A stretch of DNA of 64,000 nucleotides from Myxococcota bacterium (GTDB lineage Bacteria; Myxococcota_A; UBA796; UBA9615; JAKLKC01), in the NCBI GenBank assembly GCA_023150875.1, contig JAKLKC010000004.1, forward strand, positions 79,993 to 143,992, written 5' to 3'. The position numbers were made by a program, and so were the translations under genes. The notes below the pieces were generated by a model. That model did no database searches. It had not been told where the DNA came from and saw nothing but the letters and a program-made list of their open reading frames with translations. Of this stretch, positions 1 to 64,000 are shown piece by piece (positions within the stretch are counted from its first letter, which is position 1; every line of letters starts with the position of its first letter).

Positions 1-781
1 AGTTGTCGGGCAGGGCGGTGTGCCGCGACTCGTCCAGGTGGAAGAAGTTCAGCACCTCGAGCCCCGGCTTGTCGGCGAGCACTCCGAAGAGGCTCAGGGC
101 GATGGTCTCCACCAGCACGTTCATGCCGAAGAAGCGGTTCAGGCCGCGGGCCTTGAGGCAGCCCTCCAGCAGCAGGTACTCCCACGCGCTCTGCCGGGGC
201 ACGGGCACGCCGAAGGCCTGGACCAGCTCCCGCAGCACCACGAAGTGCTTGGCCTCCTCCATGATCTGCATGGTGACGGCGGCCCGGGCGCCGGTGCTCT
301 GGACCTCGTTGAGCATCGAAGCCGACACCAGCCAGGCGTAGGCCTCGCCGTGGCCGATCTTGGAGAGGATGGCGACGATGGCGCGCTTCTCCGCGGGGGT
401 GTACTCCCGGTCCAGCAGGTCCCGGAACTCCTGGGAGGAGAAGCGCGCCCGGGCGGCCCTCTCGTCGGCGGTCATGCCCCGCTCCGCGGCGTCCATCAGC
501 GCCCGCTCCACCTCGCTGGCATCCCTGAACGAGGACCAGGGCGCGACCTGCTCGGCCTTCCACAGGAGCCGCAGGCTCTTGTCGTAGTGCTTCTTGCGGA
601 GGGCGTCCCGGGCGCCGCCGACGAACTCGTACGCGGCGTCGTCGTAGGCCGCGCGGCGGCCGCCGAGTCCGGCCTTGCCCTTCAGCCCGTCCCAGCCCCG
701 GAGGGCGCGGTTGGCGATAGCCTCCACCCGGCGGTTGATGCGCGTGACCTTGGGGTCCACCGAGAGCTTCTCGAAGTGCAT
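1..781 (-). CDS. Ferritin-like diiron protein (3' end outside window)
   Basis: The first 260 residues are visible; the C-terminus lies beyond base 1. The predicted helices carry a ferritin/ribonucleotide-reductase-type dinuclear metal site: Glu146 (GEAYAW), the pair E176-A-K-H179, Glu225 (VETIAL) and the pair E251-S-R-H254. Two ExxH motifs plus two single Glu residues are the expected ligand set for a di-iron (or Fe/Mn) oxidase or oxygenase. The substrate cannot be read from the sequence. The start codon lies 3 bases after the stop of the TetR-family gene at 785-1492, so the two are almost certainly co-transcribed and the regulator probably controls this enzyme. Alternatives within the superfamily are an AurF-like N-oxygenase or an R2-like ligand-binding oxidase. 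Confidence 0.8.
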   Translation of the reverse strand, partial: MHFEKLSVDPKVTRINRRVEAIANRALRGWDGLKGKAGLGGRRAAYDDAAYEFVGGARDALRKKHYDKSLRLLWKAEQVAPWSSFRDASEVERALMDAAERGMTADERAARARFSSQEFRDLLDREYTPAEKRAIVAILSKIGHGEAYAWLVSASMLNEVQSTGARAAVTMQIMEEAKHFVVLRELVQAFGVPVPRQSAWEYLLLEGCLKARGLNRFFGMNVLVETIALSLFGVLADKPGLEVLNFFHLDESRHTALPDN

Positions 782-784
782 GGG

Positions 785-1492
785 TCACCTCCAGGGCGCC
801 GTGGGGGCGCGGGTCGTGGGGGAGGAGGGATCGGCGCGCTGGCCCTCGCTGGCGTCCAGCGCGACCCCGGCCAGGACTCGGAAGGCGCCCAGGGAGTTGT
901 CGGCGCGCCCCGGCGGAGCGCCGAAGGCCAGCTCGACGCCGGTGCCGTTGAGCACGGCCCAGAGCAGGTCCGCCACCCCCTCGGCGGTCAGGCCGAGTCG
1001 CGCGACGTCCGGCCCGAGGATCTCGGAGATCGAGCGGACCAGCAGGTCCCGGAAGAACTCCCGGAGGCGGACGACGTGGGTCCGCAGGGCCCGGTCCGAC
1101 AGGGCGGCCGCCCACAGCTCGGCCTGCACGCCGATGTCGTTGGACTCCCGGAGCGCCGAGACCAGGGCGTCCAGGGCGGCGAGCCCGCGGTCCTTCCCGC
1201 CGGGGATCGGGGCGACGGCGGCCCGGACCCGGGTGGACAGGCGTTCGTAGGCGCGGATCTGCACCTCGACGAAGAGCTGCTCCTTGGACTTGAAGTGGTA
1301 GTGGAGGAGCCCCTTGGAGACACCCGCCGCCTCGGCGATCTCCCGCATCGAAGCGCCCGCGTACCCCGAGCGGGAGAAACAGCCCTCCGCCGCGGTGAGG
1401 ATGGCCTCGGCCTGGCCCCGGTCCGGGGAGGGGCGGCGGGCGGCGGCGGCGGGTGGAGCCACGGGGGGACCTCGGAGCCGGAGCCGGACCAT
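785..1492 (-). CDS. TetR/AcrR-family transcriptional regulator
   Basis: This 235-residue protein has a TetR-type helix-turn-helix at roughly residues 28-75, including the recognition segment MREIAEAAGVSKGLLHYHF. A helical ligand-binding and dimerisation domain follows. The N-terminal 25 residues are Pro/Arg-rich and ill-conserved, so a later start is possible. A near-perfect palindrome (1496-1513) sits immediately upstream of the start codon, where an autorepressor would bind. The gene is the first of a two-gene unit with the ferritin-like diiron protein, which begins 3 bases after its stop. The inducer is unknown; TetR proteins usually sense small hydrophobic molecules or acyl-CoAs. Confidence 0.9.
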   Translation of the reverse strand: MVRLRLRGPPVAPPAAAARRPSPDRGQAEAILTAAEGCFSRSGYAGASMREIAEAAGVSKGLLHYHFKSKEQLFVEVQIRAYERLSTRVRAAVAPIPGGKDRGLAALDALVSALRESNDIGVQAELWAAALSDRALRTHVVRLREFFRDLLVRSISEILGPDVARLGLTAEGVADLLWAVLNGTGVELAFGAPPGRADNSLGAFRVLAGVALDASEGQRADPSSPTTRAPTAPWR

Positions 1493-1495
1493 CGC

Positions 1496-1513
1496 TGACT
1501 GGCCGGCCGGTCA
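1496..1513. promoter_or_regulatory. Candidate TetR operator palindrome
   Basis: TGACTGGCCGGCCGGTCA is an 18-bp inverted repeat with one mismatched pair between its 9-bp arms. It has the TGAC-N10-GTCA shape common to TetR-family operators. It lies 3 bases upstream of the tetR start codon on the minus strand, in the 151-bp gap to the lipocalin gene. Binding there would block the transcript leader, giving autorepression of the tetR-diiron unit. No convincing -35/-10 pair is visible for this unit. Confidence 0.6.
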
Positions 1514-1643
1514 GGAGGTATGGATAGCACGGCGGCGAGCCTCGTGGGAAGGGGGTCCGGCCGGATGGCGGATCGGCTTCCGCGGGGGAGGCGGTCCGGG
1601 GCTCGACGGGCCGCCGAGTGCGCTCCGGAGCGCCGGGGCCGCG

Positions 1644-2168
1644 TCACTCCTCCGGCTGGACGGTCCAGTGCAGGGCCTTCAGGTCGTAGTCCAAGGACTC
1701 GAGGCGCCCGAGGATCCCGTCCAGGGTCTCGTCGTCCAGGTGAGGCTCCCGGGCCAGGATCCACAGGAAGGCCTTGAGGGGGCTTCCCACCACCGCCCAG
1801 CGGTAGTCCCCCTCCGTCCCCGGGTCCAGGTCGATCACCCAGTAGTCCGCCTTGGGGCTCCCGTCGAACTGCACCTTCAGGCGGGAGTTGCTGGTCGGGT
1901 CCACCACCTCGGCGCGGCCGATCTCCTCCACCAACTCCCCGTCGAGGGAGTCCTGGAAGCACCGGTTCCGGACCTCCAGGGTCCCGTCGTCCATGGGCGT
2001 GTACTCCGCGGTGGAACCCGTGCAGCCCTCCTCCCAGGAGTGGGTGTAGCGGGCGACCTCGTACCAGAGACCGTCGTAGCGCTCCAGGTCGACGTAGGGG
2101 ACCGGCTCGGCGCGGCTGCAACCGGCGGCGAGGACGGCGAGGGCGGGGACCAGGCGGAACAGGTTCAT
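1644..2168 (-). CDS. blc: Bacterial lipocalin, outer-membrane lipoprotein (Blc-like)
   Basis: This 174-residue protein has a lipoprotein signal ending in LAAGC (lipid-modified Cys17). The lipocalin signature follows: VDLERYDGLWYEVARY, then the conserved DYRWAVVGSPLKAFLWILAR segment that closes the barrel. Length and motif order match the Blc/apolipoprotein-D family, which binds fatty acids or lysophospholipids and is anchored to the periplasmic face of the outer membrane. A strong Shine-Dalgarno (AGAAGGAGG) precedes the ATG and fixes the start. The gene is monocistronic, and its promoter is visible at 2190-2218. Confidence 0.92.
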   Translation of the reverse strand: MNLFRLVPALAVLAAGCSRAEPVPYVDLERYDGLWYEVARYTHSWEEGCTGSTAEYTPMDDGTLEVRNRCFQDSLDGELVEEIGRAEVVDPTSNSRLKVQFDGSPKADYWVIDLDPGTEGDYRWAVVGSPLKAFLWILAREPHLDDETLDGILGRLESLDYDLKALHWTVQPEE

Positions 2169-2189
2169 GGCGGCCTCCTTCTGGGAAGG

Positions 2190-2218
2190 AGTATCGATCC
2201 TGTTCCGATTGAGATCAA
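2190..2218 (-). promoter_or_regulatory. Sigma70-type promoter of the lipocalin gene
   Basis: On the minus strand there is TTGATC (2213-2218), a 17-bp spacer, and GATACT (2190-2195), about 20 bases before the lipocalin start. The region is markedly AT-richer than its surroundings. It also contains two copies of a 10-bp direct repeat (see 2201-2244). Confidence 0.6.
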
Positions 2219-2244
2219 GAGTCTAATCCTATTTTGTTCCGATT
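2201..2244. repeat. Pair of 10-bp direct repeats in divergent promoter region
   Basis: TGTTCCGATT occurs at 2201-2210 and again at 2235-2244, 34 bp apart centre to centre (just over three helical turns), between the divergently transcribed lipocalin and M23 peptidase genes. Two identical sites on the same face of the helix suggest a binding site for an unknown regulator. The first copy lies between the lipocalin -35 and -10 boxes. Confidence 0.45.
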
Positions 2245-2300
2245 TTGTCAGACCGCCTTCGCCTGCGCCCCCACCCACGTGGCGGTGCTACCATCGCCCC

Positions 2301-3656
2301 ATGAACGCAGCGTGGAAGGACGCCGCCCTGGGCGCGGCCCTGTCTGGGATCGGACTGTGTGCCGCCCTGGCGGCGGGACCTGCCCGCGCCCAGGACTACC
2401 GGTTCCCCACCTCGGGGGAGGACTACGGCCACTTCTACCCGACGGCGTACCTGGACCAGGGGGGGACCACCGACTGGAACTGCGGGGGGATCACTTACTC
2501 CGGCCACGGGGGATCGGACTTCGGGGGCGGGAGCTGGACGGGGATGGACGAGGGGCGGGACATCGTCGCCGCGGCGGCGGGGACGGTGATCGACGCCCAC
2601 GACGGCGAGGACGACCGCTGCACCACCGGGGACTGCCCGGGAGGGGGCGGCTACGGCAACTACGTGAAGATCCGCCACGCCGACGGGAAGGCGACGATAT
2701 ACGCCCACCTCAAGACGTGGTCGGTGGCGGTGTCCGTGGGCCAGGAGGTCGGCTGCGGGCAGGGCCTGGGGCAGATGGGGTCCTCGGGCTACTCCACCGG
2801 GCCCCACGTCCACTTCGAGGTGCGGACCGCCTCGGAGTCCCGCACCGATCCCTTCGACGGCCCCTGCTCCTCCCCGCCCACCTACTGGGTGGATCAGGGC
2901 GTCTACGACGGCCTGCCCGGGCTGGTGTGCGAAGACGTGGGCCCCTGCGCGGTCCTCGCCCGCCTGCGGTGCGGCGAGAGCGTCTCCCTCTCCAACGACG
3001 CCGGGGGGGCGACCTCCTCCCACCTCTCCTACGGAGGGTGCAGCGAGTACGTGTACTCCGGGCCCGAGGTGGCGGTGGAGTTCGCCACCGAATTGGGCGA
3101 GGCCGTCACCCTGCGCCTCTCGGGCCTGGGGGCCGACCTGGACCTCTTCCTGCTGGCCTCGGAGGCCTGCGACGGGACGGGCTGCCACGCCGCCTCCACG
3201 GAGCCCTACGGCACCGACGAAGCGATCGCCTTCACCGCCGCCGCGGGCCAGCGCTACGTGGTGGCGGTGGACGGCTGGGAGGGCGCCACCAGCGCCTTCA
3301 GCCTGTCCGCCGAGTGCGCCGGAGGCTGGCCCGGGGAGGGGGATCCGGGGGACGACGACACCGCCCCCGACGACGATGCCGCCCCCGATGACGATGCCGC
3401 CCCGGATGACGACGCCGCCCCCGACGACGACGCCGCCCCCGACGACGACGCCGCGACCGACGACGACGCCACGAGCGACGACGACGCTGCCCCCGAGGGA
3501 GAGGATCCCCCCGACCGGGTGGAGGACTTCGGCGGCTGCTCGGGATGCGCCACCGGCTCCGCCTCGCCGGGCCCGCTCCCCACCCTCGCCCCCCTGGTCC
3601 CCCTCCTCCGGCGGCGCGGCCGGCCCCGGGTTGTGGCGGGAGTGGGCTCGGGGTAG
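2301..3656 (+). CDS. Secreted M23-family metallopeptidase with Asp-rich stalk and MYXO-CTERM-like tail
   Basis: This 451-residue exported protein has a signal peptide ending near Ala30. The M23 (LytM-type) zinc endopeptidase core shows H69-x3-D73 (GHGGSDF), the YAHL histidine (H136) and HVHFEV (H169/H171), the full ligand and catalytic set, so peptidoglycan or protein cross-bridge hydrolysis is expected. A beta-sandwich resembling a bacterial pre-peptidase C-terminal domain follows at about residues 225-340. Next come eight six-residue units of the DDDAAP type, and then a C-terminus with Cys-x2-Cys, a short hydrophobic stretch and RRRGR. This tripartite end resembles the MYXO-CTERM sorting signal. 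The ATG at 2301 was chosen because a signal peptide starts there; the frame is open much further upstream without one. Confidence 0.88.
   Translation: MNAAWKDAALGAALSGIGLCAALAAGPARAQDYRFPTSGEDYGHFYPTAYLDQGGTTDWNCGGITYSGHGGSDFGGGSWTGMDEGRDIVAAAAGTVIDAHDGEDDRCTTGDCPGGGGYGNYVKIRHADGKATIYAHLKTWSVAVSVGQEVGCGQGLGQMGSSGYSTGPHVHFEVRTASESRTDPFDGPCSSPPTYWVDQGVYDGLPGLVCEDVGPCAVLARLRCGESVSLSNDAGGATSSHLSYGGCSEYVYSGPEVAVEFATELGEAVTLRLSGLGADLDLFLLASEACDGTGCHAASTEPYGTDEAIAFTAAAGQRYVVAVDGWEGATSAFSLSAECAGGWPGEGDPGDDDTAPDDDAAPDDDAAPDDDAAPDDDAAPDDDAATDDDATSDDDAAPEGEDPPDRVEDFGGCSGCATGSASPGPLPTLAPLVPLLRRRGRPRVVAGVGSG
3351..3494 (+). repeat. 18-bp tandem repeat encoding DDDAAP units
   Basis: Eight in-frame 18-bp units encode DDDTAP, DDDAAP (four times), DDDAAT, DDDATS and DDDAAP inside the M23 peptidase gene. 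They form an acidic linker before the C-terminal sorting-like signal. Near-identical units favour slipped-strand copy-number change, so the stalk length may vary between strains. Confidence 0.9.
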
Positions 3657-3712
3657 GGTTCGCCCCGCCGGGCGAGGGCGGGGGCCGGCCCGGAAGGGGG
3701 TGGGAGGCGCGG

Positions 3713-4306
3713 ATGCTCGGCGACGACGCGGTGGTCCTCGGGGCCTGGTCCCTCTCGTGGCTGCTGGGGGGGCTGCCGTCGGGGGTGATCGCCGCCGCCT
3801 ACGCCGGCGGGACCGATCCCCGCACGTCGGGCTCCGGGAACATCGGCGCCACGAACGCCTTCCGCGTCGGGGGCCGGGACCTCGGGCTGCTCACGCTCGG
3901 TGCCGACGCCGGCAAGGGACTGCTGGCGGTGGGGGTGGCGCGCCTCGCCCTGGACGGGACCGGACCGGTGGCGGTGGCGGCCCTGTTGGCGGTCGCCGGC
4001 CACTGCTGGTCCCCCTACCTCGGATTCCGGGGCGGCAAGGGGGTGGCGGTGGGCCTCGGGGCGTGGCTGGCCCTGGCCCCCCTGCAGACCCTGGCGGCGG
4101 CGGGGGCGTGGATCGCCGTGTTGTCGGTGTGGCGGACGTCCTCGCTGGCGGCGCTGGCCGCGGCGGGGGTCCTGCCCCTGCTGGTGGGCCTGGACCCCGA
4201 CACCCGGAGGTGGCTGCCAGCGACGCTGGCGTTGTCGGGGATCGTCGCCCTGCGGCACCGGGAGAACCTGGGCCGCCTCAAGGAGGGATCGGAACCGCGC
4301 CTGTGA
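3713..4306 (+). CDS. plsY: Glycerol-3-phosphate acyltransferase PlsY
   Basis: This 197-residue integral membrane protein has the PlsY signature blocks SGSGNIGATNAFR, FRGGKGVAVGLG and the C-terminal HRENLGRLKEG. These form the glycerol-3-phosphate and acyl-phosphate sites in this family, which makes lysophosphatidate from acyl phosphate as the first acylation of phospholipid synthesis. About five hydrophobic segments fit the known topology, and the length is typical. The chosen ATG at 3713 follows GGGAGG and starts directly into the first membrane helix. It lies 56 bases downstream of the M23 gene on the same strand. Confidence 0.93.
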   Translation: MLGDDAVVLGAWSLSWLLGGLPSGVIAAAYAGGTDPRTSGSGNIGATNAFRVGGRDLGLLTLGADAGKGLLAVGVARLALDGTGPVAVAALLAVAGHCWSPYLGFRGGKGVAVGLGAWLALAPLQTLAAAGAWIAVLSVWRTSSLAALAAAGVLPLLVGLDPDTRRWLPATLALSGIVALRHRENLGRLKEGSEPRL

Positions 4307-4324
4307 ACCGCCGCGGAGCGGGGA

Positions 4325-5353
4325 TCAGGGGGTTCCCAGGGAGAGGATGAAGATCTCCACCCGGTTGTTCCGCTCCCGCCCCTCCGGAGTCCGGTTGGTG
4401 TCGATGGGCATCGCCCCGCCCCGCCCCACGACGTCCACGCGCTCGGGCTCGACCCCCTGCTCCACCAGGTAGGCCTTGGCGGCCTCCGCCATCCCGACGC
4501 TGAGGTTCTGGCTCTCGGCGGCGCTGCCCCCGTTGTCGGTGTGGCCCTCGACCTGGATCCGCACGCCGGAGTAGTCGTTCATGTAGGCGGCGACCTCGTT
4601 GAGGACCCGCCAGGACTCCCCCCAGAACTCCGTGGAGCGGCCCCGGAACGAGATGGCGGTGAGCTGGACGATGCGGTTCCCCTCGATCTTGATGTACTTG
4701 GGCGCCAGGTCGGGGCAGCCGTCGGTGTCGGCGTAGCCGTTGGGCGTCTCGGGGGCGTCCACGCAGTGGTCCTGGGCGTCGGCCACCCCGTCGCCGTCGT
4801 TGTCCAGATCGGGGCACCCGTCGTGGTCCTGGAAACCGTCCCGGTCCTCGGCTTCGTTCGGGCACGGGTCCTTGGCGTCGGGGAAGCCGTCGCCGTCGTT
4901 GTCCGGCTCGGGGCAGCCGTCCTCGTCCTGGAACCCGTCCCGGTCCTCGGGCTTGGTCGGGCACTTGTCGGCGTCGTCGACGAGGCCGTCGCCGTCGGTG
5001 TCCTTCTGGGAGCCGGCGCCGTCCGCGGGACGGGACGCCTGGGCGACCGCCTCGGCGAGGGGCTTGCAGTCCTTGAGGGCGACCAGGGCGACCCCGAGGT
5101 AGGTGCGGCCGTCCCCGAGGTGCTGCTCCGCGCGGTCGACGTCCCCCTCCCGGAACTCGATGGCCGCGAAGCTCCACGCGGACTCCGCCTTGGCCAGGGC
5201 CACCGGCGCGCACTCCTCGGCCCCCTTGGTCCTGGCCTCGGCGATCTGGGCCTCCAGCCCGTAGTGCTGGGCGCGCAGGTCGGCGAGGTTGGCCGCGCAG
5301 CCGGAGAGGGAGAGGCCGACGGCGGCCAGCCCGAGGATGACGCGCAGGCTCAC
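4325..5353 (-). CDS. OmpA-family lipoprotein with thrombospondin type 3 repeats
   Basis: This 342-residue protein has a lipobox LSGC at residues 16-19. A helical region follows (about 20-120). Calcium-binding thrombospondin type 3 repeats, repeated DxDxDG segments such as DTDGDGLVDDADKCP, span about residues 130-235. The C-terminal OmpA peptidoglycan-binding domain (about 250-340) carries VEGHTDNGGS and NNRVEIFI. It probably links the outer membrane to the cell wall. It starts with GTG and overlaps the stop of the upstream DUF4398-type lipoprotein by four bases (GTGA), so the two are translationally coupled. The gene converges on plsY, with only 18 bp between them. Confidence 0.9.
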   Translation of the reverse strand: MSLRVILGLAAVGLSLSGCAANLADLRAQHYGLEAQIAEARTKGAEECAPVALAKAESAWSFAAIEFREGDVDRAEQHLGDGRTYLGVALVALKDCKPLAEAVAQASRPADGAGSQKDTDGDGLVDDADKCPTKPEDRDGFQDEDGCPEPDNDGDGFPDAKDPCPNEAEDRDGFQDHDGCPDLDNDGDGVADAQDHCVDAPETPNGYADTDGCPDLAPKYIKIEGNRIVQLTAISFRGRSTEFWGESWRVLNEVAAYMNDYSGVRIQVEGHTDNGGSAAESQNLSVGMAEAAKAYLVEQGVEPERVDVVGRGGAMPIDTNRTPEGRERNNRVEIFILSLGTP

Positions 5354-5925
5354 GGATCGCCTCCGCCCGCACCCGGAGCGGGCGTGCCCTTGGACTCCGA
5401 TCCCCCGTCGCCGCCCTTGCCCTTCTCCCCCTCCTTGCCCTCCCCGGACACGATGTCGGCCTCGTCCTCCTGGAGCACCTTCGACGGGCCGGTGGGCTGG
5501 AGGACCGGCTCGTCCTCGGCATGCTCCTGGCGCTGGCGCTCCACCTCGCCCTGCTCGGGCAGCGCCTCCAGGGCCTTCTTGTCCATCAGCCCCTCGGGGG
5601 TCTTCTTGGGGCGGCCGTGGGTGGCGACCTCGAGGGCCTTGCCGGCATACTCGTGGGACTTCTTCGCCAGCTCCTCGGCGGTCTGGTAGTCGTTGTACGC
5701 CTGCTCCTCCCGCGCCTTGGCGAGGTACTCCTGCGCCAGGGTCAGCTCGTAGGGGGCGCTGGCCATCGCCTGGGCCTTCTCGGCCTCGGCCACCGCCTTG
5801 CGCGCCTGGTCGATCCCCGTGGTGGAGCGGATGATCCCGCAGGCGGAAAGCAGCAGGGGCAGGGCGAGCAGGAGGGGGGCGGCGCGCCGTCGGAGAAGCT
5901 GGGATCCCTTCGCAGAGGCGCGCAT
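5350..5925 (-). CDS. DUF4398-type helical lipoprotein
   Basis: This 191-residue protein starts at the ATG at 5925. It has an Arg-rich N-terminus, a hydrophobic segment and the lipobox LLSAC (Cys29). A mostly alpha-helical, Ala/Glu-rich stretch follows (KAVAEAEKAQAM, LAQEYLAKAREE) that matches the DUF4398 pattern, then a low-complexity Gly/Lys/Glu tail. DUF4398 proteins often sit next to OmpA-domain proteins, as here with a 4-bp overlap. A structural role in the envelope is likely, but the biochemical function is unknown. The frame is open further upstream, but only this start places the signal sequence at the N-terminus. Confidence 0.8.
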   Translation of the reverse strand: MRASAKGSQLLRRRAAPLLLALPLLLSACGIIRSTTGIDQARKAVAEAEKAQAMASAPYELTLAQEYLAKAREEQAYNDYQTAEELAKKSHEYAGKALEVATHGRPKKTPEGLMDKKALEALPEQGEVERQRQEHAEDEPVLQPTGPSKVLQEDEADIVSGEGKEGEKGKGGDGGSESKGTPAPGAGGGDP

Positions 5926-6044
5926 GGTGGGCCGCTCGGGTTGCAGGGGTGGATCGTAGTCGCCCCGGGCTCCGTTCGTCAATTCGGCCGCTCCGGCGCC
6001 GGAGATCCGCCGCGGCCCGCCCCGGGGCTCACTTCCGGGGCGCT

Positions 6045-6641
6045 TCACGGCGGGCTCGGCTCCACCCGGAAGGTGCCCGCGGCGATGGGTCCGCCCCCGA
6101 GGGCGACCTGGGGGGGCAGGGTGCCCAGCGAGACCCCCTCGCCGGGGGTGATCCGCACCGGGACCAGGCCCCGGTCGTCGGGGCCGCGGTCGGTCAGGGA
6201 CAGGAAGTGCTCCCCCGGGGTGAGGGGGAGATCGGCGGAGAGCCGGATCGTCGCCTCCACCGCCCGGGCGGTGTGGACCTCGGGGACGAGGTCCCGCAGC
6301 GCCACGTCGGGCCCCTTCATGGACAGGGCCTCGCCGTCCAGCAGCACGATGAGGGACGACACCGCCTCGGCCCCGACGGCGATGGCCAGGGTCCCCTGCT
6401 CGCCCTCGTCCAGCAGCCCGTTGCCGTCCCGGTCGTGGCGCTGGCGCAGGTCCAGGGCCCGCACCCCGTCGGGCACGGAGTAGCGGACCTCGATCCTCAG
6501 CCCGTCCCTCTCGATGCGGACCAGGTCCACCTTCGGGAACTGGAGGAAGTGGGCGGAGGCGGGCCGGAGGGGGGAGGCCGCGCCCGCGAAGGACAGGGCG
6601 GCGAGGACGGCGAGGGTGCGGAGGGCCGCGGCGGGGCGCAT
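6045..6641 (-). CDS. Secreted protein with one EF-hand loop, function unknown
   Basis: This 198-residue protein has a signal peptide ending near ASAHF (about residue 31). It contains a textbook EF-hand calcium loop at residues 70-81, DRDGNGLLDEGE, with acidic or amide residues at positions 1, 3, 5, 9 and 12. The rest is predicted beta-rich. I do not recognise the family. The ATG at 6641 was chosen because it starts the signal peptide; a longer frame upstream lacks one. A TTGACA (-35-like, 6674-6679) lies upstream with a weak -10. The gene is divergent from the EI24-like gene and about 120 bp upstream of the DUF4398-type gene on the same strand. Confidence 0.75.
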   Translation of the reverse strand: MRPAAALRTLAVLAALSFAGAASPLRPASAHFLQFPKVDLVRIERDGLRIEVRYSVPDGVRALDLRQRHDRDGNGLLDEGEQGTLAIAVGAEAVSSLIVLLDGEALSMKGPDVALRDLVPEVHTARAVEATIRLSADLPLTPGEHFLSLTDRGPDDRGLVPVRITPGEGVSLGTLPPQVALGGGPIAAGTFRVEPSPP

Positions 6642-6708
6642 GTCGCGGTAGGATCGGCCCCGGGCCCGCCCGGTGTCAAACGGGCCGGCGGCCCGGGGGG
6701 ACTGCCGG

Positions 6709-7554
6709 ATGGCCGGAGAGGTGGCGGTGGGCGGGAAGGCCGGGACGAGGGCGCTGTCGGGCATGGCGGGGTTCCTTGCCGGCGCGGCGACGCCGCTGCG
6801 GGGCCTGCGGCTGGTGGCCTCGGACCGGGCGCTCCGGCTCCTGGCCCTGGCCCCCCTAGGCATCGCCGCGGTGGTGGGCGCGGCGGTCCTCGTGGGGGGG
6901 GTGCTGTCCTGGGATGACCTCTACGCCCTGGTCCGCCCGGAGGGGACGGGCGCCGGGGCCACGGCCCGGCGCTGGGCGGTGGCGGCGGCGGTGACGGTGG
7001 CGGTCATCGCCCTGGGGATCGCCTCCTGGATCGCGCTCTCCTCGGCCCTCGCCGCGCCCTTCCTGGAGGAGCTCTCGGCCCGGGCGGAGGCGAAGGCCCG
7101 CGGTGTCCCCGCCGACTCTCCCTTCCGCCTGGCCGACCTCGCCGTGGGTGCCGGCCGGGCGGTCCTGCACGCGGCGCTGCGGGGGGGGCTGTGGCTGTCC
7201 ATCGTGCTGCCGGCGCTGGTCTTGAACCTTCTGCCGGTGGTGGGTCCCGTGCTGTACGGCGCGGTGGCCGTCGCGTGGTCCGGCTTCTGGCTGGTGTTCG
7301 GGGCCGCCGATCCCGCCCTCGACCGCCGGGGCCTGGGCTTCCGGGACCGCCTCGCCGCGTGCCGCTCCCGCCCCGCGGCGACGGCGGGCATGGCCGCGAC
7401 CCTGCTGCTCTTCTCGCTGGTGCCGGGGCTGAACTTGCTGCTGCTGCCGGGCACGGTCGCCGGCGGCGCCCTGTGGGTGCTGGCCCTGGAGGCCGACGCC
7501 GCCCTGCCGCGACCGCCGGGCCGAGGTGGTGGCGGGCGGGCCGGGAAGCCCTAA
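6709..7554 (+). CDS. EI24/CysZ-like integral membrane protein
   Basis: This protein of about 281 residues has four or five long hydrophobic helices and the arrangement of the EI24 (Pfam) family, whose bacterial members include CysZ. The family-typical segment APFLEELSARAEAKARG lies between the second and third helices, and LNLLPVVGPVLYGAVAVA follows later. CysZ imports sulphate in enterobacteria, but many EI24 proteins in other phyla have no known substrate and there is no sulphur-assimilation gene nearby. The start is uncertain: ATG 6709 is used here, with GTG 6673 and ATG 6763 also possible. The next gene, gshB, follows after about 50 bases on the same strand. Confidence 0.75.
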   Translation: MAGEVAVGGKAGTRALSGMAGFLAGAATPLRGLRLVASDRALRLLALAPLGIAAVVGAAVLVGGVLSWDDLYALVRPEGTGAGATARRWAVAAAVTVAVIALGIASWIALSSALAAPFLEELSARAEAKARGVPADSPFRLADLAVGAGRAVLHAALRGGLWLSIVLPALVLNLLPVVGPVLYGAVAVAWSGFWLVFGAADPALDRRGLGFRDRLAACRSRPAATAGMAATLLLFSLVPGLNLLLLPGTVAGGALWVLALEADAALPRPPGRGGGGRAGKP

Positions 7555-7605
7555 GATCGTCGGGTCCCGGCGCCCCCCCGCGCCGCCCCCTTCCCAGGAG
7601 CGATC

Positions 7606-8553
7606 ATGGAGAGCCGCCGCTACGCCTTCGTCATGGACCCGATGGACACGGTGATCGTCGACCGGGACTCCTCCTTCGTCCTGATGGAGGAGGCCCAGCG
7701 GCGGGGGGCCGCGATCTACCACCTGGAGCCCCGCCACCTGCGGGTGCGGGGCGGCGACCTCCGGGGCACCGCGACGCGGATCCGGGTGGGGAGGCCCCAC
7801 GTGTACGAGGTCCTGTCGGGGCCCGAAGAGGTGGACCTCGGCGCCATGGACGCGGTCTTCATGCGGAAGGACCCCCCCTTCGACATGGACTACATCTTCG
7901 CCACCATGCTCCTGGACCTGGTGCGGGAGCGCACGGTGGTGGTGAACGATCCCGTGGGGATCCGCAACGCCAACGAGAAGATCGCCACCCTGCGCTTCCC
8001 CGAGATCTGCCCCGCCACCCTCCTGGACCGGGACATGGGGAACCTCCGGGAGTTCGCGGCGAATGCCCCCGGGGCGGTGGTCGTCAAGCCGTGGGACGGA
8101 AACGGCGGACGCGGAGTGTTCGTGGCGATGAAGGGCGACCGGAACCTGGGCAGCATCCTCGAGACCCTCACCGGCGAGGGCCGGCGGCACGTCCTCGTCC
8201 AGCACTACGTCCCGGAGATCCGGCAGGGGGACAAGCGGATCGTCCTGGTGGACGGTGAGCCGATGGGGGCGTTCCTGCGGGTGCCGGGGGAGCACGACCA
8301 CCGAGGGAACATGCACGTGGGCGCCCGGGTTGTCCCCTGCGACATCGGCGCCCGCGACCTGGAGATCTGCGGCCGGATCGCGCCCTTCCTGCGGGAGCAG
8401 GGGCTCCTGTTCGCGGGGATCGACGTGATCGGCGGCCTCCTGACCGAGATCAACGTGACCAGCCCCACCGGCCTCCAGGAGATCCGAAGGTTCCACGGGA
8501 TCCGGATCGAGGAGGCGATCCTCGACCGGGTCGAGGCGATGAGGAAGCCATGA
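7606..8553 (+). CDS. gshB: Glutathione synthase
   Basis: This 315-residue protein matches prokaryotic GshB in length and motif order. The N-terminal domain begins FVMDPMDTV and includes MRKDPPFDMDYI. The ATP-grasp region carries VVVKPWDGNGGRGVF, GDKRIVLVDGEP, and the C-terminal FAGIDVIGG...EINVTSPTGLQEI. It ligates gamma-glutamylcysteine and glycine in the cytoplasm. A good ribosome site (CCAGGAG) precedes the ATG. No gshA is visible in the window. The stop overlaps the start of the TPR gene by four bases (ATGA), so the two are one transcript. Confidence 0.95.
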   Translation: MESRRYAFVMDPMDTVIVDRDSSFVLMEEAQRRGAAIYHLEPRHLRVRGGDLRGTATRIRVGRPHVYEVLSGPEEVDLGAMDAVFMRKDPPFDMDYIFATMLLDLVRERTVVVNDPVGIRNANEKIATLRFPEICPATLLDRDMGNLREFAANAPGAVVVKPWDGNGGRGVFVAMKGDRNLGSILETLTGEGRRHVLVQHYVPEIRQGDKRIVLVDGEPMGAFLRVPGEHDHRGNMHVGARVVPCDIGARDLEICGRIAPFLREQGLLFAGIDVIGGLLTEINVTSPTGLQEIRRFHGIRIEEAILDRVEAMRKP

Positions 8554-9794
8554 TGCGAAGTGCCCTCCCCCGGCGGCTCGCCGCCCTGCTGCTGTCCCTG
8601 GTGGCGCTGCTGGCCCTGCCGGGGACGGCGTCCGCCCGGCGCACCTTCACCGGCGAGAACCACCTGGACGTCCCCCGCCCCCTGATGAAGGCGACCCAGG
8701 AGGGGCTCGAGATGATCTACCGGCGGGAGTACGTGCCCGCCCTGGACCACTTCGAGGGGATCTCCAAGGACTTCCCCGACTCCCCCGTCGGGCACGTCGG
8801 GCGGGCGCTGGCCTTCCAGTCGATGATGCTGGAGAACTTCGACCTCTCCCACGAGGCCGCCTACGCCCGGGAGCGGGACGCCGCCTACGCCCTGGTGAAC
8901 CGGGCCCTCAAGAGCACCCAGCGGCAGGCCTGGAACCACTTCCTGTACGCCGTCGTCGTGGGGCTCGACGGGATCCACGAGGCCCGGCGCGGGGACATGC
9001 TCACGGGGCTCAACAAGGGCTGGGACGCCGTCGAGGCGATGAAGAAGGCCCGGCGCCTGGACCCGGACTTCGCCGATCCCGAGCTGGGGATCGGGATCTA
9101 CAACTACTGGCGCACCGCCCTCACCGAGGGGAACAAGCAGCTCCCCAAGTTCGGCGACCACCGGGCCGAGGGGATCGCCCAGATGACCTCGGCCCAGCAG
9201 CGGGGCTTCCTGACATGGGCGGCGGCGGGCTTCACCCTGGCCTTCACCTACTGGGAGGACAAGAAGCCCGACCAGGCGGTGGCGGAGTGCGAGAAGCTCC
9301 TGAAGGAGTACCCCGAGAGCGTGATCACCCGGATGCTGCTGGGCCGGGTCCACGCCAAGGCCGACCGGGTGGACGCCGCCCTCGCCCAGTACCGGGAGAT
9401 CCAGCGCCTCGCCCCGCAGAACCAGAGGGTGCTCTTCCTGATCGGCGACCTGCTGTTCAAGAAGAAGGACGACCGGGGCGCCGAGGAGCACTTCATGAAA
9501 TACCTGGCCACCCGGCCGATGGAGCTGGCCCAGGCGAGCGCCTGGTTCCGGATCGGGCAGATCCGGGAGCGGGCCCACGACGTCGAGGGGGCGCTGGGGG
9601 CCTACCAGGCGGCCCTCCAGCTCGCCCCCAAGTACTCCCAGGCCGAGAAGCGCCTCCTGGCGCTCAAGGAGCGCAAGACGGGCAAGGCGGCGCTCCCCGT
9701 GGGGGCGAATGTCTCGGCCCCCGCCGGGGGCAAGGTCGCACCCGCCCCGGGCGTCCCGGCGAAGGCGCCGGCGGCGAGGCTGCCGGCACGCTAG
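8550..9794 (+). CDS. Exported TPR-repeat protein
   Basis: This 414-residue protein has a signal peptide (residues 1 to about 29, ending TASARR). It contains several tetratricopeptide repeats, clearest at about residues 240-370, for example AVAECEKLLKEYPES and ALAQYREIQRLAPQN. The C-terminus is a low-complexity Ala/Pro/Gly/Lys tail. It probably acts as a periplasmic scaffold; no enzyme domain is seen. It is translationally coupled to gshB. Its TAG stop is formed by the TA at the edge of the miniature element that begins at 9792 plus that element's first G. The present C-terminus may therefore have been created by the insertion. Confidence 0.85.
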   Translation: MMRSALPRRLAALLLSLVALLALPGTASARRTFTGENHLDVPRPLMKATQEGLEMIYRREYVPALDHFEGISKDFPDSPVGHVGRALAFQSMMLENFDLSHEAAYARERDAAYALVNRALKSTQRQAWNHFLYAVVVGLDGIHEARRGDMLTGLNKGWDAVEAMKKARRLDPDFADPELGIGIYNYWRTALTEGNKQLPKFGDHRAEGIAQMTSAQQRGFLTWAAAGFTLAFTYWEDKKPDQAVAECEKLLKEYPESVITRMLLGRVHAKADRVDAALAQYREIQRLAPQNQRVLFLIGDLLFKKKDDRGAEEHFMKYLATRPMELAQASAWFRIGQIRERAHDVEGALGAYQAALQLAPKYSQAEKRLLALKERKTGKAALPVGANVSAPAGGKVAPAPGVPAKAPAARLPAR

Positions 9795-10000
9795 TACGTC
9801 GTTCCAGAGCGAGTTCCCCAGTTTCTGAGTCCGCCTTCCAGCTCATCGGCGTCGCGGTCCCGCGAACGGGAGGCCCCGTAGGGCGGGGGCTTGTCCCCCG
9901 CCGAAGCCCCGCGGCGGGGGACAAGCCCCCGCCCTACGTTCCGGATCGGGTGGGCCTGGGAACGGAGAAACTGGGGAGGAACCTTCGGAACGTGGTACTA
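9792..10000. mobile_element. Miniature inverted-repeat transposable element (MITE), TA-flanked
   Basis: A non-coding segment of about 209 bp is bounded by TA dinucleotides (9792-9793 and 9999-10000). Its ends are imperfect inverted repeats of about 36 bp: the left end begins GTACGTCGTTCC and the right end, read inward, begins GTACCACGTTCC, and both share CCCCAGTTTCT further in. The centre is a perfect 27-bp inverted repeat (9877-9938). TA flanks and short size are typical of IS630/Tc1-mariner-type MITEs mobilised in trans. No transposase is encoded in the window. It lies between the TPR gene and priA. Confidence 0.75.
9877..9938. repeat. Perfect 27-bp inverted repeat with 8-nt loop
   Basis: Arms 9877-9903 and 9912-9938 are exact reverse complements with an 8-base loop (AAGCCCCG). 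The sequence type (GTAGGGCGGGGGCTTG...) resembles repeats scattered through many GC-rich genomes. Transcribed from either side, it would form a very stable hairpin between the TPR gene and the convergent priA. It may therefore also act as a transcription barrier, although no U-tract follows. Confidence 0.9.
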
Positions 10001-10005
10001 GTCCG

Positions 10006-12465
10006 CTACATCAGCGCCTGGGGATCCACGTCCACCGCCCCCCGGATCCCGCCCTTCGCCTCGTCCCGCACCGCGGGATCGGCGATCCGGAGGAGGGCCT
10101 GGACCGCGCGGTGGTCCGGGGCGCGCAGGGTGAGCAGCCAGCGGTAGCGGCCCTCCAGGCGGTAGAGGGGGGCCGGGGTGGGGCCGAGGAGGCGGACGCC
10201 CCGGGCGCTCCCGTCCAGGGTCAGCGCCCGGGTGGCGTCCCGCAGCCTCTCGCCGAGCCGCCTCGCCGCCGCCTCGGTGGCCCTCTCGTCGGGCCCCTCC
10301 AGGCGCAGCACCGCCATGCGGCCGAAGGGGGGGTAGACCATCGCCTCGCGCAGCCGCGCCTCGCGGCGGTAGAAGCCCTCGAAGTCGTGGGCCAGGGCGT
10401 GGCGGATGGCGTAGTGGTGGGGGTTGAAGGCCTGCACCAGCACCCTTCCCGGCTTCTCGCCCCTCCCCGCGCGGCCCGAGACCTGGGTGAGGAGCTGGAA
10501 GGTGCGCTCGGCGGCCCGGAAGTCGGGCAGGTAGAGGGCGGCGTCGGCGTGCAGCACCCCCACCAGGGTCACCGACGGGAAGTCGTGGCCCTTGCTGATC
10601 ATCTGGGTGCCCACCAGCACGTCCACCTGCCCCGACGCGAAGCGCTCCAGGATCTCCCGGTGGGCGTCCCGGGTGCGGGTGGTGTCCTGGTCCATGCGGT
10701 CCACCCTCAGGCCCGGGAAGATCTTCAGCAGCTCCTCCTCGATCCGCTCGGTGCCCCGGCCCAGCAGGTCCAGGGTGGCGCCGTCGCAGGAGGGGCAACG
10801 GTCCGGGAGGGCCCGGCGCAGCCCGCAGAAGTGGCAGATCAGCGCGTGCCGCCGGCCGTGGTAGGTGAGGGCGACGTCGCACTCGGTACACCGGAAGCTC
10901 CCGCCGCAGGTGGTGCACACCACCGCCGTGGCGAAGCCCCGCCGGTTCAGCAGCAGGATCGCCTGCTCCCCCGCCTCCCGGATCTCCGCCAGCGCCGCCC
11001 TCAGCTCGGCGCCTATCCAGCGGCCGGGATCGTCCCGGCCCCCCTTGGCCACCCCCCGCAGGTCCACCACCTGGGTGACGGGCATGGGCCGGCCCCGGGG
11101 GCGGTCCGGGAGGCGCAGCAGGGTGAAGCGCCCCGCCTCGGCGTGGCGGAAGCTCTCCAGGGAGGGGGTCGCCGAGCCCAGCACGCACGCCGCCCCCTCC
11201 CGCCGCGCCCGCACCAGGGCCAGGTCCCGGGCGGAGTAGCGGAGCCCGTCGTCCTGCTTGTAGGAGCCGTCGTGCTCCTCGTCCACCACCACCAGCCTCA
11301 GGTCCCGCACCGGGGCGAACACCGCCGAGCGGGCCCCGATGGCGATCCGGGCGCGCCCCTCGCGGATCTTGCGCCACTCCTCGAACCGCTGGCGGGGGGT
11401 GAGGCCCGAGTGCAGGACCCCCAGATCCTCGCGGAAGCGGGCGCGGAAGCGGCCGACGAGCTGGGGGGTGAGGGCGATCTCCGGCACCAGGACCAGCGCC
11501 CCGCCGCCCGCCTCCAGGGCGCGGCGCGCGGCGTCGAGGTAGACCTCGGTCTTGCCCGATCCCGTGACCCCGTACAGGAGCAGCGCCCGCCCGTCCCGGG
11601 CGGCCAGGGCCGAGGCGATCTCCTGGACGGCGTGGCGCTGGGCGGGGGTGAGATCGGGCGGGTCCTCGGGGGCGGAGCCCAGGGGGGCATCCGGGGAGCC
11701 GGCGTGGGCGCACGCCTCCCGCTCGGTGACCCGGGCCAGGCCCTTCTCCTCCAGCTCCTTGAGGATCCGGGCGGCGCCGGGGAACTCCCGCCCCAGGGTG
11801 GACGCCGGCACGGGGGCGAAGCGGCCCACGTAGTCGATGAGGCGATCCCGCACCGGGCCGGGACGGGCGAAGCGCTCCCGCACCACCCGGGCGGGCTCGG
11901 TCAGGGCGTAGAGGCGCTCGGTCCGCACCGCCAGGGCGGCGCGGGTGGTGTGCTGCTCCGCCACCACGAGCCCCCCCCGGCTCGCCCGGGCCAGGACGGG
12001 CCCGGGGATCCCCAGCCCGGCCAGGGCCTCGGCTGATGTGGGCCCCCGGGCGCGCAGGTGGTCCAGCAGGGCCCGGACCTCGGCGTCGTCCCCCGGAGGG
12101 ACCGCCCCCTCGGCCAGGCGGACCCGTCGCCGGGTCTCCTCCCGGACCCCCGCGGGGAGGCTGGCGCGGATCACGTCCCCCAGGGGGTGGTGGTAGTACT
12201 CCGAGACGAAGCGGTAGAAGGCCAGCATCGACTCGGGGAAGACGGGCTCGTCCAGGAGCAGGCGGAGGACCGGCTTGAGGGTCACCCCTTCCGGGGGAGG
12301 CCCCCCCACCGCCACGGCGTAGCCGGTGACGCGGCGGGGGCCGAACGGCACGAGCAGGGCGTGGCCGGGCCGCACGTGCCCCGCCAGGGGGTCGTCGGCG
12401 CGGTAGTGGAAGGTCCCGGGGAGGGGGAGGGCGACGGCGACCTCGACCGTCGCGGAGGGACCCAT
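10006..12465 (-). CDS. priA: Primosomal replication-restart helicase PriA
   Basis: This 819-residue protein has an N-terminal DNA-binding domain. The superfamily 2 helicase core has Walker A GVTGSGKT (residues 299-306) and the DEEH box (395-398). PriA-specific paired zinc motifs (CTTCGGSFRC, CDVAL, CHFCG, CPSCDG) lie at about residues 515-560, followed by the C-terminal helicase lobe with GRAGRGEKPGRVLVQ. It rebinds abandoned replication forks and reloads the replisome. It lies 28 bp downstream of dksA on the same strand and is probably co-transcribed with it. The 3' end abuts the miniature element at 9792-10000. Confidence 0.96.
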   Translation of the reverse strand: MGPSATVEVAVALPLPGTFHYRADDPLAGHVRPGHALLVPFGPRRVTGYAVAVGGPPPEGVTLKPVLRLLLDEPVFPESMLAFYRFVSEYYHHPLGDVIRASLPAGVREETRRRVRLAEGAVPPGDDAEVRALLDHLRARGPTSAEALAGLGIPGPVLARASRGGLVVAEQHTTRAALAVRTERLYALTEPARVVRERFARPGPVRDRLIDYVGRFAPVPASTLGREFPGAARILKELEEKGLARVTEREACAHAGSPDAPLGSAPEDPPDLTPAQRHAVQEIASALAARDGRALLLYGVTGSGKTEVYLDAARRALEAGGGALVLVPEIALTPQLVGRFRARFREDLGVLHSGLTPRQRFEEWRKIREGRARIAIGARSAVFAPVRDLRLVVVDEEHDGSYKQDDGLRYSARDLALVRARREGAACVLGSATPSLESFRHAEAGRFTLLRLPDRPRGRPMPVTQVVDLRGVAKGGRDDPGRWIGAELRAALAEIREAGEQAILLLNRRGFATAVVCTTCGGSFRCTECDVALTYHGRRHALICHFCGLRRALPDRCPSCDGATLDLLGRGTERIEEELLKIFPGLRVDRMDQDTTRTRDAHREILERFASGQVDVLVGTQMISKGHDFPSVTLVGVLHADAALYLPDFRAAERTFQLLTQVSGRAGRGEKPGRVLVQAFNPHHYAIRHALAHDFEGFYRREARLREAMVYPPFGRMAVLRLEGPDERATEAAARRLGERLRDATRALTLDGSARGVRLLGPTPAPLYRLEGRYRWLLTLRAPDHRAVQALLRIADPAVRDEAKGGIRGAVDVDPQALM

Positions 12466-12493
12466 CTTCGGAGGGACCGGGGCGTCCTTGGGG

Positions 12494-12856
12494 CTACATG
12501 CCCCGGATCCGCTCCTGGGTCTCCATCTCGGTCTTGCAGTCGATGCAGTGGGTGGTCACGGGGCGGGCGATCAGGCGCTTCTCGCTGATGTCCTCGCCGC
12601 AGACCTCGCAGACGCCGTACTCCCGCTCCTCGATCCGTTGGAGCGCCTCGCGGATCTTGTACATCAGCTTGCGCTCCCGGTCCCGCAGCCGGATCGACTG
12701 GTCCCGCCAGGACTCCTCCGTGGCCCAGTCGATGGCGTCGGGGGGCATGATCTGCTCCTCGGCGAACTCGCCGACGCTGCGGTTGGCCTCCTCGATCAGG
12801 CTGTTCAGGCGCGTAATCAGGTGCTCCTTGAAGAACTGGAGCTTCTCGGGGGTCAT
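12494..12856 (-). CDS. dksA: DksA/TraR-family zinc-finger transcription factor
   Basis: This 120-residue protein has an N-terminal coiled-coil (about residues 5-75) that in DksA inserts into the RNA polymerase secondary channel, with the tip region DAIDWATEES. The four-cysteine zinc finger CEVCGEDISEKRL...HCIDC is at the C-terminus. It would mediate ppGpp-dependent control of rRNA and amino-acid genes. The ATG at 12856 follows GAGGAGG at ideal spacing; longer readings upstream lack a ribosome site. A promoter is visible at 12960-12988, and priA lies downstream. Confidence 0.92.
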   Translation of the reverse strand: MTPEKLQFFKEHLITRLNSLIEEANRSVGEFAEEQIMPPDAIDWATEESWRDQSIRLRDRERKLMYKIREALQRIEEREYGVCEVCGEDISEKRLIARPVTTHCIDCKTEMETQERIRGM

Positions 12857-12959
12857 CGCAGCTCCTCCTCGGGCGGAAGCGTCCGATGGGGGTGTGGTCC
12901 CGGCGACGCTTTCGCTCCCCGGGCGGCCGCCATGCAGGGGCGGGGCCAGAGGGGGACAG

Positions 12960-12988
12960 ATGGTAACCACCGCCCCCCGGGCTGTAAA
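12960..12988 (-). promoter_or_regulatory. Sigma70-type promoter of dksA-priA
   Basis: On the minus strand there is TTTACA (12983-12988), a 17-bp spacer, and TACCAT (12960-12965), about 100 bases upstream of the dksA start. This leaves a GC-rich leader of about 95 nt. Confidence 0.5.
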
Positions 12989-13006
12989 GGGCGCAGGAGC
13001 GCGGCC

Positions 13007-13035
13007 TTGCGCGGACGGGTGGCCTCCCCTAGATT
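13007..13035 (+). promoter_or_regulatory. Sigma70-type promoter of the outer-membrane protein gene
   Basis: TTGCGC (13007-13012), a 17-bp spacer and TAGATT (13030-13035) lie 32 bases before the ATG at 13068. They are arranged back to back with the dksA promoter. Confidence 0.45.
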
Positions 13036-13067
13036 CGGGGGACGGGCGCTGTCGCCCCCGGGATTTC

Positions 13068-14030
13068 ATGCCCCCCACCACGCGGCCCTCCTCTCCGCCG
13101 CCTCCGTTCGTTCCGGCCTGGCTCGCCGCGGCGGCGTGGGTGCTCATCGGCTCCCCGGCGTGGGGGGATGAGATCGTCACCGCGCCCTCCATGGCCGTGG
13201 GGGGAGCGACCCGGGCGACCGCCCGGGACAACTCCGTCATCGACACCAACGCCTCGGCGATGTCGGCGATCTCCCGCTACACGGTGGAGACGGGCTTCCA
13301 GTACTACGGGCTGCTGTCTTCGAAGCGCGTCACCGGCAGCGCCATGGACAGCCGCACCAGCACCTTCGCGCTGGGGGTGGCCTACAGCTTCGACTGGTGG
13401 GAGCCCCCCTTCGACCCCGCCCTGGACCTGGCCTGGTACGCCACCGGCGCCGATCCCCCCGAGGACAAGCGCCGCACCCACCGCATCGTGATCGGCGCGG
13501 CCCAGGGCCTCCTGAACCGGCGGATCAACGTCGGCGTCGCGGGCCGGATCCTGAGCTACGAGCACGACATCCGGGCCGACGTCAAGAAGTTCACCCTCGA
13601 CGTCTCCGGCACCTTCGTGGTCGCCCCCAACGTCTCCCTCTTCGTCGTCGCCAACAACCTGGTGCCCACGGGCCTGGCGAGCGACCCCATCACGCTGGTG
13701 TCGGGCCTGGGCGTGGTCCTGGGCCCCCTCCGGGTGGAGGCCGAGGCGGTGGTGGACTTCACCTCGGACCCCGAAGCGGTCCGGGCCGATCTCCAGGCCG
13801 GCCTGGAGATCCGGCTGCTCCAGCAGATCTCCCTGGCGGGCGGGTTCACCTCCGACCGGGGGTTCACCGACACCTACGTCACCTGGGGAGCGGGCTGGTT
13901 CCTGCCGAAGTTCGGGATCCAGTACGCGATGCGCATCGAGGCGGGTGCGATGGACCACCGCACCCGCCCCGAGGTGGAGCCGGGCTGGGACCGGGTGCTC
14001 CACTCCATCGCCCTCCAGGTCACGCCTTGA
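13068..14030 (+). CDS. Predicted outer-membrane beta-barrel protein
   Basis: This 320-residue protein has a Pro-rich leader and a signal peptide ending near SPAWGDE (about residue 34). Alternating hydrophobic beta-strand patterns follow throughout (for example FALGVAYSFDWW, NVGVAGRILSYEHD). It resembles UPF0164/PorV-like barrel proteins in general character, but I cannot assign a family firmly. The ATG at 13068 begins the signal peptide; the same frame continues open upstream through the dksA gene on the other strand and is not coding there. A terminator-like hairpin follows the stop. Confidence 0.65.
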   Translation: MPPTTRPSSPPPPFVPAWLAAAAWVLIGSPAWGDEIVTAPSMAVGGATRATARDNSVIDTNASAMSAISRYTVETGFQYYGLLSSKRVTGSAMDSRTSTFALGVAYSFDWWEPPFDPALDLAWYATGADPPEDKRRTHRIVIGAAQGLLNRRINVGVAGRILSYEHDIRADVKKFTLDVSGTFVVAPNVSLFVVANNLVPTGLASDPITLVSGLGVVLGPLRVEAEAVVDFTSDPEAVRADLQAGLEIRLLQQISLAGGFTSDRGFTDTYVTWGAGWFLPKFGIQYAMRIEAGAMDHRTRPEVEPGWDRVLHSIALQVTP

Positions 14031-14048
14031 GGGGGGAGCGGAGCTGAA

Positions 14049-14078
14049 CCGGCGCCCCCGGCGGGACCGGGGGGCCGG
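14049..14078. terminator. GC hairpin between convergent genes
   Basis: The arms CCGG..CCCCC (14049-14059) and GGGGG..CCGG (14069-14078) can pair in the 60-bp gap between the convergent stops at 14030 and 14091. There is no U-tract on either strand, so it is a probable transcript-end structure rather than a canonical intrinsic terminator. Confidence 0.4.
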
Positions 14079-14090
14079 CCTTCCAGGAGT

Positions 14091-14471
14091 TCAGTTCTTG
14101 ACCTTGGCCTTGGCGCCGCGGGAGCCGCCCTTGGCGTCCACCAGCTCCTGGGCGGAGTGGTGGATCCCCGCCGCGAGCTTCTCGACCCGGTCGGCGGCGC
14201 CGACGGCCTCGCGGGTCTTCTTCTTGAGGACGTCCATCTTCTCTTCGACGATGCGGATGTCGGCGGTGTCGTTGGGACCCTTGATGCGGTCCGCCGCGTC
14301 CTCGATGTTCCGGGACAGGGCGATGACCTCCTGGGTCAGCCCCTCCAGGCGCCTCAGGTCGTCCTGGATGTTGGCGGTCTTGCCCTTGACCTCCCGCGAG
14401 AAATCCGCGGGGGCCGCGGCGACGAGGAGGAGTGACGCGGCGGCGAGGACGCCGGGGAGCAGCTTCTTCAT
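14091..14471 (-). CDS. Small exported coiled-coil protein, function unknown
   Basis: This 126-residue protein has a signal peptide (MKKLLPGVLAAASLLLVAAAP). The remainder is almost wholly heptad-like coiled-coil (about residues 25-110), rich in Lys, Asp, Glu and Arg. The tail is basic and ends AKAKVKN. It is likely a periplasmic helical protein; the family is not recognised. The ATG at 14471 was chosen because the signal peptide begins there. Confidence 0.7.
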   Translation of the reverse strand: MKKLLPGVLAAASLLLVAAAPADFSREVKGKTANIQDDLRRLEGLTQEVIALSRNIEDAADRIKGPNDTADIRIVEEKMDVLKKKTREAVGAADRVEKLAAGIHHSAQELVDAKGGSRGAKAKVKN

Positions 14472-14648
14472 GGACGACTCCGGATCGCCGGGTTCCCGAA
14501 CCCGGGGGGCTGCGCCCCGCCGGACCGGGGCAGGGGGGAAGCCCCCGGGCCCGCGACGGCGGAGCGGAAGACGGCACGCCACACGTTGTATACCAGGGGA
14601 GCGGGGACCGCAACGGGCCGAGCGGTCACGAGCCCGCGGCGGAGTTCC

Positions 14649-15494
14649 GTGACCCCCTCCCTCGCCGTCGTCGTCCCCACCACCGCCGGGCGCTGGCTGG
14701 CCCCCTGCCTGGCCTCCCTGCGGGAGGGGGCGCCGGGGGTCCCGGTGGTGGTGGTCTCGGAGTCGCCCGAGGCGGCGGCGGCGGTGGGCTCGGCGGTGGG
14801 CTCGGCGGTGAAGATCGTGGCGGCTCCCCGGGGCGCGGGCTTCGCCACCCTCGCCAACCTCGGACTCGCCCGGGCCCGGGAGGGGGGCGCTGGGGCGGCC
14901 CTGCTGCTCAACGACGACGCATTCCTCCTGGACGGCTGCCTGCCGGCGCTGGGGGCGGCCCTGGACGATCCCCGGGTCGCGGCCGCCGGGCCGGTGATCC
15001 TGGGTGGGGAGGGCGAGGTCCAGTCGGCGGGGGTGAGGGTCACGGCCTGGGGGGCGAGGGTGAGCCTGGACATCCGGGATCCGGGTCCGGGAGCGGCGCC
15101 CCGGGACGTGGACGCGCTGACCGGGGCGGTGCTGCTGCTGCGCTTATCGGCCTGGGAGGCGGCCGGGGGCTTCGATCCCGGCTACCCCTTCGCCTTCGAG
15201 GACGTCGACCTGTGCCTGCGCCTCCGGGCCCGGGGGGGCCGGGTGGTGAGGGTGGGGGCCCGGGCCGTGCACCACGGCGGGGGCACCCTGTCTCCGGAGT
15301 CGCCCCGGGCGGCGGAGTGGGCGGTGCGGGGCCACCTGCGGCTGGTGTCTCGGACGGCGCCGGGACCGCTGAGGCGACCCGCCCGGGCGGCGGTGCTCGC
15401 CCTGGCGGTGGCGGATCGCATTCGCCGCGGGGCGGGCCCCGGGGGGCTGGAGGCGGTGTGGAGGGGGTGGAGGGCCGACGCCGGGGGACGGTAG
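14649..15494 (+). CDS. Family 2 glycosyltransferase
   Basis: This protein of about 281 residues has the GT-A nucleotide-sugar fold. It starts with SLAVVVPTTAGRWL, has the metal-binding region LLLNDDAFLLDG at about residues 90-101, and carries the acceptor-side ED motif FAFEDVDLCLRLRARGG followed by HHGGGT. It resembles rhamnosyl- and galactofuranosyl-type GT2 enzymes of polysaccharide synthesis, but donor and acceptor are unknown. The GTG at 14649 was taken as the start because the fold begins three residues later; ATG 14586 would add a basic extension. A second GT2 gene lies at 17522-18601. The TA genes between them may be an insertion into a former sugar-modification locus (inference). Confidence 0.85.
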   Translation: MTPSLAVVVPTTAGRWLAPCLASLREGAPGVPVVVVSESPEAAAAVGSAVGSAVKIVAAPRGAGFATLANLGLARAREGGAGAALLLNDDAFLLDGCLPALGAALDDPRVAAAGPVILGGEGEVQSAGVRVTAWGARVSLDIRDPGPGAAPRDVDALTGAVLLLRLSAWEAAGGFDPGYPFAFEDVDLCLRLRARGGRVVRVGARAVHHGGGTLSPESPRAAEWAVRGHLRLVSRTAPGPLRRPARAAVLALAVADRIRRGAGPGGLEAVWRGWRADAGGR

Positions 15495-15546
15495 CAGGGA
15501 CGGCCCCAGAGCCGGCGCGCCTCGACCGGCCTATGATGGAGGAGCC

Positions 15547-16120
15547 ATGTCGGGACCGGCACGAGAGCAGGCGACCTTCGAGGACCTGGTCCGCCTCGGC
15601 GAGCACGTCCGCGCCGAGGTGATCGGGGGGGAGGTCGTCGTGCACCTCTTCTCCCCTGCCCGAGCACGGTCGTTCCCTCTTGTCCCTGGGATACGACCTG
15701 GTCGGACCCTACGGCCGGGGACGGGGCGGGCCCGGCGGCTGGTGGTTGATGAGCGACGTGGACCTGGAGCTGGAACGGCACGAGGTCTACCGCCCGGACC
15801 TGCTCGGCTACCGCAAGGACCGCGTGCCGGACTTCCCGCGGGAGCGGCCTCTCCGCCTGCGCCCCGACTGGGTGTGCGAGGTCCTCTCCCCGTCGAACGC
15901 CCGCTACGACCTCGGCCACAAGCGGGGCGTCTACCACCGCGCGGGCGTCCCCTGGTACTGGATCGTCGATCCCGTCCACCGGACCATCGTCGCCTGCGCG
16001 TGGCACGAGAAGGGCTACCTCATCGCCGAGGGCCAGGAGGGCGAGGGCAACCTCCGCCTCCCCCCGTTCCCCGAGGCGGAGCTGGACCTGGACGCGATCT
16101 TCCCGCCGCCGGCGGGGTAG
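15547..16120 (+). pseudogene. Uma2-family (DUF820) endonuclease-like gene, frameshifted
   Basis: The two halves of a Uma2-type protein lie in different frames. The N-terminal part, from ATG 15547 (ATFEDLVRLGEHVRAEVIGG), is in one frame. The rest (LGYDLVGPYGRGRGGPGGWW, then RPDLLGYRKDRVP and VCEVLSPSNARYDLGHK to the stop at 16120) is in the +1 frame. The shift must lie near 15645-15660, in a CT-rich run. The second half contains the PD-(D/E)XK-like core residues of the family. Either the gene is decayed or one base is mis-called. Uma2 proteins are abundant and often decayed in accessory regions. Confidence 0.75.
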
Positions 16121-16179
16121 GGTCGGCGCGACGGGCGCGTGGACGCGGAACGGGGGCGCCCAAGGGACTGTAGTGGCCG

Positions 16180-16411
16180 AAACGGATAGGCATACATCCC
16201 TCGACCCGCGCCTGACACAGGAGGATGCGGTCGAACGGGTCGGCGTGGAGGGGGGGAAGGTGGACCAGCTCGCCGGCGGGCTCACCGGTCACCGGCAACT
16301 CCCGGGAGCCGTGGGACAGGAGGCCCCGTCGCCGGAGGCGGGGATCGACCCGGATGGGGGATCTCCCGCCGCCCAGAGGAGGGGGTGGGCGCCCAGAAGC
16401 AGGGTCGTCAC
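16180..16411 (-). pseudogene. Remnant of a VapC-type PIN-domain toxin
   Basis: This follows the antitoxin at 16408-16653 with a GTGA start/stop overlap, as an intact toxin would. The first residues read LLLGAHPLLWAAGDP, which matches the PIN start LLLDTHxLLWWLxGDP except that the catalytic Asp is now Gly. After about 30 codons the frame is lost. The family C-terminus (LPVTGEPAGELVHLPPLHAD, then PFDRILLCQARVEG) reappears in another frame. The central ~50-60 residues that hold the other acidic residues are missing. The toxin is therefore dead through substitution, deletion and frameshift. Confidence 0.8.
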
Positions 16412-16653
16412 CCTCCCTCGAAGTCCCTCCGCACCACGTCATGGCCCATGCGGTCGAAGTCGTCCGGGACCTGGACCTGGCCGCGAAGGAACCCCAGCCG
16501 GCGCTCCCCCGCCGGCGGCGGCGCGTCGATGGGGACGACCCGGACCAGCGGCCTGCCCGCCTTGGCGATGATGAAGGGCTCCCCCGCCGCAACCGCCCGC
16601 TCCACCAGGCGCGAGAGGTGGGTCCTGGCCTCGCCGATGTCGACCGTTCGCAT
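16408..16653 (-). CDS. Phd/YefM-family antitoxin (toxin partner decayed)
   Basis: This 81-residue protein begins MRTVDIGEARTHLSRLVERA, the Phd/YefM DNA-binding fold. It continues AAGEPFIIAKAGRPLVRVVP and ends in a short toxin-binding tail (LGFLRGQVQVPDDFDRMGHD). All core features are intact. In a working module it would repress its own promoter and neutralise a VapC PIN ribonuclease. Here the vapC start overlaps its stop, but the toxin is a remnant (16180-16411). The start at 16653 matches the family N-terminus exactly; an extended frame upstream adds non-family residues. Confidence 0.9.
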   Translation of the reverse strand: MRTVDIGEARTHLSRLVERAVAAGEPFIIAKAGRPLVRVVPIDAPPPAGERRLGFLRGQVQVPDDFDRMGHDVVRRDFEGG

Positions 16654-16830
16654 GGGATGCCTCGTGGACTGGTCCAGGTGAGTGTGCCTCGGTGTCGACT
16701 GGGGAGGAAGCCCGGCGGCCCGCAGGCGGGCGCGGTGAGGGGGGCGTGGGAATGCATCCGCCGATCGGTCCTCGGCGAAGCCCTCCGCCCGCAGGCGCAC
16801 GGCCCCCGCGGCGGCCTCGTGGTCGCGATG

Positions 16831-16847
16831 ATAACGGATGTTATAAT
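16831..16847 (+). promoter_or_regulatory. -10 element and operator-like palindrome of the AbrB-Doc module
   Basis: A perfect TATAAT (16842-16847) lies 27 bases before the antitoxin ATG, in an AT-rich island. It overlaps the right arm of the inverted repeat ATAAC-GGAT-GTTAT (16831-16844). A palindrome covering a -10 box just upstream of an AbrB-type antitoxin is the expected layout for autorepression. No good -35 is visible. Confidence 0.6.
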
Positions 16848-16874
16848 GGCGTGGTGCCTTCCAAGGAGGTCCCG

Positions 16875-17102
16875 ATGGTCGTCCTCAAGCTGACCACGGT
16901 GGGGAATTCCACAGGCGTGGTCCTGCCCAAGGAGGTCCTCGCACGGTTGGGAGTCCAGAAGGGGGACTCGGTGTACCTCACCGAGACGCCCGATGGGTTC
17001 CGCCTCACCCCCTACGACGAGGAGTTCGCGCGGCAGATCTCGGCGGCCGAGGAGGTCATGCGCGACAACCGCGACGTGCTGCGGGCCCTCGCCCGGCGAT
17101 GA
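16875..17102 (+). CDS. AbrB/MazE-type antitoxin
   Basis: This 75-residue protein is a SpoVT/AbrB swapped-hairpin DNA-binding domain: LKLTTVGNSTGVVLPKEVLA, RLGVQKGDSVYLTETPDGFR, then a helical tail (FARQISAAEEVMRDNRDVLR) that should bind the toxin. A perfect Shine-Dalgarno (AAGGAGGT) precedes the ATG. Its stop overlaps the start of the Doc-type gene by four bases (ATGA), so it is the antitoxin of that pair. The pairing is AbrB with Doc rather than the classical Phd with Doc. Confidence 0.9.
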   Translation: MVVLKLTTVGNSTGVVLPKEVLARLGVQKGDSVYLTETPDGFRLTPYDEEFARQISAAEEVMRDNRDVLRALARR

Positions 17103-17491
17103 CCGATCCGCCCTGGCTGGGCCGGGCCGTCGTCCTCGCCATCCACGACGCCCAGATCGCCGCCCACGGCGGCCTCGCCGGTGTGCGGGACCCGGGCCTG
17201 CTGGACTCGGCGCTGGCGCGCCCCCGCCATCGGCACGCCTACGGGGATCCGGATGTGTGCGAGCTGGCCGCCGCCTACGGCCACGGCATCATCGCCAACC
17301 CCCCCTTCGCGGACGGGAACAAGCGCACCGCCTTCGTCACCTCGGTCACCTTCCTCAAGCTGTGCGGGCTCGGACTCACCGCGCCCCGGGAGGAGCGCGT
17401 CGCCGCCTTCCTCGCCGCCGCCGCGGGGGAGGCGACCGAGGAGGATCTGGCGGGGTGGTTCCGGCGCTGGACGGCCGCGGGGCGCCCGTGA
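17099..17491 (+). CDS. Doc-type (Fic-fold) toxin with variant active-site motif
   Basis: This 130-residue protein of the death-on-curing family shows GVRDPGLLDSALARPRH, the helical core with AYGHGIIANPPFADGNKRTA (about residues 59-78), and FLKLCGLGLTAP. Doc toxins phosphorylate EF-Tu using a loop read HxFxD(A/G)NKR. Here the usual N-H-P-F is N-P-P-F, so the position of the catalytic His is Pro, while the nucleotide-binding DGNKR is intact. It may be inactive or mechanistically different. It is translationally coupled to the AbrB-type antitoxin. Confidence 0.88.
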   Translation: MTDPPWLGRAVVLAIHDAQIAAHGGLAGVRDPGLLDSALARPRHRHAYGDPDVCELAAAYGHGIIANPPFADGNKRTAFVTSVTFLKLCGLGLTAPREERVAAFLAAAAGEATEEDLAGWFRRWTAAGRP

Positions 17492-17521
17492 GGCCCGGGG
17501 CGGGGAGGCCCCGGGGGCCCT

Positions 17522-18601
17522 TCACCCCTCGGCGGGCGGGCCCTCCTCCCACGGCCCCGGCGCCAGGCCCGCCAGCGCCCGGGCGGAGATCCGGTGGGCC
17601 CGCAGGCGGGCGCGGTAGGAGGGGGGCATGGGGAGGGTGCGGGAGAGGAGGGCGCGGCGGCGCAGGTCCCCGGGGAGGCCCGCCAGGGAGGCGGCGTGGG
17701 CCAGGAGGACCGCGGAGGCGGCGAGCCAGGGGCGGGGGAGGTCCGGGCGGGGGGAGCGGCCCCCCCGGCTAGCCCAGGCCAGGGCGGCGTGGCGGGCCAC
17801 GGTGTGGGCCGGGGAGGCCAGCAGGTCCCGCCAGGGCAGGTGCAGGGCGGCGATCCGGGCCCGGTTCCGCTCCACCCGGTACGCCTTCAGGAAGGGGGAG
17901 CGGCCGTAGGTGGCGGAGATCCGGTGCTCCACCACCGCCTCGGGCACGTAGACGCCAGCGAAGCCCGCCCGGGCCGCCCGGAGGCCCAGGTCGGCGTCCT
18001 CGCCGTAGGCCACGAAGCCCTCGTCCAGGGAGCCCACGGCCCGGAGGAGCCGCCGGGACACCAGCATCGCCGCCCCCGAGGGGAGGAGCAGGTCGCCGCG
18101 GCGCATCAGCGCCCCCCGGGGCGGGTGGCCCCGCCCCCGGCACCAGTTCAGGCCGTCGGCGTAGAGGGCGTGGCCCGCGTTGTCCAGCACGCCCCGTGCC
18201 CCCGCCCACATCAGGCGGGGGCCCGCCAGGTCCGCCCCCACCTCCACCGCCGCCCCCACCAGCAGGGACACCGCGTCCGGAGCGGCGACGGCGTCGTCGT
18301 TGAGCAGGAGCACCCACGCCCCCGTGGCCGCCCGGATCCCGGCGTTGGCGGCCCGGGCAAAGCCCCGGGGGCGGGGCAGGGTCACCAGGCGGATCCGGGG
18401 AGCCCCCCGGGCCGCCCGGGGGGCGGAGCCGTCCCTGCCGCCGTCGTCCACGAGCACGATCTCCAGGTCGCCGTAGTCCTGGGCGGCGAGGGCGGCCAGG
18501 CAGGAGGGGAGGAGATCGGCCCCCGCCCGGGTGGGCACCACCACCGACACCCGGCCGGGCACCGCGTCATCCTCCCGCCCGACGGGGCCTCCCACCGTCA
18601 T
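17522..18601 (-). CDS. Family 2 glycosyltransferase
   Basis: This protein of about 359 residues has the GT2 fold: VSVVVPTRAGADLLPSCLAA, EIVLVDDGGRDGS, LLLNDDAVAAPDA (donor/metal site) and GSLDEGFVAYGEDADLGLRA (acceptor-side motif), followed by a helical C-terminal region. It is closest in pattern to rhamnosyltransferase-like GT2 enzymes of O-antigen or exopolysaccharide synthesis; the specificity is unknown. The ATG at 18601 is used, though GTG codons closer to the fold are possible. It is convergent with the Doc gene (30 bp apart). Confidence 0.85.
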   Translation of the reverse strand: MTVGGPVGREDDAVPGRVSVVVPTRAGADLLPSCLAALAAQDYGDLEIVLVDDGGRDGSAPRAARGAPRIRLVTLPRPRGFARAANAGIRAATGAWVLLLNDDAVAAPDAVSLLVGAAVEVGADLAGPRLMWAGARGVLDNAGHALYADGLNWCRGRGHPPRGALMRRGDLLLPSGAAMLVSRRLLRAVGSLDEGFVAYGEDADLGLRAARAGFAGVYVPEAVVEHRISATYGRSPFLKAYRVERNRARIAALHLPWRDLLASPAHTVARHAALAWASRGGRSPRPDLPRPWLAASAVLLAHAASLAGLPGDLRRRALLSRTLPMPPSYRARLRAHRISARALAGLAPGPWEEGPPAEG

Positions 18602-18769
18602 CGCCTCCGTGCCGCTCCATCCCGGACGCGCCGTCCCCATCCCGACGTGGCCGGGGCTCCGGGGCCCATCGTCCCCGGCGAGCCGGTGCGGGCGCAAGGG
18701 AACGGGGGCAGGAACGACGCCGCCTGGCCGACTCTTCCCCGGGGACCGGGGGGCGCCTACAATGCTGGC

Positions 18770-19066
18770 ATGGATCGCACCACGGTCATCGACGTCCTGC
18801 ATCGCCACGAAGTGGAGTTGCGCCGCCGCGGCGTGATCTCGCTCGCTCTGTTCGGCTCGACCGCGAGGGATGCGGCCCACGCGGGCAGCGACGTCGACCT
18901 CCTCGTGGATCTCGCACCGCGGATCGGGATCTTCGAGCTGGTCGATCTCAAGGACTACCTGGAGGCGGTCCTCGAGAGCAGGGTGGATCTCGTGCCGAGG
19001 GCTGCGCTCAAACCTCGCCTCAGGGAAGCGGTGCTGGCCGAGGCGGAGACGGTGATTGCCGCGTAG
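18770..19066 (+). CDS. MNT-type nucleotidyltransferase antitoxin
   Basis: This 98-residue protein is a minimal nucleotidyltransferase with the signature GSTARDAAHAGSDVDLLVDL (about residues 28-47) and a later strand Asp (SRVDLVPR). MNT antitoxins act on HepT by transferring AMP to it. A TACAAT box (18758-18763) ends six bases before the ATG, so the transcript is probably leaderless. The expected hepT follows in the same frame directly after the TAG stop, but only as a 3' fragment (19067-19261). Confidence 0.88.
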   Translation: MDRTTVIDVLHRHEVELRRRGVISLALFGSTARDAAHAGSDVDLLVDLAPRIGIFELVDLKDYLEAVLESRVDLVPRAALKPRLREAVLAEAETVIAA

Positions 19067-19261
19067 CGGGCGGGGGCGGACCGGCGCGCGGTCGATGCCG
19101 TGGCGTTCCACTGGCGTCCGATGCGAGCGATGCGGTACGTCCTGGTCCACGAGTACTTCGATCTCGCTACCGGCGTGATCTGGGCGACGGCGACGGTGAG
19201 CCTGCCCGAAGTGGTGACGATCCTTCGAGGGTTGCTCACGCCCGAGGACCGGCGGACCTGA
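19067..19261 (+). pseudogene. 3' fragment of a HepT toxin gene
   Basis: The frame of the MNT gene continues past its TAG and encodes about 64 residues that match the HepT C-terminal third. They include FHWRPMRAMRYVLVHEYFDL (carrying the R-x4-6-H ribonuclease motif), then GVIWATATVSLPEVVTILRG and a TGA stop. The N-terminal two-thirds are missing and there is no ribosome site. An internal deletion has therefore joined the end of MNT directly to the end of HepT, separated by one stop codon. Confidence 0.75.
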
Positions 19262-19449
19262 CGCGGGATGCCAGCGGCGGCAGGGGCGGCCAGGCAGGAG
19301 TGGAGGAGATCGGTCCCCACCCCACCGGCGTCCGGCCCGGCGCCCTCCTCCACCCGAGGGCACGGCGCGGGGGTACCCAGCCCGGCGCTCCCGCGGCTAT
19401 CTTAGGGGCCCCCGGCGTCGCGCCGGGGGCCTTCCCAGGAGGGGAGCCG

Positions 19450-19872
19450 ATGATCAAGCGCATCCACCACATCGGGATCGCCGTCGCCGACCTGGACGCC
19501 GCCGCCCGGGTCTTCGGCGAGGCGGTGGGCCTGCCCGACGGGGGGAGGGAGGACGTGCCCTCGGCGCAGACCCGGGTCCACTTCTTCCCGGTGGGGGAGT
19601 CCCGGTTCGAGCTGCTCCGCCCCCTCGCCGAGGACTCGCCGGTGGGCCGCTTCCTGGAGAAGAGGGGGCCCGGGCTGCACCACGTCTGCCTGGAGGTGGA
19701 CGACGTGGAGGCCGAGGCGCGGCGCATGAGGGAGGCGGGGGTGGAGTTCCTCACCGAGGCCCCGGTCCCCGGCGCCCACGGGGCCCGGGTGATCTTCGTC
19801 CATCCCCGCTCCACCGGGGGCCTGCTGCTGGAGCTGAGCGAGTTTCCGGCGACCGGCGAGGACGCGAAGTGA
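19450..19872 (+). CDS. mce: Methylmalonyl-CoA epimerase
   Basis: This 140-residue protein of the vicinal-oxygen-chelate (glyoxalase) fold begins IKRIHHIGIAVADLDAAAR. It has FELLRPLAEDSPVGRFLEKR, GPGLHHVCLEVDDVEAEARR and a C-terminal GGLLLELSE. The metal-binding His/Glu residues of this family (HHIG His, the central HHV His, and Glu in LLLELSE) are present. It interconverts (R)- and (S)-methylmalonyl-CoA in propionate and branched-chain amino-acid metabolism; no mutase is in the window. A strong AGGAGGGG precedes the ATG. Its stop overlaps the nagZ start (GTGA). Confidence 0.92.
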   Translation: MIKRIHHIGIAVADLDAAARVFGEAVGLPDGGREDVPSAQTRVHFFPVGESRFELLRPLAEDSPVGRFLEKRGPGLHHVCLEVDDVEAEARRMREAGVEFLTEAPVPGAHGARVIFVHPRSTGGLLLELSEFPATGEDAK

Positions 19873-20954
19873 CCGCCCTCGACCTGGCGCGGGAGGCGGG
19901 ACAGGCCATCTGGATGGGGATCCCCGGACCCGAGCTGGACGGGGCCAGCCGGGACCTGCTGGGGGAGGAGCGGGTGGGGGGCCTGACCCTGTTCCGGCGG
20001 AACGTGCGGGACGTGGAGCAGGTGGCGGACCTGAGCGCCGCGCTCCACGACGCCTCGCCCCTGGGGGGGCTCTTCGTGGCGGTGGACCAGGAGGGGGGGA
20101 GGGTCGCCCGCCTGGGGCCCCCCCTGACGGTGCTGCCCCCCATGCGCGAGGTGGGGGACAGCGGGATCCCCGGCCTCGCCGCCGCGGTGGGGCGGGCCCT
20201 GGCCCGGGAGCTGCTGGCCCTGGGCTTCACCGTGGACTTCGCCCCGGTGGTGGACGTGAACACCGAGGCGGCCAACCCGGTGATCGGGGATCGCTCCTTC
20301 GGCGCCGATCCCGAGCGGGTGGCGGCGCTGGGGGCGGCCTTCGTCGAGGCGATGCAGGGGGAGGGGCTCATGGCCTGCGCCAAGCACTTCCCCGGTCACG
20401 GCCACACCACCGTGGACTCCCACCTGGACCTGCCGGTGTGCGCCCTGACCGAGGCGGAGCTGCGGCGGGACCACCTGCCCCCCTTCGCCGCCGCCGTGCG
20501 GGCCGGGGTGGGGGCGGTGATGACCGCCCACGTCGTCTATCCCGCCTGGGACGAGGCGCTCCCCGCGACCCTCTCGCCCCGGATCGGGGAGCTGATCCGG
20601 AGGGAGCTGGGCTTCCAGGGGCTGCTGATCTCCGACGACGTGGAGATGAAGGCCGTCGCCGGGCGCTGGGACCCGGACGCCCTGGTCCGCCACGGCCTGG
20701 AGGCGGGGATCGACGTGTTCCTGGTGTGCCAGGACCAGGCCCTGGCGGCGGAGATGATCGCGGCGCTGCGGCGGCGGCTGGAGGAGGACTCCGACGCCCG
20801 CGCCGCCTTCCGGGGGAGCCTGGCCCGGATCGAGAGGGCCCGCGGGCGCTTCTGCCGCCCCCGGGGGGTGCCGCCCCGGGGGGAGCGCCTGGCCCGGCTC
20901 GGCCCCGCCGCCCACCCGGAGCTGGCGGCGTGGCTGGGGAGGGCCAGGGCGTGA
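19869..20954 (+). CDS. nagZ: Beta-N-acetylglucosaminidase NagZ (GH3)
   Basis: This 361-residue GH3 enzyme shows FVAVDQEGGRVARL, FAPVVDVNTEAANPVIGDRS and ACAKHFPGHGHTTVDSHLDL. The last carries the NagZ-specific Asp-His pair for proton transfer. The nucleophile aspartate is in LLISDDVEMKAVAG. NagZ removes GlcNAc from 1,6-anhydromuramoyl peptides during cytoplasmic murein recycling; there is no signal peptide, in agreement. It starts with GTG inside the mce stop, so the two genes are coupled although functionally unrelated. Confidence 0.93.
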   Translation: MTALDLAREAGQAIWMGIPGPELDGASRDLLGEERVGGLTLFRRNVRDVEQVADLSAALHDASPLGGLFVAVDQEGGRVARLGPPLTVLPPMREVGDSGIPGLAAAVGRALARELLALGFTVDFAPVVDVNTEAANPVIGDRSFGADPERVAALGAAFVEAMQGEGLMACAKHFPGHGHTTVDSHLDLPVCALTEAELRRDHLPPFAAAVRAGVGAVMTAHVVYPAWDEALPATLSPRIGELIRRELGFQGLLISDDVEMKAVAGRWDPDALVRHGLEAGIDVFLVCQDQALAAEMIAALRRRLEEDSDARAAFRGSLARIERARGRFCRPRGVPPRGERLARLGPAAHPELAAWLGRARA

Positions 20955-21007
20955 CCCCTTCGCGCTTGCGCCGTCCCGGTCCCGCCCGGTAGCCTGCCCG
21001 CCGAGGG

Positions 21008-21976
21008 ATGGGTCGGAGGCGAGGGCCTCCAGGCGGCGAGCGCGTGGCCGGGATCGGGATCGTCAGCAACCGGAACTCCCGGCAGAACCGCGAGGATCCC
21101 CGGGCCGTCGAGCGCCTGCGGGCGGTCCTGGGGGGCGACGGCGAGGTGGTGGCCACCCGGGAGGCCGGGGAGCTGGACGCGGTGGCGAGGTCCTTCCGGG
21201 ACGCGGGGATCGAGGTGCTCGGCCTCAACGGCGGCGACGGCACCAACCACGTCACCCTGACCGCCTTCCTGCACGCCTGGGACAACCGCCCCTTCCCCAA
21301 GGTGGCCTTCCTGCGGGGGGGCACTATGAACACCGTGGCGCGGTCCTGCGGGGTGCGGCGGGGGAGGCCCGAGGAGCTGCTGGCGCGGATCGTCGAGAAG
21401 AGGCGGGCGGGGGAGCCCCTGGCCACCACCCCCCGCCACGCCCTGGGCGTCGACGACCGCTACGGGTTCATCTTCGGCAACGGGATCTTCGCCAACTACC
21501 TGCGCCACTACTACGAGGGGGCGGAGCCCAGCCCCCGCAAGGCGGCGTGGGTGCTCGCCCGGGCGGTGGGATCGGTGATCGCCCGGGGCGAGATGGCCCG
21601 GGACATCTTCGCGCCGGTGCGGGCCGACGTGGAGTTCGACGGGAGGCGGTGGGAGGCGACCACCTTCCAGGCCATCGCCGCCGCCACCGTCACCGAGATC
21701 GGCCTGGGCTTCACCCCCTTCCACCGCACCCTGGAGCGGGAGGGCGCCTTCCACGCCCTGGGGATCGGGTGCAGCCCCGCGGCCCTGGTGACGGAGCTGC
21801 CGGCGATCTTCCGGGGGAGGCCGACCCGATCCCCAAGGATCGTCAGCGAGATCGGGGGCGAGCTGGTGATCCGCCAGGCCCGGGGGCAGGCGTACATCGT
21901 GGACGGCGACTACCACGTCGGGGGGGAAACCGTTAGACTCCGAGCGGGGCCGCGGCTGGAGATCGTCCTGCCCTGA
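21008..21976 (+). CDS. Diacylglycerol-kinase-family lipid or sphingosine kinase-like protein
   Basis: This protein of about 322 residues (ATG 21008; GTG 21044 is an alternative) has a DAGK catalytic domain. It begins GIGIVSNRNSRQNREDP and has GLNGGDGTNHVT (the GGDGT nucleotide-binding motif, about residues 78-89), then FLRGGTMNTVARSC in place of the usual GTxN segment, and the C-terminal beta domain ending GGETVRLRAGPRLEIVLP. It probably phosphorylates a membrane lipid. It lies 54 bases downstream of nagZ on the same strand and is possibly in the same operon. Confidence 0.82.
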   Translation: MGRRRGPPGGERVAGIGIVSNRNSRQNREDPRAVERLRAVLGGDGEVVATREAGELDAVARSFRDAGIEVLGLNGGDGTNHVTLTAFLHAWDNRPFPKVAFLRGGTMNTVARSCGVRRGRPEELLARIVEKRRAGEPLATTPRHALGVDDRYGFIFGNGIFANYLRHYYEGAEPSPRKAAWVLARAVGSVIARGEMARDIFAPVRADVEFDGRRWEATTFQAIAAATVTEIGLGFTPFHRTLEREGAFHALGIGCSPAALVTELPAIFRGRPTRSPRIVSEIGGELVIRQARGQAYIVDGDYHVGGETVRLRAGPRLEIVLP

Positions 21977-22041
21977 GGGGGGCGGCCGCACGGAAGCCCC
22001 CCAACGGGACCGCCGCCCCCTCCCGGCGGCGCGAGGCGCGC

Positions 22042-23034
22042 ATGGTGGACTCGCCCCCCAGGATCTACCTGGCCGATCCCGACGCGGCGGTGGTCCGCTT
22101 CCTCCGGGGGACGCTGGAGGCCAAGGGCCACCGGGTCCAGGAGGCGGCGGACTGGAGCGCCGTGCCCGACGAGGCGCGGGCCTGCGGCGCCGATCTGATC
22201 CTCCTGTCCACGGAGATCCCGGGGATCTACTACGGTGACGTGATCCGGCAGGTGAAGGGGGATCCCCGCACCCGGGACCTCCCCCTGCTGGTCCTGGTGC
22301 CCGCCACCGATCCCCGCTCCATCCGGGGCGCCCTGGAGGAGGGGGCCGACGACGTCGTCGTCAAGCCCGTCGTCGCCGCCGACCTGCTGAACAAGCTGAG
22401 GATCCACGCGGTGAGGCCGCGCGCCGCCCCGGCCGCCCCGGCCGCCGCGCCCCCGAAGGGGCCCCCCGCCCCCGACGATCCCCGCTTCCTCGGGGCCATC
22501 GCCGACGTCGCCGAGGGGGTGGCCTCGTCCCTGACCCCCGAGGACGCCTTCTTCGTGCTGGTGCGGCGGCTGGCGGCGGTGGTGCCCTGCGACCGCTGCA
22601 CCGTCGCCATGACCGGCAGCGCCGCCGACGAGATCGTCCTGGTGGCCGCCCACGACGAGCCGGACCTGCGCCACCAGAGGTTGGACGCCGCCCGGCACCG
22701 GGGGTGGCGGGAGGCCATGGAGAGGGGGGAGCCGGACCTGCCGGACCCCGGCCCCGGGGCCGAGTGGGTGCTCCCCCTGGTGGTCCGGGAGCGGGCGGTG
22801 GGGGCCCTGGTGCTGCGGGGCCCCCGGCCCGCGGCGGGTCAGGTCGGTCCCTCGCGCCTGCTGGCCCGGGTGATGGCCCACCTGGCCGCCAGTGTGGTCA
22901 AGGCCTCGGACGTCCTGGAGAACGTGAAGTTCCGCTCCGTGGAGGAGAAGGCGCCCGCCGAGCACTTCGACAACATCGTGCTGGACCTCAACGACCAGAT
23001 CGAGGTGCTGATCGAGGAGATGGAGAGCGAGTAG
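22042..23034 (+). CDS. Response-regulator-like receiver plus GAF domain protein
   Basis: This 330-residue protein has an N-terminal receiver fold (residues 5-125) with the acidic pair DPD (12-14) and the conserved Lys in DDVVVKPV. The phospho-acceptor position is Ser56 (LLSTEIPG) instead of Asp. An Ala/Pro linker leads to a GAF-like domain (about residues 155-300, DAFFVLVRRLAAVVPCDRCT). The C-terminus is a short acidic coiled-coil. There is no DNA-binding or enzymatic output domain. It may act as a phosphorylation-independent adaptor or ligand sensor. It follows the lipid-kinase gene after 65 bases. Confidence 0.75.
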   Translation: MVDSPPRIYLADPDAAVVRFLRGTLEAKGHRVQEAADWSAVPDEARACGADLILLSTEIPGIYYGDVIRQVKGDPRTRDLPLLVLVPATDPRSIRGALEEGADDVVVKPVVAADLLNKLRIHAVRPRAAPAAPAAAPPKGPPAPDDPRFLGAIADVAEGVASSLTPEDAFFVLVRRLAAVVPCDRCTVAMTGSAADEIVLVAAHDEPDLRHQRLDAARHRGWREAMERGEPDLPDPGPGAEWVLPLVVRERAVGALVLRGPRPAAGQVGPSRLLARVMAHLAASVVKASDVLENVKFRSVEEKAPAEHFDNIVLDLNDQIEVLIEEMESE

Positions 23035-23035
23035 C

Positions 23036-23070
23036 GTCCGGGCGCGGGCGGGATCGCTCCGCACCCGGAC
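23036..23070. terminator. Hairpin between convergent genes
   Basis: GTCCGGG (23036-23042) pairs with CCCGGAC (23064-23070), with an inner GCGG/CCGC pair. It lies in the 46-bp gap between the convergent stops at 23034 and 23081 and could end transcripts from both sides. It lacks a U-tract. Confidence 0.45.
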
Positions 23071-23080
23071 GCGGCCCGCC

Positions 23081-24757
23081 TCAGAGGGTCAGATCGGTGT
23101 GGGCGATCCGGGGCGTCTCGTCGTCGTCGTCGGAGCCCGTGCCGGAACCGAAGATCCCGTCGGGGTTCTTCACGACGTTGAAGGGGGGATCGGTGTCGTC
23201 ATCGGCGGGGGGATCCTCGGTGGGAGGGGGCTCCGGCCAGTCGGTGAGGGTCGTCTTGAAGTCCACCGAGCCCACCACGTAGACGCGGCCCGCCACCGGG
23301 GGAGCCTCCTCCCCCTCGACGGCGTCCCGGGCGGGGGCGCCCAGCAGCAGGTCCCCGAACCCGTCGCCGTCCACGTCACCCGCCCAGGCGAGGCCGGATC
23401 CGGCGCGGCCCTCGGCCTCCTCGGGCAGGAAGAAGACCGGGGCGTCCTCGATGGCCAGGGCCCCGGTGAGGCGGGTGGCGGAGCCCGGGACCATCCACGC
23501 GATCCCGGCGGAGGCCCCGAAGTCGGACCGCTCCCCCTGCCCCACCACCAGGTCGGCCAGGCCGTCGGCGTCCAGGTCCACCCGGCCGGTGAAGGCGGTG
23601 ATCTCCTGGTCGGCGTCGGCGGCGGGGACGGTGATCACGGCGTCGGCGTCGGCGAAGGCGACCTCGCCGGCGAGGTCCGGGGAGCCGTAGAACAGGGCGA
23701 GGCGCGCGGCTCGACCGGCCTCGGCGTCCCCCGGGGAGAGCACCGCCAGCTCGCTCAGCCCGTCGCCGTCCAGGTCCCCGATCAGGGAGATCCGGGCGCC
23801 GACCCGCTCGCCGCAGTCCAGGCCGGTGACGGTGAGGGAGGCGTTGGCGGCCAGGGAGCGGTAGCTGGCGCCCCGGGTGCCCTCGGGGAGCTCGAAGCCG
23901 GGCACCACCAGGGCCCGCCCGGACTCGCAGCCGCCCGCGGCCGCGCCGCCGCCCCCGAAGCCGCCCCCGAGGCCGCCCCCGAAACCGCCGCCCAGGGCGG
24001 ACTCGGCGAAGGAGGGCTCCCCCACCGCGAGGTCGTGGACCCCGTCGCCGTCGAAGTCCAGGCCGCCGTCCAGGGCCTCCACCTTCACCCCCTGGAGCAC
24101 CATCGCCGCCCGGCGGCTGATCACCAGGCGCCGCTGGAAGTCCACGGGGCCGGGGTAGATCCGCACGTCGTAGGTGCCGGCGGCGACCAGGTCCTCCTGG
24201 CCGTCACCGTCGAAGTCCAGGCGGGGGGACACGAGCTTCCCGAACCACTCGTCGTCCAGGCTGTGGACCTGGTGCTGGTACTCCTCGCTCAGCCCGACGG
24301 GCCCCCCCTCGGGCCCGAAGTACAGGTAGATCCCCTGGGTGTAGTGGCCGCGGCCCCCGCAGCCCAGGAGGAAGTCGGGGGCGCCGTCCCCCGAGACGTC
24401 CCCCAGGCCGCGGCGGGCGTAGTGCTCGCTCGTGCAGGGGCCGTCGAAGCCCTCGCCGAGGGCGTCCAGGTCCCACCAGGCGGCCACGCCGTCGGCGGAG
24501 CCCTTCACCAGCCTCAGGCGCTCCTCGTCGGCGACGAGCAGGTCGCCGAAGCCGTCGCCATCGACGTCCCCCGCGGCGTCCATGCGGTGGGTCAGTCCGG
24601 TCCCCGGGAGGCCGTCGATCCCGCCGGGGACGGTGGCGAGCTCGATGGCCTGCCAGGACCCCCCGTCGTGGACGGCCCAGGCGGTGCTGGTGGCGGCCGA
24701 GGCCACCCACACCACCGGCACGAGGAGGGAAGCGACCGGGAGGCGCTGTCGGTCCAT
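23081..24757 (-). CDS. Secreted FG-GAP/VCBS-repeat protein
   Basis: This 558-residue exported protein has a signal peptide (residues 1 to about 28, ending TAWAV). At least seven FG-GAP-type calcium-binding repeats of the form GDVDGDGFGDLLVAD are spread over about residues 55-510, forming a predicted beta-propeller. A Gly-rich insert (GGGFGGGLGGGFGGGG) lies near the middle. An acidic, Pro-rich tail (PPADDDTDPP) resembles the stalk of the M23 protein at 2301-3656 but has no sorting signal. It probably works in cell-surface adhesion or matrix; the ligand is unknown. The ATG at 24757 was chosen because the signal peptide follows it. Confidence 0.85.
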   Translation of the reverse strand: MDRQRLPVASLLVPVVWVASAATSTAWAVHDGGSWQAIELATVPGGIDGLPGTGLTHRMDAAGDVDGDGFGDLLVADEERLRLVKGSADGVAAWWDLDALGEGFDGPCTSEHYARRGLGDVSGDGAPDFLLGCGGRGHYTQGIYLYFGPEGGPVGLSEEYQHQVHSLDDEWFGKLVSPRLDFDGDGQEDLVAAGTYDVRIYPGPVDFQRRLVISRRAAMVLQGVKVEALDGGLDFDGDGVHDLAVGEPSFAESALGGGFGGGLGGGFGGGGAAAGGCESGRALVVPGFELPEGTRGASYRSLAANASLTVTGLDCGERVGARISLIGDLDGDGLSELAVLSPGDAEAGRAARLALFYGSPDLAGEVAFADADAVITVPAADADQEITAFTGRVDLDADGLADLVVGQGERSDFGASAGIAWMVPGSATRLTGALAIEDAPVFFLPEEAEGRAGSGLAWAGDVDGDGFGDLLLGAPARDAVEGEEAPPVAGRVYVVGSVDFKTTLTDWPEPPPTEDPPADDDTDPPFNVVKNPDGIFGSGTGSDDDDETPRIAHTDLTL

Positions 24758-25038
24758 GGCTGTGGCTCCGATGGAGCCGGTGACCGCCGCCCTCCGCAGC
24801 ACAACCCTAAGCGGGCGGTGCAAGCTGTCTGCCCCCCTCCCGGGTGTTTCCATGCCCAACCGCTTACCGCTCAGGGCCCTGGGCTTCCCCGATCTTCCCT
24901 CAGCGTTCTCTGCGGGCCCCGGACGGGCCGCTCTGCGCCTCTGCGGGCGAGCCAAGGACGGCGAGCCATTCACGCCGGCCGGCATCCGTCACGCCGCCCT
25001 GCGTGGCAACCGGATAAGGGTGTTTCATGGCCGTACCG
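24758..25038. other. 281-bp intergenic region with internal repeats
   Basis: No coding frame with family signal was found on either strand. The region holds short repeated CTCTGCGGG-type motifs of a kind common in intergenic DNA of GC-rich genomes. It also holds one copy of a ~30-bp repeat whose other copy overlaps the 3' end of the antitoxin gene at 25039 (see 24842-25046). No toxin reading frame follows that antitoxin. Confidence 0.6.
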
Positions 25039-25046
25039 CTAACGCT
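24842..25046. repeat. Imperfect 30-bp direct repeat pair
   Basis: The copies at 24842-24871 and 25018-25046 share GGGTGTTT, then CATG, ACCGCT and A-C-GCT blocks, roughly 25 of 30 positions by eye. The second copy contains the stop codon of the antitoxin gene at 25039. The 146-bp interval could be a duplication or deletion footprint. Confidence 0.4.
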
Positions 25047-25317
25047 TCCGGCGCCGGGCCTCGGTGTCCACGTCGGCCTCGCCGGCGAACTCCCCGCGCG
25101 CCGCCTGCGCCGCCCCCTCGTCGACCGCGCGCCCGAAGGCCAGATCCTCCCGCATCCGCTCGAACTCGTCGAGGTCGACGATCACCGCGACGCCACGGCC
25201 CCTCTTGGTGATGAGCACGGGGCGGCGGGTCCGCACGACCTGCTCCACGATCTCCGACCCCTTGACCTTGAACTCGGTGATGGGCCGCACGTCCTGGCTG
25301 AAGACGGGCTCAGGCAT
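25039..25317 (-). CDS. Orphan Phd/YefM-family antitoxin
   Basis: This 92-residue protein contains the Phd fold (VRPITEFKVKGSEIVEQVVR, TRRPVLITKRGRGVAVIVDL, DEFERMREDLAF) and an acidic/basic C-terminal tail. ATG 25317 is the best start by family length; an upstream ATG at 25344 would add nine residues. Unlike a usual module, no RelE, ParE, VapC or Doc gene follows on the minus strand; the next 280 bp are non-coding. It may be a solitary repressor or the survivor of a lost pair. The region 25320-25370 is AT-rich and probably holds its promoter. Confidence 0.85.
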   Translation of the reverse strand: MPEPVFSQDVRPITEFKVKGSEIVEQVVRTRRPVLITKRGRGVAVIVDLDEFERMREDLAFGRAVDEGAAQAARGEFAGEADVDTEARRRKR

Positions 25318-25435
25318 GGTCAGCTCCCATTGGGTGTGGTTCAAAGTATTCGTTCAAGGTAGTCGTTCGCGGAGGTTGCGGCAACGGATCTCTCCCGATC
25401 CCGGCGCGGCGCCGCATCCAGGGAGCCTCGGCCCG

Positions 25436-26572
25436 TCAGTTGGGATCCACCGCGATCGACCGCCTCTCGCCCCCCTCCACCCAGGCGACGGACCGCTCCA
25501 GGCGCTCGCCGGGGCCGAGTTCCACGAAGGACCAGGTCAGGGCGTGGCGCACTCGGGCTCCGGCCCCCACCGTCGCCTTGGCTCCCAGGACCGCGAAGGG
25601 TCCGATCCGGGCCCCCGGGGCCAGGCGGCAGGCGGGGCCGAAGGCGAAGGGGGGCTCCAGCACCGCCCCGTCCAGGCCCTCCACGGCGTGGGGGGATCCG
25701 TACTCGACCCCCCGGGCGTCCACGGCGTAGGCGCAGTCCAGGAAGAGGGCCCTCAGCCCCCGCTCCACGGGATCCTCCCCCTCGGCGGCGGCCGTGGGCA
25801 GGGGGAAATCCCCCCGGAGCAGGTCCAGGTTGGCGTCCAGGTATCGCTGGGGGGTGCCGAGGTCCGTCCACCGGCCGGGGTGGAAGACGGCGTGGACCCC
25901 CTCCCCTTCCCGGAGCAGCCGGGCGAGCCCCTGGCGCACCACGCAGGACTCCCCCGCGGCGGGCAGGGCGTCCAGCAGCTCGGGGCCGGCGATCTGGATC
26001 CCCGTGAAGACCCCCCGCCGGGCCGGGGCGCCGGGACGCTGGGCGATCCCGGCGAGGTCCACCACCCGCCCCTCGGCGTCGGCCGCCACCGCGCCGTACC
26101 GGTCGACGTCCTCCCGCTCCACCAGCACCATCGTCACCTTCGAGCCCCGCTCCCGGTGGGCGCCCCAGGCGGCGGCGAGCTCCACGTCCGTCAGCACGTC
26201 GGCGTTCCACACCACGAAGGGGCCGCCCCGGAGGTGCCGCCTCGCCTTCACCAGCCCGCCCCCGGTGCCGAGGATCGCCGGCGCCTCCACCGAGTAGTGG
26301 AGCCTCAGATCCTGCAGGCGGCGCCCGGTCCAGGCGTCCAGGGCGGTCTCCAGCCGGTCCGCCAGGTGGTGGGCGTTGACGGCGACCTCGCGGATCCCCT
26401 GGGCGTAGAGGCGCACCAGGGCGTAGGCGGCCAGCGGGCGCCCCAGCACCGGCACCGCCGCCTTGGGCAGCACGCCCGTGAGGGGGCGTAGGCGGGTGCC
26501 CAGGCCCGCGGCCAGCACCAGGGCCCGGAGGGGGGCGGGATCGGGGGGGAGGGAGGTCATGGGAGGCGCCAT
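25436..26572 (-). CDS. Sugar-phosphate nucleotidyltransferase
   Basis: This 378-residue protein has the NTP-transferase signature ALVLAAGLGTRLRPLTGVLP followed by KAAVPVLGRPL, and GTGGGLVKARRHL. The metal-binding Asp is in VVWNADVLTD, and GRWTDLGTPQRYLD comes later. The C-terminal part (about residues 300-378) is a left-handed beta-helix-like segment with Val/Gly repeats. It makes NDP-sugars for polysaccharide or envelope glycan; mannose-1-phosphate guanylyltransferase and MurU-like uridylyltransferase are both possible. It stands alone and is divergent from the acyl-CoA ligase gene. ATG 26560 is an alternative start. Confidence 0.88.
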   Translation of the reverse strand: MAPPMTSLPPDPAPLRALVLAAGLGTRLRPLTGVLPKAAVPVLGRPLAAYALVRLYAQGIREVAVNAHHLADRLETALDAWTGRRLQDLRLHYSVEAPAILGTGGGLVKARRHLRGGPFVVWNADVLTDVELAAAWGAHRERGSKVTMVLVEREDVDRYGAVAADAEGRVVDLAGIAQRPGAPARRGVFTGIQIAGPELLDALPAAGESCVVRQGLARLLREGEGVHAVFHPGRWTDLGTPQRYLDANLDLLRGDFPLPTAAAEGEDPVERGLRALFLDCAYAVDARGVEYGSPHAVEGLDGAVLEPPFAFGPACRLAPGARIGPFAVLGAKATVGAGARVRHALTWSFVELGPGERLERSVAWVEGGERRSIAVDPN

Positions 26573-26678
26573 TCTAGTCGCTCCCGGCCCCGGCGGCCCA
26601 CCGCCTTGCCCCTCCCCTCCCCTCTCCGTACCCTACCGGCGCGCCGGTCCCTGCGATCCCCGGCCGCCCGCGGGTCCC

Positions 26679-28496
26679 ATGCACGTGCCCAAGCCCACCC
26701 TGAACGGCCTCTTCCTGGCCCGCGCCGCCGAGAGCGCGCGGGATCCCGCCTTCCTCCGCCGGGAGGGGGACCGCTGGGAGCCCGTCTTCTGGCACCAGGC
26801 CCTGGCCACCACCCGGGAGATCTCCCTGGGCCTCGCCGCCGAGGCGGGGGTGGGCGAGGGGGATCGGGTGGCGATCCTGGCCTCGGTCCGCCCGGAGTGG
26901 GTGGCCGCGGACCACGCCGTGCTGTCCTTGGGGGCCGTCACCGTGGGCCTCTACGAGGCGATGAGCCCCGATCAACTCACCCACGTCCTGCGCCACAGCG
27001 GGGCGAAGGTGGCCCTGGTGGAGTCCGCCGCCACCCTGGCCCGGGTGGAGGCCGTCGCCGGCGATCTGCCCGATCTGGAGCGGATCTTCACCCTGGAGCC
27101 CTGCGCTCCGGCGGGGCGGATCCCCGTCGCGGGCCTGGACGCCCTCCGCCGCGCGGGCGCCGCGGTCCACGCCGCCCACCCCTCCCGCTTCGAGGACCGG
27201 GCCCTGGCCGTGGAGCCGGAGCACCTGGCCACCCTGGTCTACACGTCGGGCACCACCGGCCCCCCCAAGGGGGCGATGCTCACCCACGGCAACCTGTTCT
27301 ACGTGGTGGACACCGCCGCCCGGAAGCTGCCCCACACCGGCGGGGCCCGCTCCGTGGTCTACCTGCCGCTGGCCCACGTGCTCCAGCGTTTCGCGGTGTA
27401 CCTCGGGGAGTGGCACGGGGCGCTGGGCTACTTCGTGGACGACCCCCACCGCCTGGGGGACGCCCTGCGGGAGGCCCGCCCCGACGTGATCGCCGCCGTG
27501 CCCCGGGTGCTGGAGAAGGTCCACGAGCGGGTCCAGGGCGGAGTGGCGGCCCTGCCCGCCCACCGGCAGGCGGTGTTCCGCTGGGCCCTCTCCGTCGGCC
27601 AGCAGGTGGCGGCGCGGCGGCGGGAGGGGCGGGGGATCCCCCCCTACCTCGGCGTGCAGGAGCGCCTGGCGGACCGCCTGGTGCTGCGGCGGATCCGGGA
27701 GCAGCTCGGCGGGAACCTGAAGCTGGTGGTCTCCGGGGGGGCTCCCCTCTCCCCGGCCCTGAGCGAGTTCTTCGACGCCGTGGGGATCCTGGCCATCGAG
27801 GGCTACGGCCTCACCGAGACGTCGGCCCCCGTGTCCACCAACACCCCCGACGAGTACCGCTTCGGCACCGTCGGCCGCCCCATCCCCGGCACCGAGATCC
27901 GGATCGCCCCCGACGGCGAAATCCTGGCCCGGGGGCCGGGGATCTTCCGGGGCTACTACCGGGATCCCGGCGCCACCGCCGCCGCCTTCACCGAGGACGG
28001 CTTCTTCCGCACCGGCGACATCGGGGAGCTCACCGAGGACGGCTTCCTGAGGATCACCGGGCGCAAGAAGGAGATGATCGTCACCGCCACCGGCAAGAAC
28101 GTCGCCCCCACCGCGGTGGAGGACCTGCTCCAGCGGGGCCGCCTCGTCTCCCAGGCGATGGTGGTGGGGGATCGCCGACCGTACCTCGCGGCCCTGATCG
28201 TGCCGGACCGGGAGGCCCTGGCCGGCCTGGCTCGGGAACGGGGGCTCGACCCCGCGGACGAGGGGCTGGCGACGCGGCCCGAGGTGGTGACGCTCCTGGG
28301 GGCGGAGATCGCCGGGGCCAACGCCCGGCTGTCGCGCCACGAGGCGGTGCGGCGCTTCGACGTGCTGCCCCACGAGCTCACCGTGGAGTCGGGGGAGCTG
28401 ACGCCGACCATGAAGCTGCGCCGGGAGGTGGTCGCCTCCCGGCACCGCGCCCGGATCGACGCCCTCTACGCCGGCGGGGGCTTCGAGGTCCCCTGA
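26679..28496 (+). CDS. Long-chain acyl-CoA synthetase (AMP-forming)
   Basis: This 605-residue adenylate-forming enzyme has the P-loop TLVYTSGTTGPPKGAMLTHG (about residues 185-204), the A5 motif EGYGLTETSAP, the A7/A8 block FFRTGDIGELTEDGFLRITG-RKKEM, and ATGKNVAP with the catalytic Lys. Its length and N-terminal start match the FadD15/AAE-type long-chain acyl-CoA ligases, which activate fatty acids for beta-oxidation or lipid synthesis. It has no membrane helices. A MATE transporter follows after 65 bases, then an M16 peptidase. Confidence 0.92.
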   Translation: MHVPKPTLNGLFLARAAESARDPAFLRREGDRWEPVFWHQALATTREISLGLAAEAGVGEGDRVAILASVRPEWVAADHAVLSLGAVTVGLYEAMSPDQLTHVLRHSGAKVALVESAATLARVEAVAGDLPDLERIFTLEPCAPAGRIPVAGLDALRRAGAAVHAAHPSRFEDRALAVEPEHLATLVYTSGTTGPPKGAMLTHGNLFYVVDTAARKLPHTGGARSVVYLPLAHVLQRFAVYLGEWHGALGYFVDDPHRLGDALREARPDVIAAVPRVLEKVHERVQGGVAALPAHRQAVFRWALSVGQQVAARRREGRGIPPYLGVQERLADRLVLRRIREQLGGNLKLVVSGGAPLSPALSEFFDAVGILAIEGYGLTETSAPVSTNTPDEYRFGTVGRPIPGTEIRIAPDGEILARGPGIFRGYYRDPGATAAAFTEDGFFRTGDIGELTEDGFLRITGRKKEMIVTATGKNVAPTAVEDLLQRGRLVSQAMVVGDRRPYLAALIVPDREALAGLARERGLDPADEGLATRPEVVTLLGAEIAGANARLSRHEAVRRFDVLPHELTVESGELTPTMKLRREVVASRHRARIDALYAGGGFEVP

Positions 28497-28561
28497 GCCC
28501 CGCCGTCAAAGCCGACGCCGCGCCGGGGCTCCCCCCGGACCGCCGCCCCGCCCTGCTGCGG

Positions 28562-29899
28562 ATGGCCCCGGGGCGGGCCCTGTGGTCCATCGCCTGGCCG
28601 GTGATCGCCTTCGGGCTGGTGCGGACGGGCTACTTCCTCGCGGACTCCTTCTGGGCGGGGAGGCTGCCCCGGGACGCCGCCCCGGCCCTGTCCGCCCTGG
28701 GCGCCATCGCCTTCGCGTGGTGGATCCTCACCAGCCTCGGGGAGCTGTCGGGGGTGGGCACCCACGCCCTGGTGGCCCGGGCCGCGGGCGGGGGCCGGGA
28801 GGAGCGGATCCCCCACTTGCTGGGCCAGGGGGTGCTGCTGGCGGCGGCGATGGGCCTGCTCCTGGCCGCCCTCGCCAACCCCCTCGGCCGGGCGTACTTC
28901 GCCCTGATAGGCTTCCAGGGCGCGGAGTTCGGCCCCGCCCTCCACCTGGGGCGGCAGTACCTGGGGATCCTGCTGGCGGGCTCCCTGCCCCTGCTGGTCC
29001 ACGTGGTCACCGACGCGGTGTTCCGGGGGATCGGGGACACCCGCACCCCCATGGCCATCGCCGCCGCCGGCCTGCTGCTCAACGCCGCCCTGGATCCGGT
29101 GCTGATGTTCGGGTGGGGCGGCGGGCCGGCCCTGGGCCTGGCCGGCGCGGCGTGGGCCACGGTGATCGCCAGCGTCGTCGCCCTCTCCGCCTCGATGTAC
29201 GCCCTGGCCCGGCGCGGGTACCGTCCCCGGGGCCTCCGCCCCGATCCGCGGGTCCTGGCGCGGATCGCCCGGATCGGGAGCCCCCACACCCTCTCGGGGA
29301 CCGGCTTCTGCCTGATCTACGTGGCGCTGGGGCCGGTGATCAACCGCTTCGGCCCGGCGGCGATGGCGGGCCTGGGGCTCGGCCACCGGGTGGAGAGCGT
29401 CGCCTTCACCGTCGCCCTGGGCTACGCCGCGGCGGCCGCCACCCTGGTGGGCCAGAACCTGGGGGCCGGGGATCCCGCCGCCGCCCACCGGGCCGCCCGC
29501 CTGTCGGCCCGGGGCGCCGCCCTGTGGATGGTGCCCTTCGGAGTGATCGCCCTCGGGGCGTCGGGGCCCATCATGGCGCTCTTCACCTCCGATCCGGAGG
29601 CGGCCCGCCACGGCGCCGCCTACCTGGCCATGGCCGGCGCCGTGGCGGCCTTCATGGCGTGGGAGATCGCCTACGAGGGCGCCTTCGCGGGGGCGGGGGA
29701 CACGCTGCCCGCCATGGCCATCACCCTCCCCCTCACCGCCGCGCGGATCCCCCTGGCCTACGCCGCCGCCTTCCACACCCCCCTCGGCGCTGCCGGGATC
29801 TGGTGCGCCATCGGCGCGACGACGGTGGCCAAGGGGGTGGCGCTCCGGACCGCCTGGGCGCGCCGCCACGGACGAAGGGGTATAACCGGATCCCCATGA
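28562..29899 (+). CDS. MATE-family multidrug/toxic compound exporter
   Basis: This 445-residue membrane protein has twelve predicted helices in two homologous halves. Family segments include LWSIAWPVIAFGLVRTGYFL, GIGDTRTPMAIAAAGLLLNA (helix 4-5 region) and GLGLGHRVESVAFTVALGYA. It would extrude cationic or other small molecules in exchange for H+ or Na+. ATG 28562 puts the first helix at the N-terminus at normal family length. Its stop overlaps the start of the M16 peptidase gene (ATGA), so the two are coupled. Confidence 0.9.
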   Translation: MAPGRALWSIAWPVIAFGLVRTGYFLADSFWAGRLPRDAAPALSALGAIAFAWWILTSLGELSGVGTHALVARAAGGGREERIPHLLGQGVLLAAAMGLLLAALANPLGRAYFALIGFQGAEFGPALHLGRQYLGILLAGSLPLLVHVVTDAVFRGIGDTRTPMAIAAAGLLLNAALDPVLMFGWGGGPALGLAGAAWATVIASVVALSASMYALARRGYRPRGLRPDPRVLARIARIGSPHTLSGTGFCLIYVALGPVINRFGPAAMAGLGLGHRVESVAFTVALGYAAAAATLVGQNLGAGDPAAAHRAARLSARGAALWMVPFGVIALGASGPIMALFTSDPEAARHGAAYLAMAGAVAAFMAWEIAYEGAFAGAGDTLPAMAITLPLTAARIPLAYAAAFHTPLGAAGIWCAIGATTVAKGVALRTAWARRHGRRGITGSP

Positions 29900-32526
29900 G
29901 CCATGACCACTCCCTGACCGGCGACGTGACTCGGGCGGTGCTGCCCAACGGCCTGACCGTGCTGGTCAAGCCCCTGCCCCACGCCAGCGCCGTCGCCCTC
30001 TACGCCCACGTCCGCGCGGGCTACTTCCACGAGGACGACTCCGTCGCCGGCCTCGCCCACCTCACCGAGCACATGTGGTTCAAGGGCAGCCGCAACTGGC
30101 CCGGGGAGGGGGATCTGGGACGGGCGGTCCAGGCGTGGGGTGGGGTGTGCAACGCGGGGACGATCTACGACCGCACGTCGTACTACTTCGTGGTCCCCGA
30201 GGAGGCGTGGCGGGACGCCCTGCCGCTGATGGCCGACGCCTTCCTGGACCCCCTCTTCGAGGAGGACTCCCTGCGCCGCGAGGCGGAGGTGGTCATCGAG
30301 GAGAGCCACCGCAAGCGGGACAACGCCACCGCCCTGGCCTACGAGGAGATGCTGGCCCTCGCCTTCACCCGCCACCGGATCCGAAGGTGGCGGATCGGCT
30401 CCGACGACGTGCTGCGGGCCATCACCCGCGAGAAGATGATCGCCTTCTACGAGGCCCTGTACCGCCCCGCCCACATGATCGTCTCCGTCGCCGGCCCCGT
30501 CGATCCCCAGGAGGTGGTGGACCGCGTCGCTGCGGCCTTCGGCGCCATGCCGGGCGGGGATCCGCGGCGCTCGGGGGGCCCCGCCGAGCCCCCCCAGGAG
30601 GAGTTCCGCTTCGCCCAGCGCTCGGGGGACGTGAAGAGGGCCGTGGTCACCTTCGGCTTCAAGACCTTCGGGATCGGGGATCCCCGGGAACCCGCCCTGG
30701 ACCGCTTCGCCACCCTGCTGGCCCACGGGCGCGCCGCCCGGCTGCCCCGGGGCGCCGTCGGTCCCGGCAAGGTGGCCTCGCTGTACGCCTGCGGGAACCA
30801 CGCCCACGAGGACGTCGGCCTGTTCGCCATCCAGGCCGAGGCCGACGATCCCTCCCGTCCCGAGGCCGCCGAGCAGGCCCTGATGGACGAGGTCCACGCG
30901 GCGATCCGGGGCCCCGTGGACCCCCGGGAGTGGGAGCGGGTGGGCAATCGGCTGAGGGTGGAGACCCTGTACGACCTGGAGGAGGTGCTGGGCCTGGCCT
31001 CGATGGTCGCTGCCTGGGAGGCGCGGGGGGACTACCGGGAGGCGGACCTCTACCTGGAGCGCCTGCTGGAGGTCACCCCGCGGAGGGCCCAGGAGGTGGC
31101 CGCCGAGGTCTTCCGGCCCGAGCGGGCGACCCTGCACCGCTACCTGCCCCGGGAGGGGGAGGTCCCGGCGCCGACGGCGGAGTCCCGGCGGGACGCCCTC
31201 TTCCGCCCGCCCGCGCGCCTGGAACGGGCCTTCCTGCGGGACCCTCCTCCCCACGGGGCGAGGGTGGCGGGGGCCTCCCGCACCGCGGGTCCCGTCTCGC
31301 TGCCCCTGCCCGGCGGGGCCACCCTGCTCCACATCCCGGACCGCACCCTGCCCCTGCTGTCCCTCACCTTCGCCTTCCGCGGGGGGCGCCAGGAGGAGGA
31401 TCCCCCCGCGGGGGGGATCACCGAGCTGGCGGTCCGCACCGCCAAGAGGGGGACGGCGACGCGCAACGCCGAGGAGATCGCCTCGGACTTCGAGTTCCTG
31501 GGAACCTCCCTGGGCTCGGGCTGCGGGCTGGAGACGGTTCAGTACGGCTTCACCCTCCCCTCGGACCGCCTGGGCTCGGCGCTGGCCCTCCTGTCGGAGG
31601 TGCTGGAGGGGCCGATCTTCCCCGAGGCGGAGGTGGGGCGGGAGAGGGCCCTCCAGCTCGCGGAGCTCCGCCAGGTGATGGACTCGGGGACGGCCCTGCC
31701 GTCCCGCCTGCTGCGGATCGCCCTGTACGGCGACCACCCCCTGGCCCGGGACTCCGAGGGGGATCCGGCCTCCCTGGCCTCCCTGGACCGGGAACGGCTC
31801 CACGCCTGGTTCGCCCGGATCGTCGAGCCGAGCCGCTGCGTGGTGGCCTCCTGCGGGGACGCGGATCCCGAGGACCTGCGCGACCGGATCGCCGAGGTGC
31901 TGGCGCGGCTCTCGGGCCGGACGCCGGTGCCCCGGGTGGAGCCCCTGCCCCACCTGGTGGTGCGCCCGCCCCGTCACGAGGAGGTGGTGGAGCGGGAGCG
32001 CAAGCAGACGGCCTTCGTGGTGGGCTACCCGACGGTCCCCATCGACCACGACGACCGCTACCCGCTGCGGGTGCTGTCGGCGGCGACCTCGGGCCTCTCG
32101 GGCCGCTTCGGCGAGGAGCTGAGGGCCCGGCGCTCCCTGGCCTACACGGTGAGCACCGCCGCCCACCACTTCACGGGGGGAGGCTACTTCTCGAGCTACC
32201 TGGCCTGCGAGGCGGCCAAGGAGGACCGGGCGCGGGCGGCGATGGAGGAACAGTTCGCCCGCCTGTCGGAGTCGGGCCTGACCGCCGAGGAGCTAGACCG
32301 TTCCAAGCGCTACCTGGTGGGCAGCTACCCCCTCTCCCGCCAGCGCCGGGCCTCCCGCCGGGACGAGGTGCTGAGCTTCTTCCTGCACGACCGCCCCCTG
32401 GACTTCGGCGAGGAGTACCTGGCCCGGATCCGCGCCGTGACCGCCGAGGACGTCCTGCGGGTGTGCCGCGCCTGGCTCCGCCCCGAGCGGGCGCGGTTCG
32501 GGGTGATGCGGGGGAGGGCAGCGTAA
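29896..32526 (+). CDS. M16-family zinc metallopeptidase, double-length
   Basis: This 876-residue protein contains two M16 halves in tandem. The N-terminal half has the inverted zinc motif H55-L-T-E58-H59 and Glu135, exactly 76 residues after the second His, so it is catalytically complete. The second half (about residues 450-876) keeps the fold (TLPLLSLTFAFRGGRQEED) but lacks HxxEH, as is usual for the partner half. There is no signal peptide at the chosen start. The substrate is unknown. It is translationally coupled to the MATE gene. A short TGTCGGTGCCTGACCCC-type sequence follows the stop. Confidence 0.92.
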   Translation: MSHDHSLTGDVTRAVLPNGLTVLVKPLPHASAVALYAHVRAGYFHEDDSVAGLAHLTEHMWFKGSRNWPGEGDLGRAVQAWGGVCNAGTIYDRTSYYFVVPEEAWRDALPLMADAFLDPLFEEDSLRREAEVVIEESHRKRDNATALAYEEMLALAFTRHRIRRWRIGSDDVLRAITREKMIAFYEALYRPAHMIVSVAGPVDPQEVVDRVAAAFGAMPGGDPRRSGGPAEPPQEEFRFAQRSGDVKRAVVTFGFKTFGIGDPREPALDRFATLLAHGRAARLPRGAVGPGKVASLYACGNHAHEDVGLFAIQAEADDPSRPEAAEQALMDEVHAAIRGPVDPREWERVGNRLRVETLYDLEEVLGLASMVAAWEARGDYREADLYLERLLEVTPRRAQEVAAEVFRPERATLHRYLPREGEVPAPTAESRRDALFRPPARLERAFLRDPPPHGARVAGASRTAGPVSLPLPGGATLLHIPDRTLPLLSLTFAFRGGRQEEDPPAGGITELAVRTAKRGTATRNAEEIASDFEFLGTSLGSGCGLETVQYGFTLPSDRLGSALALLSEVLEGPIFPEAEVGRERALQLAELRQVMDSGTALPSRLLRIALYGDHPLARDSEGDPASLASLDRERLHAWFARIVEPSRCVVASCGDADPEDLRDRIAEVLARLSGRTPVPRVEPLPHLVVRPPRHEEVVERERKQTAFVVGYPTVPIDHDDRYPLRVLSAATSGLSGRFGEELRARRSLAYTVSTAAHHFTGGGYFSSYLACEAAKEDRARAAMEEQFARLSESGLTAEELDRSKRYLVGSYPLSRQRRASRRDEVLSFFLHDRPLDFGEEYLARIRAVTAEDVLRVCRAWLRPERARFGVMRGRAA

Positions 32527-32567
32527 ATGTAAAAGTGTCGGTGCCTGACCCCCTGGGAGGTTGGCGG

Positions 32568-32906
32568 ATGAGCCCGAGGCCCCGTTCCCGAACGAAGCTC
32601 CCCGAAGCGTTGCGCCCGCTGTTCTGGGAGTACGACTTCGACGAGTTGTCGTGGGAGGAAGACCTCGACCTGGTCGCCGGAAAGGTGCTGGAACACGGCG
32701 CGTGGCGCGACCTCCTGTGGCTGCGCCACACCCTGGGTGACGAGGCGCTCCGCGGCTGGATCGCGAAGCGACAGGGGCGGGGGCTGTCGGCCCGGGATCT
32801 GCGCTTCTGGGAGGTCGTCCTGCGCATCCCCCACGCCCAGGTCACCGCGTGGATCGAGCAGCCGGGGAAGGCGATCTGGGAGCGTCGGACCGCTCCCCGC
32901 CCATGA
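32568..32906 (+). CDS. DUF6922-like protein, putative antitoxin of the AbiEii module
   Basis: This 112-residue protein has the pattern LPEALRPLFWEYDFDELSWE, EDLDLVAGKVLEHGAW, WLRHTLGDEALRGWIAKRQG and LRFWEVVLRIP. I recognise this as the DUF6922 type, which is commonly encoded immediately upstream of AbiEii-family nucleotidyltransferases. It is wholly helical, with an Arg-rich N-terminus. Its stop overlaps the toxin ATG by four bases. By position it should be the antitoxin, although direct biochemical support for this family is limited. GGGAGG precedes the ATG. Confidence 0.78.
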   Translation: MSPRPRSRTKLPEALRPLFWEYDFDELSWEEDLDLVAGKVLEHGAWRDLLWLRHTLGDEALRGWIAKRQGRGLSARDLRFWEVVLRIPHAQVTAWIEQPGKAIWERRTAPRP

Positions 32907-33541
32907 CCTTCCACCCGAGGGTGCTGAACGACCGGCAGCGCGAAGCGCTCAAGCTGCTGGGGCGAGCGCTCGCGCCGCTGGGCGCGTACCTCGGAGGGGG
33001 TGTGGGCGTCGGACTCCACCTGGGACATCGCCGGTCCGTGGACCTGGACTGGTTCACTCGCGCGCCCATCGACGATCCCCTCGGACTGGCCGCGGACCTC
33101 CTGGCCAAGGGGGTGCCCCTGGGCAGCCCGGTGGTGGATCGAGGCACGCTCATCGCGCCGGTCAAGGGCGTACCCACGTCGATCATGCGGTACGACTACC
33201 CGGCGTTGGAGCCGGAGGTCGCCTACCCTTCCTTCGCCTGCAAAGTGGGCCACCTGGACGACCTGGCCTGCATGAAACTGAGCGCCCTGCAGAACCGCGG
33301 GGCGAAGAAGGACTTCGTGGACCTCTACGCCCTCATGCGCCGCCATCGTCCGCTGGGGGAGCTGATCGGGCTGTACCGGCGGAAGTACGGCATCGAGGAT
33401 ATCCGTCCGCTGGTGACGTCCCTCACCTACTTCGACGATGCCGACGCGCAGCGGATGCCCATCATGGTCTGGGACGTCGATTGGAGGACCATCAAGTCGT
33501 CCCTGAGAGAGGAGGTCCGGGACCTGGCGCGGGCGCTCTAG
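32903..33541 (+). CDS. AbiEii/AbiGii-type nucleotidyltransferase toxin
   Basis: This 212-residue protein has the family core GGGVGVGLHLGHRRSVDLDW (the GG...HR.S.D.D nucleotidyltransferase motif, about residues 28-47) and the second signature YPSFACKVGHLDDLACMKLS followed by RGAKKDFVDLYALM. Toxins of this group pair with antitoxins in type IV-like or uncertain modules and transfer nucleotides to RNA or other targets. All catalytic residues appear intact, in contrast to the decayed toxins at 16 and 19 kb. It is coupled to the DUF6922-like gene. Its stop shares CTAG with the stop of the convergent ATPase remnant. Confidence 0.88.
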   Translation: MTFHPRVLNDRQREALKLLGRALAPLGAYLGGGVGVGLHLGHRRSVDLDWFTRAPIDDPLGLAADLLAKGVPLGSPVVDRGTLIAPVKGVPTSIMRYDYPALEPEVAYPSFACKVGHLDDLACMKLSALQNRGAKKDFVDLYALMRRHRPLGELIGLYRRKYGIEDIRPLVTSLTYFDDADAQRMPIMVWDVDWRTIKSSLREEVRDLARAL

Positions 33542-33803
33542 CCCGCGTGCTCGTGACCGCCGGACCCCAGGCCCGCCGCCGAGGTCCAGGGCAGGGCGAC
33601 CACGCCGTCTCCCAGGTGCGCGGTGTGCGCTCCTCCGTGGACCAGTACGGCGGCTGTCGCACTCGGGGTCGGAGCAGCGTGCTCTTGCCCACCTGGCGGG
33701 GTCCCCACACCACCACCACCGGGAAGTCGCGCAGGCGGTCCCGCAGGATCCCGGCGGCCCAGCGCGGGTGGTGGGTGGGTCGCGGCGTTTGATCGTCCTT
33801 CAC
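33538..33803 (-). pseudogene. Gutted copy of the DUF4143 AAA+ ATPase
   Basis: From a GTG at 33803 the frame reads VKDDQTPRPTHHPRWAAGIL, then RDRLRDFPVVVVWGPRQVGK and STLLR, near-identical to the intact ATPase at 34757-35995. It then jumps straight to that protein's last ~30 residues (AAVLVHGGAHTAHLGDGVVA, LPW) in another frame and ends at 33538-33540. About 330 internal residues are missing, including Walker B and all of DUF4143. The upstream -10 (TATCAT equivalent, 33811-33816) and the palindrome TTCACGACGTGAA are retained. Confidence 0.85.
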
Positions 33804-33929
33804 GACGTGAATGATAAACAAACGGGGGGTTCGCCCAGGCCGACTCTCTATCCCGTTCTGGTTTGGCGGAGCCATCTCCGCGCGTCCGGTGTTGCTTTCA
33901 TTGCAATCAATGATTAACGTCGGGAAGCC

Positions 33930-34175
33930 ATGGCGAGCATCACGATCCGGCAACTGGGTGACGAGACCAAGCGGCGCCTCCGGATGCGCGCGGCCCAACA
34001 CGGCCGCTCGATGGAGGAGGAGGCCCGGGAGATCCTGCGGGGAGCCCTCGCCGTCGCGTCCGCAGAAGCCGTCGACCTGGGGGCCCGCATCCGCGGCCGC
34101 ATGGGTCCCCTGGGGGGCGTGGACCTCGACCTCGCTCCTCGCGAGCCGATCCGCGAGCCCCCCGACCTGGGATGA
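33930..34175 (+). CDS. FitA-type antitoxin
   Basis: This 81-residue protein starts MASITIRQLGDETKRRLRMR, a ribbon-helix-helix DNA-binding domain. It continues with AQHGRSMEEEAREILRGAL and a toxin-wrapping tail rich in Pro and Asp. It would bind FitB and, together with it, repress its own promoter. The upstream 40 bases are AT-rich and include ATTGCAAT and TGATTAAC, probably the promoter/operator. The stop overlaps the toxin ATG (ATGA). Confidence 0.9.
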   Translation: MASITIRQLGDETKRRLRMRAAQHGRSMEEEAREILRGALAVASAEAVDLGARIRGRMGPLGGVDLDLAPREPIREPPDLG

Positions 34176-34588
34176 TCGTCCTCGACACGAACGTGCTGTC
34201 GGAGCTCATGCGGCCCGAGCCGGCACGTCAGGTCCTGCGCTGGGTGGCGGCCCACGCCGGCACGAGCCTGTTCACGACAACGATCACCCAGGCCGAGATC
34301 CTGTACGGGCTGGAGCTCCTGCCGGAGGGTCGCCGGCGCGAGGCGCTCGCCGTCGCCATCGACGGCGTCTTCCGGGAGGACCTGCGGGATCGGATCCTGC
34401 CCTTCGACACTCCGGCCGCGAGGTTCTACGCTCCGATCGTCGCGGCGCGTCGCCGCGCCGGGCGACCGATCTCCCAGATGGACGCCCAGATCGCCGCCAT
34501 CGCCCGCTCCCGAGAGGCGACCCTCGCGACGAGGAACGTCCCCGACTTCCAGGGTTGCGGCCTCGAGGTCGTCGACCCGTTCGAGTAG
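34172..34588 (+). CDS. FitB/VapC-type PIN-domain toxin
   Basis: This 138-residue PIN ribonuclease has the complete acidic site: Asp5 (MIVLDTNVLSELMRPEP), Glu42 (TITQAEILYG), Asp104 (ISQMDAQIAAIA) and Asp125 (RNVPDF). The length and FitB-specific LSELMRP and RNVPDFQGCGLEVVDPF ends place it in the FitB subgroup. It would cleave RNA when released from FitA. It appears fully functional. It lies between a gutted and an intact copy of the DUF4143 ATPase. Confidence 0.92.
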   Translation: MIVLDTNVLSELMRPEPARQVLRWVAAHAGTSLFTTTITQAEILYGLELLPEGRRREALAVAIDGVFREDLRDRILPFDTPAARFYAPIVAARRRAGRPISQMDAQIAAIARSREATLATRNVPDFQGCGLEVVDPFE

Positions 34589-34727
34589 GGAGATCCCCTT
34601 CCGCCGCCAGGGCCACGTCCCCTCGCAGAAGGGCGAAAGGGCCTCGACACCCGTAAGCGCCCTGGCCGTCCCTCCGTTCGATACTCCAGGACTTCAAGGT
34701 CTATCTCCAGGTCTGGTGAACGCCAAG

Positions 34728-34759
34728 ATCTGGGGACTTACCTCTGGAACGTGGTACTA
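34728..34759. mobile_element. Single terminus matching the 9.8-kb miniature element
   Basis: This sequence contains CTGGGGA, CCT, then GGAACGTGGTACTA, matching the right end of the element at 9792-10000 (shared GGAACGTGGTACTAG and CTGGGGA at the same spacing). No matching left end was found in the 170 bp up to the fitB stop, so it is a solo end or a decayed copy. Its TA plus first base gives the TAG stop of the adjacent ATPase gene on the minus strand. Confidence 0.6.
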
Positions 34760-35995
34760 GAGGCCGGCGAGCATGGTCCACGGTAGGGCGACCACGTCGT
34801 TCCCCAGGTGGGCGACACGGTCCCCGGCATGGACCACGACGGCGGCGGCGCACTCGGGGTAGAGGGAGCGGAAGAGGCGGAGGTGGGCGGCGTCCGATGA
34901 GACCGGGCGCGTGGAAGCCTTGCACTCGAAGGCCAGGATCCGCCGGCCGTGGACGAGAACGAAGTCCACCTCCTTCCCGTCCGTCGTTCGCCAGAAGTAG
35001 AGCTGCGCGGGCGGCGTCAGCAGGGAGGCGAGGACCCGCAGGTGGTGGAAGACGAGGGACTCGAACAGGGGACCGGCCTCCCGCGAGGCCGCCACCTCGT
35101 CCGGTGTGTACAGGCCGGCCAGGAAGGACGCGAGGCCCGGATCCGCCAGGTAAGCGCGCGGGCGACGGATGATCCGTTTGCCCCTGTTGTCGGCGAAACC
35201 CGGCAGCGGAGCGAAGAGGTGGGAGATCTCCAGCAGGCCCAAGTATCGATGTACGGTGGGCTGGCTGACCGACAGCCGGGAGGCCAGCTCCGTCTCGTTC
35301 AGCATCTGCCCGGTGTGGAGGGCCAGCAGGGCCATGAGCCGCCTGAAGTCGGGGAGGGATGAGATCGCCGACAGGTCGCGGAGGTCGCGCTCGAGGTAGG
35401 TCCGCACATAGGCGTCCCACCAGGGGATCGGCTCCTCCCGGAGCCGCGCCGGTGGCAGCATCCCCCGGGCCACGTCGGGCCAAGGGGAGCGCGGCGTGGC
35501 CGGGGCCTCGGGGGGAAGCTCGCCCCGGAGCAGGGAGCCCAGCAGGAACGGCGCTCCTCGATCCTCCCACTCGCCCACCGCGGGGGGAAGGAGCTCCATG
35601 TAGGCGGCGCGGCCGGCGAGGCTCTCGCTCACCCCCTTCATGAGCAGCAGGTTCGCCGAGCCGGAGAGCACGACCCGCAGCGCCGCGCGCCTGTCCACCT
35701 CCGCCTTGAGGGAGGGTAGGATCTCGGGCACCCGGTGGACCTCGTCGATGACCACCCGGTCCCGCCCCGCCCACGCCAGGGCCGGATCGGCCGCCAGCCG
35801 GCGTCGCTGCTCGCTCTCGTCCAGGTCGAGGAAGGTGTAGCCCTCCCCTGCCAGTTCGTGCCGCAGCAGCGTGCTCTTGCCCACCTGGCGGGGGCCCGTC
35901 ACCACCACCGCCGGGAAGTCCCGAAGGCGCTCCCGCAGGATCCCGGCGGCCCAGCGCGGGTGGTAGGCGGTGCGCGGCGCTTGATCGTCATTCAC
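34757..35995 (-). CDS. AAA+ ATPase with DUF4143 C-terminal domain
   Basis: This protein of about 412 residues has Walker A GPRQVGKSTLL near residue 35, Walker B RVVIDEVHRVPE, and a sensor-like LRVVLSGSANLLLMKGVSES. A winged-helix segment (NETELASRLSVSQPTVHRYL) and a DUF4143 restriction-endonuclease-like end (DGKEVDFVLVHGRRILAFEC) follow. It belongs to the widespread family of single-gene ATPases of unknown role that often sit in accessory DNA. The GTG at 35995 is preferred because a -10 box ends 7 bases before it (leaderless). TTG 36013 is an alternative but lies inside the promoter. The TAG stop is supplied by the element end at 34758. Confidence 0.9.
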   Translation of the reverse strand: MNDDQAPRTAYHPRWAAGILRERLRDFPAVVVTGPRQVGKSTLLRHELAGEGYTFLDLDESEQRRRLAADPALAWAGRDRVVIDEVHRVPEILPSLKAEVDRRAALRVVLSGSANLLLMKGVSESLAGRAAYMELLPPAVGEWEDRGAPFLLGSLLRGELPPEAPATPRSPWPDVARGMLPPARLREEPIPWWDAYVRTYLERDLRDLSAISSLPDFRRLMALLALHTGQMLNETELASRLSVSQPTVHRYLGLLEISHLFAPLPGFADNRGKRIIRRPRAYLADPGLASFLAGLYTPDEVAASREAGPLFESLVFHHLRVLASLLTPPAQLYFWRTTDGKEVDFVLVHGRRILAFECKASTRPVSSDAAHLRLFRSLYPECAAAVVVHAGDRVAHLGNDVVALPWTMLAGL

Positions 35996-36008
35996 GGCGT
36001 GAATGATA
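35989..36008 (-). promoter_or_regulatory. Leaderless promoter and palindrome of the DUF4143 ATPase
   Basis: TATCAT (minus strand, 36003-36008) ends 7 bases before the GTG start, as in leaderless transcripts. The 17-bp palindrome CATTCACGGCGTGAATG (35989-36005) covers the transcription start and part of the -10. The same arrangement exists at the gutted copy (33799-33816), which argues for an operator. No clear -35 is visible. Confidence 0.6.
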
Positions 36009-36065
36009 ATCAAAAGCCGGGGCGTGGGCCAGCCGGAGATCCTCGAGGGAGTTCCGTGGAACTAG

Positions 36066-37451
36066 TCACGGCAGCACCTTCCCCGGGTTCAGGATCCCCT
36101 TGGGGTCGAAGATCCGCTTCAGGTCCCGCTGGAGGCCGAGGGCGGTCTCGTCCTGCTCCCAGGGCAGCCAGGCGCGCTTGGTGCTGCCGATCCCGTGCTC
36201 GCCGGTGAGGGTGCCCCCCTCGTCCAGGGTCCGCCGGTAGATCCGCTCCGTGGCGTCTCGGAGGCGGGCCCGGCCGGCGGCGGCGTCGTAGAGCAGGTTG
36301 ACGTGGAGGTTGCCGTCCCCGGCGTGCCCGTAGATCGCCACCCGCAGGCCCCCCTCCCCGGCCACCTCGCCGACGTAGGCGCACAGGGCGGCGATCCGGT
36401 CGGTGGGCACGGTGACGTCCTCGCTGCTCCAGCCCCTCGCCCCCTCCTTCACCGCGGCGCTCATCTCCCGCCGCACCGCCCACAGGGCCTCCCGCTCCCC
36501 CTCGTCCCGGGAGCGCCGGGGCGCCTCCACGGCGTCCGCCACCCGGTCCAGCAGCCGGTCCATCTCCTCCCGGCACCCCCCGGGCTCCCCGTCGGTCTCC
36601 ACCAGGAGCACCGCCCCCCAGCCCTCCCCCACCGGCACCGCCCCCCGCCGCCGCACCGCCGCGAGGGCCCCGCCGTCCAGCAGCTCCAGCACCCGGGGCT
36701 GGATCCCCGAGGTCCAGATCCGCGGCACCGCCCGGGCCGCGGCCTCGACGGTGGCGAAGGGGACCAGGGCCGTCTCCACCGCCCGGGGCCGGGGGCGCAG
36801 CCGCAGCACCAGGCGGGTGAGCACCGCCAGGGTGCCCTCGGAGCCCACCAGCAGCGCCGTCAGGTCGTAGCCCGCCACCCCCTTGAGGGTCCGCCTCCCG
36901 GTGTTCAGGATCCGACCGTCCGGGAGGACCGCCTCCAACCCCAGCACATGCTCCCGGGTGACGCCGTACTTGAGCGCCATGGGGCCCCCGGCGTTGGTGG
37001 CCGCGTTGCCCCCCAGGGTGCAGGTGTCCAGGGAGGCGGGATCGGGGGGGTAGAAGAGGCCCCGTGCCTCGGCCGCTTCCCGCAGGTCCCGGGTGACTAC
37101 CCCGGGCTCCACCACCGCCCGGGCGCCCCCCTCGTGGATCTCCAGGATCCCGTTCATCCGGGAGGTGGAGAGCACGATCCCGCCGTGGAGGGGCGCGCAG
37201 CCCCCGGCCTTGCCGGTGCCGGCCCCCCGGGGGGTGACCGGCACCCCCTCCCGGGAGGCCAGGGCGAGCACCGCCTGGACGTCCCTCGTGGTGCGGGGGA
37301 AGACCACCGCCTCGGGGGGCTCCTCCGACCGGTCCCCGAAGTCGCCGCGGTAGGGGTCCAGGAGCGCGGGATCCGCCAGCACCGCATCGGGCCCCAGCAG
37401 GGAGAGCAGCTCCCGCCGGCCCGCGGCCCCCAGGCGGCGGAAGGGGCCCAC
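36066..37451 (-). CDS. FAD-linked oxidase, GlcD-type (glycolate/D-lactate dehydrogenase-like)
   Basis: This protein of about 461 residues has a PCMH-type FAD-binding domain (about residues 40-215) with EAVVFPRTTRDVQAVLALAS, PRGAGTGKAGG and GNAATNAGGPMALKYGV. The C-terminal FAD-linked oxidase domain includes IYGHAGDGNLHVNLL and LTGEHGIGSTKR. It would oxidise a 2-hydroxy acid such as glycolate or D-lactate. It begins with GTG five bases after the stop of the upstream secreted protein, so the two are probably one operon; the same frame runs open further upstream but is not coding there. No GlcE/GlcF partners are in the window. Confidence 0.9.
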   Translation of the reverse strand: MGPFRRLGAAGRRELLSLLGPDAVLADPALLDPYRGDFGDRSEEPPEAVVFPRTTRDVQAVLALASREGVPVTPRGAGTGKAGGCAPLHGGIVLSTSRMNGILEIHEGGARAVVEPGVVTRDLREAAEARGLFYPPDPASLDTCTLGGNAATNAGGPMALKYGVTREHVLGLEAVLPDGRILNTGRRTLKGVAGYDLTALLVGSEGTLAVLTRLVLRLRPRPRAVETALVPFATVEAAARAVPRIWTSGIQPRVLELLDGGALAAVRRRGAVPVGEGWGAVLLVETDGEPGGCREEMDRLLDRVADAVEAPRRSRDEGEREALWAVRREMSAAVKEGARGWSSEDVTVPTDRIAALCAYVGEVAGEGGLRVAIYGHAGDGNLHVNLLYDAAAGRARLRDATERIYRRTLDEGGTLTGEHGIGSTKRAWLPWEQDETALGLQRDLKRIFDPKGILNPGKVLP

Positions 37452-37456
37452 GGCCC

Positions 37457-39520
37457 TCAGGGCCCCGCGGCGGGGCTGGCCGGCGGCGGCTCCGGCGCGG
37501 GGGCGGCGGCCGCGGGAGGCGGGGGAGGAGGGGGCGGAGGCTTGGGGGGCGGGAAGATCACCTGGACCCAGTCGTAGGAGGGCCGGGCGGAGGGGGCGCC
37601 GCCCTCCACCTTCTCCAGCACCACCAGCGCCTTGCGCCGGTCGTGGGAGTGGGCGACGGAGGTGGGCCGGTAGCCCATCCACCGCTGCACCCATCGCACC
37701 TGCTGGTCGTCCCGGTTCCACAGCCACAGGGTCCCGCCCACCCGGTCCGCCCCCTCGGGGGTGGCGGTGGTCAGCAGCATCCACGGCCCCATCAGGCGAT
37801 CGAGGCCGGTCACCCCCTGGGGGCCCAGGCTGGTGCCCGGGGGGGAGTTGGTGACGGCGTCGAAGAGGGGCAGCTTCTCGCCGGGAGCCGTGCCTGCGAG
37901 GGCGTCGGGACCGAGCCGGAGCAGCACCGCCCGGCCCCCCTCCACCAGCGGCCTCTCCATGCCCACCACGTACATCCCGTCGGGGGTGGAGGCGACGGCG
38001 CCCACCTTCGCCGTTTCCTCGGCCCGCGCCACGGGCTGATCGGGATCGGAGAGCCCGGCGCCGGCGATGGCCTTGGACATGGAGTCCGCCGGTCCCCCCT
38101 GGGCCATGAACGCGGTCCCCTCCATGCGGGGCAGCCACACCACCCCCCGGGCCTGCTCCAGCTTGGCCTGCTGGGTGGGCTTGCGGTCCTTCTTGTGGAG
38201 CCCCTCGTGGGAGGCGATCACCGTGAGGGCGTCGCCGCTCTCGGTCACGTCCACCGCCTGGGGGTAGAGCAGCGGCTGGCCGCCCGGCGCCAGGAACTGC
38301 TGGCCGGGGCCGGGGATCTCCTGGCCCGGCAGGGGCCTCAGGAAGCGGTCGAAGGCGTAGACCCCCCCGTCGGCGTCGCTGGCGATCCGGTAGACCCCGG
38401 CGACCTCGTCCCAGGAGGCGGCGGTGGGGTGGAAGGGGGCCCCCTCGGCCGAGGGGTTGCGGAGGATCCGCTGGGGGGGCGTGAGCAGCCGGGCCTCGGG
38501 AGACGGAGGCGAGGCCTCGATGAAGACCTGCCGCGCCTGGCGGGGTCCGGCCTGGGCGAGGAGGACGGTCACCTTCCCGTAGGCGGCGGCCCGGGCCACC
38601 CCCTCGGGCCGGCCGTCGGCGAAGCGGGCCAGGGCCAGGGGGGGCTGACCCGGCTCCCACCACCACAGGGCGCCGCTCGCGCTCCCGTCGGCGGGGGCCG
38701 ATCCCACCAGGAAGCTGTGGTCGTCGTAGGCGTCCAGGGAGACGATCCCCTCTCCCCCGAGGTCCAGCTCTCCGTAGGGAGAGACGGCGGGGGCCCCGCC
38801 GGCGACGGACACCTTGGCCACCACCGCCTTCCCGCCGTGGAGGGGCGAGAGGAGGCCGACCAGCAGGTCCCCGCCGGCGCGGGTGGCGAGCCCCCCCAGG
38901 TCCAGCGCGGCGACCCTGGGCGGGGGCGGGGGCGGGGGCGGGGGCGGAGGCTCGGGCGCGGGGGGCGCGGTCCCCACCTCCCCGGCCGCCGGCGGGGCCT
39001 CGGGAGGCAGCGGGGGAGGAGGGGGAGGAGGAGGCGCCGCCAGGGGCAGGCCCAGGTCCGGCGCCGCGGCGGCGAAGGCGTCGTCCAAGGGGATGCCCGG
39101 CGAGAGGGTCCCCCCCTCGAACCCCGCTCCGGGGGGGGCGTAGTCGAAGAGGAGCCAGGCGCCCTCGGGGACCTCCTCGCCCCCGGCCAGCCCCCGCCCG
39201 ACGACGAAGGCCCGCCCGGGCTTCCATGCGACCCCGGTGACGCCCCGGGCGGGGGACGCCCCGGGCAGGTCCACCCCGCCGTCCAGGGACAGATCGGCAC
39301 CCATGCGCAGGAGCTGGGGGGAGGGGAGTACGTTGACCTGCAGCAGGCCGGTGCCGTCCCACGCGGCGCCCCCCGGATCCCCGTAGACGCCCAGGGCCGG
39401 GGGATCGGCCAGAGTGGGGGGCTCGGGTCCGGTCCCAGCGGCGGCCAGCAGGGGGCTGGTCAACGCCGCGGCCCAGAGCCCAGCGAGGGGGCGCGGAACG
39501 CGCCCGTGGGTTCCCTTCAC
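37457..39520 (-). CDS. Large exported protein with Pro-rich linkers, function unknown
   Basis: This 687-residue protein has a signal-like N-terminus (residues 1-28). Repeated Gly/Asp/Val beta-strand patterns suggest a propeller, for example GVTGVAWKPGRAFVVGRGLA and DALTVIASHEGLHKK. Two poly-proline tracts (about residues 160-205) and a Pro/Ala-rich C-terminal tail are present. No enzyme motif is recognised. It is located directly upstream of the GlcD-type gene (5-bp gap). A periplasmic or surface role is likely from the signal and composition. An envelope sensor or structural protein is possible, but I cannot assign a family. Confidence 0.65.
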   Translation of the reverse strand: MKGTHGRVPRPLAGLWAAALTSPLLAAAGTGPEPPTLADPPALGVYGDPGGAAWDGTGLLQVNVLPSPQLLRMGADLSLDGGVDLPGASPARGVTGVAWKPGRAFVVGRGLAGGEEVPEGAWLLFDYAPPGAGFEGGTLSPGIPLDDAFAAAAPDLGLPLAAPPPPPPPPLPPEAPPAAGEVGTAPPAPEPPPPPPPPPPPRVAALDLGGLATRAGGDLLVGLLSPLHGGKAVVAKVSVAGGAPAVSPYGELDLGGEGIVSLDAYDDHSFLVGSAPADGSASGALWWWEPGQPPLALARFADGRPEGVARAAAYGKVTVLLAQAGPRQARQVFIEASPPSPEARLLTPPQRILRNPSAEGAPFHPTAASWDEVAGVYRIASDADGGVYAFDRFLRPLPGQEIPGPGQQFLAPGGQPLLYPQAVDVTESGDALTVIASHEGLHKKDRKPTQQAKLEQARGVVWLPRMEGTAFMAQGGPADSMSKAIAGAGLSDPDQPVARAEETAKVGAVASTPDGMYVVGMERPLVEGGRAVLLRLGPDALAGTAPGEKLPLFDAVTNSPPGTSLGPQGVTGLDRLMGPWMLLTTATPEGADRVGGTLWLWNRDDQQVRWVQRWMGYRPTSVAHSHDRRKALVVLEKVEGGAPSARPSYDWVQVIFPPPKPPPPPPPPPAAAAPAPEPPPASPAAGP

Positions 39521-39600
39521 GATTCAGGCCTCCAGGCGGTCTCCGGGCGTCCGTCGCCCGGCTCCTCGCCTCGCCTCGACCCATCCCCGGCACCGGACGG

Positions 39601-40782
39601 TCACGACGGTGACCCCCGGACCACGAACGCGAGGCACTTCAGATAAGCGGATCCGGGGTGCCGGGGCAAGATCGGGTGGTCCGCGGACTGCCCGCCCCGG
39701 TAGATCCGGAGGACCTCCCGCCCCTGGCGATGGGCGGCGATGGCGACGATCTCCTCCAGCGTGGCCTCGTCGAGGTTGTGGGAGCACGAGGCCGTCACCA
39801 GCACCCCGCCGTCGACCACCGCCCGCAGCGCGAGCTGGTTCAGGTGGTGGTAGCGGGCCGTGCCCTCGTCCAGGTGGCGCCGGCTCTTCACGAAGGCGGG
39901 CGGATCGCAGATCACCACGTCGAAGGCCCCCCCACCCTCCCTCAGCCACTCGAAGACGTCGGCGCGCACCGCACGCACGGCGCCCCCCAGGCCGTTCCGC
40001 GAGGCGTTCCCCGCCGCCCGGGCGCTGGCGTCGGCGGAGCTGTCCACGGTGACCGCCTCCCGGGCCCCCTCCCCCGCCGCACGCACCGCCCACTGCCCCA
40101 CGTACCCGAACAGGTCCAGCACCCGCCTCTCCGGGAACCAGGGCAGGCAGCGCTCGCGGTTGTCCCGCATGTCCAGGAACAGGCCGGTCTTCTGGCCCGT
40201 CCACGGGGAGAAGGCGAAGCTCAGCCCCCCCTCCTCCACCAGGGCCTCCCCGGGGACCTCGCCGAAGCCGATCTCCACCCGCCGGGTCAGCCCCTCCGCC
40301 TCCCGCGCCGAGGAGTCGGCCCGCACCAGGGCCGCCCCGATCCCCGGAGTTCCCCGCAGGGCCTCCAGCACGTCCCCCAGGACCCGCTCGGACCAGGCGG
40401 AGTTGGGCTGGACCACGGCGAGGGGGCCGTAGCGGTCCACCACCAGCCCCGGCAGCCCGTCGGCCTCGCCGTGGACCAGCCGGAACGCCTCCCTCCCCGG
40501 CACCGCCACCCCCCGCGCCGCCAGCGCCCGGCCGAGGCGACGGCGCACGAAGGCCCCGTCCACCACCTCCCCGTCCCGTCGGGACAGGATCCTCCCGGCG
40601 ATGGGGGCGTGGGGGTGGTAGGCGGCGGTGGCGACGAACGCGCCCCGGGAGTCCACCACCCGAACCGCCTCCCCCGGATCCGGGAGCACCGACGGCCGCT
40701 CGACCTCTTCGCCGTAGATCCACAGGTGGCCGCCCCGCGCCCGGCGCTCGGCTCCCCGCTTCAGGCGGATGGTGGCGACCAC
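39601..40782 (-). CDS. rlmI: 23S rRNA methyltransferase RlmI-like (PUA + SAM methyltransferase)
   Basis: This 393-residue protein has an N-terminal PUA domain (IRLKRGAERRARGGHLWIYG). A central EEHEE-like region contains LVHGEADGLPGLVVDRYG. The Rossmann methyltransferase has FSPWTGQKTGLFLDMRDNRE, RVLDLFGYVGQWAV and the catalytic ICDPPAFVKSR, plus LVTASCSHNL with a conserved Cys. This order is that of RlmI, which makes 5-methylcytosine in 23S rRNA; related RlmK/RlmO-like specificities are possible. It lies 7 bp downstream of the small secreted protein on the same strand. Confidence 0.9.
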   Translation of the reverse strand: MVATIRLKRGAERRARGGHLWIYGEEVERPSVLPDPGEAVRVVDSRGAFVATAAYHPHAPIAGRILSRRDGEVVDGAFVRRRLGRALAARGVAVPGREAFRLVHGEADGLPGLVVDRYGPLAVVQPNSAWSERVLGDVLEALRGTPGIGAALVRADSSAREAEGLTRRVEIGFGEVPGEALVEEGGLSFAFSPWTGQKTGLFLDMRDNRERCLPWFPERRVLDLFGYVGQWAVRAAGEGAREAVTVDSSADASARAAGNASRNGLGGAVRAVRADVFEWLREGGGAFDVVICDPPAFVKSRRHLDEGTARYHHLNQLALRAVVDGGVLVTASCSHNLDEATLEEIVAIAAHRQGREVLRIYRGGQSADHPILPRHPGSAYLKCLAFVVRGSPS

Positions 40783-40789
40783 GGGCCGA

Positions 40790-41539
40790 TCAGCGCCGGC
40801 GGGCGGGGACCGCCCCGGGATCGCCGATGGCGGGGTTCCCCAGGTCGGCGAGGAGGCGCGCCAGCAGCTCGGCGCCTCCGGGGCCGGCCTCGAAGCAGGA
40901 GGTGATGGCGTCGCCGTGGTACCCGGCGAGCCAGTGGGCGGCGCACTGCATCTCGCCGACGGCGTCGGCGGGGAGGGCCCGGCGCACGTCGGCCAGGCGC
41001 CCCGCGAGCACCGCCCTCTCGTCGTCGCCGGGCACCACGAACGCGCCCTTGGCCTCGGGGCCCGCGCTCCCGCCCACCACCGCCTGGACCACCACGGCGT
41101 GATCGCCCGGGTCCAGCAGGAAGCGGGGGCGCAGCGAGAGGGTGTCCGACGCCACCGTCTCGGAGAGCACCGGGGCCCCGGAACGGGTGATCCGCACCCG
41201 GTAGGCGGTGGCGCCGGGGGCGGCGGTCCAGCGGACCACCGGGCGCTTGTCGTAGACCCGATCGGGAGTAAAGCCGGTCTGGACGGGGAGGACCACGGCG
41301 AACGAGGCGCCGTCCGAGGCGGCGGCGGCCGGAGCCGGGGCGGACTTCTTCTCGGCCAGGAAGGCGGTGATCCGCTCCATGGAGATCGACTCGTCGAACG
41401 CGGTCACCGCGGGGGGGACGGGGCCGCGGGGGAAGGACTCCCCCCCGGCGTGGCCCGGCGCGAGGACCGGGGCGATCAGGGCGGCGCCGAGGACCAGGGC
41501 GCGGAGCCGGGGGCGAGGAGGGGGGCGGAGGCGGGTCAC
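40790..41539 (-). CDS. Exported protein, function unknown
   Basis: This 249-residue protein starts with GTG and has an Arg/Pro-rich N-terminus and a signal peptide (to about residue 32, GHAGGES). A fibronectin-like beta-sandwich segment (about residues 85-165, RPVVRWTAAPGATAYRVRIT) is followed by a helical C-terminal region with two Cys (MQCAAHWLAGYHGDAITSCF). The family is not recognised. It overlaps the upstream zinc-ribbon protein by four bases (GTGA). The operon order is zinc-ribbon protein, this protein, then rlmI. Confidence 0.65.
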   Translation of the reverse strand: MTRLRPPPRPRLRALVLGAALIAPVLAPGHAGGESFPRGPVPPAVTAFDESISMERITAFLAEKKSAPAPAAAASDGASFAVVLPVQTGFTPDRVYDKRPVVRWTAAPGATAYRVRITRSGAPVLSETVASDTLSLRPRFLLDPGDHAVVVQAVVGGSAGPEAKGAFVVPGDDERAVLAGRLADVRRALPADAVGEMQCAAHWLAGYHGDAITSCFEAGPGGAELLARLLADLGNPAIGDPGAVPARRR

Positions 41540-42609
41540 GGGGCATCTCCAGGAAGGGAGGGAGTGGGGGCGGGCACCGGGGCGGCGCTCCGCGCGCAGA
41601 GGTCCAGCAGCATGCCGTACTCGGTGAAGGCGACCTCCTCGCCCCTCCCCGCCCCCGCGTCGGCCTCGTCGGTCGGCGGGGGGCGTTCGGGCGAGACTTG
41701 GGCGACTTTACGGAACGACTTGTCGATGGGGAAGTCCCCCAGCACCGCCTGGAGGCGCGCCACCAGCACGTTGAGGTTGTGCCAGGCGCTGATCCCCCTC
41801 TCCGGTCCCAGGCACCCGTAGTCGAAGGAGTCGGCGCGGATCCTCAAGAACGGCGGGCCCCCCGCGATGTGGAGGTCGGCGAGCCAGTAGGGCGTCTGGA
41901 TGTCCGCGAAGGCGCGGGGCTCGATCTGGGTGCTCCGGGTGAACAGCGGCCCCTTGACCTCCCGGGTCTGGGGGCCCGCCGGGGGAGGGCGGATCTCCCC
42001 CAGCACCACCCGCGAGACGGCTCCCGCGGAGACCTCCACCGGCTGCCCGCCGGAGTCCAGGAGGACCCGGTGGAGGCCGATCCTGCAGGAGTCCACGCCG
42101 CGGGGGGAGGCGTAGGGCGCCACCCCCTCGGGGGTGAGCAGGACGGTCCGGATCCCCCGCTCCGCCAGCCGCTCCGCCCTGGCGCGGGCGTCGGCGGCGT
42201 CGGCGACCTCCCGGAGGAGGCAGGGGACGTCCCGCTGGAGCAGCAGCGTCGCGGTGTAGGCGTCGATGCCCAGGGTCTCGAAGAGGCGGACCTTCAGCCA
42301 CGGGAGCGACCGCCCGTAGGCGGGATCGGGGACCAGCACCAGGCGAGCCGCCGCCCGCCGCCTCCCGAAGGGTCCGAGCCCCCGGAGCAGGTCCGGGACG
42401 GCGGGAGGGGGCGGGGGGGCCTGGGGAGCGGGGAACGGAGAACCGGGCGAGGGCGCGCCGCCCCCCTCCCGCCGCGTCTCGGCCTCGGGCGCACCGCCGG
42501 ACGCCTCGGGATCGGCGCTCGGGAGGGGGGCGCCGCAGTAAAGGCAGCGGGGGCGGGGGCCGTTCGGCCGCTGGCAGCTCGGGCAGGAGATCAACCTCGG
42601 GGTCCCCAT
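41536..42609 (-). CDS. Zinc-ribbon protein of unknown function
   Basis: This 357-residue protein begins with a zinc ribbon (CPSCQRPNGPRPRCLYCG). A Pro-rich linker (about residues 30-75) follows, then an alpha/beta region with RAAARLVLVPDPAYGRSLPW, RDVPCLLREVADAADARAR and a long C-terminal region. Possibly it is an rRNA- or signalling-associated scaffold; I do not recognise the family. Its ATG (42607-42609) overlaps the plus-strand ATG of the rluA-type gene at 42608 in the palindrome CCATGG, so at least one of the two starts may be further inside. Confidence 0.65.
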   Translation of the reverse strand: MGTPRLISCPSCQRPNGPRPRCLYCGAPLPSADPEASGGAPEAETRREGGGAPSPGSPFPAPQAPPPPPAVPDLLRGLGPFGRRRAAARLVLVPDPAYGRSLPWLKVRLFETLGIDAYTATLLLQRDVPCLLREVADAADARARAERLAERGIRTVLLTPEGVAPYASPRGVDSCRIGLHRVLLDSGGQPVEVSAGAVSRVVLGEIRPPPAGPQTREVKGPLFTRSTQIEPRAFADIQTPYWLADLHIAGGPPFLRIRADSFDYGCLGPERGISAWHNLNVLVARLQAVLGDFPIDKSFRKVAQVSPERPPPTDEADAGAGRGEEVAFTEYGMLLDLCARSAAPVPAPTPSLPGDAP

Positions 42610-43525
42610 GGCCGCCCCTCGGGACGGGATGCGCGCGGATCGAGAGATGATAGCCGCTTCCCGGGCCGACCCGACCTTGCGGGAGGGAGAGGCGCGCCCG
42701 AGAGTACCCCCCTGCCACCGTGTTCCCCAGGAGGGCGAGGCGCTGACGATCTGGCTGGCTCGACGGGACGAGGACCTCGCGGGAGAGCTGCCCCCGCTCC
42801 GGGTGCTGCACGAGGATCCCTGGCTCATCGCCGTGGACAAGCCCGCGGGGCTGCTCGCCCATCCCGTGCGCTTCGACCGGCGGGTCTCGGTGGTCACCCT
42901 GGTCCGGAGCCGCTTCGAGGCCGAGGGAAGCGACGTGCGCCCCACCCTGTCCCACCGCCTCGACCGGGAGACCTCCGGGGTGCTGCTGCTGGCCAAGGAC
43001 GCCCGCACCGATCGCCTGGTGAAGAGGGCCTTCGAGACCCGCCAGGTCGAGAAGTCCTACCTGGCCGTGGTGCGCGGCGCACCCGACTGGGAGGAGCTCG
43101 ACCTCGACGCCCCCGTAGGCAAGGCGCCGGACTCGGAGATCGGGCTCAAGCAGGCGGTGGTGCGGGGGGGGCAGCCGGCACGCACCCGGTTCCGGGTGGA
43201 GGAGAGGGCCCGGGGCTGCGCCCTGGTGCGGGCCTGGCCCCACACCGGCCGGATGCACCAGATCCGCGTCCACCTGGATCACCTCGGCCTGCCCCTGGTG
43301 GGGGACAAGGTCTACGGCCGCCCCGCCGCCTGCTTCCTGGACTTCCTCGAACGGGGGCTCAGCGACGAGTGGCTCTCCGAGCTGGAGCTGCCCCGCCACG
43401 CCCTCCACGCCGCCGGGATCGCCTTGCGGCACCCCGAGACCGGCGAGCCCCTCGCCCTCGAGTCGCCCCTGCCCGCGGACCTGCGGAGCTTCCTCGACGG
43501 GCGCACGGAGATCGCGGCCCCATGA
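42608..43525 (+). CDS. RluA-family pseudouridine synthase
   Basis: This 305-residue protein has the RluA catalytic motif SHRLDRETSGVLLLAKD, with the invariant Asp at about residue 120. Further signatures are VLHEDPWLIAVDKPAGLLAH, VEKSYLAVVRG and PHTGRMHQIRVHLDHLGLPL. The N-terminus (RVPPCHRVPQEGEALTIW) looks like the end of a degraded S4 domain. It isomerises uridine in rRNA or tRNA; the exact target is not readable. ATG 42608 is used, with 42629 and 42647 as alternatives. Its stop overlaps the start of the Lon-N protein (ATGA). Confidence 0.9.
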   Translation: MAAPRDGMRADREMIAASRADPTLREGEARPRVPPCHRVPQEGEALTIWLARRDEDLAGELPPLRVLHEDPWLIAVDKPAGLLAHPVRFDRRVSVVTLVRSRFEAEGSDVRPTLSHRLDRETSGVLLLAKDARTDRLVKRAFETRQVEKSYLAVVRGAPDWEELDLDAPVGKAPDSEIGLKQAVVRGGQPARTRFRVEERARGCALVRAWPHTGRMHQIRVHLDHLGLPLVGDKVYGRPAACFLDFLERGLSDEWLSELELPRHALHAAGIALRHPETGEPLALESPLPADLRSFLDGRTEIAAP

Positions 43526-44229
43526 ACCGCCCCGTCCCGCCCGGCCAGCTCATCGAGCGCCTGCCGGTGTTCCCGCTGCCCCACACGGTGCTCTACCCGA
43601 ACACCCTCCTCCCCCTCCACGTCTTCGAGCCGCGCTACCGCGACATGGTGCGGGACTGCACCTCCGGGGATCGCCTGCTGGCGGTGGTCCAGCTCGCCCC
43701 AGGCTGGGAGGACCGGTACCACGGATCGCCCCCGGTTCACGCCGTGGCCGGCCTCGGCCGCATCGAGAAGGAGGTCCCGCTCTCCGACGGCCGCTGGAAC
43801 GTCCTGATCTGCGGCCTCGCCCGGGTCCGCCTGGACGAGGAGATCCCCTCGGACCGGGCCTACCGGACCTTCCGGGCGACGGTGCTCGCCGAGACGGAGC
43901 CCGAGGCCGCCGACGCTCCCCTGGAGCGGGACCTGGCGGCGCTGCGCCAGCTCTACCTGCAGGCGGTGGCCCGGATCCCCGGCCTCGCCGTCCACGCCGC
44001 ACCCCGGGCCGCGGTCGCGGGGCCCGCCGGGGAGGTGTGCGACCGGCTGGCGGCGGCCCTCCCCCTCGCCGCCGCGGACAAGCAGCGGCTGATGGAGGCC
44101 CTGGAGGGTCGGGAGAGGGTCCGGGTGCTGACCGAGGCGGTCTCGCGCCTGGTGGAGGACGAGCCGCCCCTGGCGGGGGATGGCGACGACCTGGACGGCG
44201 ACGGCGGGGGGGGCGAGCCCGCCCACTGA
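43522..44229 (+). CDS. LON-substrate-binding-domain (Lon N) protein
   Basis: This 235-residue protein shows LPVFPLPHTVLYPNTLLPLH, VFEPRYRDMVRDC, GLGRIEKEVPLSDGRWNVLI and GLARVRL, the PUA-like LON N-terminal domain found alone in many bacteria without a protease domain. The C-terminus is acidic, Gly-rich and disordered. The role of the stand-alone form is unsettled; it may recognise damaged proteins. It is coupled to the rluA-type gene and convergent with the secreted protein at 44258. Confidence 0.85.
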   Translation: MNRPVPPGQLIERLPVFPLPHTVLYPNTLLPLHVFEPRYRDMVRDCTSGDRLLAVVQLAPGWEDRYHGSPPVHAVAGLGRIEKEVPLSDGRWNVLICGLARVRLDEEIPSDRAYRTFRATVLAETEPEAADAPLERDLAALRQLYLQAVARIPGLAVHAAPRAAVAGPAGEVCDRLAAALPLAAADKQRLMEALEGRERVRVLTEAVSRLVEDEPPLAGDGDDLDGDGGGGEPAH

Positions 44230-44257
44230 GGCAGTTCCCCCCGCGCCCTGCCCCCGG

Positions 44258-45139
44258 CTACTTGCCCGCGCCCTCCCGCACCGGCGGGTAGATGTCGATG
44301 GACAGGTAGTCCTTGAGGCCGTTGGCCTCGTAGAAGCGGTTGTCGAAGTAGGTGGTGTCGTTGATGGCGAAGCTGATGTAGCCGTTGGCGGGGGCCTTGA
44401 ACTCGTAGCTCCCGCCCATGGCGCGCACCTGGACCTCACCGGTCTCCTCGTCCTCGAAGCGGATCAGCAGGGCGCCGAGGGGGCACTCGGGGCACGGGAA
44501 GCCCTCGCCGGCCTGGGGCACGTCGGGGTCACCGGCCAGGTTGATCCACTTCGCGTCCTTCCCGGTGTCGTTCACCGTGTACTTGCTCTTCTGGGTGGAC
44601 TCGATGAGCACCTGATCTTCCTTGCAGACGTGGCGGCGGACCTGCCAGTCGTTCTGGATGCCCAGGTAGTCGTGGAGCTCGTACATGAGGGGGTTGGTGC
44701 ACTCCCCCTTCATCGCGTCCTTGGGCGCCTTGGACAGGAAGTACTTGTAGTCGGACAGGGACATCTGCCCCCGGGCGACCTGGTTGCAGTTCTCCCAGTT
44801 GGTGCGGGAGAACGCCTCGATCTTCTCGGGGCGGCCGAGGAAGGCGATGTCGAACTCGTCGAGGAACTCCTCGCCGAAGTCCATCTCCATGCCCCTCTCG
44901 CCCCGCAGCACGCCCTTCACCGCCTCGTGGGTGGCCTGGCGGGCCTGCCGGCGGTCGATCTCCGCCAGCTTGGAGTAGTCCGGAGGGTTGTAACAGGAGA
45001 TCCCGTTGCCCACCTCGACCCAGCCGACCGAAGGCGGAGGCGGAGGCTCCTCCGACTTCTTCTTCTTCTTGGCGAGGGCGGAGGTCGCGGGCAGGAGGAC
45101 GACGAGGAGGACGGCGATGGGAAGGAGGCGACGATCCAT
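44258..45139 (-). CDS. Exported protein with a PA-IL-like (LecA-type) domain
   Basis: This 293-residue protein has a signal peptide (residues 1-23) followed by a KKKKKS run and a Pro stretch. A helical central region with several Cys follows. The C-terminal domain (about residues 215-290) reads PLGALLIRFEDEETGEVQVR, then YEFKAPANGYISFAINDTTY. This resembles the calcium/galactose-binding LecA fold with its G-x-L-x-F-x-I-N-D core. Carbohydrate binding is an inference. It has its own promoter at 45177-45206, so it is independent of the upstream atp genes. Confidence 0.7.
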   Translation of the reverse strand: MDRRLLPIAVLLVVLLPATSALAKKKKKSEEPPPPPSVGWVEVGNGISCYNPPDYSKLAEIDRRQARQATHEAVKGVLRGERGMEMDFGEEFLDEFDIAFLGRPEKIEAFSRTNWENCNQVARGQMSLSDYKYFLSKAPKDAMKGECTNPLMYELHDYLGIQNDWQVRRHVCKEDQVLIESTQKSKYTVNDTGKDAKWINLAGDPDVPQAGEGFPCPECPLGALLIRFEDEETGEVQVRAMGGSYEFKAPANGYISFAINDTTYFDNRFYEANGLKDYLSIDIYPPVREGAGK

Positions 45140-45176
45140 GAGGATCTCCTCGCGGCAGGATGAAACGCGAAGCGCG

Positions 45177-45206
45177 AGGATACCGACGGGCCGGAACGCC
45201 TGTCAA
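45177..45206 (-). promoter_or_regulatory. Sigma70-type promoter of the LecA-like gene
   Basis: On the minus strand there is TTGACA (45201-45206), an 18-bp spacer, and TATCCT (45177-45182), 37 bases upstream of the ATG. A Shine-Dalgarno (CGAGGAG) lies in between. The -35 is a perfect consensus. Confidence 0.7.
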
Positions 45207-45246
45207 TTCGGAGGGATCCCCGCAGGGGGGTGGATGCGGGGAGACG

Positions 45247-45302
45247 CCCCTCGCCCCGGGGAGGGGCGAGGGGGCCCGGGGAGGACCTCGCGTCCTCCCC
45301 GG
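45247..45302. terminator. Two consecutive 11-bp hairpins after atpE
   Basis: The first pairs CCCCTCGCCCC (45247-45257) with 45263-45273. The second pairs CCGGGGAGGAC (45276-45286) with 45292-45302. Each has an 11-bp perfect stem and a 5-base loop, 2 bases apart, 15 bases after the atpE stop. There is no U-tract, so they look like strong transcript-end or protection structures rather than a canonical terminator. Confidence 0.6.
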
Positions 45303-45317
45303 ACCGGGCCGGTGGGC

Positions 45318-45644
45318 TCAGATCTTGCCCTGGAGGAGGAACGCGATGACCAGGCCGTAGATCACCAGGGACTCGATGAGGGCCAGGCCGACGATCATCG
45401 GGGTGAAGATCTTGTCGCTGGCCGAGGGGTTCCGGGCGATCCCCTCCAGGGCCGCGGCGGCCGCCCGCCCCTGGCCGAAGCCGCCCCCCAGGGCGGAGAG
45501 GCCGATGGCGATGCCGGCGGCGATCGCCACCCATCCCTTGTAGTCGTTGGCGCTCCCGTCCTGGGCGAAGGCCAGGCCGGGGAGCAGGGTGAACACCGTG
45601 GCGGTGAAGGCAATCCTCGCCCGCGAGATCTTCTGCATCATCAT
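45318..45644 (-). CDS. atpE: F-type ATP synthase subunit c
   Basis: This 108-residue protein is longer than a usual c subunit (about 80). The first 28 residues look like a signal sequence ending AFAQDG. Two hydrophobic helices follow. Ion site: Glu91 in [17 protein letters not shown], with Gln58 (GFGQGR) in helix 1, Ser92 and Tyr96. In Na+-coupled rings such as that of Ilyobacter, Gln, Glu-Ser and Tyr at this spacing co-ordinate Na+. The loop [12 protein letters not shown] contacts F1. Three consecutive ATGs follow GAGGAGGT; the first is used. It is the last gene of atpI-atpB-atpE. Confidence 0.95.
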
Positions 45645-45679
45645 CCGGTACCTCCTCTGCTCTCCCGTCCGCTCGAAGC

Positions 45680-46429
45680 TCAGTGCTCCGCGTGGGCCGC
45701 GGCCAGGGAGATGTAGATGGTCGAGAGCAGGCTGAACACGAACGCCTGGACCAGGCTGACGAACAACCCGAGGGCGAGGAAGACCACCGGCAGACCGAAC
45801 GCCAGGACCTTCGAGGTCGCCCCGGGGAGCTGGTTGAGGAAGATGTCGAGGACGGTGTGGTCCCCGAACATGTTGCCGTAGAGGCGGATGGAGAGGGAGG
45901 CGGGCCGGGACAAGTGGCCGATCACCTCGATGACGAACATCAGCGGCGCCAGCCACAGGACAGGGCCGAAGAAGTGCTTCACGTAGGTGAAGCCGTGACG
46001 CATCAGCCCGGTCAGGTTGTAGACCAGGAAGATCGAGAGCGCCACCCCGATGTTGGTGTTGATGTCCGAGGTGGGGGGGGAGAAGCCGGGGAAGAGGCCC
46101 AGCAGGTTGCAGAAGAGGACGTAGGCGAAGACGCCGGCGATGAGCGGGAAGAAGCGGCCGGCGTCGTGGCCGAGGTTGCGCCGGCACAGGCCGAGGATGG
46201 AGTCGGCGAAGAGCTCGAAGGCGTTGCGGAAGCTGAGCCGGTCGTCGGGGACGAGGGCGTCGTCCTTGCAGTCCAGCAGGCGCGGCAGGGCGAGGCGTGC
46301 CAGGGCGGCCATCCCCAGCAGCACCACCACCGCCACCATGGACAGGTAGAAGGACGTGTACTTCGCCGGGAGCCCCTCCAGGAGGGCGAACCAGGTGAAC
46401 GCGTTCTCGGAGGCGATGGTGCCGTTCAT
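45680..46429 (-). CDS. atpB: F-type ATP synthase subunit a
   Basis: This 249-residue membrane protein has the essential arginine in [15 protein letters not shown], the counterpart of E. coli aArg210. The family segments [20 protein letters not shown] (helix 3 region) and [20 protein letters not shown] (last helix) are present. With the c ring it forms the ion channel of F0. The cluster has no atpF or F1 genes; these must lie elsewhere, as in several deltaproteobacterial genomes. It lies 35 bp upstream of atpE and 9 bp downstream of atpI. Confidence 0.97.
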
Positions 46430-46438
46430 CGGGTGTTC

Positions 46439-46870
46439 CTAGGAGAAGAGGTCGACGGTCCCGTGGAGGATCACCGCGGGGAGGACCAGCGACAGGCCGA
46501 TCAGGAGGCCCGGCACGTCGAGGTGGAAGACCCAGAGGAAGAGGGCCACGCAGCCGGCCAGCACGCCGTACTTCACTCCGAGCCGGACCATGAGCGCCCC
46601 GGTACCCCCCGAGGGCCCGCGGACCACCCGCAGGGCGATGCGGGCGAGGAGCCAGAAGTTCACGAAGCTGAGCGCGCCGCCCGCGAGCAGCCCCGTCGCC
46701 AGCCCGGGCCTTCCCGCGGCGAAGCCCACGGCGGTCCCCGCCACCGTCAGCAGCGCGATCAGGGCCCCGATCCGCCTGGGCCCCCGCATGATCTCCCCCA
46801 CGGGGGGCGGGGTTCCGGTGGCATCGGCGGGAGCCCCGGAGAGGGGACTGGACGTCGACGTGAAGCTCAC
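46439..46870 (-). CDS. atpI: ATP synthase subunit I-like protein
   Basis: This 143-residue protein starts with GTG and has a soluble 30-residue N-terminus followed by four hydrophobic helices. The segment [20 protein letters not shown] matches the AtpI/ATP-synthase-I family. Members assist c-ring assembly or Mg2+ supply and are encoded first in atp operons. This one sits just after the promoter at 46958-46986. Confidence 0.85.
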
Positions 46871-46957
46871 GGAAGCGGGGTCCAGGGAGAGGTGGCGACC
46901 GCGCCCCGGGGCCGGGCTCCGGTGCGTCGCGGTCGTACGGGTCGCAAGGGTGGCGGG

Positions 46958-46986
46958 CTTATATCAGGGGAGACCACCCCTGTCAA
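46958..46986 (-). promoter_or_regulatory. Consensus sigma70 promoter of the atp cluster with spacer palindrome
   Basis: On the minus strand there is TTGACA (46981-46986), exactly 17 bp, and TATAAG (46958-46963), the best consensus promoter in the window. The spacer contains the inverted repeat CAGGGG-AGACCA-CCCCTG (46965-46982), whose outer arm reaches into the -35. It lies between the hemL stop and the atpI start, leaving a leader of about 80 nt. Confidence 0.8.
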
Positions 46987-47006
46987 ACGGGCTTGGCCCC
47001 GCCTCC

Positions 47007-48323
47007 TCAGCCGTCCCGGGGCAGGCGGGCCAGGGCCCGCCCCGCCGCCTGGGCGGTGCGGGAGAGGTCGTCGTGGGAGTGGGCCAGCGACACGAACCAG
47101 GCCTCGAACTGGGAGGGGGGGAGCAGGATCCCCTGATCGAGCATCGCCCCGTAGAAGGCGCGGAAGGCGCCGAGGTCCGAGGCGCGGGCGGTGGCGAAGT
47201 CCACCACCGGCTCCCTGCGGAAGAAGAGAGTCAGCATCGACCCCACGCGCTGCAAGCGCGCCGGGACGTCCGCGGGGATCTCCGCGAGGAGGGCCGCCTC
47301 CAGGAAGGCGGAGGCCTCCTCCAGGCGGGCGTACACGCCTTCCTCCCGCAGCAGCCTCAGCATGGCCCTCCCGGCGGCGACGGCCAGGGGGTTCCCCGAG
47401 AGGGTCCCGGCCTGGTAGACCGGCCCCGCGGGGCTCACCCGGTCCATCAGGTCCGCTCGACCCCCGTAGGCCGCCAGGGGCAGGCCCCCCCCGACGATCT
47501 TGCCGAGGCAGGTCAGGTCGGGGGTCAGCCCATAGAGCTCCTGGGCCCCGCCGTAGGCGAGGCGGAAGCCGGTCATCACCTCGTCCAGGATCAGCAGGGC
47601 CCCGGTGCTCCGGCACAGGTCCCGGAGGCCGTGCAGGAAGCCCTCCCCCGGCGGCACGCAGCCCATGTTGCCGGCCACCGGCTCGACGATGACCGCGGCG
47701 ATCTCCTCCCCCCGGGCCTCGAAGAGGCGGGCGAGGGCGGGGAGGTCGTTGAACGGCGCCACCGCCGTGCACGCGGCGTAGGCCCGGGGCACACCGGGAG
47801 AGTCGGGGACGCCGAAGGTGGCGGCGCCGGAGCCGGCGGCCACCAGCAGGCCATCGGCGTGGCCGTGGTAGCACCCGTCGAACTTCACCACCACGTCCCG
47901 CCCGGTGGCCGCCCGGGCGAGGCGGATGGCGCTCATGGTGGCCTCGGTGCCCGAGGAGACCAGCCGGACCCGGTCCATGGACGGCACCGCGGCGCGGATC
48001 TCCTCGGCGAACAGGACCTCCTCCTGGGTGGCGAGGCCGAAGCTGGTGCCCCGCTCCGCCGCCCGGACCACCGCCTCGACGATCTCGGGGTGGGCGTGGC
48101 CGAGGATCATCGGCCCCCAGGAGCCGATGTAGTCGATGTAGGTGCGGCCGCCGGAGGCGTGGACCTGGGAGCCCCGGGCGCTCTCGGCGAAGACCGGGGG
48201 GAGGCCCACGGAGCGGAACGCCCGCACGGGGGAGTTCACCCCTCCGGGGATGGAGCGGGCGGCCCGGTCGGCCAGGTCGGCGGCGGTGCCCACCTCGGGC
48301 GTGGCCTCAGTCCGTGTTGCCAT
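47007..48323 (-). CDS. hemL: Glutamate-1-semialdehyde 2,1-aminomutase
   Basis: This 438-residue class III PLP enzyme shows [72 protein letters not shown] and the PLP lysine in [18 protein letters not shown]. All are specific to HemL of the C5 haem pathway, so the organism makes 5-aminolevulinate from glutamyl-tRNA. Its start lies inside the 3' end of the upstream TPR lipoprotein gene (17-bp overlap); ATG 48323 matches the family N-terminus. It is the third gene after gyrA. Confidence 0.96.
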
Positions 48324-49155
48324 CGCGAAGCTCCTTGCGCTTGCCCAGCGCGTCGATCCGGCCGTCCACCCGGGCGGGATCGGGGTGTCCATCCGACCTC
48401 ATCCCGCGCCACGCGGCCAGGGCCTCGGCCTCGCGGCCAGCCCCCTCCAGGCAGCGGGCCTCCCCCTCCCGGGCCCGCCACTCCGCCTCGGTGCCCCCCG
48501 CCTGGGCGCGCAGATCGGTGTAGGCCCGGATCGCCTCGTCGTGGAGCCCCTCCTGCTCCAGGCTCTCGGCGATCCCCAGCAGCGCGGGCACGCGCCACTC
48601 GCCTCCGCCCCCCTCCTCCTCCACCAGCTTCCGCCACTCCAGCCGCGCCTGCCGCGGATCCTCCAGGGCGCGGTAGCACCGACCGATCCGGTAGCGGGCC
48701 TGCAGGGCCTGCCTCCCTTCGGGGTCGGCGGCGGCGGCGCGGTAGGCCTCGATGGCCTTGCGGGGGCGCAGCAGGTCCTTCTCGAGCACGTCCCCGAGCA
48801 GGAACGCGGCCTTTCGGGCGGCGCCGGTACCGGGGTAGCGGTCGACGAGGTCCCGGCAGGTGCGGGCGGCGTCCTCGGGCCGGCGCAGCGAGTCCCTCTG
48901 GATCCGGGCGGCCAGCAGGAGGGCCTCGGCGCCGGCCTCTCCGGGCTCCGCCCGCGCCAGCGCCTCCAGGGCCGCCAGCGCCCCCTCGTAGTCCCCCTGG
49001 ACGAACAGGGCGTGGGCCCGGTCCCTCTCGGAGGACACGGGCTCGCCGGCGCAGCCCCCCGCGACCAGCAGCGCGGCGGAGACGGCGAACGCGGCCAGGG
49101 GCAGGATCCGGTCCCCCCGGGCCCGAAGGGGGCCGAGACCCTCAGTCCTCCTCAC
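48307..49155 (-). CDS. TPR-repeat lipoprotein
   Basis: This 282-residue protein has a lipobox LVAGGC (Cys35). TPR-like helical pairs run throughout, for example [40 protein letters not shown] and [12 protein letters not shown]. It has the character of BamD/YbgF-like periplasmic scaffolds, but the match is only to the repeat type. It overlaps gyrA upstream by 14 bp and hemL downstream by 17 bp, so translation of the three genes is tightly coupled. No catalytic motif was seen. Confidence 0.8.
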
Positions 49156-51754
49156 CGTCGATCCCGCCGTCGTCCTCGGAGGGGACGTCGTCGTCCTCGG
49201 GATCGGTCTCCGCGCCTGCGCCCTCCTCGTCCTCCTCGGGCTCGGTGGCGGCGGGCTTCACCAGGCCGTCGTCGCCCGAGGGGCCCACCTCGTCGTCCTC
49301 GTCGTCAGGGGGCTCGACGATGCGGGCGAGGCCGACGACGTGCTCGTCCTCGCAGAGGCTGATCAGCCGCACCCCCATGGTGTTGCGCTGCACCACGCCG
49401 ATGTCCCGGGCCCGCATGCGGATGATGATGCCACCGTCGGTGACCAGCATGATCTGGTGCTCGTCCGTCACCTGCACCGCGCCGATCACGGACCCGTTGC
49501 GCCCCCGGGTCTTGATGTCGATGAGGCCGATCCCCCCCCGGTTCTGGAGGCGGTACTCCGGGATGGGCGTGCGCTTGCCGTAGCCGTTGGCGGTCACCGA
49601 GAGCAGGTAGCCCTCCTCGTCGTCCAGGACCACCAGGGCGACGACCTCGTCGTCGCCGACCAGGGTGACGGCCCGCACGCCCTGGGTGTCCCGGCCCATC
49701 TCCCGCACCTGCTCGTCGGTGGCCTGGAAGCGGATGGCCTTGCCCTCCCGGGTCGCCACCAGCAGGGAGCGCCCGGAGTCGTTGGCGAGCAGGCGGGCCA
49801 CCAGGAGGCCGTCGTCCTCTCGGAGCTTCATGCCGATGATCCCGCTGGACAGGACGCGGGAGAACGCCGAGAGGTTGGTGCGCTTGATCATCCCCTTGCG
49901 GGTGATGGCCACCACCGAGTGGGAGTCGTCGAAGGACCGCACCGGCACCACCGCCGCCGGCTTGTCGTCGGGGGCGATGGGGACGAGGTTCACCAGGGGA
50001 CGCCCCCGGGCCGCCGGTCCGGCGGCGGGGATCTCGTGGACCCGGATCCGGTAGACCTGCCCCTTCTCGGTGAAGATCAGCAGGTGCTCGTGGCTGGAGG
50101 CCACGAAGAGGTCCTCGACGAAGTCCTCCTCGCGGGTCTGCATGCCCGTCCGGCCCTTGCCGCCCCGCCGCTGGGCCCGGTACTCCCGCACGGCGCTGCG
50201 CTTGACGTAGCCCAGGTGGCTGACGGTCACCACCATGTCCTCGTCGGGGATCAGGTCCTCGATGGACAGGTCGGCGGTGTCCTCCATGAACTGGGTGCGG
50301 CGCTCGTCGGCGTACCGCTCCCGCACCTCCACCAGCTCCTCCTTGATCAGCGCGAAGATCCTCGCCTCGCTGGCCAGGAGCTCCTTCAGGCGGGTGATGG
50401 TGGCCTGCACCTCGGCGTACTCGTCGCGGATCTTGGCCTGCTCCATGCCCGTGAGCCGCTGCAGGCGGAGGTCGAGGATCGCCTGGGACTGGGCGTCGGA
50501 GAGGTCGAACCGCTCCATGAGGCGGCTCTTGGCCTCGGCGGGCCCCGGGGCGTGGCGGATGATGGCGATGACCTCGTCCAGGTGGTCCAGGGCCTTGATG
50601 AAACCCAGGAGGATGTGGGCCCGGGCCTCGGCCTGGCGCAGCTCGAACCGGCTCCTCCGGACCGTCACCTCCTTGCGGTGGATCAGGAACTGCTGGAGGG
50701 CCTGCTTGAGGTCCAGGATCTCGGGGCGGCCGTCGACGATGGCGAGCATGTTCACGCCGAAGGTCGACTGCAGCGCCGTGTGCTTGAACAGGTGGTTGAG
50801 GACGATGTGGCCGATGGCGTCCCGCTTGAGCTCGACGACGATCCGCATGCCGCGGCGGTCGCTCTCGTCCCGCAGGTCGCTGATCCCCTCGATCTTCTTG
50901 TCCTTGACCAGCTCGGCGATGTGCTCGATGAGCCGCGCCTTGTTCACCTGGTAGGGGATCTCGGTGATCACGATCTGCTCGCGATCCCCCTTGGCCATCT
51001 TCTCGATCTCGGCGCGGCCCCGGACGATCACCCTCCCCCGCCCGGTCTCGTAGGCCTCGATGACCCCCGCGCGACCGTAGATCACGCCCGCGGTGGGGAA
51101 GTCCGGGCCTGGGACGTGGCGCATCAGGTCCCGGATGGTCAGCTCGGGGTCGTCGATGAGGGCGATGGCGGCGTCGATGACCTCCCGCACGTTGTGGGGA
51201 GGGATGTTGGTCGCCATGCCCACCGCGATCCCCGAGCTGCCGTTGACCAGCAGGTTGGGCAGGCGGGTGGGCATGACCCGGGGCTCGACGGTGGACCCGT
51301 CGAAGTTGGGCTCGAAGTCGACGGTGTCCTTGTCGATGTCCGCCAGCAGCTCCTCGGCCACCCGGGTCATGCGGGACTCGGTGTACCGGTAGGCGGCGGG
51401 GGGATCGCCGTCGACGGAGCCGAAGTTGCCCTGGCCGTCCACCAGCGGGTAGCGGAGGTTCCACGGCTGGGCCATGCGCACCAGGGCGTCGTAGACGGCC
51501 GCGTCCCCGTGGGGGTGGTACTTCTTGAGCACCTCGCCGACGACGCCGGCGCACTTGGAGTAGCGGCGGTTGCTGAGGAGCCCCTCGCGGAACATCGCGT
51601 ACAGGATCCGCCGGTGCACCGGCTTGAGCCCGTCCCGGGCGTTGGGGAGGGCGCGCCCCACGATGACGCTCATCGAGTAGTCGAGGTAGCTCGACCTCAT
51701 CTCGTCTTCGATGTTGACGTCGAGGAGCTGGCGGGCGAAGGGCGTGTCGGACAT
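49142..51754 (-). CDS. gyrA: DNA gyrase subunit A
   Basis: This 870-residue protein has the catalytic Tyr124 in [14 protein letters not shown] and the winged-helix region [20 protein letters not shown]. The GyrA box QRRGGKGR is present, and the C-terminal beta-pinwheel with repeated [11 protein letters not shown]-type blades ends in a long acidic tail (about residues 825-870). The position equivalent to E. coli Ser83 is Ala85, while Asp87 is kept as Asp89. It introduces negative supercoils together with GyrB. It is the first gene of a unit with a TPR lipoprotein and hemL; its promoter is at 51856-51884. Confidence 0.97.
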
Positions 51755-51855
51755 GGGGGCCTCGGCCGGTCGTCGGGAACCGCGCCCGCGGGGGCGCCGC
51801 GCCCTCTCCCGGGGTCGGCGGGGGGCCGGGCCCGGGGGGCGCGCGAAAGCGGGGG

Positions 51856-51884
51856 AGGATACTCCGGATCCGCCCGGAAATCAA
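51856..51884 (-). promoter_or_regulatory. Sigma70-type promoter of gyrA
   Basis: On the minus strand there is TTGATT (51879-51884), a 17-bp spacer, and TATCCT (51856-51861), about 100 bases upstream of the gyrA ATG. The leader is very GC-rich. The region between here and the ArsA-like stop at 51970 holds an A/T run but no further signal I can identify. Confidence 0.6.
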
Positions 51885-51969
51885 GGGCGAGGCCCGGTGC
51901 AAGTCCGCGAAAGGATAAGTCTTTTTTGGGGAGATGCCAGGGGGTCCGGGGAGGGACGCCGCCGGGGCC

Positions 51970-53190
51970 TCAGGAGCGCAGGCCCGGGAAGAGGTGCCGA
52001 TCGATCTCCAGGAGCCCCGAGAAGTCGAAGACCTCGGAGGGGAGGCGGGGGACCTCCTGGATCGCGGCCCTCGGTCCGGCGGCGCGGGCGAGGGAGGCGA
52101 TCCGGCGGGAGTCGTCCCGGGAGCGGACCGCGGCGTCCGCGAGGGCGCGTTCCAGGTCCAGGGCGAAGCGGGCGGCCTCGGCGGGGCTCGCCCCGTCCCC
52201 CTCGGCCACCGCCACCGCCTCGGCCCGCCCGGCGGCGTCGACGACGTGACCCCGGGAGTCCGCCTCCACCTCGCCGTATCGTCCCACCTGGTTCACGATG
52301 AACAGCCCCCCGGGCATGCCCCGCTCCCGGAGCTGACCGGTGAAGAACACGGCGTCGTCCATGGAGGCCTCTTCGGGGGAGCACACGACGACGAAGCGGG
52401 TGGTGGCGGGGTCCCGCAGGAGCCGGGCGACCCCCTCGGAGCGATCCCGGAAGCCGCGGTAGAGGTCCTTGAAGGCCAGGAAGAACTCGGAGAGCTCGTC
52501 CAGGAACTCCCGCCCGAAGATCGAGGACAGCAGCCGGAACACGATGGACCCCGTCCCCAGCACGATCCGCTTGCCGAAGACCCTCCCCTCGTCGTAGGGC
52601 GAGAGGAACCACTTCATGATCTTGTCGTCCAGGAAGCGGGTCAGTCGGCCGGACGCCTCCAGGAAGTCCAGGGCGTTCTTCATGGGCGGGGTGTCGAGCA
52701 CGATGAGGTCGTACGCGCCGGAGTGGTAGACGTCCCAGAGCTTCTCGCTGGCCATGTACTCCTGGGAGGCGGCGAGGTTGTCGGCGAGCTGCCGATAGAC
52801 GCGGTTCTCGAGGATCCTCCGCCGCGCCGCCTCGTCGGGGGCGAGGCGCAGGATCAGCTCGTCGAAGGTCTTGCGGGTGTCGAGCATCATCGCCCGCAGC
52901 GGAGCCCGGGCCAGGACGCCGGCGTCGTGGAACTTCGAGGCGGGGATCTCCTTCTCCTCGTTGCCCAGCTCCGAGAGGCCGAGGGAGTTGGCGAGGCGGC
53001 GGGCGGGATCGATGGTGATGACCAGGGCCCGCCGCCCCAGCAGGGCCGCCCGGATCCCCAGGGCGGCGGCGGTGGTGGTCTTGCCCACCCCCCCCGATCC
53101 CACGCAGACGATGAGGCGCCGGGTCCGCACGGCGTCCTCCAGGGACTCGACCCCGCGGCGGCCCCGACTGTCGGGCATGGGGGCGCTCAC
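51970..53190 (-). CDS. ArsA/Get3-like ATPase, second of a pair
   Basis: This protein of about 406 residues has the ArsA/MinD-type P-loop VGSGGVGKTTTAAALG, switch-I-like ITIDPARRLANSLGL and YDLIVLDTPPMKNALDFLEA (Walker B / A'). The 'signature' lysine of the deviant Walker A (GKGGxGKT) is Ser here. There are no arsenite-binding Cys residues. A start at GTG 53190 overlaps the stop of the first ATPase (GTGA). Adjacent ArsA-like pairs also occur in actinobacteria (Rv3679/Rv3680), where they form a complex; such a heteromer is the likeliest arrangement here. The client is unknown. Confidence 0.85.
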   Translation of the reverse strand: MSAPMPDSRGRRGVESLEDAVRTRRLIVCVGSGGVGKTTTAAALGIRAALLGRRALVITIDPARRLANSLGLSELGNEEKEIPASKFHDAGVLARAPLRAMMLDTRKTFDELILRLAPDEAARRRILENRVYRQLADNLAASQEYMASEKLWDVYHSGAYDLIVLDTPPMKNALDFLEASGRLTRFLDDKIMKWFLSPYDEGRVFGKRIVLGTGSIVFRLLSSIFGREFLDELSEFFLAFKDLYRGFRDRSEGVARLLRDPATTRFVVVCSPEEASMDDAVFFTGQLRERGMPGGLFIVNQVGRYGEVEADSRGHVVDAAGRAEAVAVAEGDGASPAEAARFALDLERALADAAVRSRDDSRRIASLARAAGPRAAIQEVPRLPSEVFDFSGLLEIDRHLFPGLRS

Positions 53191-54104
53191 GAGCCCTCCC
53201 CCTGGAGCCAGCCCGCGAGGTGGCGCGCCGTCTCCAGGCCCTCGCCCCCGGACAGCAGGGGCACCGAGAGGGGGGCGCGGCCCGTCTCCTCCTCGATCCG
53301 CCGCCGGGCGACCTCGGCGCGCTGGGCGGCGGCGTCCAGGTCCCCCAGGGCGTCGGCGGCCAGGGCGAGCCGGGCGGACCGCGGCCCCCTCTCCCGCACC
53401 GCCTGGAGCCACCGGCGCTCCCGGGGGGACGGGCGCGGGCCCGGGTCCCGGTTGAGCAGGATCCCCTCGATGGGGGGGAAGCCCAGGCGCCCGATGTGGC
53501 GCGCCGTCTCCAGCACCTCGTTCACGCTCATCTCCTCGGGGATGGTGAGCAGCACCAGCGAGGTGCCGTGGGGATCGGAGATCGTCTCGGAGATCTCCTC
53601 GCCCCGCTTGCGGAGCGGGCCCACCTGGAACAGGCGTCGCACCGACTCCAGGGTCTTGAACAGGGCGTAGGCGTGGCCGCTGGCGGGCAGGTCGACCACC
53701 AGGGTGTCGTACCGGCCCCCCCGCACCAGGGCGTGGATCCGGGAGAGCAGCACCAGCTCCCGGGCCCCGGGGGTGGCCTGGAGGAAGTACTGCACGATGC
53801 GGTTCTTGAGGATGAGCTGGACCACCCGCTCCACCGGCACCACCTCCGCCAGGTAGGCGTGCAGGGCGCCGAGGAAGTCGATGTTGGCGATCTCGATCCC
53901 GGGGGCGACGGGGCTCGGCTGGAACTCGGGCCTCCTGCCGAAGACCGACTCCAGGGCCGGCCGCGCCGAGTCCACCTCGGCCAGGAGGACGGAGCGACCC
54001 CGCCCCGCCAGGGCGAGCCCCAGGGCGGAGGTGAAGGTGCTCTTCCCGGTGCCTCCCTTGCCGGTGACGAAGATCAGGCGCCGCTTCTCGAAGGTGTCGA
54101 GCAT
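53187..54104 (-). CDS. ArsA/Get3-like ATPase, first of a pair
   Basis: This 305-residue protein has the intact deviant Walker A FVTGKGGTGKSTFTSALGLA and LLAEVDSARPALESVFGR. The Walker B-like strand is YDTLVVDLPASGHAYALFKT, followed by the long helical lid typical of ArsA-family proteins and a conserved GILLNRD strand. It has the signature lysine that its partner lacks. There is no transmembrane segment. It is coupled to the second ATPase by a 4-bp overlap and lies 85 bp downstream of copA. Its function is unknown; targeting or anion-linked ATPase roles are inferred only from the family. Confidence 0.87.
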   Translation of the reverse strand: MLDTFEKRRLIFVTGKGGTGKSTFTSALGLALAGRGRSVLLAEVDSARPALESVFGRRPEFQPSPVAPGIEIANIDFLGALHAYLAEVVPVERVVQLILKNRIVQYFLQATPGARELVLLSRIHALVRGGRYDTLVVDLPASGHAYALFKTLESVRRLFQVGPLRKRGEEISETISDPHGTSLVLLTIPEEMSVNEVLETARHIGRLGFPPIEGILLNRDPGPRPSPRERRWLQAVRERGPRSARLALAADALGDLDAAAQRAEVARRRIEEETGRAPLSVPLLSGGEGLETARHLAGWLQGEGS

Positions 54105-54189
54105 CGAAGGAGGACCCGAAAGGGTTGGCTGGGTTCTCTGGGGAACGCCCGCCCGGCCGGCGGCGGGCCGCGGGGGCGCGGGACGGGCT

Positions 54190-56505
54190 TCAGGAGCCGG
54201 CGCTCCCGAGCCTCAGGCTGTTGAGCACGACCGAGAGCGAGGACAGGGCCATGGCGGCCCCGGCCATGGCGGGGTCGAGGGCGATCCCGAAGGCGGGGAC
54301 CAGGGCTCCGGCCGCGACGGGGATGGCCACCAGATTGTAGACGAACGCCCAGGCGAGGTTCTGCCGGACGGTGCGAACGGTCGCCTTGGCGAGGCGGATG
54401 GCGCGCCCCACCTTGGTCAGATCCCCCTGGACGAGGGTGATCCCCGCCGCCGCCCGCGCGGCGTCGGTCCCGGTGCCCAGGGCGATCCCCAGGTCGGCGG
54501 CGGCGAGGGCGGGGGCGTCGTTGACGCCGTCCCCCACCATGGCCACCACCCGCCCCTCCCCCCGCAGGGCCCGCACCCGGTCCGCCTTGTCCGCGGGATC
54601 CACCTCGGCCTCCACCCGGTGGATCCCCAGGCGGGCCGCCACCGCCTGCGCCGCGGCGCGGCTGTCGCCGGAGAGCAGGTGGATCCGCAGGCCCATCCCC
54701 CGCAGCTCCGCCACCGCCCGGGCGGCGTCGGGGCGCTCCCGGTCCTGGAGACCCAGCAGGGCCACCGCCCGGCCGTCGACGGCGATGGCGACGGGGGTCT
54801 CGCCCCGCCCGGCGAGGCCGTCCGCCGCCGCCGTCACCTCCTCCGCTCCCCCGATCCCCGCCCCGGCGAGGAAGCGGGGGGATCCGACCCGCACCGCCCG
54901 GCCCCCCACCGTCGCCGCCACCCCTCCGCCCGCGACGGAGCGGAAGCCCTCCGCCTCGGGGATCCCTCCCCGGGAGGCCGCCGCGCGCACCACCGCCTGG
55001 GCCAGGGGATGCTCCGATGACCGCTCCACGGCGGCGGCGAGGGCCAGCACCTCGCCCTCGGGCAGGGGACCGAGGGGGTGCACCGACACCACCTCCGGGC
55101 GCCCGAGGGTCAGGGTGCCGGTCTTGTCGAAGACCACGTCGGTGATGGCGCCCGCCCGCTCCAGGGACTCGCCTCCCCGCAGCAGCAGGCCCAGCCGGGC
55201 GCCCCGCCCCGTACCCACCATCACCGCCACCGGCGTCGCCAGTCCCAGGGCGCAGGGGCAGGCGACCAGGAGCACGGCCACGGCGCTGAAGAACCCCCTC
55301 TCGGGCTGCCCCGCCACCGCCCAGGCGGCGAAGGCGAGGGCGGCGATCCCCATCACCACCGGCACGAAGACCGCCGAGACCTGGTCGGCCAGGCGCTGGA
55401 TCCCGGCCTTCTCCTCCTGGGCGGTCCGCACCAGTGCCAGGATCCGCTCCAGGGTGCCGTCCCGCCCCGCCCTGCGGACCCGCACCGTCAGGGCTCCCGA
55501 GGCGTTGAGGGTCCCCCCCGTCACCTCGTCCCCCGGCCCCTTGTCCACGGGGATGGACTCGCCGGTGACGATCTGCTCGTCCACCGCCGAGCGCCCGTCG
55601 ACGACGAGGCCGTCGGCGGGGACCCGCTCCCCGGGGCGCACCAGCACCCGATCCCCGGGGATCAGGTCCGCGGCGGGGACGGGGACGTGCTCGCCCCCGC
55701 GCAGCAGGGTGGCCCGCTCGGGGCGGAGGAGGGCCAGGCCCCGCAGGGAGCGGGCGGCGCCGTGCCGCGCCCGGATCTCCAGCCACCGCCCCAGCAGCAG
55801 GAAGGCGACGATCATCGCCGCCCCGTCGAAGTAGAGCCCCCGGGCCTCGGCCGCGGCGGCGCCGCCGGCGCGGACCCACGTCGCCAGCCCGTGGACGAAG
55901 GCCGCGGTGGTGCCGAGGGCGACGAGGGTGTTCATGTCCGGCGCCCGGTGCCGCACCGAGGCTGCGGCACCCCGGACGAAGCGGGCTCCCGCGCCGTAGA
56001 CCACCAGGGAAGCGACCGCGACCTGCCCCAGCACCCGGAGCAGGGGCGGGACCCCGTGCAGCCCCGGCACGTGGTGGGGCATGGACAGGGCCATCACCAC
56101 TGCCGATCCCACCGCCGCCGACACGGCCTCGATGCCGAGGCGCCGCCGCTCCGCCGTGGCGCGGGCCTCCTCCCCGGCCTCGCCGTCCCCCTCCCGGCCC
56201 TCCCGGACCTCGAACCCGGCGTCCTCCACGGCCCGCCTCAGCTCGGCGAGCCCCACCTCCCCACCGCGGTAGTCGACGGCGGCCCGCTCGGTGGCGTAGT
56301 TCACCCGCGCGTCCACCACCCCGGGCACCCGCCCCAGCACCCGCTCCAGCCTCGCAGCGCAGGCGCCGCACGTCATCCCCACCACGCCGAGGTCGAAGGA
56401 CTCCACCTCGGGGGGAGCCTCGCCCGGGGCCGCGGCGCGGAGCGATCGGGCATCCTCCAGGGCCGCGGGGGGACGCGGGGGGACCGGGGCCACGGTGGAG
56501 TTCAT
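54190..56505 (-). CDS. copA: Copper-exporting P1B-type ATPase
   Basis: This 771-residue protein has an N-terminal heavy-metal domain (GMTCGACAARLERVL, about residues 42-56) followed by eight helices. The metal-passage motif VACPCALGLATP, phosphorylation site DKTGTLTLGRPE, SSEHPLAQAV (the SEHPL P1B signature) and MVGDGVNDAPALAAADLG are all present. CPC plus these features identifies a Cu(I) exporter in the inner membrane. Its start overlaps the stop of the metal-chaperone gene by four bases, so chaperone and pump are co-translated. No CueR or CsoR regulator is adjacent. Confidence 0.95.
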   Translation of the reverse strand: MNSTVAPVPPRPPAALEDARSLRAAAPGEAPPEVESFDLGVVGMTCGACAARLERVLGRVPGVVDARVNYATERAAVDYRGGEVGLAELRRAVEDAGFEVREGREGDGEAGEEARATAERRRLGIEAVSAAVGSAVVMALSMPHHVPGLHGVPPLLRVLGQVAVASLVVYGAGARFVRGAAASVRHRAPDMNTLVALGTTAAFVHGLATWVRAGGAAAAEARGLYFDGAAMIVAFLLLGRWLEIRARHGAARSLRGLALLRPERATLLRGGEHVPVPAADLIPGDRVLVRPGERVPADGLVVDGRSAVDEQIVTGESIPVDKGPGDEVTGGTLNASGALTVRVRRAGRDGTLERILALVRTAQEEKAGIQRLADQVSAVFVPVVMGIAALAFAAWAVAGQPERGFFSAVAVLLVACPCALGLATPVAVMVGTGRGARLGLLLRGGESLERAGAITDVVFDKTGTLTLGRPEVVSVHPLGPLPEGEVLALAAAVERSSEHPLAQAVVRAAASRGGIPEAEGFRSVAGGGVAATVGGRAVRVGSPRFLAGAGIGGAEEVTAAADGLAGRGETPVAIAVDGRAVALLGLQDRERPDAARAVAELRGMGLRIHLLSGDSRAAAQAVAARLGIHRVEAEVDPADKADRVRALRGEGRVVAMVGDGVNDAPALAAADLGIALGTGTDAARAAAGITLVQGDLTKVGRAIRLAKATVRTVRQNLAWAFVYNLVAIPVAAGALVPAFGIALDPAMAGAAMALSSLSVVLNSLRLGSAGS

Positions 56506-56720
56506 TCCGCAGGGACCACCTGGAAGCCGGCGGCCTCGACCCGGGCCGCGATGGTCCCCCGGTCCACGCCGGGATCGGCCTCCACGCGCACCTCCCGGGC
56601 GCGGTGGTCCGCCCGCACCGATCGCACCCCCGGCAGGGCGGAGACGGCGCGGACCACGCTGGCCTCGCAGCCCGAGCAGGTCATCCCCAGCACCTTCAGG
56701 ACGGTCTCTCCCATCGCCAT
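56502..56720 (-). CDS. copZ: CopZ-like copper chaperone
   Basis: This 72-residue protein is a single heavy-metal-associated ferredoxin-like domain with the binding loop LGMTCSGCEASVVRAVSALP. ATG 56720 is chosen because GGAGG lies 8 bases upstream; ATG 56735 would extend it by five residues. It should deliver Cu(I) to the CopA encoded immediately downstream (ATGA overlap). Its own promoter is not obvious in the 51 bp to the kinase stop, so it may be read through from the kinase gene. Confidence 0.9.
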   Translation of the reverse strand: MAMGETVLKVLGMTCSGCEASVVRAVSALPGVRSVRADHRAREVRVEADPGVDRGTIAARVEAAGFQVVPAE

Positions 56721-56771
56721 CGTTCCAGCCTCCACCGGCCCACCGCCCTCCGGGCGAGCCCGGCGCCCACT

Positions 56772-58544
56772 CTAATCACTCCCACGGCCCGCGCCCGGGG
56801 GGGACGGAGGCGAGAGCAGGACGGCCTGGGCCTCCCCGGCCTCGATCTCCGCGGCGTCGAGGCCGGCGGCGAGCCGGGCGAGGAGATCCCCCGCCGGGGT
56901 CCCCGCGGTGAGCCGGGGAGGCGTCCCGTCCCGGATCGCCCCCCACCCGTCCAGCAGGACGTCCCTCTGCCAGGACGCCCGGTCCCCGGGCCCGGGGGCC
57001 TCGTCCACCACCGCCACCTCCGGCCCACCGGGGGGCTCCACGACCAGCGTCGCCCGCCTCGGCCCCCGCTCCACCCGAAGGGCCCGGGGATCTCCGCTGG
57101 CGAGGGCCTCCTCCACCACCTCCGCCAGCGCCGATGCCCGCATCCGGGCGGGATCCCCCTCCCCGATCTCCACCAGCGGCACTCCTCCGAGCGCCAGGGC
57201 CCAGCGATCGAGCCCCCCCGGCGTGGCGGGAGGCAGCGCCAGGGGAGCGAGGCGGAGGGGCGCTGGGGCGGCGCTGGGGGGGGGCGCACCCCCGATCCCG
57301 TCGCCTTCCCCCGCCCGGAGCAGCAGGACGACGGCCAGCGCGGCACCCCCGAGCCCCGCCGCCCCAGCGGCGGCTCCCCACCCCCGCCGGCGGCGGGATC
57401 CGCTCCCACCCCTCCTCCCCGCCGGGGGCTCCACGGAGCCCAGGGTGGGGGTCCGGTCCGCGTCCCTCCCGGGCGCCTGGGGGTGGGAGGGGGACGGCTC
57501 CTCCCGCCCCGTCGGGGGGACCTCGAGGGGGGCGGAGATCCGGGGGGCGAGGACCGCGGGCCCAGCGGCGGAGACGAGGGGGAGGCCGGCCACCGTGGGG
57601 GGAGGCTCCACGACGGCCCCCGGGTGGAGGGCGTCCAGCCAGGCGAGCAGGCCCGGACCGGCGGGGATCCGCTCCAGGGCACCCCGGAGCCCCTCGGCCA
57701 GGGCCCGAGCGGACGGGATCCGTTCCTCGGGGGTCCGGGTCAGGGCCCGGCGCAGGACCTCGGCCACCGGCCTCCCGATCCGCTCCATCTCCCTCAGGGC
57801 GCCCGCGGCCTCCACCCGATCGATGCGCCGGAGGGCCGACGCGATGTCGCCATCGTAGGGGAAGAGGGGCCGGAGGAGGGCCGCCTCCACCAGCACCGCG
57901 GCCAGGGCGAAGAGGTCGCTGCGGCCGTCCATGGGATCCCCCCGGACCTGCTCGGGGCTCATGTACCCCGGCGTGCCCTGGGCGAGGTCGTGGTCCACCC
58001 GCTGGAAGAGGTTCGAGGAGGCCTGGGCGATGCCGAAGTCGGCGACCTTCACCGTTCCGCTCCGGGACACCAGCAGGTTCCCCGGCTTGAGGTCCCGGTG
58101 CACCAGCCGGAGGGGCTGGCCGGCGTCGTCCACCGCCTCGTGGGCCCACGCCAGCCCCGCGCACACCTGGATCCCCATCTCGGCCACCGCGCGGGGAGGC
58201 GCGGGCCGGCCCTCGATCCGGGCCCTCTGGAAGAGCTGGGAGAGGGACCAGCCGTCCACGAACTCCATGGCCAGGTAGTAGGTCCCCTCGACCTGGTCGA
58301 ACTCGTACACCTCCACGAGGTTGGGGTGGCGCAGGAACCCGCCCACCCGGGCCTCGTTGACGAACCCCAGCAGGCGATCGGGATCGGCGGCGACCTCGGG
58401 CAGGATCTGCTTGAGGGCCACGTCCTTGCGGAAGCCCATCGGCCCGCGGCGCACCGCCCGGTACACCTGCCCCATGGCACCGATCCCGGCGACCTCCCGC
58501 AGGACGTAGCGGCCGAAGGGCTGTGCGAGGTGCGGTCCTGCCAT
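56772..58544 (-). CDS. Ser/Thr protein kinase with membrane anchor
   Basis: This 590-residue protein has an N-terminal Hanks-type kinase domain (about residues 12-280): GIGAMGQVYRAV, the VAIK-like Lys in VALKQILPEV, the catalytic loop LVHRDLKPGNLLVS, ADFGIAQ and GTPGYMSPEQVRGD. All catalytic residues are present. A Pro-rich linker leads to one membrane helix (about residues 388-410, after an Arg-rich stop-transfer). A 170-residue extracytoplasmic domain of unknown fold follows. The architecture is that of myxobacterial Pkn kinases. It lies between fabH and copZ. Confidence 0.92.
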   Translation of the reverse strand: MAGPHLAQPFGRYVLREVAGIGAMGQVYRAVRRGPMGFRKDVALKQILPEVAADPDRLLGFVNEARVGGFLRHPNLVEVYEFDQVEGTYYLAMEFVDGWSLSQLFQRARIEGRPAPPRAVAEMGIQVCAGLAWAHEAVDDAGQPLRLVHRDLKPGNLLVSRSGTVKVADFGIAQASSNLFQRVDHDLAQGTPGYMSPEQVRGDPMDGRSDLFALAAVLVEAALLRPLFPYDGDIASALRRIDRVEAAGALREMERIGRPVAEVLRRALTRTPEERIPSARALAEGLRGALERIPAGPGLLAWLDALHPGAVVEPPPTVAGLPLVSAAGPAVLAPRISAPLEVPPTGREEPSPSHPQAPGRDADRTPTLGSVEPPAGRRGGSGSRRRRGWGAAAGAAGLGGAALAVVLLLRAGEGDGIGGAPPPSAAPAPLRLAPLALPPATPGGLDRWALALGGVPLVEIGEGDPARMRASALAEVVEEALASGDPRALRVERGPRRATLVVEPPGGPEVAVVDEAPGPGDRASWQRDVLLDGWGAIRDGTPPRLTAGTPAGDLLARLAAGLDAAEIEAGEAQAVLLSPPSPPGAGRGSD

Positions 58545-58602
58545 TCCCGTCCGAGCCCGCCCCCTTCGGCGCGCCGGGTGCTGGCGGCGGCGCCGTGGGG
58601 AG

Positions 58603-59610
58603 CTACCAGCGCACGAAGGCGCTCGCCCAGGTGAAGCCGGAGCCGAAGGCGGCGATCAGCACGCGGCTACCGTCCCGGATCCGACCCTGCTCCCGGGCCT
58701 CGTCCAGGGCGATGGGGATGGAGCCGGCGGTGGTGTTGCCGTACCGGTCGATGTTGTGCACCACCTTCTCGGGGTCGATGCCGATCCGCTGCGCCACCGC
58801 CTGGTTGATCCGCATGTTCGCCTGGTGGGGCACCAGCACGTCCACGTCGGCGACCCCCAGGCCGACGTCGGACAGGGCCTCGCCGATGACCTCGGGGAGG
58901 CGCTCCACGGCGTGCTTGAACACCGCCTTGCCGTTCATGCTGGGGTAGTGCCGCCCCTCGCCCAGCATCCCGGCGTGGAGGCGATCGGGGAAGATGCTGG
59001 ACCCCGGCGCCTCGATCCACAGCTCCCGGGCGTGCCGCCCGTCGCAGTGGAGGCGGAGGGTGAGGATCCCCCGCTGGGGATCGTCGGTGGGCCCGACGAC
59101 GACCGCCCCCGCCCCGTCGCCGAAGAGCACCGCCACGTCCCGGCCCGAATCGGTGAAGTCCAGGCCGGTGGAGTGGACCTCGGCGCCCACCACCAGGACG
59201 CGCCGGGCCTGCCCGGTCCGCACGAAGGAGTCGGCGACCGCCAGGGCGTAGACGAAGCCGGTGCACTGGGTTCGGACGTCCATGGCCCCGATCCCCGGCA
59301 GGTCGAGCCTCTCCTGGAGGAAGGCGGATGTGCCGGGGAAGAAGTGGTCGGGGCTCAGGGTGGCCACCACGATGAAGTCGATCTCGTCCTTGCCCATGCC
59401 GGCGTCGGCGAGGGCCGCTCGGGAGGCCTGCTCCGCCAGGTAGGCGGTCCCCTCGCCCGGACCGCTGAAGCGGCGCTCCCGGATCCCCGTGCGCTGCTGG
59501 ATCCACTCGTCGCTGGTGTCGAACCGTCGCGCCAGGTCGTCGTTGGTCACGACCCGCGGCGGAAGGAAACGTCCGGTCCCCAGGATCCGCGACCCCGCCA
59601 CCTTCGCCAT
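58603..59610 (-). CDS. fabH: Beta-ketoacyl-ACP synthase III
   Basis: This 335-residue thiolase-fold enzyme has the Cys-His-Asn triad: Cys in DVRTQCTGFVYAL, His in VLVPHQANMRINQAV and Asn in DRYGNTTAGSIPIALDEA. The N-terminal SRILGTGRFLPPRVVTNDDL is typical. It condenses acetyl-CoA with malonyl-ACP to start fatty-acid synthesis. It is isolated from other fab genes. The upstream region contains a -10-like TATCCT (59665-59670) and the hairpin array that separates it from gyrB. It is followed after 58 bp by the kinase gene. Confidence 0.95.
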   Translation of the reverse strand: MAKVAGSRILGTGRFLPPRVVTNDDLARRFDTSDEWIQQRTGIRERRFSGPGEGTAYLAEQASRAALADAGMGKDEIDFIVVATLSPDHFFPGTSAFLQERLDLPGIGAMDVRTQCTGFVYALAVADSFVRTGQARRVLVVGAEVHSTGLDFTDSGRDVAVLFGDGAGAVVVGPTDDPQRGILTLRLHCDGRHARELWIEAPGSSIFPDRLHAGMLGEGRHYPSMNGKAVFKHAVERLPEVIGEALSDVGLGVADVDVLVPHQANMRINQAVAQRIGIDPEKVVHNIDRYGNTTAGSIPIALDEAREQGRIRDGSRVLIAAFGSGFTWASAFVRW

Positions 59611-59718
59611 GGACGATCCTCCGCTCCGCCCGGGCGATCCGCGCCCGGGGACGTCGCTCGATTCAGGATACCGGACCGCCGTAGGCGCCGGGCGCCTTTC
59701 GTCAAACGTATCTGTCCA

Positions 59719-59838
59719 AGGGGGGTCTCGCGACCCCCCTCTCTGGCGTCTGCGACGCCAGATTCATCCCCCCGCGGGCGGCGGCAGTGCCGCCGCAAGG
59801 GGGCCCGCGGCCCCCTTCCCAACGGCGCCGCCGTTGGG
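59719..59838. repeat. Array of five perfect 9-bp-stem hairpins
   Basis: There are five hairpins, each with a 9-bp perfect stem and a tiny loop. (1) 59719-59740, AGGGGGGTC/GACCCCCCT, 4-nt loop. (2) 59742-59762, TCTGGCGTC/GACGCCAGA, 3-nt. (3) 59778-59796, GCGGCGGCA/TGCCGCCGC, 1-nt. (4) 59797-59817, AAGGGGGCC/GGCCCCCTT, 3-nt. (5) 59818-59838, CCCAACGGC/GCCGTTGGG, 3-nt. Numbers 3-5 abut with no spacer. The stem sequences are unrelated, so this is repetition of shape, not of sequence. A sixth imperfect hairpin lies at 59868-59900. The array fills the gyrB-fabH gap. Confidence 0.9.
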
Positions 59839-59906
59839 CCCCTTCCCCCACCAGGCATCTCGCCCACCGTTCAGGACGGGGCCAAGGCCCCCCTGGACGG
59901 TCTCCG

Positions 59907-64000
<4,094 letters not shown>

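Follow-up and report, generated by a model that had tools for sequence, protein, structure and literature searches.

The genes gyrB and fabH lie next to each other on the same strand of the window (the whole 64-kb stretch of DNA analyzed here), and Pfam matches confirmed both gene assignments of the original prediction. The gap between them, 296 bp long, holds a row of 5 perfect hairpins at positions 59719 to 59838 (Table 1). The row is present as originally described, including the 3 hairpins that abut without a spacer (H3, H4, and H5), but the statement that every stem measures exactly 9 bp applies to H1 to H4 only, the stem of H5 being 10 bp long.

Perfect hairpins were counted in the 64-kb window and in about 200 kb from elsewhere in the same genome. 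In the window, which has a G+C content of 74%, 13 perfect hairpins with a stem of at least 9 bp and a loop of at most 4 nucleotides were found, and the 5 hairpins described here formed the sole cluster. Dinucleotide-preserving shuffling of the window gave a mean of 6.7 such hairpins, and in none of the 40 shuffles did 2 of them lie within 20 bases, which rules out a chance origin of the array. Folded as DNA, the region 59708 to 59904 formed a row of separate hairpins (z = -7.7 against shuffles), which also included a sixth hairpin closing the right end and a short stem of 3 bp; folded as RNA of the gyrB-fabH strand, it gave a z-score of -5.2. Two more hairpins (8 bp at 59629 to 59649 and 7 bp at 59683 to 59697) lie between this region and fabH, and elsewhere in the window 2 neighboring 11-bp hairpins with loops of 5 occupy the short stretch 45245 to 45302.

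Table 1. Features of the gyrB-fabH region, in window coordinates
Feature	Position	Strand	Description	Basis
fabH	58603-59610	-	downstream of gyrB, same strand	Pfam
Left target-site duplication	59700-59707	.	CGTCAAAC, identical to 59905-59912	
Whole MITE-like element, subfamily A	59708-59904	+	197 bp, non-coding	genome-wide copies, target duplication, covariance-model match of 100 bits
Left terminal inverted repeat	59708-59720	+	degenerate GTATCTGTCCAAG; family consensus GTAWCTGTTCAGG	
Hairpin H1	59719-59740	.	9 bp, loop TCGC (4 nt)	perfect-hairpin search
Hairpin H2	59742-59762	.	9 bp, loop TGC (3 nt)	perfect-hairpin search
Short palindrome	59771-59778	.	CCCGCGGG, in the place of CCCCGCGGGG in other subfamilies	
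Hairpin H3	59778-59796	.	9 bp, loop G (1 nt)	perfect-hairpin search
Hairpin H4	59797-59817	.	9 bp, loop CGC (3 nt)	perfect-hairpin search
Hairpin H5	59818-59838	.	10 bp, loop of 1 nt: CCCAACGGCG C CGCCGTTGGG	perfect-hairpin search
Right-end (sixth) hairpin	59866-59901	.	outer stem ACCGTTCAGG/CCTGGACGGT including one G-T pair; inner stem GGGGCC/GGCCCC	DNA fold and sequence
Right terminal inverted repeat	59892-59904	-	degenerate GAGACCGTCCAGG, read inward; family consensus GTAAMCGTTCAGG	
Right target-site duplication	59905-59912	.	CGTCAAAC; holds the gyrB stop codon (59907-59909)	ORF
gyrB	59907-62534	-	intact; insertion at the stop codon	Pfam

We are almost certain that the hairpin array is the interior of a non-coding transposable element of 197 bp. 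Its borders were placed at 59708 and 59904, since exact 8-bp target duplications flank it there, and the terminal repeats of this copy are degenerate (GTATCTGTCC and GAGACCGTCC, beginning GTAT and GAGA). The terminal repeat has an internal copy that faces the end, formed by the outer arms of the right-end hairpin. No transposase gene lies inside the element; complete copies measure 149 to 197 bp and consist of hairpins from end to end.

The element would have entered at the stop codon of gyrB as a whole, in an insertion that duplicated 8 bp of target sequence. As the right duplication contains the stop codon, gyrB is intact. The gene order gyrB, fabH was found in 6 of 6 same-order relatives, with 18 to 107 bp between the aligned parts, and neither a covariance search nor a comparison of the gaps detected the element between these genes in any of the 6. 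Compared with these short gaps, 205 of the 296 bp present here are made up of the element and one duplication, and we therefore conclude that the element entered a conserved gene pair.

The original prediction had raised the possibility that palindromic units were added to this gap one after another by a mechanism that selects palindromes. The stems inside one element are indeed unrelated to each other, and tandem duplication was rightly excluded as their origin. However, the whole 197-bp block, with the same order of hairpins, a single pair of terminal repeats, and a single 8-bp target duplication, recurs in at least 20 other places, which makes serial insertion exceedingly improbable. The idea of a cassette-like array near the origin fell for a related reason, as the hairpins arrived together, as one transposable unit with dispersed copies. 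The view that geometry is repeated rather than sequence holds among the stems within an element; the block as a whole has sequence copies at other sites in the genome.

The genome in question comprises 6.92 Mb in 180 contigs. A search with the array region returned 11 matches, and a covariance model matched 22 copies or fragments in it and gave no match in 70 further genomes from the class. Many copies form contig ends, as expected of repeats, and with about half of all copies located there, the true copy number is probably higher. Copies end in GTAWCTGTTCAGG on the left and, read inward, in GTAAMCGTTCAGG on the right, with GTAACYGTTCAGG as the family-consensus terminal repeat. Exact 8-bp target duplications flank 5 of the 11 copies examined (CGTCAAAC at gyrB, CTCGGGCC at C121, GGGGAGCG at C125, CTCCACCC at C111, and AAGCGGGA at C77), and copy C96 matches at 7 of 8 positions; no duplication was found at the other 5 (2 to 3 of 8 positions matching), in some cases because the copy is truncated. 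An estimate from codon composition assigned 20 of the 21 copies and fragments considered to sequence outside genes. A single terminal-repeat match on C158, between flagellar genes, was set aside as an unrelated or chance site.

The copies fall into subfamilies A (gyrB, C31, C180, C121, and C147), B (C125, C106, C111, C161, C162, and C20), and C (C77, C111, C96, C147, C159, C90, and C178), in which the contigs C111 and C147 appear twice, each bearing 2 different copies. All 3 share the order H1, H2, a palindrome resembling CCCGCGGG, H3, H4, H5, and right end, while their stem sequences differ. Whole hairpins are missing from some copies: C121 and C147 of subfamily A lack H3 and H4, and C162 lacks H1 and H2. 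On 3 further contigs (C128, locus L045; C174, L113; C22, L039), left ends of subfamily C, with H1 and H2, pass into other sequence (CCTCGGCCTTGCGGGCGCAGGG...) that runs to the contig end. These may be the ends of a longer parent element that the assembly lacks; the sequence beyond them was not found in it.

A different dispersed element was seen in the window at about 9791 to 10002. It has a core formed by a perfect 27-bp palindrome (9877 to 9938) and the ends CTAG-TACGTCGTTCC and GGAACGTGGTA-CTAG. In this genome, the searched core occurs in about 25 near-complete copies, mostly 97 to 100% identical, together with many fragments at contig ends, and the element resembles a young MITE of high copy number, with a possible CTAG target duplication. 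At positions 1 to 85 of locus L049 (contig C15), one of its ends abuts a GTAWCYGTTCAGGGG-family end, and the 2 kinds of element are thus nested or adjacent there. This contig end had been considered as a transposase end and proved to be a copy of the second element lying against a hairpin-family end.

Ends that begin with GTAA, together with an 8-bp target duplication, are the ISfinder signature of the IS66 family. The family ends GTAACYGTTCAGG and GTAAMCGTTCAGG begin in this way; the gyrB copy is itself degenerate there. An IS66 element from the same class has the ends GTAACCCCCC and an 8-bp duplication. In a Myxococcales MAG (SLEO, G072) that carries MITEs with the ends of our family, the end GTAACCGTTCAGG adjoins C-terminal remnants of an IS66 transposase (L203 and L206), and an ORF homologous to these remnants in Myxococcales MAG G071 (L191) matches PF03050 at 8.7e-07. 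IS66 remnants with a close variant end, GTAACYATTCAGG, nearby were found in 2 Deltaproteobacteria MAGs. GTAA ends and 8-bp duplications have been described as characteristic of IS66 (PMC11946415), and from these 2 features and the remnants beside such ends we infer that IS66 is the most likely source. An IS66-family transposase recognizing GTAACYGTTCAGG ends would then have moved the element in trans. Also in G072 (C72, L204, around 1307), a Myxococcales element with a GTAACCGTTCAGG end combines a long-range inverted repeat with an IS66 C-terminal remnant and may derive from the same parent by a different deletion.

No IS66 transposase was detected in our own assembly with either PF03050 or the L191 protein, and the gene may have been lost or may reside in unbinned repeats. 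In the genomes examined, remnants beside GTAACCGTTCAGG were seen and no intact IS66 element with these ends. The papers searched yielded no transposon end with the exact terminal-repeat sequence, all 12 text matches being in papers unrelated by title. Because the own assembly holds no cognate transposase, an IS66 origin is probable rather than proven. The same absence would fit a different DDE transposase family that by chance shares 8-bp duplications and GTAA ends, and so would the different inner end sequence of the only IS66 member of the class with readable ends. Such a family is nevertheless quite unlikely, given that these ends adjoin IS66 transposase remnants in a genome carrying MITEs with the same ends, and that the GTAACYATTCAGG variant lies near IS66 remnants in 2 further MAGs. 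We consider it likely that the element is of IS66 type and, for its identity as a whole, similarly likely that it is an IS66-type MITE.

To look beyond this genome, 84,980 species genomes were covered in a single scan for the pair of ends at a spacing of 130 to 160 bp. The scan recovered 33 elements in MAGs labeled Myxococcales, Deltaproteobacteria, Chloroflexales, and Planctomycetota and in 2 Microcystis genomes. Exact 8-bp duplications flank 17 of the 33, from several phyla; the Microcystis matches and some of those in Deltaproteobacteria lack one and are possibly old remnants. Our genome belongs to the same GTDB phylum as the MAGs labeled Myxococcales, and the distribution is patchy, as the end pair is present in 4 of 379 genomes of that phylum. 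In the Myxococcales elements, a hairpin resembling H1 is accompanied by an H2 whose loop is GTGAA, as in subfamilies B and C; those of Chloroflexales have 3 hairpins with stems of up to 20 bp. We tentatively propose a class of IS66-type MITEs that spans phyla and has a core of hairpins in a row, whose order and geometry would be inherited while the stem sequences are replaced through template switching during replication (arm copying and loop flipping), and whose hairpins are possibly needed for mobility.

How the stems stay perfect while their sequences change can be examined in the alignment of subfamilies B and C. Across 44 stem pairs, 97% of the cells were paired and 10 pairs had changed on both sides, versus 37 to 55% paired cells and 0 to 2 double-sided changes in slid controls. 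One gap in this alignment was moved by hand, and the test is fairer than a pairwise comparison of hand-picked perfect stems, in which the differences between subfamilies were also double-sided. Natural selection could yield such changes, if folding of the element's transcript or of its single-stranded DNA is required for transposition or to regulate a neighboring gene; this explanation is compatible with a MITE and competes only with template switching. The retained pairing and the excess of double-sided changes over the controls speak for it, as does the second hairpin with its GTGAA loop, whose position is shared by subfamilies B and C and the Myxococcales elements despite other stem sequences.

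Three observations weigh against selection as the cause. Selection on RNA would favor G-T pairs on one strand, yet departures from pairing within the genome comprised 5 G-T and 4 A-C, without strand preference. Whole hairpins are absent from the copies named above. Moreover, the loops point to a mutational route. Among 7 aligned Chloroflexales copies, the loop of hairpin 2 reads AAA or TTT (with one-base variants in 2 copies) and that of hairpin 3 GCA or TGC; these are exact reverse complements within unchanged flanks, and the 2 hairpins flip separately. The evidence for loop flips is strong in the Chloroflexales family, and our own genome adds one clear case, C77, with the H1 loop GCGT versus ACGC in most others of its subfamily. 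Overall, we regard selection as the somewhat improbable cause of the perfect stems.

Template switching is favored because 3 substitutions are unlikely to produce the exact reverse complement of a triplet, twice. It has been described as homogenizing the arms of inverted repeats and inverting the spacer (PMC8604942) and as creating and maintaining hairpins (PMC8794818). Here, the replication machinery would switch template between the arms of a hairpin, so that one arm is copied from the other and the loop is sometimes inverted; slippage would delete whole hairpins. With moderate confidence, we take template switching to be the main cause of the perfect stems, as the leading route and one that does not exclude selection.

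At gyrB and fabH, the element could plausibly alter fabH expression. One proposal, also compatible with a MITE, is that the array uncouples fabH from gyrB as a transcription terminator, attenuator, or 3' stabilizer. On the mRNA side, it directly follows the gyrB stop codon in an otherwise close gene pair, the RNA fold is strong (see above), and reviews have proposed such roles for MITE transcripts (PMC10969869; PMC2229807). Conversely, no intrinsic terminator (a GC-rich hairpin with a T run after it) was detected on either strand in 59500 to 60000, and copies occupy many unrelated contexts. Insertion would have produced any effect only incidentally. We consider this role rather doubtful. A known RNA family was rejected as the identity of the array, as Rfam gave only matches below the curated threshold (the best at 21.7 bits, with 57 needed).

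With a mobile family in place of an apparent one-off, many insertions of the same hairpins become comparable. This natural set of replicates allows selection and template switching to be tested as causes of perfect hairpins, and also whether expression changes when a hairpin-rich MITE lands in a conserved pair such as gyrB-fabH. The family also cautions that mutation alone can give rise to covariation in mobile DNA, a pattern usually taken as proof of a functional RNA.

Among known systems, REP/BIME sequences and REPINs are similar in being dispersed extragenic palindromes that are sometimes clustered. REPs are not known to have terminal repeats or an 8-bp duplication, and they repeat one palindrome sequence. 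The element described here differs in all 3 respects, its palindromes being mutually unrelated, which rules out membership of REP/BIME. With bacterial MITEs such as Correia/NEMIS, ERIC, RUP, QMITE, and Chunjie, it shares a size of 100 to 200 bp, terminal inverted repeats, a target duplication, a dispersed and mostly intergenic distribution, and a structured sequence. However, those MITEs are described as forming one long stem-loop from both ends, or 2 arms in the case of CIR (PMC2229807), instead of 5 to 6 separate short hairpins in a row, and MITEs are typically AT-rich (PMC10969869), whereas this element is GC-rich. The IS66 family has in common with it the inverted repeats beginning with GTAA, the 8-bp duplications, and the IS66 remnant adjoining such ends in the Myxococcales MAG; it differs in that neither our element nor our assembly holds a transposase, in the hairpin array that forms the interior here, and in the inner end, GTAACYGTTCAGG as against a cited GTAAGCG start (PMC11946415). 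To template-switch (quasipalindrome) systems, the likeness lies in the homogenized arms and inverted spacers (PMC8604942) and in perfect hairpins that are created and maintained (PMC8794818), although those papers deal with yeast coding sequences and RNA hairpins rather than a mobile element with serial hairpins. The core of tandem hairpins is thus unusual for an otherwise known type of element, a probable IS66-type MITE.
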